Assembly: GCA_009869945.1 (NCBI GenBank)
Contig: WIXG01000015.1
Coordinates: 372,001-436,000 of the forward strand
DNA: 64,000 bases
Direction of reading: 5' to 3'
From: Mesaphorura yosii
Taxonomy: Eukaryota > Arthropoda > Collembola > Poduromorpha > Tullbergiidae
The notes beneath the pieces were generated by a model. It was given only the letters and a program-made list of their open reading frames with translations, searched no databases and was not told where the DNA came from. The translations under genes and the position numbers were made by a program. Below, in pieces: positions 1 to 64,000 of this stretch. Each line of letters starts with the position of its first letter. The stretch's first letter is position 1.

Positions 1-3000
1 TAAGCGAGAAACTGTAGGTGGGAGTCGTTGTCGATGGACTCTAGCTTTCCTCATGCCAAGCGGCCAAGCCACGGGAGCCTCTTGCTTTAATTTATGGTAG
101 TGGCAGCAGCAGCAGTTATGATTAACTCCTTCACGTGATCAGTGATCGAGCTGTTTTAGTAAGCCAAGCCTAGCCTGGTCTATGACACGACGAGGTGAAA
201 GATAAGCTGGTTGAGAGTGAGAGGGACTGGAGAATTTAATCACCAAAATAAAAAATAAACTAGTACAAATGTGTTGGATTTATTAAATAGTGAACCATTG
301 AACCACTGTCGTCTCTGTCTTGTTTGCGTAATAACCTAAAATAAGTCCAGTTCAGCTCCTGAATCTACATCGAACGTGGTGACGGATTCACGTGTAGTTT
401 TTGTTTGATCAACTGTCATCCATTTTGTGTTTTGTGTACTTTAAACCTCGCAGTCTTTTTCTCGTTCTCTTTTTCACGTTCTTCATCTGGTCAGCATACG
501 CGAACTCCGAAATTGAATTAAGGGTACGATATTTTGGTGTCTGGACGAATCTTGAAGTCTTGTGTAATACACCAAACACTTGTGACACTGGTGGACTCAT
601 GCTGAAATCAGAAATGCAAATGCATTCATGATGTACACGTTCTACGAGACCATGTTGAAGCAACGATCAAACAGTAACAATAACATATCCAATTTCTGTG
701 GATTAGGTACGTCATCATTCCTTACTTCATCCGCCCATGAACTACGCAGGAGATAACTCAAAGTGCAAAGAAGCAGGCGAGACAGGAAATGACAAGCATG
801 CGTGCGTACGTCGAAAGTGAATTTGTCAACTTATTTACTACGATTTTCAAAGAATTCATGCGCGATATTCGAACAATAAATTGAAATCGAAAGCGAATGA
901 GAGGACGAGCAGTCTTGTATTCCTGACTCTTGTCAAACAACAACAAAGTGTCATTTCATAAACTTGTAGAGATAAGAGCGAATGAGCGTCATAAATGCAT
1001 CAAAATGAAGGCAAGAAGCGAGTGCGGTGCGATGAGGCTGTGGCACAAGTCAACAAAACAGAAACAGGATAAAGTGTTATTAGACTTTTGACTTCAATCA
1101 CATCCTCATTTGTATTATTGCCCATTGCAGCAGTAAGAAATGACGCAGTAAATTCTGAATCTTGAGAAAAATGAAACGTACAAAATGTAGTGCTTCATAC
1201 ACAAAACAGCACGGCGGCACTGCACAGCACGTGAGGCATAAATGATCGTGATTGGATAAGCAATCGTTAATCGTACGTCAACTGCTGTAGAATACTACAA
1301 TTGTTTTGTTTTGCATCGACACCGAGAACAAGTTGAGTTGATGATTGAATTTGATCTGGCCGGCTTGACGTTGTCTGTCTCAGGTCTCAGGAGGGCAGTT
1401 GATCTTGAACATGCTGACTTGGAGTGAAATTTGTTTTCGGTGAATTTAAATGGAAGTATCGTTTCGCAGAAGAATATTAAACGATATTCAATTTTTACAT
1501 ACAATCTTGATGATGGTTCCAATAAATGGTTTCGCTGTTTCGCGTTTTTGATGCGACGATCTGATTGCGGGGGTAAGAAATGTCGAATTTTCCTAAGCCG
1601 ATTAATTGGCAACTGCTATTGGTACTCAATCCGTTGCAAAACTCAATCTCAAGCTAATCATCAAGTAAACGACATCAACATGACTGTGTTTAGTCCACAT
1701 ATGATTTTAAAAGGGAAGGACTAGATTAGAGACTTCTGCACACGCGTGCGCTTTGTTCATGTCCGCTCATTGTGCTCGAGAAATTATTTTTAATGAGCCT
1801 AGTCTTTTCCACTTTCAAGGTAACCTTTGCACTTACCGTACTCGTGTGAACTCCTTCCAGGTGTATAATTATCGATTTGGTGGCTAACGTTTAGGAAGTC
1901 ACGTAATTCAGAATTAAAAATTGAAATCAGAGTGGTAATCTCAAGATGGGTATCTAAAAACAGCGTCAATTACGAGTAGACTAGCTTATGGCTTATTAGC
2001 ACTGGGAGGTCTATTTTTCCAAACAATTAATTTTCATTCATTCATTGTTAGTCGCAGTTGCGGTTGCCGCCCGAATATTTGCACAAGCTCCGCTGGAATG
2101 TTTACACTTACACTCTCAATTAATTTACTTTACAACTCAAACCGGATTTTGCATTTATTGCCGTTGCTGCATCGCATTTTTCTCAGAAACAAAGATTAGA
2201 AAGGCTAATAATGTACATGAAACGTGAAACATCAATTCAATCAAGGTGCAAATTACGATTTTATTTATTTGATGTTTCACTCAAGTTAATAATTTCTACG
2301 CACAAGTCTAACTGGTGTTTTCATTGGCATCGCCTGACCTAGTCCACCTAGGCTAATCTGTCCTTGACGAGACGCGGCGACGCGAATGGCTAATTGAGTA
2401 TCATACTGCATAACGTGTACAGCGTAAACCTGGCCCAATAAACCACTTTAGATAACCATGGCTGTTGGATATAACCGATGCCCATGCCAAACCTGCCAGC
2501 CACAGCCACGATGTCATGTAATGATTTATGCTTACGTACACACTACAAATTAGAGTCTCGTAAACTGGAAAGAGGTTGGGCCCTATCAATTACCTTTCAT
2601 TTACTTGCAGTTATGCCGCTTTTCGTTGTATGTCTGGTCTGGCAGTCTGTTCTCAGTTAAAAATACATTTTTCTCGTCGCATTGACGTAAGCGGCTGCGA
2701 CTATTCGGGTATTCGTAACGGTGAACTTCAATTCAGGTATTGAGCAAATGCCCGCTTTACCCGTGGCCGAGACCAAAGTGGGTCTAATAAATGACGCCCT
2801 GCGTGTTGAATTTACGGCACCGACACCTGCTTCACGCACACACGACAGCTGAAAAGTCCGGACCGGACTTTGTCTCGATTGCCGTGAAATTAATTCCAGA
2901 GCACCGCTCGGTACTCAAGAAGACCGAGGTTCAATTTAACGTACTCATAAATTATCAGGTAGGCAGGTATAGCACAGTTTATGATTCAGCATTCAGTTGT

Positions 3001-6000
3001 GGTCACAATAAAGTAAACAACATCAGTATTTTTCCATGCTGAATGCTGCGATGCATATGAGGTGGAATCATATGAGCCAATAACAGTCACGTAGGACAGA
3101 GTGGTCATGACCAGTGATCAATCACTCATTACAGTTAGACTAAAATACAGTGTTCATATCTCATCGATGCTACTACACGGAAATTTACGACTTGGGCACT
3201 TCAAACGTAAAGAATTAGCGACCCATGCCTATGATTTAATTGAGATTACTAATTCAAGGCTGTCGGTGGTGATTTTGATGGAGACATGGCCTGACATGAC
3301 CTGAGACCTGAGCATTTCGCACGAAATTATAAATCCGACGGGATTGCAAAATCCAAAGGGCATGTTGTGGTGGTGTATTTAGTGCTTCTAGACTGCTAAT
3401 TGCTTTTTGCGTGACATGACAAGCGAGCAGTTAGCAGCTAATATAAGTATATAACTCGTCTCAACTATCTTTATTCGTATTAGCATAATGACTATTTCCA
3501 AAAACTCACTATTGCTCACACGATTGGTAAATTGGACTCCACAAATGTCAAAGATTAAAGAATGTAAACAAACTGACACGATTCCTCGCACGCATGTGTG
3601 AATGAAGTATGAAGCTGGATTCCATACAATTAAAATCCAATTGAGGTTGAGCAGTTGGATGTAAACAAGATATAAACTTGAGAAGCATTACGCATTAAGA
3701 CATTCGTTGCTCCTTGTAAACAAATTAAAGTTTGTGGACTCGCTAAGCATTTGGAACTGTGATTCAAGATTTCATGCCTGGAAACACAGGGTTTTGACCC
3801 CTTCGCGTGAAACTGTAAAATATTGCGGCCAGAACAGAATTAATGTGCGTCTCAAATGATCCCAGCCTTGTTTTGACATTGAATATGGTCGGGTGTAATA
3901 AATTACTCAAAAACGCGCCTTGTGACTCTCGTCTTGTGCTTTTGCAACGATGCTGAACTGAGAAAAGATTTTCCTAAACTCTTACTTCCATTTTACATTA
4001 TTTTGCTGCATTGTAAATTTTCCAGTTCAATTTTTGGCACGAGCACGATTTCCGCTTCTGCAAGGCAAGATTTCTAAAAATCAACACTGAAGCTGAGGTT
4101 TGTTGATGCTCACGGGAACGGAGGTCAGAAGTGCTTAAATACTCTCATCGCATTACATTCAATCTGTCGATTCTCAGCATTAGCATCTCAGCTTGAAGCT
4201 TGAGAAAAATAAACTGATCAGTAAGATAGAAATTCAAGCGAGAGCTACAATCGCGATCGCAGTGGGAGTTGGACCTTCCTCACATCATTCTCACTTACAA
4301 CCGATCTTAACCAAGCGCCGTGCTACGTCATGAAGTTAGTCACACAAGAGGTTATTGTAACAGAAAGTGTGTGAGCTCAATAAATCTTGCGAATTATGTG
4401 CTACATGGCAAATGTCGACATTCGGTTCTGGTACATTTGAATTGAACGAACGAAAGTGTTCTGTTCTTCGGGAAGGTTATGCCAAGTCAAGCCCTCCTCA
4501 GTTGAGTTTTTATTTTGGCAACCCATTTTGATAACTATTTGCGATCGGTGATTATGATTGCATGCATCACGCCAAGTCGGTTCAGTGTGAACGTGAATCG
4601 TGCGTATGATTTCATTTTTGGGACTTTCCAAGAAAACAGTGACTTTCGGAAAGTGCTGCCAACCCTCGGCAAAGACGTAATCATTCGAGACAGGGTTCGG
4701 ATTTGAATATCAGTTAAGCGGAAATGATCATCACAGAACGGGAAATAGGCACAGGCGTGAGGGCGTCGAGAATACTAGACTTAAATCGCCGGTTGAAGAT
4801 TTCAATTGGGCGAGTCTATTTTCGAGAGTGATCGAATGCCGCTCTGCCTGCCATATGTAAAATCGCATCGTGCGGGAACGAATCTATTTTTGTGATGATG
4901 AGTCGCAGTGGCAGTCTCAACTCTGTTGACTTGGCTCGACCATATCAGCATCAGGACGTTTAATGTAAACTCACAACGCAACGAAAGGGTAGCGCAGATT
5001 TGTGTGGCTGTAGCTGTGGTATGACTTCTATAAGTACCAACACGAATCTCATAGTGAATGCATTAACATGGCTGAAACTTAAAACACGCACACTGCTCGC
5101 TGCTCACAGCATTTGTATTTGTATTTGTGTACTATTTTAAAAATTGATTCAGTTCTCATTTTGCTCTTGAGCCAAAAACAATTGGCCAGATCAATTTGTT
5201 GTGCAGTGCCGTGCCGTACCGAGTCCGATTCTTGCTGTGTATTTGGAACACTCGCGTCAACATCTTTTCTTTTGATTACTCCACGGCAAATCCAATACAT
5301 GTGTTGAGTGTTGTTTTCATTGTGCCATACGATGAGGTTCATTGTCCCTTTCAAATACTGGTGAGACACCGACAATTCAAAAATTCAATTATGAGTGCAC
5401 AAAGCGAATGATGCGCCAGTGCAAGTGTCAAAAAGTGAGATCGCCCGATTGGAGTATCTGAAACGAATCTGAAAGAATTGAATAACAGCTACAGTTAAAG
5501 TGTTGTGCCACATTGCCGTTGTCGCTCGCGACTATTGTTGGCTTTAAAATGTGTACAATGTGAACGGTGAAAGCAAAATATCGCTTTCTGATTTCTGATA
5601 CTTTTTAAGAAATGAAACGTGAAAGCAGTCAGCACATAAAATTCTCGCTTAAAATTACAAAAACTTGAAGGGCAATGGGAAGCCATCGTGTAACTCCATT
5701 TAGTAAGTTCCACAAAAGTGAAATAATAAAAGTACAAAACAGAGTTCAGCAGTGCATTAACTTGACGAAGCTCTGGAAGTTTGCTTGTGATGATTTACGA
5801 TGTTCAGAAAAGGAATCAAAATATTCCACAGAGCACAGCGGCCTAAAATCCCCTTCCTGATTTTTCCCTGCGCTTACTCGCCTAAATGCGCATCAAATTC
5901 TTGTCTTGAGCAACGACCTAGAGTGAACCCAGTGACCCGGCCCCGGTCAACTCTGCTCTTATTCTGGACATCCTTATTTTCATGTTACCGCTTCTAGTTT

Positions 6001-6278
6001 CAAGCGATGCGATGATTTCGATTTGAGTGAAGCGAGCTGCATAAATATCAAAAGGCAGTTCTCAGTTTTTCCTCTGATGCATGATTATTGATTCAAGCTC
6101 TTATTTATTCCACACGATTAAGCGTGAAATATGAATGTTGATCAATATGATCAAACCATGCCAAACCAATAATTTTGTATTCATAAACTCAATTTAAACT
6201 AAACGCAATCGCCTTCTGCAGTAGTCTTGAATGGGTATGATTTAACTTTAATGGCTTCTCTTTCCTTTTTGTGCGTAG
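1..6278. other. non-coding stretch upstream of the HDAC gene
   Basis: I see no coding exon with both a plausible reading frame and matching splice sites in these 6.3 kb. Short open frames exist on both strands (for example 401-631 +), but they show no recognisable domain and no continuing exons. The stretch probably holds the promoter, 5' UTR exons and early introns of the HDAC gene that begins coding at 6338. The exon at 6279 starts after a clear acceptor (pyrimidine tract then gtgcgtag), so at least one upstream exon must lie here or further left. Confidence 0.5.
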
Positions 6279-6337
6279 AAATCCGAGAAGATGCCGAATC
6301 AGGAACTGGTGGAAACTCAATTTTACTTCGCCACGTG

Positions 6338-9300
6338 ATGAACGAATCAAACGGAACCGGCAGTAATGGTATGATTCCAAACAATTCCGGCTTTCCAATG
6401 ATGGAACCCGTACTCCAAGATCATTCTTTTCAACAACAGCTTCTTCAGGTTTGTACAAAACTTAATGCACTCTTTGAATCTGCATCTCGTCTTGCCTTGT
6501 CTTGTCAAGAGGACTTTGACCAGTGTTGATTTTAAAAAGGATGAGCCAATACAGACTCTATTTATTTTTAAATATTTAATCAATCCACGGTCCGAACTTT
6601 GGACTCCGCACTCAATCGGAGAGTGAACGCGAAATTGCTTAATGCAGCAACGCAACAATTACACCAACTACGAGCGAAAAGCCAATAACGATCTATAATT
6701 TATATGGACTAGGGCTATTTTTAACTGTGTTTTCGCAACCCGCGATTACCACAAGAGACGAATTCATATTCATGCAGGCTCGTGTCAAGGCCGTAATAAT
6801 TTTCCAATATTCGATATGCATTCCTTTCACAAGCGTGTAAATTACATTGTTTTTTCTCGAATCGCACGAGAACGCGAGCGCCTGTTTTTCAAAGAACTTT
6901 TTCACTTGAGTTTATAGTTTGCACGTTCCGCCAAAGTTCATTAATGTGAATCGCAAAATTCTAAAAATATATCCAACATCACATCCAGTGATTCACTGCG
7001 ATGGAGAACGCGGATCTTGTTCGAGAATCTAATTTAAGAACGAAAATAACGCAAACGCAACGCTTTCACGCCAACAACAATAATAATATTGCGAAGCTTG
7101 AAAAGAAATTACGTGGAAATACGCCGCAGATATGAATACCCATTATTTGAAACATTCCATTTGTGCAGCAACGCAGGCAATCCTGGACTGGACCTGGCCT
7201 GGCCTTTGCAAGCTGTGTGGGATGGGAATCTCTTGCAGTTGCAGCCAAGGCATGAAATGATCATAATTAGCATGAGTGATTTTGTTGCCTCAATGCGGCC
7301 CAGAATATCTTAGGCAAACGTCAGAGTCAGAGCTGTGGATTGTTTTCCTAGAACTCATCGGCTATGCAGCAAACGCTATAATAACTCTACTTAAATTACA
7401 ACATCGCTTACTACATTGTTTTGCGTTATTTTCAGCTGAAACAAGAGCAGGAGCTCCAACATCAGATGCTTCTTCAAAGATTTCAAGCTCAGCGTCAACA
7501 ATTGGCTCAAGCACATGAGAAACAGTTGCAGCAGAGACTGAAGGTACTTGTAAGTCGAAAACAGCCATTTTTCTTTCTCTTAGTTTTAAGATTATCGGAT
7601 TATTAGTTTACAAGTTTAAGTAGGTTATCACGACGTCAGTGTTTCCGAATACTGATCATTGCTTATGAACTCTCATCTCGTATTCGTAGCCTTTCATATG
7701 GCATTGGCAGAAGATATCGTTTCATTGCGTTGTTGCGTAGTCATCATCGTCACAATTTTCCATTTCTAATTATGCAAGAGACTGCGACGAGCTGAACGAA
7801 AATGAATAAATAATATCGCATGACGCGTCTGAGAGGAAATCTCCATTAAACGGCAGGCGAACTCGTAAATCGCAAACTGTTTCAAGAGCAGAGTGGATTT
7901 TGCACACGAAGATTTGCCCGCACAATGACAAAGTGTGCGAACTGTTTGCTCGTAACACATTTTCAAGCCACTCACAAAACGTAGCATAGCAGCAGCATGG
8001 CACGGCTTCATACGACACGAATGTGGCATCCTGCACTGGTCTGGTCCGGCTTGGCCTTTTTCTCTGTGGTGTGCGAATATTATTAGTTTGTTCCAAAAAT
8101 AGACTCGTTTCAAGGTTGCGTTTTGTCATAAGTGAGGATTACGTGTTACGTCGATGTGGTGTGCACTACTCTCGCGGACACGGCGAACGTACTTGTAATA
8201 CATTTTCCGTTTGCTTAGCACAAGAAAAATTATCTATAATAATATTAGTTGAGCCAAACGCAGACAAATGCAATAGCGGCTCCATGTACATGGAACTGGT
8301 TACGGGTATCATAGCCAGAACGACTTGACATGGACCATCAGTTTAAAATAATTTCATTTCTCGCTCTATTTTTTACGAAACGAGTTGCCATTTCACATAT
8401 GCATAACATGTGTGCAGTTCAATGCTAAATTTTCGCACAGTGCAATTGCAGGTCGAGGCTGCGAGGCCAGGCTATAAAAATAAACGAAAAACAGACACGG
8501 GCAGTGAATTTTTCCAGAACAGTTCAAGCAATGTGAATTTATAGGCACATGCAGGGGACGTGACAAAGTCGACCATCGCAATTGCAATGTAAAGTACAGC
8601 AGACAATCACGCCTTTAAATTAAGCATATCACTGACGCTATCATTGTAGATTTGACGTAAACAGCGCACGCACGCAGCGACAGCAGTGATTGAATCAGCA
8701 GTGACAGGACAGTGAGTATATTTTTAGATTTCAATGTGCGATGCGCCGTGAGCCATGAGATTGGAATGAACCATAAAATAGCAAGGCAAGGACACTGTGT
8801 TGGTGGCTGATGGCTGGTTTGAGTATTTAGATGATCTTAAGTGAGTCAGTCAAAGCCTAATTTTATTTTTGGCCGAAGAATTTGATGAAATCGGGCTCTG
8901 GCATGCGTAGAAAAACGTACTCGGCTTTTGTTGTACGAGTTTTCCGAGAAATTAATTTGGTTACGGTCCAATAACTTAATTATATCAAAGTTTATTACTT
9001 GCCTAATTAGTTTCTCAACTTCTGCCGCCTGTCTACCTGCCAGTAATGAAATAACAGACAGCCAAGCCGTCAAGGTGGAAACATCTATCAAATCATGAGC
9101 CTAGATGACTAGCTGAGCTTGAGATTACTGCTCAGTCTGGTCTTGAAGCTAAGCATAAAAATAGAATTCAGTAAAGCAATGTGGTTAATTAGTAACAAAA
9201 AGACGTGCGCGCTTGCCGTCCTGTGTCACTTCTGTTATTGTGTTTATTGGGTACACCACAATAGCTCCAATTACCAATACATGTGAAAGCAATATTGTTG

Positions 9301-12300
9301 ACATGGTCGAACCATGAGTACCGAGAACCCAGGCGTGGGAGGTCTAGGGCCTGTGCCGCTGCGGCTTGGTGTAATCATAACAACCTTCCTAACTTTCCGG
9401 GTTCGGGGAAGTTTGCAGGAAGAGAAGTCACTATTCTACTCATATTATGGGACGTGAGCCTATCAAATCTTTCCATATTAATTACGGTGAGAGCGCGGAG
9501 GCGGATGACTGACGGCTGAAGCGAAAGGGCACTGCGTAAGCAAATGCGAGTCACACCATATTTGAAGGACGTTGCACAACTTCTGCCAGGTCGTATCGCT
9601 TTCTTTCTGTTGATTAAGAAAGAAATTTTCATGCTGCTGCATTGCATTTTAGGGAAGACTCGAGAAATTACGAAATTGAATCAAACATGGTCGTCCTGAC
9701 CTGATTTCTTTCGGCACGGTATGGAAATTGACGAATTCATGAACTAAAAATTATAGTCACAGTCAGCAAGCCGGAGAGCCATGATTAGGAAAAGTCGTTG
9801 GTTCTTTTTCGTGGCTCGACAAAGGCAACTTCGACTCCGACTGCGACAAGGCTGCAGCTGTAAACAATGTTCACGGAGGACAAACTTTGCAAATGGCAAA
9901 TAGTATTTATTTACTGTGTTGCTTCTGAAAAGATGCCAACTGAAAAAACCGAAGGTGAGCGTGGTACAAATACATGCAGAAATGGAGCACAGTCAAGATG
10001 CTGTAAAATAGAGACAGATGAGTTTTAATTCAGAAGTGGCCAAGCAACTTTCCATCCTTGCATTACGAGTTACCGCCTAATACGCTTGGCACACGCACAA
10101 GCGCAGCGCTTGTAAGTGACATGGCATTGACTGATTAAAATCAGTCAGGCTTAAGATTTTTCCTATGATTCACGACTTCACGCTCGCGAGACAGTTAGCA
10201 ATTGGCAGTTCTTCAATACTTAAACACCTTTCCTCCGTTTCCTGTTCTTGAATCTGAGCGTGATTCTACTGATTTGTTGGGACCTGCGAAGTTTGAAGGC
10301 TCGAAGTGGAGGATTTCATTATTCGAAGTCGAACCTTCGCCTGGATGGCTCGTGTGAATGTGAATTTTGTTACGAAATAAACACTCAAGCATGAGAGCAT
10401 TATGGGAATTGATTTTTGCAGCAGACATTGCACATTAGTTTATTAGTATAACACGTACGAACGATGTGATGGTAGAACATGGCACTCTACAGCATAGTTT
10501 ACTTCTCGGGGCTAAAAATAAACTGGAATTATTGATTTTGTGTAGCAGACGCGTGCTTTTAAAAATAGTCTAATTTTAGATGTCCTGGAAAACTGGCTCT
10601 GCTAGTTTGCCATTACCGTTACGGTTACGCCACGCCAAGCCACAGCCAACCGTGTGTCTTTTCTCGTGTAAAAGGTTATCCAGAAGTAGGGCACCGAGCA
10701 TACGCTCCAGATACACGCAAAAAGCGAAATGCGAATTCATATCCTTTGCTACGTTTGCATTTCGTCTCTTGCCCGCCTGGCCCCTGATTTGTGAGTTGTT
10801 TATGGAAAACTGAGGGACATCCTTTGTACATCGATTCAATAAGCAACCAGTTGATTATATCCACTTCGGAGCACCTTTTGAAAAACTAAGCATGCATAGC
10901 CGAGTGATTTCGGAGTTGCAAGCTCTCCTGGAACTGCTAGAACTGGCTAAATCGAATGACAAATGTCATGAGAGGTTAAAAATTCTTGGAATCTGGAAAT
11001 ATTGATGTCCATCACGCACAAACTCAGAGGCATACAACATTGGGCCGATATAAACTGAAATTACACTTTTGCATTGGCTGCAGGAATTTTGGGAACAAAA
11101 GAGGCGTCAAGATGAGGAGCGTGAGAGACTTGAAGCACTCAAGAAGAAGGCAAATCATGAGCAGTCAGCTGTTGCATCCTCCGAAGTAAAGCAGAAGCTC
11201 CAAGGGTTCATCCTGAACAAGAAGCAGAGAGAAGCGGCTGCCCTCCATTCTTCCAACTCAAACCTCTCGAACTCAGGTCTACCACTCAGTCCGGCGATTT
11301 CCACAACAAATATTGGCGGGAGTGGAAGCACAAGTGGGAGCAACCCAAACATTCCTGGAACATCAAATGTCTCGCCACCGTTTAGAACCTGGAGCGTTGT
11401 CCACGCAGCTCGGGTCGCCGCAGCCAATTCGGAGTACGAGAGCCACGCTGGTGTGAGCGCGAGTGGCGCTGGAGGAGTTGGGCCCTTCCAATCTCACCCG
11501 TACAGGAGACCGTTGATGATTCCAAAGTATGACGACGATTTTCCACTGAGAAAAACAGGTAAGCTGTCCCGCTTCGTTCTAGTTTTGGACTTGATAGCTT
11601 GAACTTAATCTGAGTGAACTAATTCTAATCAATTTTTGGTCTCTTCGCATGTTCTTCCACTTTCTACCACTTGACTACCTCTTGTGTGCATTTTACTCAC
11701 GTTTGCGTGTGTCTTTGGATTTCTAACACTAAAGCTTCTGAACCAAACCTCCTGAAGATGAAACTCAAACAACGGGTTCTGGAACGTCGTTGTAGCCCAC
11801 TTGTTCGGCGAAAGGAAAGATCTTCGTACATCAAACGACGCTCGCATCTTGCAAGTAAATTGACGTTTAACACTTTTTTATCAGTATTTTAACTTAGAAC
11901 TTGGCATTTGATATGCGGTATCTGAACTTTGGTAGATCCTTCGGAGTAGAGTAGAGTTGATTAGATTTGAGTGGTTTCAGTAGAATTGCTCCTAATTTTC
12001 TTCTTTTCATCCAATTTAACGTCGAAATATTGTCCGCGTGGTCGAAACAGCTTACCAAATACTTACTTTGCCTTTTTCAGCTGAGGGAAGCGGAAGCGCA
12101 GGTTCAACGCCTGACAGGTATGTAATTTAAAATTCTTGCAAACAATAATACAGCTCGATTGCATGTCTGATGACAGTATTGAAATTTGATACGGTGCGTA
12201 CCGGTGCATACGGTACGCACTGTATCAATTGCGGGGTAAATTTGATTGCCGACCGATTGTAAAAAATAACAAACAGAAATGCAATCGTAGCTTTTGTTAC

Positions 12301-15300
12301 AACGTTACAAGTGCACAATTTTTCTAAACAGTGGTCCAAATTCACCACCGATTGGCAGCATCGTTGGGGATTCTGCAAAGTCCTCCGGGGGAAGTGGAGA
12401 CAGGACGCCGCAGCATGATGATGGCACAGGTCGTGGTGATGGGTCTCCGTACAGAAACGCTTATGGTGCTCCAAACAGTGTTTGTGATTTGACTCTCTAC
12501 AGCAGTCCTTCTCTTCCAAACATTTCACTGGGTCGACCATTGCCCCCAAATGCCGTAAGTTCTACATCATAACATCACAATACCTGTGTTGCAGACGTGT
12601 GTAATGTGGAAGAGTTTGACATTTTTAATTGGCGTTGGTTCACAGGAGAGTAAACTCGCCGCTGTTTCCGAAACTGAAGTTCGAGGTCCTCTCCCACCGC
12701 AGGCTGGTCCAATTCCTCCATACCCTCTACAGTTTTACACTCCACATGGTCCAATTGATACTGCTGAGCTTGAAGCACTTTATCAATCGGGTGGAATCAT
12801 GGCTTTAGCTTATCAAGCACAAGCTGCGCAGGCACATGCTGAAATGACCGCGGCAGCCGCAAATGCCGCTGCGATGGAGGGACGCGGACCAGGCAGGCGT
12901 CCACTTGGTTAGTTACATGAATATATTAATTGATAGGATAAATTAATTCAACAATTTATTACGGTTTTAAGTAAGATCGAACGTTAAAGAAAACAATGAA
13001 CTTATAGAAAACAAACGGTTTAGTAGTTCACAAGTAAGAACATAATATTGAAATTACGTAGAATTAGTCCCCGATTTCATTGAGTCCTCCACGGCCGAAG
13101 CCCTTGTAATTATATGCTCCAAGTTCACGTTTAAACTTATCTTCGACAACTCTTGCATGCTCATGGGGAGCAAGTTTGTGTAAAATGGTTACCTTGCAAT
13201 GTCACGTCCTTTCAATGTGTGCTCATAACCAAAATGAATGCAAGTTATTCGAATCATCATGGTTGTCAATCAACTCTTGGATTTGTTCGGGCGAGTAATT
13301 CTTACCAGTCTTTGACAGTTGTGGACTCAAATGATTCGAAATACGGTGGTGTAATTTGTTTGTTGATCCCACATGTACTGCGTAATCACCACCTTCTTGA
13401 CATGTTGCACAGTGGAGAGCGTACACGACACTAGGAGTGCCGCATGTGAAGCGCTTATTCAAATCAATTTCCTTGTCGCCACCAGAGTTCAAAGTTTGTG
13501 AAGCTTTCACGATATCTCCATTTACACAACTGTGATGTCGACACCAGAAGGTCCCCGGCCGTAGTGGTCATATGTGGCGCTCTCGTTGGCTGCAAGGAGA
13601 ACGACCGAAATTAATTTTACTCACTCTAGTCACGGTTTCTCAATCTTCAATCTAGTCTGAAAAATTACTAGCCTTTAACGTCTTCACTTATGTTTACGTC
13701 GCAAAGAATTGGCTGCTCCCCTCCAGGCAGTTCTGAATATGGCTTCAATTGTTCATTGAATTTTGAAATGTACAGGCGTGTAACACCTTGCCCCAACACT
13801 TTTCGCGTGTTGATCTTCTTTATATCAGTGGCTATAATTCTTCGGGGAAGTTTCTCCTCACGATACTTCCGATTGGAGTCTCCGCTGATTGAAATTGTGA
13901 ATTTATGCTCATTGCTTTCCATCCAAGCTTTGAATTCTTGAAGTAGCTTCTTCTCCTGGGAAGTCAGCTTTGACTTGGATGTGGCGAAAGATCCTGGGAC
14001 GTATCTTGACCATACTGTGAAACAGAAATTACTCTTTTGATTCATGGAGCATGAGAATTAACTACTAGAGATGACTTACATTTAGTCGGGTCCTCAAAAA
14101 TCGGCTCACCAGTGGTCTCATTCCACTGCCACACCGTGGCTAGCTGAGTGTCATTGTTTGTCACTTTGGACGACACATTGTTTGTCTTATGAGACTTGGC
14201 GACAAAGGCTTCACTGAACTTCTTTCTCTGGGGTTTTGATAAGATCAAACGCCTTCATGACATCATCCGACGTTGACGAGGCCACGATGACAACACCGTT
14301 TTCACTTTGTACATAAACTTCTCGTCGTCTCTTCTCAAGCATTAGAGGCGGTGAGTCCGGCCCATTGCTTTCTGGTCCTCCCTTCCTTCCGCATTTCCCA
14401 CTTTTGGAAACCGCTGAGTCTTTAGATCTCTCCGTTGTGTCTGTGGCTGACGGTTTAGTTGGCAGACCAGTGGGTTCGGTTTCCGATTCAGAGTCACTGA
14501 AACCAAACACCTTGTTAAGCAACTTCCTGTTTGGGCCGACATTTCGTACGAGTACACAACAAAATGAGTGAGAAGTGTCTAACTGCCAGCAAACCTGAAC
14601 AATTTGTAAAAGAGCTGAAATTCGCACAATAAGTTGACCAATTTATAATTTATTACAAACATTGTTTTATTTTTTCTGCACATTCTGTAGGTCGAACACA
14701 ATCAGCTCCACTTCCGCTAGGGCATCCAATGCTGGTTCTTGGAGGTGCAGGATTGGTTAATGTCAACGGCATTGGCATTGGTGCTCCGACCGTTGTTCCT
14801 CCGCCGGTTCTGGATCCTCAGCAGGCGCACCAATTGCTGCGCCAACACATTCGGCAAACTGTCCTGACTCGTGCAGGATCTCGAGGTCAAGTCATGGTTG
14901 GCTCGCATAACCGTGCTGCAAGTGTCGAAGAAGATTCTGGCGAAGGGGAGGCCGAGAACGAGATCTCATCTGCTGAAAAACAAAGAGCCGCATTAAACAA
15001 ACAACAAGCGGAGGGTCAGCCCCAAGATTTAAGTTCAACCAGTACAACAAACAGTATTCCATCCAGCGCTTCAGCTTCGGCTATTTCACAACGACTTCAT
15101 CACTTGCACCATCACCAGTCTGGCAGACCACTGAGTCGCACTTTATCGAGTCCGCTGGTGGCACTGGGAAGTTCGCCCCAAGATGGTGTGCTGGCACTAT
15201 CAAGCAAGCCAGGAGGTACGGGGCTTGGATTCGACAGTCTTATGTTGAAGCACCAATGCTTGTGCGGTGACAACTCTCAGCATCCAGTAAGTTAAAATTC

Positions 15301-18300
15301 AATCCAAATAAATAAGAGCCATATTGATCACGACTCGCAATATTTTGTACATGCATTAACTAATTTCCAGGAACATCCAGGAAGACTTCAGAGCATTTGG
15401 GCGAGATTGCAGGTACGCAAACATTCTAATTTATGAGAATTAAAGGATAAATTAAATGAGTCTGTCAAACGTCAAGTCAAGTCTCAACAGTATAGATTTA
15501 TAAATCAATATTAGCATCAGAGCTATTGTTTGGATGAGACGATATTTCATTTACCTGTATTGTAAATTCTCAGGAGACTGGGCTTGCTAGTATGTGTGAT
15601 AGAATCCGAACAAGAAAAGCAACTTTGGAAGAAATTCAGAGCTGTCACAGTCAGGCTCATACCCTTCTATTCGGTAAGTGAAATAGAAGAGAACATAGAG
15701 TTTTGCATTGCTCTTCCTCGGCTTCTCGCTTCTTCCTCCGATTGACGCATTCTGGGAATTGGTGTCTAGTTTCACCGTAACCATTTTCGTTTCCAGGAAC
15801 GAATCCGCTGAGCCGTCAAAGAATTGAGCTGAATCGTTTTCCAGAAGCATCATTACCTATTAAGAGCTTGGTCAGACTTCCATGCAATGGAATTGGTGTC
15901 GACTCTGACACAGCGTGGAACGAACTGCATACGCCATCCGCGGCACGCAGTAAGTTTTCTAATTCTCCACAGTAAACTTTGAATTAACTTCAATTACACA
16001 TTTTCGTTTATTTAAAAAAAATAGTGGCGGCTGGTTGTGTTTTGGAATTAGCATTCAGGTGAGTTTTTCATTAGCTATTCCGCCTTTCTCCGTTGTTTCT
16101 GGCAATTGACATTTCATGTCATGGACGAACGTGTTTGCTATTGAACAGAGTTGCAACCGGTGATCTTCGCAATGGCTTTGCTGTCGTACGCCCACCAGGA
16201 CACCACGCGGAGCCCATGCAAGCAATGGGATTCTGCTTCTTCAATTCGGTTGCAATTGCAGCGAGACAACTTCGAAATCGGCTGCAACTGGAGAAGATTC
16301 TTCTGGTTGATTGGGACGTTCACCACGGTAAAATATATTTGACATGAGTAGCTTCGGCAAGCCTCATTAAACTTATTAACTCGACGAAGTTTTGTAACGT
16401 GTTTCGTGTTCCTTTAAAAGGCAACGGAACGCAGCAGATATTCTATGATGATCCTCATGTGCTATACCTTTCACTCCACCGACATGATGACGGGAACTTC
16501 TTCCCTGGAACTGGAGGACCAACCGAGGTAACGATTGAACGAAGAATTAGAATCCAACTTGCAAGCCTTACTTTTCTGGAACACAATTAAGTTATTGTAT
16601 TGCTGCTTTAGTGCGGAATTGAAGATGGCATGGGCTTCAACGTAAACATTGGCTGGGGTGGAGCACTAAACCCTCCAATGGGAGACGCTGAGTATATGGC
16701 TGCATTCCGATCAATCGTTATGCCGGTTGCACATGATTACCAGCCGGACATAATTCTTGTGTCATGTGGATTTGATGCGGCAATGGGGTAAGGACAATGC
16801 GCTATGCCCGTTCGCCCACATTTGAGAACATTGACTAAATCGTGATTCACTTTTACAGACATCCTGCACCGCTAGGAGGTTACAAGCTTTCGCCAGCATG
16901 TAAGTATTATAGACAATTTTAATTCAGTTGCATTTTAATAAAATGGAATTTTTATTTCCTTTCAGTATTTGGTTGGATGACTCAGCAATTAATGGCAGTT
17001 ACAAATGGAAAGGTGCGTAAATTCTTTTTGACAAATGCCAAGTCGGCCTTGATGGGATTAATAAGCTTCGTTTTGTTTTCAGGTCGTGTTGGCGCTTGAA
17101 GGTGCGTCAAATTTTGAACTTAGATAATTTGGAACTTTGAATTAATCTGGAGTGTATGTAACTGGAGTCATCGTTAAGCTCAACCTATCGTTTCAACTTT
17201 CGACAACTTGTATTATTATTTCATAGAACCTTCAGAACAAGTTTAAGAATTTTTCTTTAAGTGTACATGAAGTTTAAGTTAATCGGAAGCATATGGTAAA
17301 AGTTTTTAAGTGAACAGGTAAGTTAATCGGAAACATGGTAAAGAATAAGAATTCGAAATTAATGTTGAATGAGGAGGAAGTATTCGGGAACTACTCCATG
17401 TCTGAGTCGCAGTTGTTGCCATTTTTGTATTTATCAATATCCATGAGCTTGATTTCTTCTTCTGGGCAATGGAAGAGACCAAAGTAATGACGTTTCTTGG
17501 TGTTGTGATCTTTAGTGCAGTTAGGAACAACGCACATGATTTCGTGGTGCTTTTTTGCCAGAGAATTAGCAGCTTTCTTCTCATCATCGGTTAGCAAAAT
17601 TTCAACTTTAGAGATTGGCGTCACTTGATTGAGAGGAACCCACTGTGCTCTTGTTTTTGCTTCTTGAACCCTTCGACGGCAATCGCCAAGCAACTGTCAA
17701 CAAAAACCATAATTTAATGTTAATTTATATGATTTAGGATCATATTCTTACAATCTAAAATGCTTCAGCACCCTCCAGTTCATCCAGTGACCCATAGAAT
17801 TCTCGATGAATTTCGTACGCCACTTTATCCCCAGAGTCAAGGACTGCAACAATAGAACTTGATCCTCGTCCATAGTGATCGTCCAGAATGTCATGTGTAT
17901 TCTGATGTTGGCTCTTCTTGCCGACGTAGTACAAAATGATACATTTTGGATTGTCTGCATTAACGCGTAAATACTCCAGGAGTCCAATTGCTTTAGCTGA
18001 TGCATCCACAATGACAGTGAAATATAGAGCCCATGTAGTGGCTGTCAGCCTGTACTTGTGTTGAGTTGCCAGAGTTTTAAGCATTTGTTGACAAAATTCG
18101 GAGTCTTGCGAGTCATTGGTATCTTGAGAGTCATGTTTTTCAATTCCTGGAACCGTTGGGGAAGAACCAATCAAAGATTTGAGACTGTATGTGCGAAGGC
18201 TGCGATAGAAAATAATAAGTGAAAATTAGACTTAAATCATTGGTACTATATTTAATCGTCCAATCACTTACTTCTTGCACTTAGCTTCGCATTTTTTTTT

Positions 18301-19754
18301 CGCGTCCTCTGTTGCGAATTTCTTATGGCAGACAGAGCACTCGATGTTTTCTGGAGCTCCCTTGATCTTGGCCTTCATCTCTTCAGCTTCAATTTCCTGC
18401 TTTCGTTTGTAGTAGCTTTTGATACTTACGTTTTGACGTTGTACAGATCTCTTCTCATTTTGTTGGACCCTTCTAGCATTGACGACTTCATTTAAGTTGG
18501 TGAAACAAGTTTCACAATGGCCTCTAATTGCACTCCTTAATTTATCCTTCGCTTTGGCGTCGCTCAGAGCCGGTACTTGCACGGTGAAATTACAATTATT
18601 CTTCCAGTTCTTGCACATGTAATTTCCTGAGAGTGTTTGCATGTAGCGTAGGCCAGATTTTGCTCTTACATGACTCTGTTAAGCAAATTGTATTTAAATA
18701 CTCCTTTCGTTTACATAAATTATAGACGAGTTTAAAATGTAATTTTACTTTGTCGTACGGATCCATTTCGGCAGTTTGGAATCTCTTGTCCGAGTGTGAA
18801 GAAGCTGGTCTATCATTTGCTATGGGAAACAATAAATTCATCAGTCAGAATGCATGATACCGCAAATGTAACCGTAGTTAAAACCCCTTACCTTCAACTC
18901 CGCAATGAGTAACTCGACTTCACTATCAGCTGATGATTTAACAAAGACGAAAAAATGAGTAATGGCAAACTTAAATCTGGATCAGAAGTTTCACTTTCAC
19001 ATTGAAAATGAAACTCCAATGCAATGCCAACATCAGACAAAATTGAAAGTTGCTTCGATGAGATTTCAGGACTGAACTGCTGAGTTATACGAAGTGAAAA
19101 AATCGCCTATTGGAGTAGTACGCTGCCATTTCATTTTGAATAATAGTATATCATCATATAGATTTCAAACTTCCAACCTTGATCAAGGTGGAATACCTGA
19201 ATTAGTTGTCTGTATGAACTTTGCTGCATATTGATGACAAGACATATTATTATTGTATTAATATTTGAATTTAATTACTTTTACTATTAGGTGGTTATGA
19301 TCTCCCAGCCATTTGCGATTCGGCTCAAGAGTGCGTGAAGGCACTGTTAGGGGAGCCACTGACTCCAATTTCCGAAGAAGAACTTCTCCGTCAGCCGTGT
19401 AAGCCAGCTATTGAGACTCTGCTGAGAACCATCGCCATTCAGAGTCCACATTGGCCATGCATCAAACCCTTTACTCCACTCATAAATTGTTCAGCCGTTG
19501 AAGCATCAGGCAAAATCGCTGACGGGAAGATACTTCGAGAGAGAGTGGAGAGCGAAACTGTACCTGCAATGGCGTCACTTTCCATGAGATACCATCCCGA
19601 GACGAGTCCTGCCATTATTTCAACACGCCGACGAGAATCTGACAACAAAATGAACGAAGAAACGATTGCGTCACCTGATGTCAGGTCGAGCAACAGTAAC
19701 CTCCGCGGGGGCAGCGAAGAACCAATGGAGCAGGACGACGAACCAACAAAATAA
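6338..19754 (+). CDS. HDAC4: class IIa histone deacetylase, HDAC4-like
   Basis: This is a chromatin co-repressor that shuttles between nucleus and cytoplasm and binds MEF2 and 14-3-3. Exons: 6279-6448, 7436-7543, 11084-11558, 11735-11854, 12081-12117, 12332-12554, 12646-12907, 14691-15286, 15371-15412, 15574-15673, 15797-15949, 16025-16058, 16149-16327, 16421-16527, 16612-16787, 16859-16899, 16966-17012, 17083-17101, 19291-19754. All phases agree, giving 1097 aa from ATG 6338. The first exon is open further 5', so an upstream start is possible. Visible parts: a Gln-rich N-terminal helix; the MEF2-binding segment ([16 protein letters not shown], about residue 104); 14-3-3 sites RKTASEPN (about 230), GRTQSAPLP (about 446) and [10 protein letters not shown] (about 590); a basic NLS ([14 protein letters not shown]); and a catalytic domain from about 627 with zinc ligands in WDVHHG (about 810-814) and GFDAAMG (about 904). 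The C-terminus keeps the TVPAMASLS export-signal region. Residue 946 is Tyr, where vertebrate class IIa enzymes have His. Confidence 0.96.
6449..7435 (+). other. HDAC intron (987 bp)
   Basis: This intron lies between the first two recognised HDAC coding exons (donor at 6449, acceptor ttttcag ending at 7435). I see no gene, repeat or RNA in it. Confidence 0.8.
7544..11083 (+). other. HDAC intron (3.5 kb)
   Basis: This is the largest HDAC intron, between the exon ending QQRLK and the exon starting EFWEQKRRQ. Open frames on either strand (for example 7770-8129 -) lack splice partners and recognisable domains. I see nothing else supported here. It may hold alternative promoters or cassette exons. 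Confidence 0.75.
12186..12228. repeat. short inverted repeat (18-bp stem) in an HDAC intron
   Basis: The left arm is 12186-12203 and the right arm 12211-12228, separated by a 7-nt loop. The arms are complementary over all 18 positions apart from one G:U-type pair. It lies in the intron between the 37-nt exon and the exon at 12332. Its function is unknown: it may be a chance palindrome, a splicing-related structure or a small mobile remnant. Confidence 0.7.
13064..14627 (-). pseudogene. nested antisense decayed gene with GIY-YIG-like part (copy 1)
   Basis: An intron-containing gene remnant lies antisense inside the HDAC intron 12908-14690. Pieces, read on the - strand: an acidic Ser-rich segment from about 14550; a segment ([18 protein letters not shown]) ending at a good donor near 14080 and joining at about 14019 to [13 protein letters not shown]...; a piece with DHYGRGPS at about 13580; and a C-terminal part (about 13520-13064). 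The C-terminal part resembles the GIY-YIG fold: [11 protein letters not shown], then [15 protein letters not shown], then a late E ([13 protein letters not shown]), ending [10 protein letters not shown] and a stop. Frame breaks are needed near 14230 (at an aaaacccc run), near 13680, near 13520, near 13240 and near 13190, so it is disabled. I do not recognise the full family. Copy 2, in the other large intron, shares the DHYGRG motif. Confidence 0.6.
17391..18930 (-). pseudogene. nested antisense gene remnant (copy 2)
   Basis: An antisense gene-like locus sits within HDAC intron 17102-19290. Likely exons on the - strand: one ending near 18670 (contains [17 protein letters not shown]); 18626-18272, with Cys/His pairs ([29 protein letters not shown]) suggesting zinc binding; 18199-17752, with [29 protein letters not shown] and [14 protein letters not shown]; and 17693-17391. 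The 18272/18199 and 17752/17693 joins have consensus splice sites and compatible phases. However, an in-frame TAG at 17755-17757 cuts the product just before a donor, and the first join also appears to create a stop. The YYVG...E pattern recalls GIY-YIG nucleases, but weakly. It is probably a recently disabled paralogue of copy 1; a truncated functional product cannot be excluded. Confidence 0.5.
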
Positions 19755-21495
19755 AAGCTGCTGCCGCTGCTTTTCAAGATTCTGGACAATCTTTTGTTTT
19801 GCGGCTGGATCGCAAACTTTGAGAAAACACAAACACATTTGCATTTTTGTGAGCATCCGAGATACGAATTCGGACGTAGAGTAGGATTTAAGAACGACGC
19901 GAATTCGCGATCGCTGAATCTTATAAGTTATTGACGTGCTATTTATTTCGAACACTTTTTGTGCTAGATGGATTTTATATCATATTGTCAATGTCAATTA
20001 TCAAACTGGTCCCGGTTGGCTCACAAAACATTTACTACACTTTGTGCAGAGTTCAAAAGTTATACTGAAATTATTCCTTGTGAAACAAATGTCGTAGTTT
20101 TAGTCTTGCTTATTTTTTCAAAATTATTCGTAAATTGACGACGGCAATCGCTGTGCTGAAAATGTATCGTAGAAAAATTTGGCACAGCTGGCTGAGCTCT
20201 GTAGCTGATGAATACAATTAGATTAGGATTGACCTTTGAAATTAGCGTTAGATGCGAAACAAGTACGACATGCTTGCATGCGTCCGGAATTATCACAGCG
20301 TGGCAGGACGAAAGTAGATTCTACAATTGTATCTATATTTGACCACGTTCGAGTCAGGTGCAGTGGAAATTGAAAATTTTGAACGCTGACACTGAGAACG
20401 AATTGTCGCTTTACGATAACGTCTCGCGTAATCGTGTCATGTCTAAGTTAGACGGTTAAAGTATCCTTTGTGACTTGTGACCGCAATTAGAATTTATGGA
20501 CTTTTCCTTACTGTCAGCCGTGTCAGCATCGTTCATCATTCCTTCTCCGTTTCCGTTCATTGCAATCATTTATCATAAACTACCGTACGTAATCTTAACT
20601 TTATTGTTAAACATTCACTCATGATTTCATCAACGCACATTTAAGTTTTAGATTTTCAATCTGTGACTTTGACTTGAGTTGTTACTTGTTACTCGTACTC
20701 GTATTTACTTTTATTATGTTCTTGATAGAATTAAGGTAAAACACTTTGTAATTATTCTAATTTTGGTTGTACTAGATGTAAGGCATGTTCTTCTTTACTT
20801 CGTATGAGAATCATTTTGGGATTTAAGATCTAACGTAAGAATTTGAATCGGATTGATCCTTTGACGCGGTTGACAAAGCCAGGGTGCTTCTCCCGAGAGT
20901 TTTGCGTATTTTTGTAAGTTGGAGGACGTTTTACGGGAAACATTGTCAATTCTCAATCTGCCGATGTTGTACGTGCATGTCGATTTGTCATGTAGTGATA
21001 CAAGTTAATCCGTGTAATGTATTAATATGGTCCAAGTCCAAGCTAAGATTAATGCGTATGGCTCGAACGCTGCGGTTGAAAACGTTTCTTTACTTGTTAT
21101 TTTAAGTGTTCACCGTGTCAGTCAGGCAGTCGTTCCTATTTTGTAATGGAGTCAGTAAATGTGAATTTTCTAGTCATTCTAAAGGATACGATACAATGAA
21201 GATACAAATTTGGCTGGCATCTTTATTTAAGTTCTGGTAAGTCAATCGTAGTTTAGTTGAATTTAAGTTAAACGTAATTTGTTGTTTGTACGAGAGAATT
21301 TCGTTCGATTATGCGTCAAGTAGTCTGCTAATTCGACGACTCGCCCTTTTTGCACGACTTTCGGGGCGTGTGATAGCGGTCAAGTAGAAGAATAATTTAC
21401 GACGCTATCAAAATTGTTACTGTTTACTATATTTTATTATATGATTTATTTATGGAGCCCGCACACAGCCATGTTCAACAAAGAACGCTAATAAA
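19755..21495 (+). other. probable HDAC 3' UTR
   Basis: Directly after the HDAC stop there is no coding signal for 1.7 kb. The first AATAAA in a convincing context is at 21490-21495 (gctaataaac), followed by a T/G-rich stretch. This suggests a long 3' UTR, but an earlier variant signal cannot be excluded. Confidence 0.4.
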
Positions 21496-23041
21496 CATTT
21501 CTTGGTGATGTCGTGTTTTATACAAAAATGAATACCGTATATTCATTGCGATGGCGCATAAGACATGAGTCTGATGGCACCCATTTTGACATTAATCACT
21601 CGGAACTTCTGTAATCAATCCTCGACCCCAAGGTGAAAGATGGACAGGGCAACTGAATTTTGCAAAACTGTCTCTTGACTGTCTTGCCAAAACTTGTGGG
21701 GTCTGGTCTCCTAAATTGGTCAACTTCCTGTCTTCCAACTTCAATTCCGGTTCTGTTTTGTCTATTAAATGGCCAGTCAAATCCATCTCACACGAAGTAC
21801 AACAATAAAAACGCCAATCTTGGTCTTGGTCTCGAGCGACAAGACAACGGAAAGCAACACAAAGACTTTCGATTTTCAAGACATCTCGCTAAGGAGTGAA
21901 TTATCATCTACTCCACGCTCACGCACACGAATCACGATCGTTAAGTCAATTGCATTGCCTATCTATCTCATGCTATTGCTATTGCCCGCTTGGTACGGTA
22001 AGCCATGGAATGGCAATTGAAGCAACTAGCCAGTGCAGTGCCAGTGAGCGTAGTAACCAGAGTTGAATGGACTTCTCTGCTTTTATGGCACAAAAAAAGT
22101 TTACGATTGGAATCGCAAACTCAAACGTGAGACGTGAGCTAACGCCAAGCCAGTGCGAGTGAGCTAACTACAAGAACTAAGAGCTAAGAACGTGCGCGGG
22201 CTGAGGCTGGCTGCAGTTAGCTTGCAATAATGCACTGGCACTGGTATGGAAAATGCGTTTCGACTGCCTGCCTGCCGAGCTCCTCCGGTTTCAACTTTCA
22301 ACCAACTCGGATACGGATATAACGTTAGCACTTGCACTTATGCTAAACTGCTCAATTCAAGCCTCCCCGTGCCGTGCCGTGCTGCCGCTGGTGCTACGTT
22401 CAGTTTCAGTGTTCGATGCGAATGCGATCTTGGACATTATACGAGTGCCATGTACCATGTAATCATTCTAGCTCCGTGGATGGAGATGGAGTACTCCTGC
22501 TAGCACTGCACTGTGTACGTGTGGTGGACCGATTTTTTACCTGTCCATTTTAATTTTCCAGTAAGTGTGTGTGTTCGTCGCTACTTTAACGATACTAGCT
22601 AAATAGACCGTTCACACGCACTAATTAATACCAATACTTTCCTACTAGTAAGTGTTCAATGTGCATCTACAACCAAGCTAAGCTTCTGCCAATACTAATG
22701 CCAAGTATCAACAAAAACAAATCCAGGGAGCTTGGTCACGGAGGTTATTGTAAGTGTACCACACAGACTGAATGAGTTAAGTGTTTTGAACTCCAAATTC
22801 TGCATCGACTGCCACTAATTGACGCTGGTGAGGTGCACCGCGACTGCAACGGCCTCATTTCAGTAGTTAAGTGATCAACTGAATCCTCCGCTGAACAGTA
22901 TTTGAGTGAAATAGTTTACTGCCGAGCGTACAAAAACCTCATTAGACTATGAAGTCACAATTTTAGTCCAGGGTCGAGTCCAAAACACTTAATAATGTTT
23001 TTGGAGTCGTCCACCTTGTTTGACCTGTTTCTGTCTTCAGA
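21496..23041 (+). other. intergenic and AF10 5' region
   Basis: No coding exon is visible here. A possible 5' UTR exon of AF10 ends at 22749 before a consensus donor (gtaagtg), to be joined to the acceptor cttcag at 23040. Several other ...ag/taagtg strings near 22561 and 22650 could also be exon edges. Promoter position is not clear. Confidence 0.35.
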
Positions 23042-26000
23042 ATGAAGGAAATGGTTGGTGGCTGTTGCGTATGTTCGGGTAAGTTTTCACGATCGATATT
23101 CTATTTGGAATACAGCAATTTGCGGTGTATTGCATATCTGAATTAATCCACACATTATACTAAAAATTGTAGATGAACGAGGTTGGGATGAAAATCCACT
23201 CGTCTACTGTGACGGGCAAGCATGCACTGTGGCAGTGCATCAAGGTGAGAGACTTATGTCCTTAGACCTAGCTAACGGGAAGATGTTGAATGTTGAGCAT
23301 TAAATACTGCTTCGTTGAATTAATGCAGCATGCTACGGAATCGTGGCGGTACCATCGGGGCCATGGTACTGTAGAAAATGTGAATCGCAGGAACGGGCGG
23401 CTCGGGTGGTAAGTTCTGAGTTCTAGGATTGAAGTGCACGAGATCATAGAATGGAATCTAACTTTTTACCTGCTCATTAGCGCTGTGAGTTATGCCCAAG
23501 CCGTGACGGTGCTTTGAAGAGGACGGACACCAATGGTTGGGCGCACGTAGTTTGTGCGTTGTATATACCGGAGGTCCGGTTTGGGAATGTGACAACAATG
23601 GAGCCTATACAAATAACGCTAATACCAGGAGACCGATTTGGCAAGATCTGCTACATTTGTGAAGAGAGCGGCAAGCCGAACAAGGACCAGAATAAAGTCA
23701 TGGGCGCCTGCATGACCTGCAACAAGGCTGGTTGTAAGCAAAGTTTTCACGTAACTTGCGCTCAGTTCTGTGGTCTTCTATGTGAGGAAGCTGGAAATCT
23801 GATGGACAATGTGAAATACTGTGGATATTGCCGTCTTCACTACAGCAAGCTGGTACGAGCAATCAGCCCAACCCATAATGCAATGCTAAAAACTGACCCA
23901 GGCAGGTGTTACATTGATTGTCTTGTAACTCTTATTCCAGAAAAAGACCAGCAACATGAAAATCATCCCACCGTACAAACCAATTGGGTCAAACTTAACC
24001 GAATCTCCGGCGTCTTCTCCAGAGAAGGGCAATCAGAAAGGTCACACTCCAGCTATTACGCAAGGAGACGGCGTAATGTCAATATCTTCATCGTCTTCAA
24101 CTAATTCGAATAGTAGCAGCGGTGAGTCATCAATGCAAAACAACTTCGGTTTCGTAGCTTGGCGGAGAAGAAAATTCGATATGATTCTTTCAGGAGGGAA
24201 AAAACTGGGATCGACTGGCGGCGCTAGCAATGGAAAGTTAAATCATGTCGGTAGTAGTAATCAGTCTTCGTCAAACTCAAATCAACACTCACCGGTATCA
24301 AGAGTTCCCCTGCAGCCATCAAACTTATTCTCCTCTGGTGCATTTTCAGCGTCTTTAGGCAACGGTAGCAGTAAGGCAGAGGACGCCCCGAAAGTCGAGA
24401 AGTTAAAACTAAAAATGCATCCTGAAGATAATCTGAGCAGTAATGCAAAGGGAGCAAGTGAAGACGGAAGTTTCAGCGGCAAATCAGATTCGCATGGAAA
24501 ACCGAATGGCAGTTCCTTTTCGTTGAAGAACAAAGACTTCAGTAACATTTCGATGACTGACGTGGTTGCAGCTACTTTGGATCGTCCAATTACATCCACG
24601 ACTGGCAGTACTTCGAGTTCATCCAAATTCGACATTTCTTCATCCTCCAACGTAAACAACGGAGGTGAACCATCTCCCCACAACAATCCCACCTCGAATC
24701 CCAGCAGTGGCCCCGGCTCCACAACCGGAAGTCGTGGTATTGATAAGCCACCACCAGATATAAAACCTCACGTCACCCTCACACCAATTCCACCAATCAG
24801 ATCATCAGCATCCTCCACGGCATCGGCTGACGAACGAGAACGACACGACTCCAGAAGTTCAAAATCTCCTGCACATCATTTTCCATCATCCTTTGGCCAA
24901 AGTTCATCAAAAGTACAAAGCCAAATATCACCGGACATTAGCCGTGATTCGAGCAGCAGGAACGATGTAGATTTCGATGATAAATCGCCTAATAAACGAT
25001 CACGGTAAGTTACAAGGTCGTTTTCCTGCCTTCTTGTGTGATGTGTATTATCGAAGCCTTCCCTTTCTTTTGCCTTTGCTTCCTTCGTCTCTCTTTTTCT
25101 GCTTCTTGAACACAAATGTACACAAATGAAAAGTGTGATTGTTGAAATTTCTGGATGTTGAATGGTACAAAATCGCAACATATAAAAGGGATTCTGATTC
25201 GCTAAATATGATAAGTTAAATGTAAATCATGGCATAACACCTGTATATAGCCCTAATCAATCTATTGAACTTAATTTGACGTTCATGAGTGTATAAGGTA
25301 CAAATCGCTCTGCTCGTTGTAAATAATTGCAGAAAAACGGGACTGAAGGGCTGATAGTAGCTAATGTATGAATGTATGCTATGAAATTTCTGAGACGCTT
25401 AATGATCAAGAATTGTTCGCTCTTGACTGTCTTGACGCATTTAAACTATTTAGTTTAGCTTCTGCGTACCACTTTTATTCATGAAATTTATGTTGACCCG
25501 GCGCATGATTGCTAATTACGTAATTACAATTTGTAAATCCGGCCCGACTTATGGTTTGTGATTGGAGTTATTAATTATACGCAGTGTTTCCGGTGACTTC
25601 GATTCCGATACGGATAGCGCCTCTGAGACCTGGCAAGAGAGACAAAATGGAGATGATTTTGATACTGCACAGTCAAACAGCAACAAAGTGCCCCCGCACC
25701 TGAGTCGTAAAGAACGGTACATTCTTATGGGTCAACAACAAGACAAGCAGAGTTCAGCCAATCAGGCCCCAAACATGGAACAATGGAACAGAGAAAGAGA
25801 ACGAAATCAGAATCACACGAAAAAATCTCCAACTGTCTCATTGGAGAGAGTGCGAATTCAAGACGTCGACAATTCGCCATTAAAATTATTTGGATCAGAA
25901 TTTTCACCAAAACGTGGCCCAGGTCGCCCGGTAAAGCGTCACAGGTTAGCGAATGTAGAATGCTAATCGACATCCAGAAATTTCTACCAATCCATGTGTT

Positions 26001-27303
26001 TTATTTTGTATTTTCTTTCGGTGGTTTGTTTGTACGATCGATGTAACCTTTTGTATGATTGAATTGCAGTGCGAACAGCAGAGATGACGATGTTCGGGAC
26101 AGGAAAATACCGAGTAGGCCGAGGGGTCGCAGAGGTGGGGGATCAGCGAGTTCATTCACGAGACGAGACGTAGTAAACGGAGGCACGCCTCCGGGACACG
26201 AAGAGAATTCATTAGACGACATCCATGATACTGGAGGAGGTCGAGGTGGTAGACATTCTGGCCCATCGCGTAAAACCAATCCACTGCCAACAAGTTCCGG
26301 TCCGCCAAAAAGGCCAAACTACGACGATATTCCAACTCCAACTCTTTCTCAACTTAAAGCTCAGGCCGCTCAGGCAAATTCGTCTGAGAAAGTATCGACA
26401 CTCGCTCCACACATGTTTGGGAACGTGCTAAACACCAACTCGTCTATGGCAAATCGTTTGGTGGACACTCTCAGTCAGGAAATGGAGGCAGCCGGAGTTC
26501 CGGACAACACATCACCTCAGTCCAAACTCGTGGGCATTCCGTTTCCAGGAAAGCCTCCAGCCAACGGATCAGCCATCTCATCGAATGGGAATGCCAGTGT
26601 GGCTCGTACAAACGCGACGGCACCGCCACAGACTCTTGAAGAGCTGTTGGAGCGACAGTGGGAGCAAGGATCTCAGTTTCTTATGGAACAGGCCGAGCAT
26701 TTGGATATTGCTCAGTTACTATCCTGCCTCAATCAACTCAAGCAGGACAATCGAGCTCTTGAAGACCACGTTGCATCACTCATCCAAAGGAAAGAACACC
26801 TCTCAGCTATAAACGCGAGACTTCAGATCCCACTGAACAACGCCGGTACTCTTGGTGCTTCGTACAGCAATTCAAGTGGTCACGGCACTCCACCTGGCTC
26901 TTCACTTCCCGTGAGCAACAAAGGTTTAACTGGCAGAGGACCGTCCCCGCAACAGCAGTTACAGCAACAGATACAACAAGAAGCGTTGATGCATCAAGGC
27001 AGAATTCCAACCCACCCGTTTCCGGGTTCTGACGCAGAGAAAAATTGTAAGTACAGATCCCAAGAACAAGATTAGAAAATAATTACAAATCCTTACCTTC
27101 TGTCATTACATTTTCTTGCAGCACACGTCCAGGCCACGAATCAAATGCACAACCACATGAACTCTCACGGTCCGAGGAGAGAAATGTCTCACTCGGGTAC
27201 GTCAGGCAGCGGACACTACGGCTACGCTCCTTCCGGTGGTCTTCCCGTGCCAGTTGTAACTTCGCATCCTTCCTCTCACCATCCTCCCATTCGCAGAGAT
27301 TGA
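23042..27303 (+). CDS. MLLT10: AF10/MLLT10 homologue (Alhambra), PHD-finger DOT1L cofactor
   Basis: This is a nuclear chromatin reader whose relatives bind unmodified H3 through a PHD-knuckle-PHD module and recruit the H3K79 methyltransferase DOT1L through the OM-LZ. Exons: 23042-23078, 23173-23244, 23329-23408, 23481-23852, 23941-25004, 25585-25944, 26070-27046, 27122-27303, giving 1047 aa. The N-terminus reads MKEMVGGCCVCSDERGW and continues through the first PHD (CDGQAC, VHQACYGIV, WYCRKC), the knuckle (RCELCPSRDGALKRT), the extended PHD (CYICEE, CMTCNKAGCKQSFHVTCAQ) and CGYCRLHYSKL. A long Ser/Asn-rich linker follows. The octapeptide-like ELLERQW starts at about residue 853, and the Leu-rich coiled coil reaches about residue 920. 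The start ATG is one base after the acceptor at 23040. Vertebrate proteins have a short extension before this Met, so a 5' coding exon is possible but not needed. Confidence 0.96.
25005..25584 (+). other. AF10 intron (580 bp)
   Basis: This intron splits an Arg codon (cg|t). I see nothing else in it. Confidence 0.8.
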
Positions 27304-28771
27304 TACCAGTGAAAATATAAGAGTAAGCGCAAACCTGAATGCACATAGCACAAGAGCTCAAGAATTTTGTTGATACTTTGTACGTTCATTGCAGGTTCAC
27401 TTCATAAGCATAGCTGAAATATTTTCATTAACACTGGGACGGAGACGGGAAGTGGATCTTCGACCTTCGATCTTCGACGAAATCCAAAGAAACTGCTACG
27501 ACGAGTTTGCTTGCAAATTAGGCAGGAAAGATAATGTTTTAGTGTTTCTTTTGGGACTGGGTTGGACAGGTATGGTTGGGAACGTAGTGGTTAGCTAGGC
27601 TTTGGGTAGGTGGTAGACTTCAGACAGTGAGAAAAATGTTCAAGACTCAACAATTTTGGAGCCTTTTGTGTTCTGCTATTATTTAGTTGTAATTTAGGCA
27701 CACTACCGTGCACACGTTCAAAGTAGCTAAGCTAACGTAGTAAAGTAAGTCAAATCAAAACGGATTGTGTTCATAATTTATTCGATTGTGCACTGAATGC
27801 TTTAAACCACTAGGCATACTTAATTAAGGCTTAATTTTAAGTTGGTAGGTGACACAATGTACGCCGCACGCGCAGTAAGCTAGACAATTGAGAGTACAAA
27901 ATGTGGCTTCTCATTTTGTTACGACCTCAGTTTCAGCCTCACGCTAGGCGCTAAGCCATTAAGGAATAATCATTGTACAAAATGTTAATCAAGCTACGAG
28001 TACGACTAGTTGGCGTTTTGTTCTTGTGGTCTGTGCTTTAACCGAGTACGTACGAGTTTTGTGCGTGCATGTGTCGTACAAAAGTGTAGGCGAGGTTAGT
28101 GCGTTTAGACTCGAAGATGATTTTCTCCAATCATTTTAATCATTTTTGCAACTAGCAGCAGCGTACTATTCGTATTTATTCCGATTTCTGATCTTAGCGA
28201 ATGCTTAATTAGTGAAGCGAAAGCGCCTGGCGTTAAATTGTTAAATGTCACTCACTCTTCAAGCACCGTACAAGTTCTTAAATTAATTTTAAGAACGAGT
28301 TCGTTAGCAGGGGTTCCTTGTTGTCCTGTGCAGGTGAAGCATAGTGGTGTTCAATTAGAATTACAGTTGCAATTAACAGTTGGCACTTGATATTACGTAG
28401 TAGGTCAGGTCGATTGCTATGGGTACTTTGTACGCTCAGTTTCGGCAACCTGAACTGCCCAACTTCAAGTTCTCCATTTAATACTACGGTTCTGCTGAAA
28501 TTTAACATTGCTGTTTAGGTCTATCATCGTGAAGCGTCAACTTTTTATACTTTTTTCACCTGAAATTCAAAATCTGAAGTTTTATACTTTATTTATACAT
28601 TTGCTAATGATGTAGGCGTAATTTGTAATTAACACTGTACTTGGCATGTCTTGTAACATTGTACTCTACTGTTAAATTTTGTAATAAGAACTTTTAGCAT
28701 CACTTTTAAATTGCTGTCTTGTCGTTTTTATTCACTTCAACATTTCATAGTCTCCTCCTCCACCATTACAG
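27304..28771 (+). other. AF10 3' UTR and intergenic stretch
   Basis: I see no coding exon. The 3' UTR of AF10 presumably occupies part of this region, but I could not assign a clear poly(A) signal. Confidence 0.4.
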
Positions 28772-29440
28772 GGCGCTCTTCTTGTTGATATAGTGCTCAG
28801 TGCTGGTCCCTACGCGCATATTTCGCTTGGCACTCACCCCATTTACATGTTATTGACGAAGCTCTTGCCTGATTTGACTGACTGGAGGCATTATTGCACA
28901 AAATTCTCCTTGGAGGCTTTCGGTACTTACCCCATTGGCAAAAGCTAATCCACACCAGACAGGACATATCACATATGGATCGTCGCAGAGACTTTTTGCG
29001 ATATGCATGCCTTTGCAATGCAATCGAATTTTTAACATTGTCGTTTCAGTATTATTTGCTGAACGATCTGATCTTGATCCTTGAGGTTAAAGAATTCTAC
29101 AAGCTGCATTTCCTCCCAGAAAAGACAGTAAGATGAGAAAACTTTGTGTGCAGGTAACATTCAAGTTCTTTCCCGCATATTAAGTAAACTTCCAAGGCAA
29201 TTATTTTTGCAGACGGTTGGAAATGCCGATGAAGAGTACCCGAACGAATTCACGAGCTCGAAACGCCGGAAAGACAGCAGAAAGCAAGATAGAGGAAGCC
29301 GAGATGAAGAAAATGCCGAGGAGTTGAGCTATCCACTCATTTTGCTTTGTCCAGCGTCTGTTCCGCATTCTCCACGAATCATTTTCAGTATTGAAGGGTT
29401 CAAGAGCGGTTTGTTCACGTACGGAATTCCGAAAATTTAA
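28772..29440 (+). CDS. possible small gene of unknown function
   Basis: Support is weak. An open stretch follows an acceptor at 28771 (reading GALLVDIVLSAG...). A second follows the acceptor ttcag at 29049 (YYLLNDLILILEVKEFYK) and runs to a consensus donor after EKT at 29128. A third follows the acceptor tttgcag at 29212 and reads a charged segment (KRRKDSRKQDRGSRDEENAE), then PLILLCPASVPHSPRIIF, with a stop at 29440. The last two join in phase. The first does not join to the second through the obvious donor at 28923, so it may be unrelated. AATAAA follows at 29475-29480. I recognise no family. It could be a real small gene, an alternative AF10 3' end or chance. Confidence 0.3.
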
Positions 29441-29474
29441 GAAACGCAACAGCGAGCAGTTTAAAATTCTAAGA

Positions 29475-29480
29475 ATAAAG
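29475..29480 (+). promoter_or_regulatory. candidate poly(A) signal (+ strand)
   Basis: AATAAA lies 35 bp after the stop of the putative small gene ending at 29440, and 82 bp before the convergent stop of the forked/espin gene. Confidence 0.4.
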
Positions 29481-29561
29481 GTTTTAATTCAATACTTCAA
29501 AAATAGTATAACAAATTCGTAGGCTTAGAATTAGAAATGTTGTGAAGTAGAACAAATGTAT

Positions 29562-32500
29562 TTACGTATACTTCCCCTCAGTCGTTGACTCTCTTCGCTG
29601 GAGCATCTGTCTTCTCCACGGCGGAATGGCCGCAACGCGTTTAGCTTCCAGTTCGAGTCTCCGTTGTTCCTCAGCCTCCTTCCTTGCCTTCTCGGCGACT
29701 TTCTTCGCGATCATTTGCCTTTTCCACGGCGGAATCGGTGCACCACTGCCATCGGTTGACGGAACCTGTTCCCAAACATGTATTTCGTAAAGAAAGAAAG
29801 GTGGCAGTGAATTTAAATGTGCGATGTGCAATTTAAAGTGCAAGGAATGTCTAAAAAAAATTCTGGACCAACCTCTGCGACAAAGTTCAGCGGAGAGTAA
29901 ACTTGATCCAGTTCCTTCACGGCCGCCTTGTCCATTTCAATCTGCCTGCGTCGTAGCTCTTCTTTCCATTCACGCACACCGCCAACTTGACTCGATTCGG
30001 TTAACTCCGCAATGATTGCAGTCGCAGTCGAAGGATTCGCAGCAGAAGCGGTGCCGTTGACGGTAGCTTTGCTGCTGCAGGACTCGGTGAAAGCAGCATC
30101 GTTTGGTTTGTCGGGAAGTACACGACCGAGGACTGGAGCAGAAATTGTTCTTGAAGTTGGAGTTTTTCGTAGATGCACCTTCTGCGGAAAAGATATTACG
30201 TGAGCAGAACATGTAAACTTGTACTTCGTATTAATGCTTTAAAAGACAAGATATTGAAAGACTTACGGACAACTCATCAGACTTGATCCCATTGCAGTTG
30301 CCATTCCCATTTGCATTGCGGTTGAAATGATTGAGCTGACCAGCAACACCAACACCAGAATTATCAGAAGAATTGTTACCATTATTAAGATTGCTTAGCT
30401 TTAATTTACTGCCACCGGCTACACTAGGCTTAATGTTGTCGTCCACTGCATTTGCATTTGTATTTACATCAGTGTTGTGATTTTGATTGGGATTGCCGTT
30501 AATTCGTTCGAGGTTGACTTCTTCATGCTCGTCTTCGGCGTTGGCTTCTTCTGTCACCGATTGCATTGCTGAAGTTGGCGGGGACGAGGGCGGCTTATTG
30601 TGCGTTTGGGCTACCGAGTCGGCGTTATTTCCACTTAGCATCTTTATGCATTCTTCGACCTTTGAAACTGGGGAGACGCTTGGGGACGTTGGAGTGCTGC
30701 TGCTGCTGGATGCAGCTGAAGACGAGGGAGATGAGGCAGAAGAAACTGATCCAACTCCGTTTCCGCCGTTCGTATTGTATGTTCGCCCAAGCCCGAGCTT
30801 ATTTTGCTGAATGCTCTTCAGGTACTCTGAGGGCTTGATCAATGCGTCCTTCGGCGGATCGGGGAAATTGGGAGGGATGAAAGGTACACGTGGTTTGCCA
30901 TCAATTCCGTATATTTTAGCGGAAATCGCCGCGATATGGTGCGTTGGATTCTTTACTTGCTCTCCGCCGTTTTCACCGGCTCTGTCATTATTATTGTTGT
31001 CAGTCCTGTTTTCGTTTTTACTATTTGCAAGCGTACTGCTTGGGCTACACCCGTTGGAACCAGCCGGAGCTGAGACTGTTCTGTTGAGTCGTTTGTTTGA
31101 TTCCATCGTCTTTCTGTGATCGTCTGTCTGAATATCGTCAATGTCTTCGTAGTCATTTTCCTCGCCGTCTACGGAATAGTCATCATTTGAAGATGAGGGT
31201 TTGTTCTGGTTGTTCTGTCGGGACACACTCTTTAGAGTAGAGGCGACACTAACATGTGGTTCATCAAATTTTGGCATTGGTGGTGGTGGAGGAGGTGGCG
31301 GCGCGAGTCCCTTTCGTGTAGCCCCGGCCTTTGGATGTTGCTGCTGATTCGCATTTGGAGGTGGCGGCACTCCTCCTACGCGGTTTGGTGGGGAAGCCAA
31401 GTTTCCTGAATTGCCGTTGGCCAGGCCGCCGTTGAAGTTTCGGACTGGTAGTTTTGATGTGTTATTCCTCGCGGGCGTGGGCGGCGGAGACGAAGAGTTC
31501 GGGTCAGCCTTGAAACCGCCATGATCATTGTGCTCGCTTCTCTGCGGAATAAACTCTGTCGCACAATTTGGAGTAACTGGAGCCATCGTATTACCACTGC
31601 TGTTATTGCTGTCACTGCAGTCATACACCGTACTCGTTTCTTGTATCTCGGTATCACTGTCGTCATCAGCAAAGTGCACAACACTGGAACAAATGTTTGT
31701 GGTGCTCGTAGACGCCGTAGCTGTTGTAGCAATGCTTGAGTCAGTTGGAAGCGAAGACGACGGTGTTGGCGGATGCAGGTAGAAGGAAGATTGGCGCTTG
31801 TGAGTGGGGCTGGAGTGATTCCCCGCCGCACTTCTTGACGCGATTGAGCTTTTGGGTGGGTGCAGAAAGAAAGGCGCAGAGGAAGACTCACACTTTATCT
31901 TTCCTTCGTAGTCGGGATCTTCAACTGTAGAGGAGCGGACTCGTGATTTGTCTTCTGCGGACGAAGACTCAGATGATGACAGGCAAGAAGCACATGAAGT
32001 CGTAGCGGAAGACGGAGAAAGTGACGGCGAATTTGATAGTGTCGCTAAACTGGAGTTTCCACTCGACGACGATTCGTGTATGATCGCCTCGGTCTTGTCA
32101 CACACCAAATGATGAACCTTGCTCTTGTGCTTATGGCTGTGGCTGATTGTATGGTGAGCGGATAACTGACTGTGATGATTGCTACCCGCGTTAGTTGGCG
32201 GATAGCCGTAGGCGGTCGCTAGACGCTGATAATTTCTTGCTGACGCCGCAGCGAGTGTTGTTGCCGTTGATGGACTTACACTGTTGCTCCTTCGCGAATT
32301 GCTGGATTTGAGAATGGAAGACGGAACGATTAGATTCGATGAGCTACGTGATGCATGTTTGGCCAACAATGCAACAACCTGCAAAAATATATGAGGTAAA
32401 GTTATTAGCGAATACACAAATGCCTCTCCCTTCACATCTTCACATTTTTCTTGCCGGTATGAGCCACGCCGTGAGTTACCTGAACTTCCATAAACTTGAC

Positions 32501-35500
32501 AGCTGACCGGTCTCTAAATCGAACTTAGCATTCTTGAAAAGTGTCCTGGCTCGTTCTCACGCATTTTTCACACTAATTCGATGTCGCAGCAGCAGTGCTA
32601 ACAATAAACTCTCAATTCCGTCACTAATTCAAATTCTCGCGTTGTCAGTTAGTGCAGCGCGCACAGCTTCGCTTCTAACCAACCTTTACTCGGTGACAAC
32701 TGACATCTTGACTGATGTCCCCAACTTTCATTTTCAACCACAAAAATTTTATGACTGCTAATACCGCGTTTACGTTTATTAACTTTACATATTTAGAAAT
32801 GTGCAATAATGAAACATAGAGGCTTGGGCTCGAATCTTGGTCTCTTCTCTCTTTTCTTTATGGTTTCTACCTTGACTTGGCTGGCCCACTGCTCATATGC
32901 ACATTTCACATTCAAGTTCATGTTCAGAGGTAAATGGCAAATGGAAATGGTGTGAGAGTGTCAGACGAGTGAAAAGAAGAGAGACCGGTCATAATCGTCA
33001 TAACAAAATGACATGGTCACAAGCCGCAAAAATAAATGGCAATGGCAATTATGAAACCATCATCCACGACTCGAATGGTCGTACTTAATGTGTATTACAT
33101 TAACATTGCTCTGCTACTGCTTCTAAGATGCAATAATGACAGATTTTAGTGTGAATCGAATACGACTACACTAAGGCCAGGCTTCATAACAGCAATTATG
33201 ATAAACACACTTGTCGCTTCTCTTCTCATTTTCACGCAGTTGCAGCTGTAGTGAACAGGCAAGGAACGGTGGGCTGGCCTGGCTTTCATAATCTCACCTG
33301 ACATGTTACGTTACGGATAATTAAGAAAAAGAGATCATTGTCACTGCCACAGTGGCACTGAGCGTATGTGTATGACGTATGCATTGTTGACAATTCACAC
33401 TTGAAAGCGGCCACGGCAGCTTACCTCAAGATGATCATTGTCCGCCGCAACTTGAATCGGGGAACGGCCCCTTTTGTCTAGGGCGATTTCAGCTCCATGG
33501 CGAAGCAACCACCGCACAGCACGGACTTGGCCTCCAATCGATGCGTGGTGCAGCGCTGACAAGCCATGAAAGTCTGTCTTCAGAATGCAGGCTCCAGCAT
33601 TTGCCAAGTAACGCAGCGTGTTGATGTGTCCTTCTCTCGCGGCGATGTGGATCGGGCGCAGTCCTTCGGGTCCACAAACTGCGTCCACACTATGATAAGA
33701 AAACAAGGAAATGACCGATTGATAAGTCTTTGTTCACTGATTAGCACTCACACGTCTTGTTCGACCCAAACTCAACTTTCGACTACGAGGCCCAGTCCAA
33801 AAAATTGGTCAGCGTTCAATAATTTTCGCCTTTTTCACTTAGAACTCTGCTTGAACAATGATCCCAGTCATTAAAGTGTGAAGTTATGATTACATGATTT
33901 TCGAATCAAGTTTAACAACGCAGAGATTAAGATTAATCCGTAGCTTAAGCATAGCATAGCAAAGGCAAAGGATAAGTGATTAGTCGTAAAAGATTGTACT
34001 TTCATTTTTAAGGTACATTACACACTTCATAGTATTTTATTCTGAAGGTTTGTTCGGAATATTTAATACCAGCTCATGTGTAGTGCACAATGTGCAAAAT
34101 ACAATATCTTTGAATGTAATCAATGCTCACTGCTTACAACTTGAAAGTTACACATTTTGAATATGAGTCGGTTCAATTATTTGGAAAATTTACGGCAAGT
34201 CAAATGTAATTCAGTGAATTCGATGCGATGCAATGAATTTTTTTGGCTTCTCGTTTTCTTGTCTATTATAAAACCTAAATCGCGATTGGGCGGCTAACAC
34301 AATTTTAGTAATTTGAAAGAAGCTGTAAGCAAATTTTATACCAAATACGCTTCGTACTTGTACTAAGCCGCTTTCGAGTCATACGCACTGCGTTATCCAC
34401 AAACTGAAGTCTACATTATAATTGCTGCTTTGCCCCTATCAATTATCTTAATCGGAGATTAAAAGGGATTAAAGGCAGTGTAGTGCAGTCGTCGTACTTG
34501 ATAAATTGCTACTTGACTCGAATAATTATAATTGTTAGCTTATTTACGTAAGCCAAGCCAATTTTTTTAAATTCTTAACCCAGCACAACGTGTTTCATAA
34601 TGTGCATGCGTATGAGAACCTTCATTAGGATTTTTATTATTGTAAAAGCCCAATTTCTCGAGTTGAATCCTCAAGAAGCAAAATAGCAAACTTTAAAAAG
34701 ACAATTATACACATCGGCGAATTTGACGATTTTTTATTTCATGCGTGCGTGATGTGCACTTTATGTCTTAAGTTTTTAAGTCATAACTTTCTTCTTGTGT
34801 TTCGCATTTAATTTTAATGGATTACTATGATATTAAAAACTTCTGAGCACATTCTTGCAATTGCTACGAGGTATTGAAATTTTGAATAAAAGAAAGTCAG
34901 TTCAAGCAAGACATAAACATAGAAGGTGACGCACATCTAAAATGTGCAATTATTTTACTGCAGTGGATTACTTTTTGGGTGGTCTTGGTTTAAACCCTAG
35001 CGCCTAGAATTACTAGAACAGTACAGCACAAAATTAATGCCAGAAAGCTTTAAATTGACTTAAACGTACCCTCAGCATGTATAGTTGGTATTTTATCGTG
35101 TTTCTTGGAAAGCTGTTCTAAATCATAGAACTAAACCTAAACAGGTCAATTGAACATGGCAAGAGGAATTAACACAAGAACCTTTAAAAGATCCGACCAT
35201 TTCAAGTCGAAATACAGACATTCTAAATGGAATGGCATTTGAATTGTGTCGGATCAAAGATTTGTGATTCCAATCTAAAGTGCATTGCATTGCAACCAAA
35301 CTATCAAATAATTGCAGTTTAGTGCAAATGCAAAGTTATTTGAGAGATTAATAAACTTCAATGAATACTTCAATTTTTTTTATCTACAATACATCCAGCC
35401 AGCACAATGCTTTTATAGTACTAAATTGATAATCCTTCGAAAGGTCCTTCCATTACAATCATTTTCCAATGCCTGCGTCTCTTGCCATTGTGGCGTAACA

Positions 35501-38500
35501 AAAGATAAGATGAGTTGGTTGAAAAGAATACAGAATTAGGCACGGACTTTGCTTTGCATTGTGATTGTGGGCAAAGTTTACAGTTTACAATTTGAAGACT
35601 ACAAAGGAAAAATTTATTGTTTACAGTGCAGCAGGAAAAGAAAGAATGCACGCGAATGCGAATATCAATGCTGATCTCTCCTTCGAATTATGAGAGTAAA
35701 GCCAGGCCAAGATCGTCCATCATTCGCGTTCGTCGTACGCGAGCAGCAGTACTTTTTAATGACTGCACTCACTGTGATTGTGATTGTTGAGGTTGACCTG
35801 GTTGATCCATCATTCGTCTCCGATTCGGTACTCATGCTCAGCCAGGTGCGTCCGCCCCCTCGTTCACATACGGCGCGCTAATGACAGACTGACTTGAATC
35901 TGCACGTTTTTGCAAGTCGTTCTTTGAAGCAGGCAGGCAAGGCAGGCAATGGAGCCATGCAATGCCAAAGATAATTCATAGTTCTCATCCCTTTGTGCAG
36001 CCGTAGCTGTACAAATAGGCTTTTAGTTAAATTGTTAACTATAAACTATTAAACTACCTTTTCAAAGAAATTGCTGCTTGAAAATTGAAGATTTTTCTTA
36101 AATGCATTGAGCATTAAGGACGCTTAAAGCACAATGTCACAGCGGCAGATACCAAATATCACCATCAGCATTCAGCGCCTAGCGTAGCGTAAGAAGCAGA
36201 ATTCAATTCTCCGCCAGGTTCGTTGCTTCTTTTTTTGTACCTCAGATAGGAGACGACTCGACTCGACCAAAGCTAAAGTTCAAATCATCTCAAAAGAATT
36301 CACGCAGGCTCTCGCCAGGTAGGCTGAATTTTGCTCGGACTAATTGTAAACTTGCAAATTGTAAATACAAATAGAGCAGACGATTTTTTGCAAATCACGC
36401 AATGCAGAACGCAAACCCACACACAAGCCAAAGCCACATCAAAGCGCTCTCGCTCTGCATTGATCGAAGATCGAAGTATTGTTAGCCCAATTTTTGTCAA
36501 TTCATCCCACAATGAAACGCAGCGCAAAAGAAAAGGATGACATGACTGATCATTCGCGCCACGCACACGCAAAGGCAAATTACAGTATGGCAGATGCAAA
36601 CAATTAAGGATTCATGATTCAGAACTGCAGTCTGTAATTTTTAGACAAGCAAATAATTTGTAATGCTTGTTTTATTGTAGTTGTGTATTGTAGTGCTGGC
36701 TCAATTTAAGCAGTGTTTTTATCTATAGGATAGAAAGTGTAAGCGATGCTTTAATTAATCTTTCTTGAAAGGAGTCGAGTCGAGTATAAACTCAGATTCT
36801 GACTTGATTCTGCCTGAAATTAATGTGAAAGATTTCTTCGACCGAGTGTTTACGTTTCGTGTTCATATTGGCTATCCAGTTGCACTTTTCATTTGCATTT
36901 GTGGAAAACTTTCACCTTCTGTCTGATCAAAACGCAGATGTCATCATAAATAATTATTACAATGATAATGCGTGCATGTGTTCATGCTACCTGCATTCTT
37001 TGAGAATTAAATCTATTATTAGTGTTTAAGATACGCATATTAAATGATTACACATTACAAGTTAAGCATGTCCAAAATCAAGCAGTTATTATGCTGCAGC
37101 ATCGTCGATTTTATCATTCACTCCCTAATTTACTACAACGATCGCATTAGCAGTGATGATAGACTCGTTGTTGTTGTCTGTAAAATAATAGATCACCGTC
37201 CCATCCCTGTAATCATCACCATTATGATGATGAAAGGGTGACAATGAGAAGACGAGACGAGGCGGATTTTGTAAAGTGAAAGTTGTTTAATGCCCATTTC
37301 CTCACATCGCGTTCGCATTCGCTCATTCGCGGAATCGAGTCATTATACATAAACCTCAGCAGTATCTCCATAAATTAAGCATTAAGCTGCTTCTCGTCGC
37401 AGAGTGCCCAGCTTGAGTTTACGTTGACACTGTCATTTTCCCGGTATTAAGCTCATGGCGTCGTCTTGCGTCTCGCGGCTTTTGGAGCGAGGCAAGTGAA
37501 TCTGGCTTGGCACTGATTCAGGATTCATGCCGGGCAGTTGACTGCTGACGTTGACTCGAATGTGGTGTGGACCACATGCCTTGCAATTCCCAACGCATTG
37601 TTGTCGTTAATTTTTCAATCCTGAAGAATTTTCAACCCTCGAATTTTACGTTGTTGTACTTGGGAACGAAAAGCCGTTAAGTTATTACGGCTGACATGCA
37701 GAAAAGAAAAGCTAGTGAGGTAGACTTGTGTTGTATGGACTGAGACAAAGCCCAACGAATGAATGAATCAATTAGACCCATCTTCTCAACACCGCTGAGG
37801 CAATGGTATTATATGCTCAGTCATCATTTGAAGAATCAACTCATTGCTCACTCACATCAGCTAGCATAATAAATCCATAAGTATTTATTTTTATCTTCTT
37901 GGATTAAACCAAGAACAAAAACATAATTAGCAAATTAGCGAATTTTTCCCAGCCGTCTTCGCCTTGCCGCTGGCGCGTTGGCCTGAAGTGCGATTGGTGT
38001 GGCATGGCGTGCCGAAAGTGATATGAGTGACACTGATCCACTGACTGACTGAAACTGATGACATGCAAATTTTATGTAGCTTGCACGACGCACCACGCAC
38101 GACGCTGTTGGTGGTGTGATCGTGCGATCAGTTGGCTGATAGAGTGAAAAAGAAACAAATGCAAAGACGATACACTTAATGAGTCGCGAAGAGTACAAAA
38201 CGCAAGCACAACGCGCCCATCGTCAAATTATTGGTTGTGACGTTGACGTTCACGTTGTGCGGTACACTGAACTACTTTTCAGCAATCATGTGCCTGGCGC
38301 TTGGAATTAAGTTGTCATTCGTCAATCATGCTAAACCATGCCAGCGCAGTGAAGTGTTGCGGGAAGGAGCACGGCACAAATTGAAGGCACGGCTTATTTT
38401 ACAACATGCACATGTAAGATGCAAATAAGGTAAAATTCGCAAATTACGGCGGGCAAAGGCAGTAAATCTCCAATTGGAATAAGAATAATAAATAAAATGT

Positions 38501-41275
38501 CCGTAATTACTGTTATTGTTAATTTATGCCATCAAAGCCTGCATTTCGCATGAAACTTGGTACACGAAACACGAACACCCAGCAGCCACCAGGCAGTACG
38601 AAGAAAATCTACCTACGTCAACGTGTGGTGCGAGAGATGATCTCTAAAATCAGCTGTCATCCCGAATTATTCATCTCCCCAGATTGAAATGAAAAGCATT
38701 GCGAATTTCGTGCGTGACTTTGTTATGTTCACAGTTTTCACAGTCAGCCATGCAAGTTCCTGCAGCATGAGTTTATTAACACTAATTTGGGTTTATTGTT
38801 ATTTTTGCCCTAGTCATTACTCCACGCTTCACGGCGGGTAGAAATTAATGGTCCTGGTAATAGCATAGCGTATTCGACATGCGTGTTGAGAGTTGAGAAA
38901 ATTGAAATTGAGAATATGCATGAGCTTGACCTGCTGAGATGTGATTTACCATTTACACGGTTTGGAATACCATATTTAGGTTTATATGCCAAGATAACAA
39001 AAACAAACGGCTAAATCTTGTTTTTCTTTTTGCTGTGCCTCCATAAGGAACGATCACAATTCGAATTTAATTAGTTTGAAATTAAACTCTAGCCAATCAA
39101 GCATTAAAGTCGGTAGGATTAAGATGGTTGGTGATAAATACGTGAAACGTAAAAGATGAAATTGAATTTTGAATGGATAAACTAATCTGTGCTTGTTTTC
39201 TTCGAAGTATGCCCGGTGACCTCGCAGCAAGCCACTAATGACACATGGACCATGACACGTGTCGCCGGACCCTTTGTGTGAGTGCCGCTGGTACAGCAGC
39301 ACTGAACTTCCTGGGTTGTCGCCTCTCTTTGACCCATTGATTTTCTGCTCATTTTTATTGATGGTCGGAATCAGAACAATCAAATTATTACAAAAAACAC
39401 GTCAACACGGCCTTTAAAAAAAGACGTAATTGTGTTTTTCTGCGGAGTTGTGTGCTACTCGAAGAATCAATAGCAACTAGGCAAATGTAAGATCCACTTG
39501 TCGAATTTAGTAGAACAGGTTCAGCAACCAGATCAGAGTATATAAGGGAATTCTTTAGCAACTATTTGGCGGATTCTTGATTTCGGTCGGAGGCGTGTTG
39601 ATTCTTTACGGGCTCATGCTGCTAGTCGTGTTGATCAACAGAAGGATCAGCAATTTTGCAGCGGTAAGTTACCCGACCTGTCTAAATTATCCATCATCCT
39701 GACACTGATTTCTGCGTCTCATGCTACTAACATGTACCTTGAAGCAATCATTCGTACTTCAGCGAGATCGTCGAAACATCCTCCAGCAAATGGAAACCGG
39801 ACTCCTGCAATCGCCGCCTCTTCAAGGCTTCGTGCAATTCTTTGACGGTCTCCGAAATCTTCCTGGGATGGCTCTGGCTAAACGACTGACATCACTTACT
39901 GGCGAAGGACCGGATAAGCTGAGGATTCTGTCCGAAGAGAACATCGCAAAGTGCATTATTTGCCATGATGACCTGAAAGTGGGCAAGAGCGTCCCGAAAA
40001 TCCCTCACGCCTGTTTCAATGTCAATTGTAAGTCGATAGTCGGCATTCAAACTTAATCTCACACGTCTTATGGCTAATTACAATGAGTGATTTTGCATTT
40101 TTGTTCACTGCAGTCGCTCATCTGAAGTGTCTTAAGCAATGGTGGAAGCAGACTTAAAAATCACCTGGAAATCAGATGTCCGTTTTGCAGCATGGACATT
40201 CGCAACTGTGCTAAGGATGCTAAGGCTGGGAAGAAAGATAAAAATGCCGCGGTGGGAGTGGCAACAGCAGAAATAGCAACGGTAATGACAATGGCAATGA
40301 ATTGGCCGAGTTAGAGTCCCGAGTGTGATTTACCCTTAACTATTAATATCATTACAAGTCGCAGTTGTAGTCTTCACTTTTACTTTACTCGCCGTCAATG
40401 GCGGATGCGACGCAGTGCAATCGAACGCGTGTACAATTTACACGTGTACACTCGCTCATTGTTAATGTCGTCCCATTAATCATAACAACAACAGGCAACA
40501 AGTAAAAGTGACCGTGAAATTTATTGAACCGTGGCTTATGAAATATGGCGAGCTTAATTTTGACGCAAATTGTCAACATCAACACCATCGCATGATTTCT
40601 TTTGCTCTTGGCTGTTATCGCCGCCTTCGCCTTCAGTCATGTCTCGTATTGTTATACTACAATGCATAAATGCTGCCAATTCATCACACATGGCATGGCA
40701 GAGGCAGAAGTGACCAAGAAAAATCAGCCCAGTTCTCATACTCAAACCGGCAACCATTCACCAAATCACCAGTTAGTGTCCCCTCGTATTGCTGATTCAT
40801 TCTCACGTTCACGCATATTTTGTACTTAGAAGCTCATCACCATCAACCACATGTGCGCAACGTCGTGCATGATTGAGATGGTCAAGAGAAATTTAGCGGT
40901 CAGCTGGCAATTGGCGATAGTACACCAATTTAAGTGAGAGTTTTCGTACAGGCGACGAAACGATAAAACGATGCTGTCGTAGGATACATAAATCTAAAAC
41001 GCGAATGGGAATGCCGTGCGTGTGCGGCAGTTAATTACGCTAGTGTGATAGCTTGACTTAAGAAAGCCCAACAATAATGGCAATTACTTTCCTTACCTCA
41101 AGTATGGTGGCGTCTCGACGAGCACCTGAATGCATTCCACACAGCCCCGGAAAACAGCTTGCTGGAGAGGGGTCGCCATCGATGGAATCTTTAGCTCCAA
41201 CAGCCGACTTGACGAATGGTGATTTGAGGCGGAGGGCGATGACGACGATGAATGACGCTTGCGTTTGTCCTTCAT
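29562..41275 (-). CDS. f: forked/espin-type actin-bundling protein
   Basis: Proteins of this family cross-link parallel actin bundles (insect bristles, vertebrate stereocilia). Exons on the - strand: 41275-41097, 33689-33425, 32378-30267, 30181-29873, 29765-29562. Phases are consistent and give 1022 aa. The start is the first in-frame ATG after an upstream stop in that exon, but a further 5' exon is possible. Residues about 48-150 carry ankyrin repeats (TPLQQAVFRGC; GLRPIHIAAREGHINTLRYL; GLSALHHASIGGQVRAVRWLLRHGAEI; RSPIQVAADNDHLEV). The 704-codon third exon is Ser/Asn-rich, with a run of eight prolines (LAPPPPPPPPMPKF) and IKPSEYLKSIQQNKLG. The last exon (residues 956-1022) has two actin-binding modules, IPPWKRQMIAKK and IPPWRRQMLQRR, separated by a charged helix, as in the espin C-terminus. 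There are fewer ankyrin repeats than in long vertebrate espin. Confidence 0.9.
32379..33424 (-). other. forked/espin intron (1.05 kb)
   Basis: This lies between the ankyrin exon (ending NDHLE) and the long third exon (starting VVALLAKHA). I see no other feature. Confidence 0.75.
33690..39558 (-). other. proximal part of the large forked/espin intron
   Basis: This is the 3' portion of a 7.4 kb intron. Open frames on both strands lack domains and splice partners. The stretch is AT-rich with short low-complexity runs (for example the gattgtgattgt repeat near 35775). I see nothing else supported. Confidence 0.6.
39538..39546 (+). promoter_or_regulatory. possible TATA box of the nested RING gene
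   Basis: The string gtatataag occurs about 15-20 bp before the first recognisable exon of the + strand RING-type gene. If it is a true TATA element, the first in-frame ATG would be at 39616. If instead ttctttag at 39551-39558 is an acceptor, the gene has further upstream exons. The sequence does not decide between these. Confidence 0.3.
39559..40314 (+). pseudogene. nested membrane-anchored RING-type gene, frame broken
   Basis: This sits on the + strand inside the 7.4 kb intron of the - strand forked/espin gene. Exons: 39559-39663, 39763-40027, 40114 onward. Exon 1 encodes a transmembrane helix (LFGGFLISVGGVLILYGLML, continuing LVVLINRR). Exon 2 encodes a basic/helical linker and the first half of a RING (KCIICHDDL...KIPHACFNV). 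Exon 3 gives FAHLKCLKQWWKQ, then a TAA at 40155-40157. A +1 shift near 40152 restores the RING end (LKNHLEIRCPFC). A second shift near 40245 would return to the original frame and a natural Gly/Asn-rich tail (GGSGNSRNSNGNDNG) ending in TGA after 40314. RING proteins of this layout are usually membrane ubiquitin ligases. It is either a recent pseudogene, a locus with two sequence errors, or a frameshifted product. Confidence 0.55.
40315..41096 (-). other. distal part of the large forked/espin intron
   Basis: This lies between the nested RING gene and the first forked/espin coding exon. I see no further gene. Confidence 0.6.
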
Positions 41276-43259
41276 GAATACGGGCGGATTTGACAGTTTC
41301 GCTACGACATTTGTCACACCGGATCACGACGCGGCGCGCCAGTAAACACAAACAAGCCGTCACAATAGAATTTCAAGCTCAGTTCGCACTGCTCCACGAT
41401 TATTGTCCAACTCCTGCGGAGCACACAGTAGAAATACAAACACGGCTCCCAAACTCGTTAACTCAAGTGCAGTGTCTTGTCTTGTCTTCCTCTTCTTGAT
41501 TCTTGCGAATGCGATTCATAATCAGTCACTAGAACGAAATCTGAAATCTTCTCTGTTGAGTACGGCTGCGTGTGTTCGAATTTAACTGTTATTAATTATC
41601 TTATTACACCAACACGTAGTAAACATCTTCTTGGCTCGTACATCGTGGTTGGCGTGGATTAAGCAGAGCAACAACAATGAGGGATTCTTGCTTTTGTCTT
41701 AATTTTTCGCCTTTTGCCCTTTGATGATGAGTGTCGGAAGCGAGGCGAGGAAGATGCGCCTCGCTGACAAATCGTTGGCTGCAACCTGCAACTGCGCTGC
41801 AACAAAGTCAAATTCAACCCAGTCCCAGTTAGCCTAATTTCTAGTCTAATTTTGATGTTGATGTTGAAGTGGAACTATTAACAAAACGGCAAACGGGATC
41901 TTACATCTCAGTTCATATTCCATAAACTTATTGCCTCGCCATGGCATGGCCTTGCCACACATGTACTTGAGTACTTCCCCTCCGCTGCTTAGAGATTCGC
42001 GAACCGGTACGGTTCGGTACGTTAATTAAGTTAATACTCTTTCAATATGTTTACACCAACACGTTAATGGTAATTGTAATTATTTTATGACCCGTTATTA
42101 GTACAGTACGTCAGTACAAAGTTTCAGGCAGGCTTCTTCGTGGTTCCTCTTCCTGTGTGTGGTTTTGCCAATTTTATGGCAATTAAAATCAGTTAATTAC
42201 AGTCACAACCAAAATAGCACAGCACAAACACGGTAAATCACAAGTTCAAGCAGCAATTAGCAAATCGACTTATCCAAGAAATTTACAGATTCTGGCAACA
42301 GGAACCGAGCAACATCAGAAGTCAAAGTCACTTCACTTTCTTGTAAATCTCTGTAATATGAAATATTAATACAAAGTTACGGTGGGTCGGAGATGGTTGA
42401 GTAATATAGCAATGACAAATTGGCCAGGCGCAATTTTAATTAACTAGGAAGGCAATTGATTTCTTGCAAAAGCCAAGTCTGACCAACGCTGATGTTGATG
42501 CTGATGCTGAAGGCACACCAGACAAAATCTTGGGCTGGTCTTCTATCTTTAAACTCACCTACTTACTTATTCTACGTGTACGTGCGCTTCCACCGCCATG
42601 CCACCGCATTCTGCTGCGTCGTGATGATGATGATGGATTGTGACCAACTGACCAAATCAACGGTGATAACAAGAAATCTGAATTCTGAATTGCTGGTGTA
42701 TGGTGTTGGCTAGCTGCGTCTTGTCTCACATTCACAGCATTACCAGAAACAAGAAACGCGCGAAAGAGTTACGCGTGATGCTGCTGCGATTCTTGTGACC
42801 ACAAATTTTTACACGGTTTGACGAGAACCACGCCACGGTTAACGCTGATGTATGTGCGAATTGAGAATGAATTTGTGCTGCTACTTGTTCAGAAACGCTG
42901 CACTGACTGAAACTGAATATACCGCATACTGAATACTGACTGAGACGGTGGTGGTGTGGTGTTGATGTTGTTGTGAGGACGCTATCTCAAAGACAACTCG
43001 AGATGAGTGATGAGGTGTGAGAAAGGAAGATTCCTGAACTGAGCAAATTTATTGTTGTCTCTTTAATTTGGTTTCCCCCACTTCACTGTGTTTAGCCTTA
43101 CTCCTAACTTTAATTTGAACTGCCTCAACACATTACGATACTGCGGGTTACTCGCGTTGCGAGGTACGAACTTTGTTTAGTTTTGCATAAACTCGAATTT
43201 TGTTAAGATTCTCAATAATGGAAGCTCATCTCTCTAATCTCCACTCCTAAACCTAAACA
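41276..43259. other. gene-poor stretch upstream of forked/espin
   Basis: This should contain the promoter and 5' UTR of the - strand forked/espin gene. No coding exon is supported. Short GAT/GTT-type microsatellite runs occur near 41855, 42490 and 42620. Confidence 0.5.
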
Positions 43260-43323
43260 CAAAGAGAATTTAGTTTCGTAGTTGATTGCTATACGAATCA
43301 ACTACGAAACTGAATTCTCTTTG
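43260..43323. repeat. near-perfect 28-bp hairpin with 8-nt loop
   Basis: The left arm is 43260-43287, the loop 43288-43295 and the right arm 43296-43323. The arms are exact reverse complements apart from one T/C difference (positions 43270 and 43313), which would form a G:U or A:C pair depending on the strand transcribed. The total length of 64 nt is in the range of a pre-microRNA. The absence of bulges and mismatches is unusual for a conserved microRNA and also fits a young inverted duplication or a small snap-back element. The sequence outside the arms is not complementary. Confidence 0.9.
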
Positions 43324-45287
43324 CTTAAACAGTTCTAACCAGCATTGTGCTACAGAGCAAAAGCTTGGCAAATTGATTCTTGATTTGATGGTCAACAGCT
43401 CAACTGACTTGAGAATCCATCGCAGCAGCATTCTATTCTTTACACATTGAGAAAGGTTATGACCTCATAGGTTTTGTTGTTTCACTCAAAATGCACTCAA
43501 ATATTCATTCAAAGCAGAAAAATTAGGCAGACAAACGATTTCTTCCACGCTGTCACAAAAATTGGAATATTCGAAGACGATCCTTTCCCATTCGACATAC
43601 AAATACAACGTAGTCACGAATCACGATGATTGCCGCTGCGATGGTGAATTTACACATGTGCATGTGTAGCATACAGCACACACCAGAAATATCATAAAGC
43701 GATGAGCGATGATGAATGGGAAAATGAGAAAGAGATGAGGAGATGAAGCCCAGTAATAAAAATAACACAATCGTCCGAACTTATTTCGCATATTGTTAAT
43801 ATTATTGTTATTTTTCGGCTTGCACAATGGCCACATGCCAAACACACATTGCAGGGCAGGAGCAGTAGAAATGATGAACGTGCTGTGTCATTTAGGATTG
43901 CATTGAGTTAAATGAGTTATTTATGGTCCACTGCATCTGTAAATCTGTACAACACAACGCACAACACGCAAAGTTTAGTGAAATACGGTCCACTTCGGAC
44001 ACAGCAATTCAGCTTGGGAGAATTTGTGTTAACAGTCTGTCAGATTCATGCATGGAACTTTGTGTTTGCTCTGACATAATTGACAAGTGTCAAGAACATG
44101 ACACGATACGCTAAAACCTAATCGCGCCTTTCGGAATGTCGAAACTGCAGATTTCCTCAGTTTTACGCGTAGTTTCGAGCCAGAAGTCTTAATTATAAAA
44201 ATAAATTGAAACCTGTAACCAAATTGGTAATTCATTATTCAAGTACAAACCGAGATAATTAGAATCTAATTTATGTATTGCATTGCAGCGTAAAAGCAGG
44301 TAATGGGCTAATGCCAGTCAGCAAGTGTCTAATTGAGGCATTCATTGTTCTTGAAACTCAGCCGGACTGTCCATCCGTCAGTCATAATTCATAAATTCGC
44401 ACTTTCAATTCAACAATGACCAACTTACAGTGGAGTAATTATAACAGTGCTTTCTCTGCGCTGCACTGCATTGCATTCTACTTCATTGTCAAGTGTTGTG
44501 GGTCGTGTTCAACTAATTACAAGTCATTTGCTCTGTGATTGTGATGAGTTATTTATACGCAGACTGTAGAAAGCCGAAACTGCAGATTGGCTTTGCTTTG
44601 CAGGTGAAATTAGCCTGAGCGTAAGCGTCTTCAGTCTGCTCTGCTCGCTGCTCGCACGCATTATGAAATTTTTCAAGTTCGGTCTAGCGGAAGTAAGTAG
44701 GACACCGACCACATGTTGCATTTTCCTAAGATTCTTGTATACAAAGAAATCGTCTTAACTTTTTTACGTTAAATTACGAAAACTGACTGACTGAGAACGA
44801 GAATTACGAATTTCCCTGCAGAGCAGTGCACTTGAGAAGTGAGAATGCGCGCAGGCTGCATTGTAATGCGAATCCCGTTGCTACGTATTGTGGAATTGTG
44901 TTTGGTTCCGAATTGAATGAATCAAACTCTCAAGTCGCAATGCACCTGCAATATTTCACATAACTTCATTTCATTTGTGGTACTTCCATTGAGTTGGAGT
45001 CTTGCATCTTGAGACTGGCACTACAATCTCTGCCTTGCCTTGCCAAATTGCAAAGGGTTGGAATTTTATCATCGCTCAAACAAACCCATTTATCAATCAG
45101 AAAAATGGTGCTTTTTGTCAATCAAAATACGAAATCTCAAACAAAACCAATCACCAATCAGACTAGTTTTTTCATATTTCGCATAAGTAAATTCAATCAT
45201 CCATCAAACAATTTTTTTCAGAACTCACTAAGATACAATTAGAATGTAAGAGCCAAGTTCAGAATTTATAACCGAATTCGACCCTCC
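43324..45287. other. gene-poor intergenic stretch
   Basis: No coding exon, RNA gene or long repeat is supported here. Confidence 0.5.
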
Positions 45288-45560
45288 TTAGCTCCAGGTG
45301 GACGCTCTCTCGCTTCTGGCCAATTGGCGCATCTTTTGTGGATGCGGACGATGAGACAATCCTTCCACAACAGCTAAACCATTAACAATAATGTTTCCGA
45401 AAAACACGCATGGATAAAATGGATTTTTCCCAATCAGTTGCATTGAATCTGATACTGTGGTATCAGAAATACCTGGACTAACAGTAATTTATTTGGCACA
45501 ACACTTCCATTTCCATAACGAGTTTGGCATGTTGCACAAAGAACTCGTTGAGGGCTCTGG
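45288..45560 (-). pseudogene. fragment possibly of the same family as the HDAC-intron nested genes
   Basis: On the - strand, a 69-codon open frame runs from about 45496 to a TAA at 45288-45290. It reads GISDTTVSDSMQLIGKNPF, then VNGLAVVEGLSHRPHPQKMRQLA. Just upstream, in another frame, is RVLCATCQTRYGNGSVVPNKL, which resembles ALHCATCQ...VGSTNKL of copy 1 in the first large HDAC intron; an 11-nt stretch (catgttgcaca on +) is identical. The HRPHPQKMRQLA part loosely matches [12 protein letters not shown] of copy 1. It appears to be a decayed, frame-shifted 3' fragment. The family assignment is tentative. Confidence 0.35.
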
Positions 45561-48555
45561 TAATTTAATAGATAAAAAGCATTATATGAAAGATTGAAAT
45601 GATTTAGAAGAAAATATTTTATAAATGCATTTATTTGATTGATAAAAAGATTTTAAAATGCGTATGACGGTGATTTGCATTTATTGCTGATTGATAAAAA
45701 TTTTATTTGAATGATGGTTCAATATATATTGCAAATTGTAGAATTCAAATTCGAAAATTCCAAAGTAGCTGTGGTTTGGTGTGATTTTCTTTGCCATTGC
45801 TTTGTTTAAGGTGGGATTATCTCCCAGAAACTCGCAAGTCGCAACCTGCAAATTGTGAATTGTGGCTCGCATCACATCGTGTCGCGGGTAAAAGATTGAA
45901 GATATTCAGAGAGCGCAGTGAGAATTTGTATACGCTCTGCCATCCATGCATGCATGCAACCACCGCACGGTCTTAAGCTTATGCATTACAGAAATATTAA
46001 TACGAGAACAGAAAATCTTTCCTTTTAGAAATTAGCAAGTTTTTTGTATCTCGTGTTTGCCATTTCACAGCTGCTTCTCTTCCTAATGCCAATGCCAGCG
46101 CAAGTAAGGGTTTGCTTTTGCTTGAAAAATTTGCAGCTCAGTGCAGAACGCATTTCGTATGTTTGTATACAAGATTTGGAAGTTCATTGTTCAGAGCAGT
46201 GAAACTCTGTCAATCTTACTGGCTTGGCTAGGTCGAATTTCAACTCTGCCGATAAAGACTCCTCTGCAGTATAAGTTAAACCTCCTTCAACTGAAAGTGG
46301 AACTTTGACATTTCTACAAATCAATGAATGGCATTTTCTTGGATTCCTAAATGCAATAGATTTTGCATCAAGTCGAGCATCATCGGCTGGCTAGAACACC
46401 TGCCAATTTGCAAAACACTTCAAACCACACAAAAATCATGTCATCACATTACGCGAATGGCGATGGCGAATTATGTAAAATCCAACAATAAGCACCATAA
46501 ATCACTCAAGTCGCAAATCAACCCATTGTGTTAAATCCAGGAAGCGTCAAAATACACTGCGTCTGGCAGTTGCAAGCGCAGCAAAGCCGCAGTGGCAGGT
46601 TGGATGAATTTAATAAGATTGTAATTTTGTAATTGTGATTTAATGTGCTTGGTGGGCAAAAACTGAAACATGGTGCATAAAATAGAAATCTTTCTGCATC
46701 AACTTCTGCATTCTGCATCTGCTTCGCCTTCGCATTCGGATTTTCACCCAATTTTTCGCTTACGACTTACATCTTTATGATGCCTACTCTAATTATGAAG
46801 TTCCTGCTTCATATGCAAAAATGCAAAGCACCGCACCGCATCAGAAGATGATGACAATAATAATGATTATGAATATTATTGTTGTGAGTCGTCTGTGAGG
46901 TGAGCGTTGCTCAGAGATTTTAAGATAAATTGCACGCACGCAGAGTATCACACATTACACCTCGAGCACGGCACACGTAAAGTGAAGGAATACACTAATT
47001 TGCTTTACTTGTGCTTTCTTGTCGCTGGCGTTGTCGCCAATTTCTGTTGTCATTCATCATTCATTCATGAATCATGAGAAAAATTCGCGATAGGCGACAG
47101 CAGCAATAGCAACGTGGCACAGCACGTGTGAGTGTGAATTACGAGTTCAAACTTTCGTAATAATTGATTTGATGAATGATTTGAACGTTTACTTCGTTTT
47201 ATGGGTTCTTGATTGTCTGATTCGTTTAGCAATGAACACTGGTGCCTTGCACTCTTGCACATTGCACCTGCAACTGCCTGCCTGCCTACTGCCGACTTGA
47301 GAGTCACGACTTTCGCGTTTTGCGAGCAAGCACCAATTTCCTGGCCTGAGAATCTGTATTACTAGATCATCAATTCTTACCTGCTTTGAGAACGTTCAGC
47401 CTAGCTTGCCTTGTGATTGTTAACTGCTTAAGCATCATTCAATTCATTGAATTGAAAGGACGTTGACATGCATGAGCAATTGCGAATGAATTGAAGTCTG
47501 CAATTTGTAGGCCAACCTGTGCAAAAAGGAAAAAAGATTTACCACATTTCTACGTGATTTTGCTGCGTTTTCATTCCAGAAATGAACCAAGGGTCTTGCT
47601 TCATTTCAGTGGAAGTAATTAAAGTATGCAAGCATATTTTGAGTCAGAAGTGTCCTCAATTCAATTTTTAGTTAATGAATTGTCAAGTAATCGGCAACGA
47701 TCGGACATTTGAATTTGACAGACTGTAATTGCAGTGACTCTCGTTATGGAAGATTAATCACCAAATATGCAAATATACATTCTCTCATTAATTATGATTA
47801 TTGTTGCCTTTCGCAATGATTCTCAGGAGCCGGATAATTTACTTCGATCCCCGTTTTGACTGGTCTGATGACATACACGATACTGGACGCAGTGTTGACA
47901 ATGCCTGCAGCCGTGATTTGGCAACAGTCGCACTTTGCGTACGGCTGAGTGATTTCATAAGAATCAGAATCATTTGGCTCAATTTCAGTAACTCAAGGCG
48001 CAGCCTGCATATTGCACAGCGCTTGCTTGTAGAAGGAGAAGGCTTTAACCTCTTCATTCTCTGTTCAGACTCAGACAATTACGTTTATTTTCTAGTAAAC
48101 AACACCCAACAATAAAATCTTGCCGATTTCTCTCGAAAACAACCAAAGTGGAGTACATTTCATTCATTGATCTCAGCTGTACGTACTGCGTCATAAAATA
48201 GAAACTTCTGCTCACTGCTGCGCTGTCTTATTTTAGTTTTATAACTAAATTACAGACAAGAATGGTTTAAAGTTAGACCACCACTTAAGTCCTGAAGTGC
48301 TTCACGTACGTAATTTCCTTGTTACTGTACTCGAGAAGGTGAAACCAACGCCAGCGCATTTGGCGTTTGCACCCTCAACAAACAAATCAGTCTATCATTA
48401 AACAAGAACTGTTTACGTAATCGTAACGAAAGGTTTATTTAAAGCAAGAAGGCAATGGGTAAGAAAATGAAAATCAAGTATTCGATGTGTTTCCGTGTTT
48501 ACTTTCTAAATAATTGCAATTGATATAATTTTTCAAGTATTAAGATTGCGCGTCG
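45561..48555. other. gene-poor intergenic stretch
   Basis: No exon is supported. The string tgattgataaaaa occurs twice within 70 bp near 45640-45705. An AT-rich imperfect palindrome built on aataatattattg-type sequence lies near 46855-46885. Confidence 0.5.
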
Positions 48556-48561
48556 TTTATT
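48556..48561 (-). promoter_or_regulatory. candidate poly(A) signal of FTCD
   Basis: TTTATT on + (AATAAA on -) lies 86 bp beyond the FTCD stop codon, the usual distance for a short 3' UTR. Confidence 0.5.
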
Positions 48562-48647
48562 AATCGTCGCTTTCAAGAACTTTTTCCACTGTAAGACTCA
48601 GATCCCCAGTGCCATAGCGGAGGTCGTATGCTTTGTGCAAACTGCTT

Positions 48648-50783
48648 TTATTTCGTCTCCAGTTTTTCCAGAATGCTGCTAGACCGTCCTTGCGCTTTCT
48701 TATAAAGCGAATTCACTTGCTGGCACAAGTTGACCTTCAAATCGGTGTCGACCAACGAGTCACAGTTGATTAGCACGTTGCAACGCGCGCCCCAAATTCC
48801 GGTCTCGACGCACTTCACCCCGACCTGAATGTCAGACAGGCAGTTTGGGTTTCCGATTTGACTAATTTTCTCCAGTGGGCCCCAGAGCTCGTCCAATGTC
48901 TTTGCTAGCTCCAGAGGAACCTTGATTGCATTCAGCAATGCGGTCTGTGATTCTTTCGAGTTTCCGTCTTTCGTCACTCTGCAGGCTTCCTGTCGGAGGT
49001 CATAAAAACGTTGTGTACTCGTACGCCTAATTAAAGCCGACCGCTGATCGGTTGATCGTGCATACGACATATTTTTCAAACGCATGAGTGTCCGCCTCGA
49101 CAAAGGGAAGCAGTTTATCAACGACCAGGTACAATGGAGGAATAACCGTCCGCATTTGGTCGTCGAGGTGGTCCCATTGCCGTTTACCAAATGTCAGCAG
49201 CCCCACCATGGCTCCTAAGGACGCGCCCTACAGAAATCTACATTTTAACTGAAGCCCCTCATAAATAACTACTTGAAAGTATTGTATTACCAATGCGCCA
49301 ACGAGTGCAGCAACTGAACCACCACCTGAAAAATTGGGAAACATGCTAAATTGGCTCTGAAATAGGTCACAGAAAGCATAAGATTGGGCGTGTCGATGTG
49401 ACTGACCTGGTGCAGATTTACGAGCTCGCACGTCATGCACAAAGTTCACAACTGTGGCATCCAACAATGGCTTTGGTGGATCACTCTGGCGTACTTTCCA
49501 TTCGATGATACGCTCCCTGCGAAGAAGCAAAACAAGACAATTGCCCCTTGTCAAGACAGGTACATTGTTTACTATTTACAGAGTAAGTTCTTTGAGGTCG
49601 CCGCATACTTTGGATCGAAAGGATACAATGACGAAAGTCCGAGTCTGTCGATTGCAAGCCGAACTTTCTGATCTTCGTCCAGGATGAACAGATTCTCCTC
49701 CTTGATGTAATATTCAGCCGCTGTCAGCAAGGCGGAGAGCGGGGTTAAGCCAACCAGCTCACTGCCGACCACCGACAGGTTCATCGATTTCGCAATTCGT
49801 TTGGCCTCTTCGTAAACTTGATGGAGTGCAGTTACATCGATGTCCGTGATGTTGACCGAGATTTGGGCCATATTGGCTTCGTCCAGCCACCAGCCAATTC
49901 CTTGCACCGCCTTGAATTTACCCGGTTGACCCGATCCACGTCCAGCTTCGCGTAAATCAAGTGCGATGCGGTGAGCTTGCTCCTTCGTTGAGAGCATGTT
50001 GATGTTGTATGCCAAAAGGAACTTCCTCGCACCTGTTTCATATCAGGGCACATGACTACTGTAACCATCTGCCGAAAACGCTTGGTTGTTTCGTACATAC
50101 CGACCATGGAAGCTCCCCATTGACCCACGAACTTGGCAGGACCAAAGTCCGGTTTCCATTCTTCTTGCGTAATCTACACCAAAGGAAGGTTTTAAATCGC
50201 AGTTCGCAGTTGGGACTGACCTTATTGGTTGTTCATCATTGCACAATGCAATAAGTACCTTTGCCGCCAATCCTTCGTACTCTCCAGCCCGGATTTGAGG
50301 GACACTTCTTCTGTAATCGTGTTTCGCTGCTGCCCCGTACAAATACACCGGGATGCCCAACTCCTTTGCTAGACGTTCGCCCATTTTTTTTGCACACTCC
50401 ACGCAGTCGTCCATGTTCACGTCTCGCACCGGGACGAAAGGGCACACGTCCATTGCGCCGAGCCGCGGATGCTCTCCTTTTTGCTGCGTCATGTCAATCA
50501 ACTTGTACGCGGTTTTGGCTGCCTCGAGGGCTCCTTCAATGACAGCATCTGGTGTGCCGACGAATGTGAAGACTGTTCTGTTTGTGGAGGCTCCGGGGTC
50601 CACGCCAAGAATACTGACGCCTTTCGTGTTTCGTATCGCATCGGCAATTGCGTCAAGAGTCTAAAGAAGATGATATACAAAGTCGAGTTGCTTTGCGACC
50701 GCAGCTTACGCTCTACGAAATCTCACCTCTTTCTTGACGCCCTCGGAGAAATTGGGCACGCACTCGACTAATCGACGATCCAT
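48648..50783 (-). CDS. FTCD: formimidoyltransferase-cyclodeaminase
   Basis: A bifunctional enzyme of histidine breakdown: it transfers the formimino group of formiminoglutamate to tetrahydrofolate, then deaminates the product to 5,10-methenyl-THF. Exons on the - strand: 50783-50727, 50660-50259, 50173-50101, 50032-49609, 49516-49407, 49325-49291, 49227-49066, 48989-48648. All joins are in phase, giving 534 aa (human about 541). The N-terminus reads [26 protein letters not shown] carries the predicted catalytic His83. [29 protein letters not shown] and [15 protein letters not shown] complete the transferase part. FDPKERIIEW links to the cyclodeaminase part with [17 protein letters not shown]-like [27 protein letters not shown] and NVLINC. 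Start 50783 matches the family; the frame stays open to ATG 50921, which would add a basic 46-residue leader. Confidence 0.97.
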
Positions 50784-52349
50784 TACTCCGAAATCAGTTG
50801 TATTTAGACGTCTTGCTCTGTGATAGAGGGATGTACAGTTGACAACGACGACCGCAGTGCTCCAGTTTTGAGTCAGGACTGACTTGGTTCTGTGGAAGAA
50901 GCTGCAGATGGATAAACTCATTTTATGACACAGCTTAGCATGGTGGATGGTAATTCGTAAGCAAACTACTTAAACATTGCGCAACAGGAGCCACGAGCAG
51001 CTGTGTTTTAATTAGAACAGTAAGATTAGATGACTTGAGAATAATTCATAAATTGTGTCTTGATCTCCTTTGGTACAAATATGTGAATTCATGTTGTGTG
51101 CTCTGGGCTACTTTGAGAGTGATAACTCAATATCTTTTAACTCTAAAACCACAAGTATCTTAAATTCTTTCAGCCTGTTTCCTCTGAGCATTTCAGCAGG
51201 GGAAGATTCACAATTTTTTCCAAGCAACATAAAGTGCAGTGGTTAAACACAAAGATAAAATTAGAATACAATTGACATTGGAACGTTGCAAGTTGCAAAG
51301 TCTATCCAAGCCAAAAATGAAATGATTACATCACTGATTGTGCGTTGCGCAAAAAGAACACCTTTGACTCCAACCCGCTAATAATGCAAAGCTGTCAATG
51401 TTCCATCGCGGTTCGCTAAGAGACGTTAATAAAAACGGCTCGGAATGTCTGCTGGAGACCTGTTCAGTAATGATGCATTAGTTTGACGGATAAGAGACGC
51501 AGGCGACATCACATACTTTGACCTTGTCACAACAATGACGAACTTCCTTCCAGACAAGAATTGAATAAGAACACGAAGAGAACATGTGGGCCATTGACGT
51601 ACTACCTAAAACAATCACATGATGCAAATGAACATTATTGCAAAACTGCACTCCAAACTTACATTATCCGCAAATTATCACGAGTAATTCCCACGCCTTT
51701 TCCTGCTGCAAATCGGAAATAATGTCCAACAAATACTAGTCCCATATTTCCGATTGAACCAGCATGGCTGAAAGGTGAACTGCTTGGACGGTCCGACGTC
51801 GAGACTTCACTATTCATGGAGGATAGTAATTAACCCAAAGTTATTCGACGAAAATATGTAATTTACATTGTATACAATTTACTATCGTCCATTAACTTTG
51901 AATTAACTAGGCAGGCATTGATATTTGAGTCATTTGTTAGTCAAGGTCAAAAATGACCGCGAATTGATCTTGGGACCTGGACTCCGAACATTTTGTGGCT
52001 TGTCACAGCACAGCTGGAGTCAATTACAATACGTATTTATAATTACTTTGTTCATTTTTTGCTTGAACTGGACTTTGGCTGTTTGGATCGGTTTACTGAC
52101 AATGGGAACTGGGAACTGGCTATGTACTGCTTACAACCCGCAGCCTCCTGAGAACCAACTGGACCTGGGTAGTTTCCTTTCTTTGTGAAGTCAATTGTTG
52201 CGTAACGTGTACCTTGCGGGTTGTGAATCTGTAATGATCGCAAGGGGATCATGCAAAAAACGATGCAAACAAGACTTCGACAGACTTTGTACTAGTGCTG
52301 CTACAACTCAGGCTCGCGTGCACGATAGCTGGTAATTATTCGATTTCCG
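50784..52349. other. intergenic stretch between FTCD and the secreted-protein gene
   Basis: This is a divergent promoter region for FTCD (-) and the secreted-protein gene (+). The first part (to 50921) can encode an in-frame N-terminal extension of FTCD. No other exon is supported. Confidence 0.5.
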
Positions 52350-52357
52350 TATAAAAG
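52350..52357 (+). promoter_or_regulatory. TATA box of the secreted-protein gene
   Basis: The string tataaaag lies about 210 bp before the start codon. Transcription would begin at about 52380. A 5' UTR exon then ends at 52471 (donor gtaag), and an 87-bp intron runs to the acceptor ctttctag at 52558, immediately before the ATG. This layout is typical of strongly expressed, regulated arthropod genes. Confidence 0.65.
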
Positions 52358-52558
52358 CACGGTTCTCAGAAGCAAGCGTCCACTTTGTCTTTGTATCGGT
52401 GTCCAGGCGATATCGTCTTTACTTTCTTCGACGTCCGTTCTCGCCAGCTATAAGAATTCTTCATTTCAACGGTAAGAAAATCCAACAATTTCGGATCTAG
52501 GCTCCTGGAGTGAATTGAGAGCAAAATTCGTGAATCTAATTTCCTGATTGCTTTCTAG

Positions 52559-53205
52559 ATGAAGTCCATGATCGTGCTTGTACTTTTGGCCGTCGTCACC
52601 GTCAGCGTCAACGCTGAACAGGAAAAGGGTAAGAACAGATTTATAATACAAGAAATGGAGTCGAAGTATACCAATTTCCTCTGTCTTGTTTTGTTGCAGT
52701 GTGCTTCCAAGCACCAGAATCCTGCAGCGAGCTTAGGGACGCCGCGAAGGGTTACATTCGAGGAGTGATGGCTCCACCGACGGGCGACATCGAGCAAGAC
52801 GCCCCAAAGGCCCTCGAGCACCTCCAGAACCTCTTCAGTCTGGCAGCCAAGTATGAGTGCAGGGTCGATAGCTGCAGATGCAATGCAGGCAAGCTGGAGT
52901 GCGCGCACGTGGCCGACAAGGTCCGAGCCGGGCTTGGCAAAACTGAGCCTCCAGCATGTGTCGCGGCCTCAGAGAAGGCTTCCGCTCATTTGGATGCGAT
53001 CAGACAGGCCGTGAAGGACGGCAACAGGCAGGGCATTGCTGATAACATCGGCGAGCTCCGAGCCGACCTCATCAAGGCCATTGAGGCCAAGAACTCCGAC
53101 GTCGTTACATGCCTGAAGGAGACCGTCGTCACTATTCGCGCTGGTCTGAAGGATAAGTTGAAGGAGCTTGTCATCCAGCCGAGCTGCGACTTCTGTCAGG
53201 CTTAA
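52559..53205 (+). CDS. secreted cysteine-rich protein, family not recognised
   Basis: Two coding exons (52559-52628, 52700-53205) join in phase to 191 aa. Residues 1 to about 19 form a signal peptide (MKSMIVLVLLAVVTVSVNA). The mature part has ten cysteines (VCF, ESCS, YEC, DSCRC, LEC, PAC, VTC, PSCDFC), with long amphipathic helical stretches between them, and ends CDFCQA. The coding exons are clearly richer in G/C third positions than neighbouring DNA, which suggests high expression. The promoter has a TATA box, and AATAAA is at 53266-53271. It is likely an extracellular or haemolymph, gut or cuticle-associated small protein. I cannot name a family, and it may be lineage-specific. Confidence 0.85.
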
Positions 53206-53265
53206 TCTGTGATAACCAACATGCTGCACTTAATATTACCAATTCTTCATTCTTCTTCGCCTTGA

Positions 53266-53271
53266 AATAAA
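53266..53271 (+). promoter_or_regulatory. poly(A) signal of the secreted-protein gene
   Basis: AATAAA lies 61 bp after the stop codon (ttgaaataaac). Confidence 0.75.
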
Positions 53272-54601
53272 CTTGCAGCTGCCCTGCCATATAAATCGTT
53301 GTAAAAAACCTTTTATTACTCATGTGACATAATTTCAATTGGATTTATTGCTTTAACAAAAGGGTAATTTGATTCATGTTTATTTTATTCCAAAAGATAC
53401 AGCACCTTACAAAATTACAATAAAAACCTGTTACCAAATTTCATTTTGCATAGTATAAACGGACCAATACATGGTACTCATAAACGCGTACAGGACAAAT
53501 GACATTCAATTTAGCAAGTAGTAGAATCAAGAATCTCTCTGAGGCTGCGCCATTGCACGTATTTTTTTCTAATCATAGACCGAATTTAACATTTAAGGAG
53601 TAAGATCCTGAAATAGGAATTTTGTGCTTTCAGAGTTTCAAATTGGCTACGATTACACAACGTTACAACATATTAACATAGCAAGTACACGTACGGCACA
53701 AAGTACAACATCAATGATTGACATGAAGTAGTAAGTAGAAAATTGTAATTGTAATTGTACAATAAATGAGCAAATCATTAGTTGAAAAAATTTCGAGTCA
53801 AATTACCAAGATCACATTATCATTAACCTATAACACATTATTATCAAAAACAGTCCAGTCATTTCTGAAGCCAATTACCAGTAGCAAGTCTTTAAAATGG
53901 GTTATTTGCATCCCGTAATTTTTGGGTTACTTGAAAATCGCCCCTTTCGAGGGATGAACTTCCTTTGCATACAAAATGTGGCCGATTGTATTTAAGTTAA
54001 CAGTGCGTCAGACGACTGGCAAGTGTGAGAGCAGTGCTAATAGCGTGCTAACATGAACGTTGGCTACTTCACAAGACACTATTTTACATTGATGCGCGGG
54101 CAAAGAGAACAATCCTGTGATATGTCATTGTTAGAGTGAATCGATTTACGAGTCTAGCAATTCTGATAGCAAATCAGGATGAATTTCTTTTGGAATTAAT
54201 ATAAGTTAAACCATTAACGAATTCAGTGCTTAGGTACAATGGAGGTAATACAATAAAGTTAATTAATTAGAATAAATAAAATTGCATAACTTTGGGTATT
54301 AAAATGGCACGGGAGTTCGTTTCATTTTTGTGATCCACATTATGCTGGAACTCAACAAAAATTAATACTAAGTTCACAATAATTATCAACTTATAGCATG
54401 ATATCATGTCATTTATCATTTGCGATATAACTTATAAAAAGTTAAAATGATTTAAATAATAATTAGTACAGAAAACGCACTGTCGTAAAGCTGGAGCTGG
54501 AGGGTCGACTCGTCAGCAATTTCTGAATAGATTTTCGTCGAATTTTTACAGTAGTCTTGATTGGTGAGAAAATACTCAACTGTCCGAATTCGAATTGATC
54601 A
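53272..54601 (-). other. AT-rich stretch, probably LRRFIP 3' UTR
   Basis: There is no coding signal. Candidate - strand AATAAA signals (TTTATT on +) occur at about 53310, 53343 and 53377. If one of these is used, LRRFIP has a 3' UTR of about 1.2 kb that nearly meets the convergent secreted-protein gene. A (aattgt)n run lies near 53738-53758. Confidence 0.4.
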
Positions 54602-57600
54602 CTACAATTCTTTGAGTAGAGTTGATTTGGCGGTTTTTAATTTGTCGAGTCTTTTTTGCAAGTGTGAGTTGGTTGTCTCCAATTCATCTAATCTTGATTG
54701 TGCTTCACGTAACTGAAATTGAAAACAATTCATTAGCATAAAGCACCGCTCCTGAAGACTTTCACATTCAGAATTGCTGCACACATAATAATGTTCTAGT
54801 TGCAAGTTGCAATAAAGTCAGAGAAAGCAGCACAGGACAAGACAGACAGTACAGTACATTTACGAGATAAGGAAACTAGAAATACCAAACCATGCAAAGA
54901 CCTTCTTCTCAAAATAGACAAGGGTACGCAATTCATGCAAAAATCGGTCTTTAGACTACGTGTTGTGCGAGTAGTCTAAATCCTGAACGAAAACACGGCT
55001 GATTATTTTAAGAGTGTGCATACAAGTGTGAAAAGTATTTATGAAATCTTACTTCTCGCTGCAGCTTTCTCTTATCGACCTTCAAGTCGTCCTCACGAGA
55101 TTCGGCCTCTTCGGATGACGTTTTGTATCGGGTGACCTGTCCATCCAATCGTGCAACCTAATTAATATGTAAAACGTTGTATCTGAAGTTAGCCCCGAAT
55201 AAATCAATTTAAGACATAGATGTGACAGTCCTTACATTTGCCTGCAATGTTGCAATTTCTTGCTCATACTTTTGAACCTTGAACTTGTACTCAGCCACTA
55301 TTTTACTTGCTTCACCTAAAATATGAGACTTAATTGAATCATTATGATCATGAAATAGTTTGCACCGATGAGTCGTCAAGCGACACTTACGCTGCACTTC
55401 AAAGTCTTCCTCGGGTCCATTTTGTGCATGAGAATTATTAACTGAATTATGACTTGAATACCCGCCTCTTGCATGATTTCTTTCCTCCTCTAAGTCTAGT
55501 TTGAGTCTTCTGATTTCGTCTTGTAAATCATTGTTTTCCTCTATCACCTTTTTCAATCTTACATCTAAAGAAAAGCAATCGAATCATTAATTTAACTTTT
55601 CACAAGCGCGTTATCATGTCCTGCCGCGTCCATACCTAAAGATCCTGTTCCTAGATTAGACAAGACATCTGCTGATTGTTGCGTAACAAGATTGCGTTTG
55701 ATTCTTGTTTCTCGCTCGCCATTACCAATATCCACCTCGACTTCACTCTCCACCACGACTAGACCATAATCCTGTAATCACCAGAACATACAATAATTTA
55801 GCTTGATTTCTTTAAATGAGAGCAAAAGTTTTATCATCACATTACACACCTTAATTAACTCATCTCTTTCGAGCAACTGGGCTTTGCAATACTCCAAGTC
55901 GAGCTTAAGTTGTGCCGAAATTCTTTTAAGGTTCTCATATTCACGGCATTTGTCTTTATGCTCTCGCTGTAGCTGGGCCATGTTCTCCTCGATATCCTCG
56001 ATCTTGTCCTTCAGGAGCTCAACCTGGTACGTTAAAGCTGATTTCTCATTGTCCAGTTGAGCATTTTGCACCATGGATTTTCGGAATTTATCTTCCAACT
56101 CCTTCAACTCGTGCTGGAATTAGTAAAGCAACACTTGAGATTTGTTTCGCTCCATTTAGACACATGAGTCCAGGTAACTGTAACTTACTCTCATATCTCT
56201 TAAGCTGACAATTCCATCTTCTGAAGAATCTTCGGAGCTGCGTCTGCTGGAGTGATAGCTTGCAGAACCAACCGAATGAGCCTGACTGCGATGATTTCCA
56301 ATAGCCACTCTGAATGCTGCGCGGTTGACGACATCTGTTAAAAGTTTAGAAGGCGATGATAAAGTTAAGCCATATACAAGTAAGTACCTGAGAGATTTCG
56401 CATACCTGTCGAATACATGTCGTACTGCTTATCAGCATTATCATCGGATTCCTTCTGTTGTTTCTCCAATTCTCGCATTCTTATTTCGCGTGCTTCTGCT
56501 CTCGCTTGCCTTCGGGCAGCCAACCGAGCCTCCGCCTGGAATAAACAGAAATAAACGGAATGATTAAATGAGAGCTCAAGGCTGGCCCAATTGGCGTGTT
56601 AGTGCTTTAGTAGTTGCAATTCGAAACAGTGAAAACCGAAGCCTTGGTTTTACGGTTTTCTTTTGCTCTTTATAAAATGGTAACAATGTCCCACAATGAA
56701 ATTCCTCAGACTAAATTCATTGTGTTGAGCAGTGTTCCAAAAGAGATGTAGATACAAACTTTGAGCTTTCGTCCTTCACAAGAATGAATTTTGGAAAAAG
56801 AAAGTGGCGTCTGGTCCGATAGATGGACGCATCTTTGATCTAATGCTAATGAGATTTATGCAGTACGTAATTAGTTACTAACTCCATTTTGCACATCAAC
56901 CAAGTAGTCCATAATGGAATGATCTTCTGACGACGGTTCTTCCACTAAACTAATACCACGTATTAAGCTCGGTCTTCTTGGACTTGTTTGTTTACTACTT
57001 GCGTGCGTGGAATCACTCAATTCAGTTGAGGAGTCTAAATCAGTTTCTTTGGAATGTTTGTCAGGAGTAGATGCGTTCACGTTGGGCTCGACTTCTTCCG
57101 GTAAGGAGTTCAAGTCGCGTTTGGGGGATGACGAAGTGGCGGGTAATGGCACATTTTGTATCACTGCAGAGGGTTCAATGCGAGGCTCCGTTTCTGACAC
57201 AGATTGCGCAGGCTCCTGAATTCCTTGCTCGACGCTTGGAGTCGGAGTTATGGAAGGCACAGTTTCATCAGGCACCACCACTGGACTAGACTCGTTTCCT
57301 CTAACCGGACATTCTTCATCGACGCACGTGCCTTCGTCGTCAAAGCTCCGAGTTTCATTTTCTACCGGTTCAAGAATTTTTTCTAACACTTTCTTCTCTG
57401 ATTCATTCTGATGGCTATCTGAAGTTATGGACGAGTCTTCTGTGCTCAACGTCGAAAGCGCCGACACTGCCCTCAGACTACTGCTGTCCTCACTGCCGAT
57501 TCCCTCTTTTGCGTCGCACCAAATTTCCGTCGACGTTGAGGACGATTCCTCTTCTTCCGATTGCACATTCTCGATAAGTTTGTTTACGATGTTTTCCTTT

Positions 57601-58136
57601 ATTTTGTCTTCCTTGACGGATTCATCTTCCGGTATCCTTATCTCCATGTTTGGGGATGGAGCAATGGTCGTCTCAATATGATCCGTATTTTTTACTTCTT
57701 TTGTTTCCGGTGACGGAATCGCGTCATCTCTCCTGCCATTGACGTTGCCATTTGCAACACCTGGGCTTTTGGGTACCGACGCGTCCTTTGCAGTAGAACC
57801 GGCTGCAAAACCGTTTTTGCTTTCTGGTGACTTCGGTCCAGAGCCGGAACTCTTGCTGTTTGAACTTGATTTCGCCTTTGAATCTCCCTGTGACGATTTG
57901 TTCTTCTGAGGGGTAGCGTTAGAATTCGACGTCTTTGCCTTGTTCGCACTACTGATGGTAGGCGCTAGTAATTTTGTTGGGGGTGAAGTCGAGGGCGATG
58001 CAGTAGTGTGAGTACGGGATTCGGATGTTGTGGACTGTGGAGTTGATGCAGCTGCTTCTGCCGGTCCGGTTGTTGCCGCCGCAGTTTTCTCTTTATCTTT
58101 CGCTTTCTTGGTTTTCTTTCTCTTCGGGTTCAACAT
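54602..58136 (-). CDS. LRRFIP: LRRFIP (Flightless-I-interacting coiled-coil protein), short-promoter form
   Basis: LRRFIP1/2 proteins bind Flightless-I and act in actin, Wnt and innate-immune signalling. Exons on the - strand: 58136-56883, 56535-56406, 56334-56189, 56113-55850, 55771-55636, 55564-55391, 55315-55236, 55157-55053, 54712-54602, all in phase (799 aa with this start). Core motifs: [20 protein letters not shown] (then RELEKQQKE); a Ser-rich [20 protein letters not shown]; and the coiled coil [24 protein letters not shown]..., [58 protein letters not shown] and [36 protein letters not shown]. The 418-codon first exon is low-complexity and acidic (Lys-rich start [15 protein letters not shown]) and not recognised elsewhere. 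It ends at donor gttagt in phase 0, as does the alternative upstream exon at 62392-63732. Confidence 0.88.
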
Positions 58137-61100
58137 GTTGAATACTTCGGATTTCGTATTAAGCGTATCGTGCACACTTAAAATTACAATTTACAAACTT
58201 ATTCCCGTATTAATTGTCGTATTTTCAAACCCGATGCTTGATGCTTCAGGATCAGAGTAAGAACCGCTTTTGCGCCTATTAAAAACAAAATTACAACTAC
58301 GATGTTTCGTGCAGGCGCGCAGAACGTAGAACTTAGCACATAATACACACAACTTGACAGTTTCTCACTCTTTACTGCAGGATAAAAGCAGCGATGCTGC
58401 GGCTGCGATGTAGTAGTCTGTCACCCCAATCGTCTGTTCTGTAGTAAACTTTTGTACCTTCAACTGTTCAACTTGAAACTACCCCAAAGGAAACCGAGGC
58501 CCAGACTGAAAAACAGCTCGAGAAACTCAAACTCAAACCCTCTTTTCTGATTGCGGTTGTACGAAAAAGGCACGAAGACCTTTTCAGAATTTCTGACTCA
58601 CGTATCACGTTATATTGACTTGCCCTTTCAAATTCGGCTGTCAGCTTTCAACAAATGTTTCGTGCACGAATGATAAGAACGGAAAGGTTAATATTGTTAA
58701 TGCAATTCCCGCACTGAGCAGTGCAACGCTGTTGTTTGTAATGAAGAGAAAAATCGGAATTGGTTTTCTGTCAAATCTACAAATCCTTCTGCCTGCTGTT
58801 CAGCAGTGGCAAGTTGTGAAGGAAGCTCGATGCTCGAATTCACAAGTCCATCTCAAGAAAGTTCGTTCGAAACCAAAATACCAATAGTCAATAACTTTAA
58901 CAGAGCATTCAAAAATTCTACCCTCGGGTCTCACACTTCTCGAGCGCTCTGCCGCCTCTGCCTTTATATTATTGACTCATCGTCATCGACAATCAAGAAG
59001 CCTGCCTGTCCCTGTCTGTTCTATTCGCAGTGTTCTTTCACCATTCACAACGATAAACGTATTCAGTTCACTTGAAGATGAGGATGCGTGTGACATAAAG
59101 ACAATGACAGAAGACACATTCCTAGCACGGCACGGCAAACGAAAAAATGTTTCACAGTTGAATTGAGGAGGAAGATGACCAGCAATAAAACGTAAAGCAC
59201 AGCGCACTGTTATGTCTTTAGCACGAGCAGCTTTAGCGAGTCCTCCATCATTTCATTATCGTCTTGTTTTATGCTGGTTGCGACGCGAATGCGATGCCTG
59301 ACTTCAAGTCATCTGTTTCAACCCTTCCTGCGACTACGACTGCGACTGAGGCGACGGTGCCACACTGTACAATGTACACCCACGTAGAAATATTTAAATA
59401 AATGTAATTTAATCAATCCTACGCAATTCACATTCACTGCGGGCACGGGTCTTGCTTCTCTATTCACTGCACTACTGTTGAACGGCGGAATCGAATCGTT
59501 GCCTTAATAAATTCATTCAAACGCTTCAAAGCTTCGATGACTTGAAGTAATTTTGATTGCTACAAGTGCAGTTCACAATTGAAAAGCTTGGGCTTGGTAG
59601 TGGCTCCAAGTCAAGACTTGACAAGGCTGGGCCGTCGGCCGTTGGAGGAGAGTGGAGAGAATTGCAAAATATTTTGACAGGCTAAACTCGACTGTCGACT
59701 GACTGGCTCACACATGCAGGAGCAACACAATACGATTTGTGAAATGAATATTCATCATTCACATACACATACTTAACATTCTACCACTTCCTTTTCACTT
59801 CTCGTGAAATTGTTCTCTCCATATGCGATGCAGTTCGTAATCGTAATTTGTACCAACTACCAGCAAGCCGAGTCCATACAAAGTCTTCTTCGTCGCTGCC
59901 TGATGCAATAAGGTGGAGTCCTTTTATTGCATACTTAAATTGGATATTATGTTTCTTTTTGTTTCAAAAACTTGGATCAAAGAAGAATGCACTCACTTAC
60001 ACTCCAACTACCACATAATAGACACGACGCACGGAGTACATTCACTCGCAATCAAGAAAAGACAACAGTGCAAGTGCACGAATGGTCAAAGAGGTTTTGT
60101 ACAAAAAGTATGAGTTCATGTGAAAAAATAAATTCACAATCTTTCGTTCACTCTCTGCCCGAGCCTGATGATAAACCAAACCAGTCAGGCCAAGCCAAGT
60201 TAGCAAGCTAAGTGCCGGAGTCTGCAATTCAGCCACTAACCACCAACTACTTAAATAAGTTCGACCTTCCTCATGCGATGCACGCACGAAACAGCAGTAA
60301 TTTCTATTGCTTTACATAATATTTACATTTAGTCACTGAAAGAGCAAACACGCTGTGCTGCCACAAAGTTAACTTAACAAATCTGCAAGGCGAGTCTCAA
60401 GTTTCGCTGATTAGTATTGCTCGTACGTAATCAACTCAAATAGAAATATTATTCGCGTATCGTATCGCATATTTCAATTTCAACATTTCAACTCTCCAGC
60501 ATGAGTCTTTCACTTGTACGAAATGAGTTATGTCCATTTCACAAGGGCACGATAAGAGGGCAAACGCAAAAATGTGTATTACCACTGCGCACACATTTTG
60601 GTTCAGATTTTCATTGTATCAAAATGTACTTTGAAAAGTAATACTTCGAGTTAAACCAAGTTCACGTCACTTCATGTAATCACGATCTGATCAGACACAG
60701 ATGCAGAAATACGAGTTGCGGTGCGTCTTTGTAGTTCCTCTCATGGTTCACCACAGTACCAGCACAAGCTTGATTAATCTGTCTGCAATCGACTGCTTCT
60801 GAGTTCTGTCAACTTTCGCTTGAAGCTTAGTACGCGTGTAGAAATCAGCGACTAGCGAGCGAGATTGATTAGACTCAATTATGGTAATTTTATTCGAAAA
60901 TCCACACCGCCACCGCAGCAATCGCAGCGTGATACGTGAAAGATGAAAATGGAGTGCTAATTAGCGACAGCAACAATAATGCAAAAGTGCAGTCTGCCTC
61001 GCTGTCTTGTGTTCTGTTGTTTCAAATGATAGAGTGGAAGGATGCACGGATGAGAGAAGATGAACAAGCACCACCACAACGTGAGACTAATTGTTGACTT

Positions 61101-62391
61101 ATTAGCTGGACTCAACGACACACGTCACACTGACACTTTCTTCACTCTTTCTCTGGCAAGGAATGGCGAATGGCACTAAATACTTTACAAGCCTGCATGC
61201 AATGCAAAGTATCGCGTGAAACAATTACAGTCCAGCATAGCAGAACATACTGGATGATGACACAGAGAAATGTGCAGTGCCATAAATAATTTATCACGTC
61301 TTTGTTCGCACTTTGCACACAATTTTGTGGTAAATCACACAGAAAACTACCTGACGATGACGAAATAATGCGGAGTGAAGTACCTGCAAACTGCGAACAG
61401 GTAATTTTATTGTAACCTGACGAATAACGATAACTTAGATGCTTAGAGCCTCCGCAGAGAATTGAAACAGAATATCAGAATACTAATTCGTGAATTCGTC
61501 AGGAATGATTCAGTCTCCATCATAATTTCGACTAAGAACAAGAACCATGCGTGCAAAAGTATTGTGCTGCGTGCCATATTTTTATCAGTCTGATAAAATT
61601 CCGTGACTGAGCCTAAGTGTTAGCCATGTATTAAAATATTTACTCTAGAAAATGAGCACAGAAACTAGTACATTATATTTACCTTATTGCTTTGGTTCAA
61701 CACATACACGGGTTAACAATCCTATAATAGTCAGTTAGAAGTTAACAGAAGGTGGGTTGTTTACAAGATAAAAGATCTGTGGAGCGAACAGCATCATTAC
61801 GTGCGCCAGTACAGGTAAACCTTTAACCAAGCCTGCTGCTCCTTTCACCGTTTCACCTGCCTTCTCCCTTTATGCTTTAATGAAGCGGTAGTGGCACCAC
61901 TTCGCTCTCCGTAAGTGATTACATCGCATTCGCGTATTATGTTTATGGAAATCAAGTTCTTAAATCATTCCATCGATAATAGAGTAGAGGGGAGAAATAT
62001 TTAATGAGACATGATCACACATAAATCAAACTAATTTTTGCTGTTTGGCCTTCGTTTCGTGCTTTTGAATTCAGAAGGCGAAGCAAAGGGTAGATTATCG
62101 TCATCGTGGATTGTTAGTTATCCGGTATTACAAGAGCACAATATGGAAGAATAGAACTTTGGTGTGTCCAAGTTTCTCTTACAGCAAGAGCAACGCGAAA
62201 TATTTGCAAGTTTCGCAATACGGCTTCAATCACCTCATCGCAAAGCAATACATTTGACTCAGTTCCCCTTTTGCAAGGAACATGTAAATATTTCTAGTTT
62301 AGGCTTGGCAAAGTTCAACCAGGTTATAGTATAAATACACATAAAACTTGAGATCGCCCTGTTCTACAGGGAAAGAATAACAAACACTCAC
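58137..62391 (-). other. intron or promoter stretch between the two candidate LRRFIP first exons
   Basis: This is 4.25 kb without supported coding sequence. It would be the intron of the long LRRFIP transcript and would include the promoter of the 58136 form. Open frames such as 58615-58887 + have no support. Confidence 0.5.
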
Positions 62392-63732
62392 TCTTGCCAA
62401 AGTTAATTCATCCTGTGGCTCCAAGAATGAAGTCGTGATGGAATTTATTCCATACGCTCTGTGCCTTCGCGTTCCAGAACCAGCTAACATGGACACGGAC
62501 GTGGACGTTTCATTGTTCACATTATCTCGGTGCTGCAGCTGGTGCTCATAGAGCAGTCCATTCGATTGTTGACTGTTAATATTACTCACACCGTTCGGAG
62601 TTCCATTAAGGTCCTCGTTTACACTGGAAAGTTTACTCTGGACATGCCCAACTGTCTCTTTATCTTTGTCCCACTGATAGGAAGACACATTTCTTGCCAG
62701 TTCTGTAACCGGGCTATTGTAAACATGATTCGACCAGGTGGACGGCGACGAGGGTTGGCCCTGGCCGTGAACAACACTAACAATACTATTCGCACTTTGA
62801 TAAGTCTCACTGTTTGTCGGATTCAGTTTAGCCAAAGCGAGCGATGATGACGAAGAAAAGTTTCCCGAACCCAGCCCAAGCCCACTTTGTATGTAATTTT
62901 GGTCTGAGCTCGCACTGCGGCTTATTGAGAAGTTGACCGAAAAATCGCTTGGAAGTACGCTGTTGCTATTGCTCTTAAAGTACGGATCTGCACTTGTGCA
63001 CCGAAAATGCGTGCCGCCCGATAATGTTCGCTGGTATAACTGATAAGACCTTCGGGACCCTGCCGTACTTTTGGGAATTGAAACAAGTTCATCGTCTTCT
63101 TGATCCTTGTTCAGAGAAGTGTTTGAGGACGGAATATTTCCACTTTTGCTTGGAGCGATTGTACCACTGTTGTAAATCGAGGCATTGTTAAGATCAATGT
63201 AGCTTGATGCCCTGCTTTGAAGCTGACTGGCAAACCCAGCCAGTTTTACCGCAGAAATGAGTGAGACATTTGGCTGCTGGCGTTGTTGACTTGACGGTTT
63301 TGAGCCGTACGGAAAGATTTGTCTGTCAAGTCTATCTTTAGATTCTTGTTGCCGTGAAATAATTGACGAGCTGCCGAACTCACTTGAACCGAAACCTGAA
63401 GACGAGCGATATATTTTGTTTCGATTATAGTGTGTACCTGTCGTACTTTCAGAGGTGAAGGATGAAGATGAAACTTGTCCAACACCGTACTTTAGTCTGT
63501 GTGGATCAAATAGTGTGAGTGTTGATGATGCTACTGATGATAAGAGATTCTCACAACTTTTACGACTACTTCCTATGCCACTGCTTATAGAACTTCCAGT
63601 AACAATGGGCCGGAGAAGCGTAGAACTGGTATTTGAACCTGAATACTTGTGATTCAGTCGGAACCGGTCTACTCGATAGTTTTTAACGTACATGCGAGAA
63701 TTTAGAGAGGATGAAGATGAGAAGTCCGTCAT
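62392..63732 (-). CDS. upstream first coding exon, probably of LRRFIP
   Basis: A long open exon on the - strand starts at MTDFSSSSSLNS (ATG 63732; the frame continues to an earlier Met at 63819) and ends LEPQDELTLAR just before a consensus donor (gtgagtg) in phase 0. It encodes 447 residues, very Ser/Asn-rich, with no known domain. The next compatible acceptor downstream on this strand with a recognised continuation is the LRRFIP exon at 56535. The join would read [17 protein letters not shown], close to the AEDxALxQIAREAEARLAA stretch that precedes the same point in known LRRFIP proteins. I therefore infer it is the 5' exon of a long LRRFIP isoform. A separate gene with missing 3' exons is the alternative. 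Confidence 0.65.
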
Positions 63733-64000
63733 CTTGACGCCCGTACACGCAGAAACGATGCAGGAAGAAGGGTGTAATAATAGACACACTCGATTATGAA
63801 ATATTGATAAAATATGCAATGCACTTTAGTAAATGTGCGTTCACTCACGAAAATCGCCTAATAAATTCGAGTTAATGAAGCAGGGCTAAAACAGGTATTT
63901 TATGCAGTACAATTTTCGTATTCGTAAATTACTCGTATCTTATCTACGCAAAAGGAATATTGGTATTCGTCGTTCGAACTTCGAATCTTGTACAAAAGTA
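63733..64000. other. window end, upstream of the long first exon
   Basis: The first part can extend the exon to Met at 63819. Beyond that I see nothing. Confidence 0.5.

Follow-up and report, generated by a model that had tools for sequence, protein, structure and literature searches.

An intron of a histone deacetylase (HDAC) gene in Mesaphorura yosii is occupied almost completely by a decayed gene on the opposite strand, which is probably a dead member of a dispersed family of selfish genes residing in spliceosomal introns. The window in which it lies is the whole stretch of DNA analyzed, 64,000 nucleotides long (contig C15:372001-436000). Copies in the same genome form a family with one shared architecture; they have kept small introns of their own, bear the mark of past coding constraint and in many cases lie antisense within introns of their hosts, a position that is read from predicted splice sites and, for ten hosts, from protein homology. 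An earlier, sequence-only reading of the window recognized the decayed gene and missed three things: the family of at least 40 places, the filling of nearly the whole intron by the element, and the recurrence of antisense residence in introns.

The host intron has predicted splice sites, with a GTTAGT donor at 12908 and a CTGTAG acceptor whose last base is 14690. The exons on either side are both open and both phase 1, and three exons of the histone deacetylase domain follow downstream at 16075-16788 (Pfam E values 9.9e-28, 6e-12 and 6.1e-13). The claim that a decayed antisense gene fills most of this intron holds well: exon-like open pieces on the minus strand span 13064-14642, and nearly all of the 1783 nt is element, the full length of which is about 1.75 kb. 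Its parts are as follows.

12908..14690, plus strand: HDAC host intron holding the element, 1783 nt (predicted splice sites, in-phase flanking exons, downstream HDAC exons)
14649..14661, minus strand: 5'-terminal motif of the element, TGTTTGTAATAAA (exact match; same or similar in other copies)
14475..14531, minus strand: conserved N-terminal motif (tblastn matches in L002, L013/L033, L027 and L039)
14211..14642, minus strand: first coding piece, open, with its 3' end at a loss of frame
14042..14254, minus strand: piece with a conserved 16-residue motif (tblastn matches in many copies)
14015..14079, minus strand: the element's own first small intron, 65 nt, GTAAGT..TTTCACAG
13668..14057, minus strand: exon of a conserved domain (LLRRILAxDIKK..PYSxLPGGEP; 31 genome matches, no Pfam or PDB match)
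13223..13567, minus strand: GTFWCR..C motif and first half of the GIY-YIG-like domain (VVY..C..C..HVGST..LHHR; 39 genome matches)
13064..13201, minus strand: end of the GIY-YIG-like domain and stop codon (homologous in most fetched copies)
12955..12960, minus strand: the element's poly(A)-type signal, AATAAA, which lies about 45 nt away from the donor of the host

Piecewise comparison with homologues from the same genome locates at least four losses of frame (at about 14211-14254, 13567, 13223-13245 and 13190-13201), as many as had been counted from the window sequence. Of the introns attributed to the antisense gene, the one of 65 nt has counterparts at the same position in L028 (72 nt), L006 (75 nt) and L007 (84 nt); a second element intron, before about 13590, is decayed in the window copy. 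The 5' motif recurs in the same or similar form upstream of the coding part of L003, L007, L018, L021, L024 and others, several copies have a CCAAT-box-like GCTGATTGG in the 5' region of the element, and poly(A)-like signals lie past the stop codon in many other copies. No second copy was found in the window, all but weak matches (best E 0.017) falling within 13.0-14.6 kb. Elsewhere in the window, at 52559-53205, open frames with an apparent 71 nt intron between them encode what looks like a small secreted protein containing Cys. A group I or group II intron was considered and rejected: no ribozyme structure was recognized, the segment 12800-14800 having no Rfam match up to an E value of 1, and the splice sites are GT..AG.

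The C-terminal domain is probably a diverged GIY-YIG-like domain, as judged from sequence resemblance. This had been proposed from the window alone, and it is the family that gives the proposal moderately strong support: seven of the 19 members (the family alignment, A1, comprises 19 of 30 pieces) match PF01541 at E ≤ 1, the best at 3.3e-4, with the next-best other family at E 0.0053, whereas the window piece itself scores 16.6 bits (E 0.0099) and stays under the Pfam cut-off of 22.6 bits. Searched against the M. yosii genome, the PF01541 model has no matches at E ≤ 0.001. Across the family the Y of VVY (at least 90%), two Cys residues between VVY and HVG, HVG itself and an H after HVG are conserved. 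At the catalytic positions YIG reads HVG, the R in LHxR and the E in EDKFKR are frequent, and the N is variable; the replacement of the Y of YIG by H in nearly all members and the inconstancy of the C-terminal N count against a GIY-YIG assignment. The part of the family corresponding to 13064..13201 aligns with the E..YN..GG part of Seg nucleases, and the HHalign score of this C-terminal half against seven phage Seg-type nucleases is 24.4 at a probability of only 9.7%, with a maximum score of 16.0 among 20 column-shuffled controls. The suggested structure prediction, a single-sequence model of the window piece, shows strands and one helix whose order is compatible, at a pLDDT of 46 that makes the model unusable. 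Pfam, PHROGs and NCBIfam searches with the family found nothing better than GIY-YIG, searches of the PDB, made with the window piece and with both profiles, yielded nothing beyond chance matches, and the protein of one member turned up no relatives when compared with collections of viral, phage and prokaryote sequences. Neither Pfam nor the PDB has a match to the upstream domain.

At E ≤ 0.01 the piece 13223-13567 has 39 matches in the genome, grouped as 35 places, the best non-self match being 2.5e-37. The exon piece 13668-14057 has 31, three of them at places outside the first list (contigs C37, C60 and C10), and a DNA search adds two further places (C384 and C85), so that the family numbers at least 40 places in the 93.0 Mb genome, the window included. 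The homologue search that the sequence-only reading called for was thus productive, and no known transposon class was recognized in the homologues. Exon order and spacing are common to the 30 places that were fetched around the C-terminal match, with upstream exons undetected in six of them (L010, L014, L017, L025, L026 and L030). There are single departures from this architecture: in L047 (C10:475916-476221) the upstream domain is present and the nuclease part is undetected, and the nuclease exon of L049 is interrupted by an insertion of about 350 nt, at about 1645-2000. On contig C69, L014 (174951) and L027 (177820) are about 2.8 kb apart in opposite orientation. A large population of short copies was not seen, a 5' motif pattern with up to two mismatches matching eight places of which five are known copies.

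The copies are old. The closest long pair is 76% identical in DNA over 1.1 kb, with one 253 nt stretch at 78%, and no recent copies were seen among the family pairs compared; mobility is therefore inferred from dispersal and not seen. Only three of the 30 fetched nuclease exons (L007, L014 and L018, by eye) are open from GTFWCR to GGLN. Synonymous and nonsynonymous change was compared in 235 pairs with at least 60 codons, from 23 of the 30 places; dN/dS is below 1 in all 64 pairs with dS < 2 (median 0.29) and is 0.13-0.31 in the nine closest pairs. Because substitutions between copies are mostly synonymous, the family has, on this comparison of sequences, long evolved as a working protein, and did so for most of its history.

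Flanking open frames at 17 of the 30 places were tested with Pfam, a test that replaced weak codon scores of these frames. Hosts could be named at 11 of the 17, ten with the element antisense and one with it sense (p = 0.012 against an even split). The hosts with their Pfam assignments are listed here.

Window, antisense: histone deacetylase
L002, antisense: IRF-2BP zinc finger
L005, antisense: neurotransmitter-gated channel
L010, antisense: Ig domains, on both sides
L011, antisense: Tra1 ring, on both sides
L016, antisense: cytidylyltransferase
L018 and L020, antisense: Ras family
L019, antisense: ion channel
L024, antisense: dynein heavy chain
L006, sense: myosin tail

From the junction translations we take the host of L018 to be Rab1, that of L020 to be Rab3 and that of L016 to be a CDP-DAG synthase. 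Among the 17 places tested there is no Pfam host at L007, L009, L021, L026 and L028, and the match at L015 is below the cut-off; L025, and perhaps L027, appear by eye to be sense. At L002 and L016 the host Pfam domain stops mid-profile exactly at the donor on the element side (38 of 72 and 169 of 264 positions). Judging all 30 places by the longer of the flanking open frames gives 19 antisense, nine sense, one tie and one without such a frame, a weak measure that errs for L009 and L020. Donor-like sites were scanned at locus positions 2090-2300, about 60-300 nt past the element stop; 18 of 30 copies have a best site of at least 5.5 on the antisense strand, and one of 30 has such a site on the sense strand (Wilcoxon p = 2.6e-5), and scores of at least 4.5 number 25 antisense and nine sense, compared with three and none in a control inside the coding sequence. 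The bias is consistent with selection acting against poly(A) and splice signals in sense orientation within the introns of hosts. On contig C8, L006 lies sense beside the myosin tail exon, and about 9.5 kb upstream, on the opposite strand, there is a second copy that is partial (584906-585105 and 594665-594991 for the two copies).

The relatedness of these introns is confined to the introns, and their genes are unrelated, as in introners: the alignment of each copy with its best partner ends within the predicted splice sites in all 15 copies by strict scoring and in 14 by medium scoring, the exception being L009, where it extends 26 nt beyond the donor; weaker partners sometimes overrun. The element may make introns, insertion creating an intron with its splice sites at the ends of element or target in the manner of an autonomous introner, which is possible and rather to be doubted than accepted; or an ordinary DNA element may insert into, or survive in, short old introns that it merely lengthens, which is quite possible if short of probable. 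As controls we used the gaps between myosin-head exon matches that are neighbors in this genome (86 of the 93 were entered), giving 50 introns with an estimated minimum of 62 nt and a median of 86.5 nt, 64% of them at 62-95 nt, as host introns suited to lengthening should be, and 11 above 200 nt. These control introns are sharply clustered at 62-96 nt. The 14 element introns of copies with upstream exons are of similar length (1766-2070 nt, SD 92; about half of the junctions are fixed by homology and the remainder by reading phase or by eye), which favors intron creation, and the smallest residuals favor it further, about 26 nt in the two cases confirmed by homology and so below every control intron. 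In L024, where homology to dynein fixes the junction (DWKRIIF-G-ICVFHAVILERKKF), 26 nt of the intron lie outside the part aligned with the nearest relative under both scorings; in L016, which is outside the 15-copy set, the aligned 5' end is 5-7 nt from the acceptor and, with AATAAA taken as the element end, 19 nt remain to the exon, whereas controls have at least 62 nt. The other dynein places also cross the L024 site free of an intron in six of six cases (by match coordinates; one has an internal stop). Against intron creation, residuals below 62 nt are found in just one of 15 copies by strict scoring and four of 15 by medium scoring (L010, L012, L019 and L024), and in eight of 15 the medium scoring leaves 101-375 nt, where diverged ends partly fail to align. 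Residuals of 64-89 nt in the remaining three (L001 89 nt, L002 88 nt and L004 64 nt) have the length of a normal short intron and argue for insertion into old introns, as does L020 at 60-76 nt by weaker partners, although its best partner gives 254 or 375 nt.

Further observations are divided between the same two accounts. A cruder scan, over the window and its flanks, gave three candidate introns below 60 nt, compared with one in the reversed control, and no target-site duplication was found by eye, both of which weigh against intron creation. Thirteen other GTPase places run through the Rab3 site (L020) in an open frame and without interruption, but another four GTPase matches start or stop no more than 3 residues away from it, and a Rab8-like gene (L084/L091, C151) has an intron 4 nt downstream of the Rab3-like element intron position. 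The preceding exon ends in G in 14 of 15 element introns, against 5 of 17 selected and 6 of 27 unselected controls (7 of 13 rows with 2 G, all 13 having 3, and 10 of 14 rows with 3 G, all 14 having 3); this leans slightly towards intron creation, with the caveats that the donor picker favored G and that the long introns may need stronger sites. Random insertion into old introns is in turn hard to square with the fact that introns of 320 nt or less make up 20% of the intron DNA yet hold 14 of the 24 copies with upstream exons (p = 4e-5, in a test that assumes random insertion within introns and in which acceptors are visible within about 550 nt of the start codon only). The element ends cannot be fixed for most copies, and the alignment ends are too uncertain to settle intron creation, which for some copies is plausible and unproven.

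Two other origins have to be weighed with these. A decayed Penelope-like retroelement, which would bring a GIY-YIG domain and kept introns, is unlikely. We take the C..C between the GIY and YIG positions to be reminiscent of Penelope nucleases, which speaks for it. So does the capacity of Penelope elements to disperse intron-bearing genes, as described in the portion of the report cited (PMC3846280). The upstream exons, however, encode a different conserved domain without a Pfam match, and the failure of the sequence-only reading to see a reverse transcriptase extends to the whole family: the 93 Mb genome has at least 19 RVT_1 matches, and none of these 19 lies within 10 kb of any copy, the nearest on a shared contig being about 16 kb away. 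The apparent 5' truncations of L010 and L017 look like internal deletions, in that both still have, by eye, some or all of the 5' motif ahead of the break; they are the two of the six copies without upstream exons in which the motif was examined. The kept introns and the 5' motif in L010 and L017 argue against target-primed reverse transcription and, together with the lack of a nearby RVT_1 match, favor copying at the level of DNA. A host family of domesticated nucleases, nested in introns and spread by segmental duplication, would agree with the purifying selection and with the promoter-like region and poly(A) signal that the gene has of its own. It is improbable even so, in that the 11 named hosts differ from copy to copy (two small GTPases being among them), so that host exons did not travel with the copies, and in that only the three open nuclease exons noted above are found in the 30 places. 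A DNA transposon with terminal inverted repeats was also considered and rejected, neither inverted repeats nor a target-site duplication being seen by eye at the ends of L006, L007, L010, L017 and L024 or in the flanks.

We favor the reading of a selfish gene that was dispersed by its own nuclease. The encoded enzyme would cut DNA at or near its target, the element would be copied in by repair of the break as a homing endonuclease gene is, and the host would splice it out as an intron or as part of one. Antisense orientation would shield the host mRNA from the element's splice and poly(A) signals, and after fixation the gene would decay, as the window copy did. Such nuclease and break-repair copying would explain the kept introns, the dispersed and unrelated sites, the decayed and diverged copies and the lack of a reverse transcriptase, and repeated rounds of invasion, fixation and decay agree with finding, at many sites, single copies that are old, diverged and for the most part dead. 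The more specific proposal of an intron on one strand and a GIY-YIG nuclease gene on the other, spreading free of reverse transcriptase at G|G exon sites, is put forward tentatively and is doubtful as a whole.

The origin and present mobility of spliceosomal introns is an old question, and the arrangement in M. yosii may be relevant to the ways in which genes acquire introns or come to have longer ones; if the element does make introns, then new introns would be by-products of nuclease-driven copying. A report of a comparable nuclease-bearing intron family in eukaryotes was not found in the open-licence literature, and the known systems each share a part of the arrangement. In the portion of the published account cited here, the nuclear group I intron Dsq.L2066 in the rDNA of a myxomycete has a homing endonuclease gene in antisense (PMC9548176), and thus shares with the M. 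yosii element an antisense nuclease gene with a small spliceosomal intron and an AAUAAA signal in a nuclear intron; it differs in its host intron, a group I intron in rDNA that splices itself, and in its enzyme, which is of the His-Cys type. The cited part of another source describes a nuclear GIY-YIG insertion in a fungus that is of mitochondrial origin (PMC7593156). Penelope-like elements, according to the parts of the two papers drawn on, share a GIY-YIG domain and kept introns and differ in having a reverse transcriptase and different N-terminal domains (PMC3846280, PMC11167929).

The element is, on our best reading, closest to shintrons and introners, and is a dispersed, DNA-level, intron-dwelling nuclease element that is now mostly dead. 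Introners are likewise dispersed related introns in unrelated genes, with families having median lengths of 30-654 nt in the cited portion of the survey (PMC9860276); unlike them the M. yosii element is about 1.8 kb long, protein-coding, old and diverged. The shintrons of mirusviruses are spliceosomal introns that carry genes for nucleases of the HNH, GIY-YIG and further types, GIY-YIG accounting for 132 of the 334 reported in the part of the account cited (PMC12768974), and the M. yosii element resembles them as a spliceosomal intron harboring a nuclease gene, being found in GT-AG introns of protein-coding genes, with the splice sites predicted and the nuclease putative from its resemblance. 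Shintrons as described there are mostly in viral virion genes and have target-gene specificity (PMC12768974), whereas the M. yosii element is in an animal nuclear genome, at its at least 40 places and in unrelated, conserved host genes, is antisense, and has a nuclease gene that is itself split by introns. The authors of that work wrote in 2025, in the section cited, that equivalents in eukaryote genomes are apparently missing (PMC12768974). A family of this kind in animal nuclear introns would supply such an equivalent, and would make nuclease-driven intron gain testable across close species.
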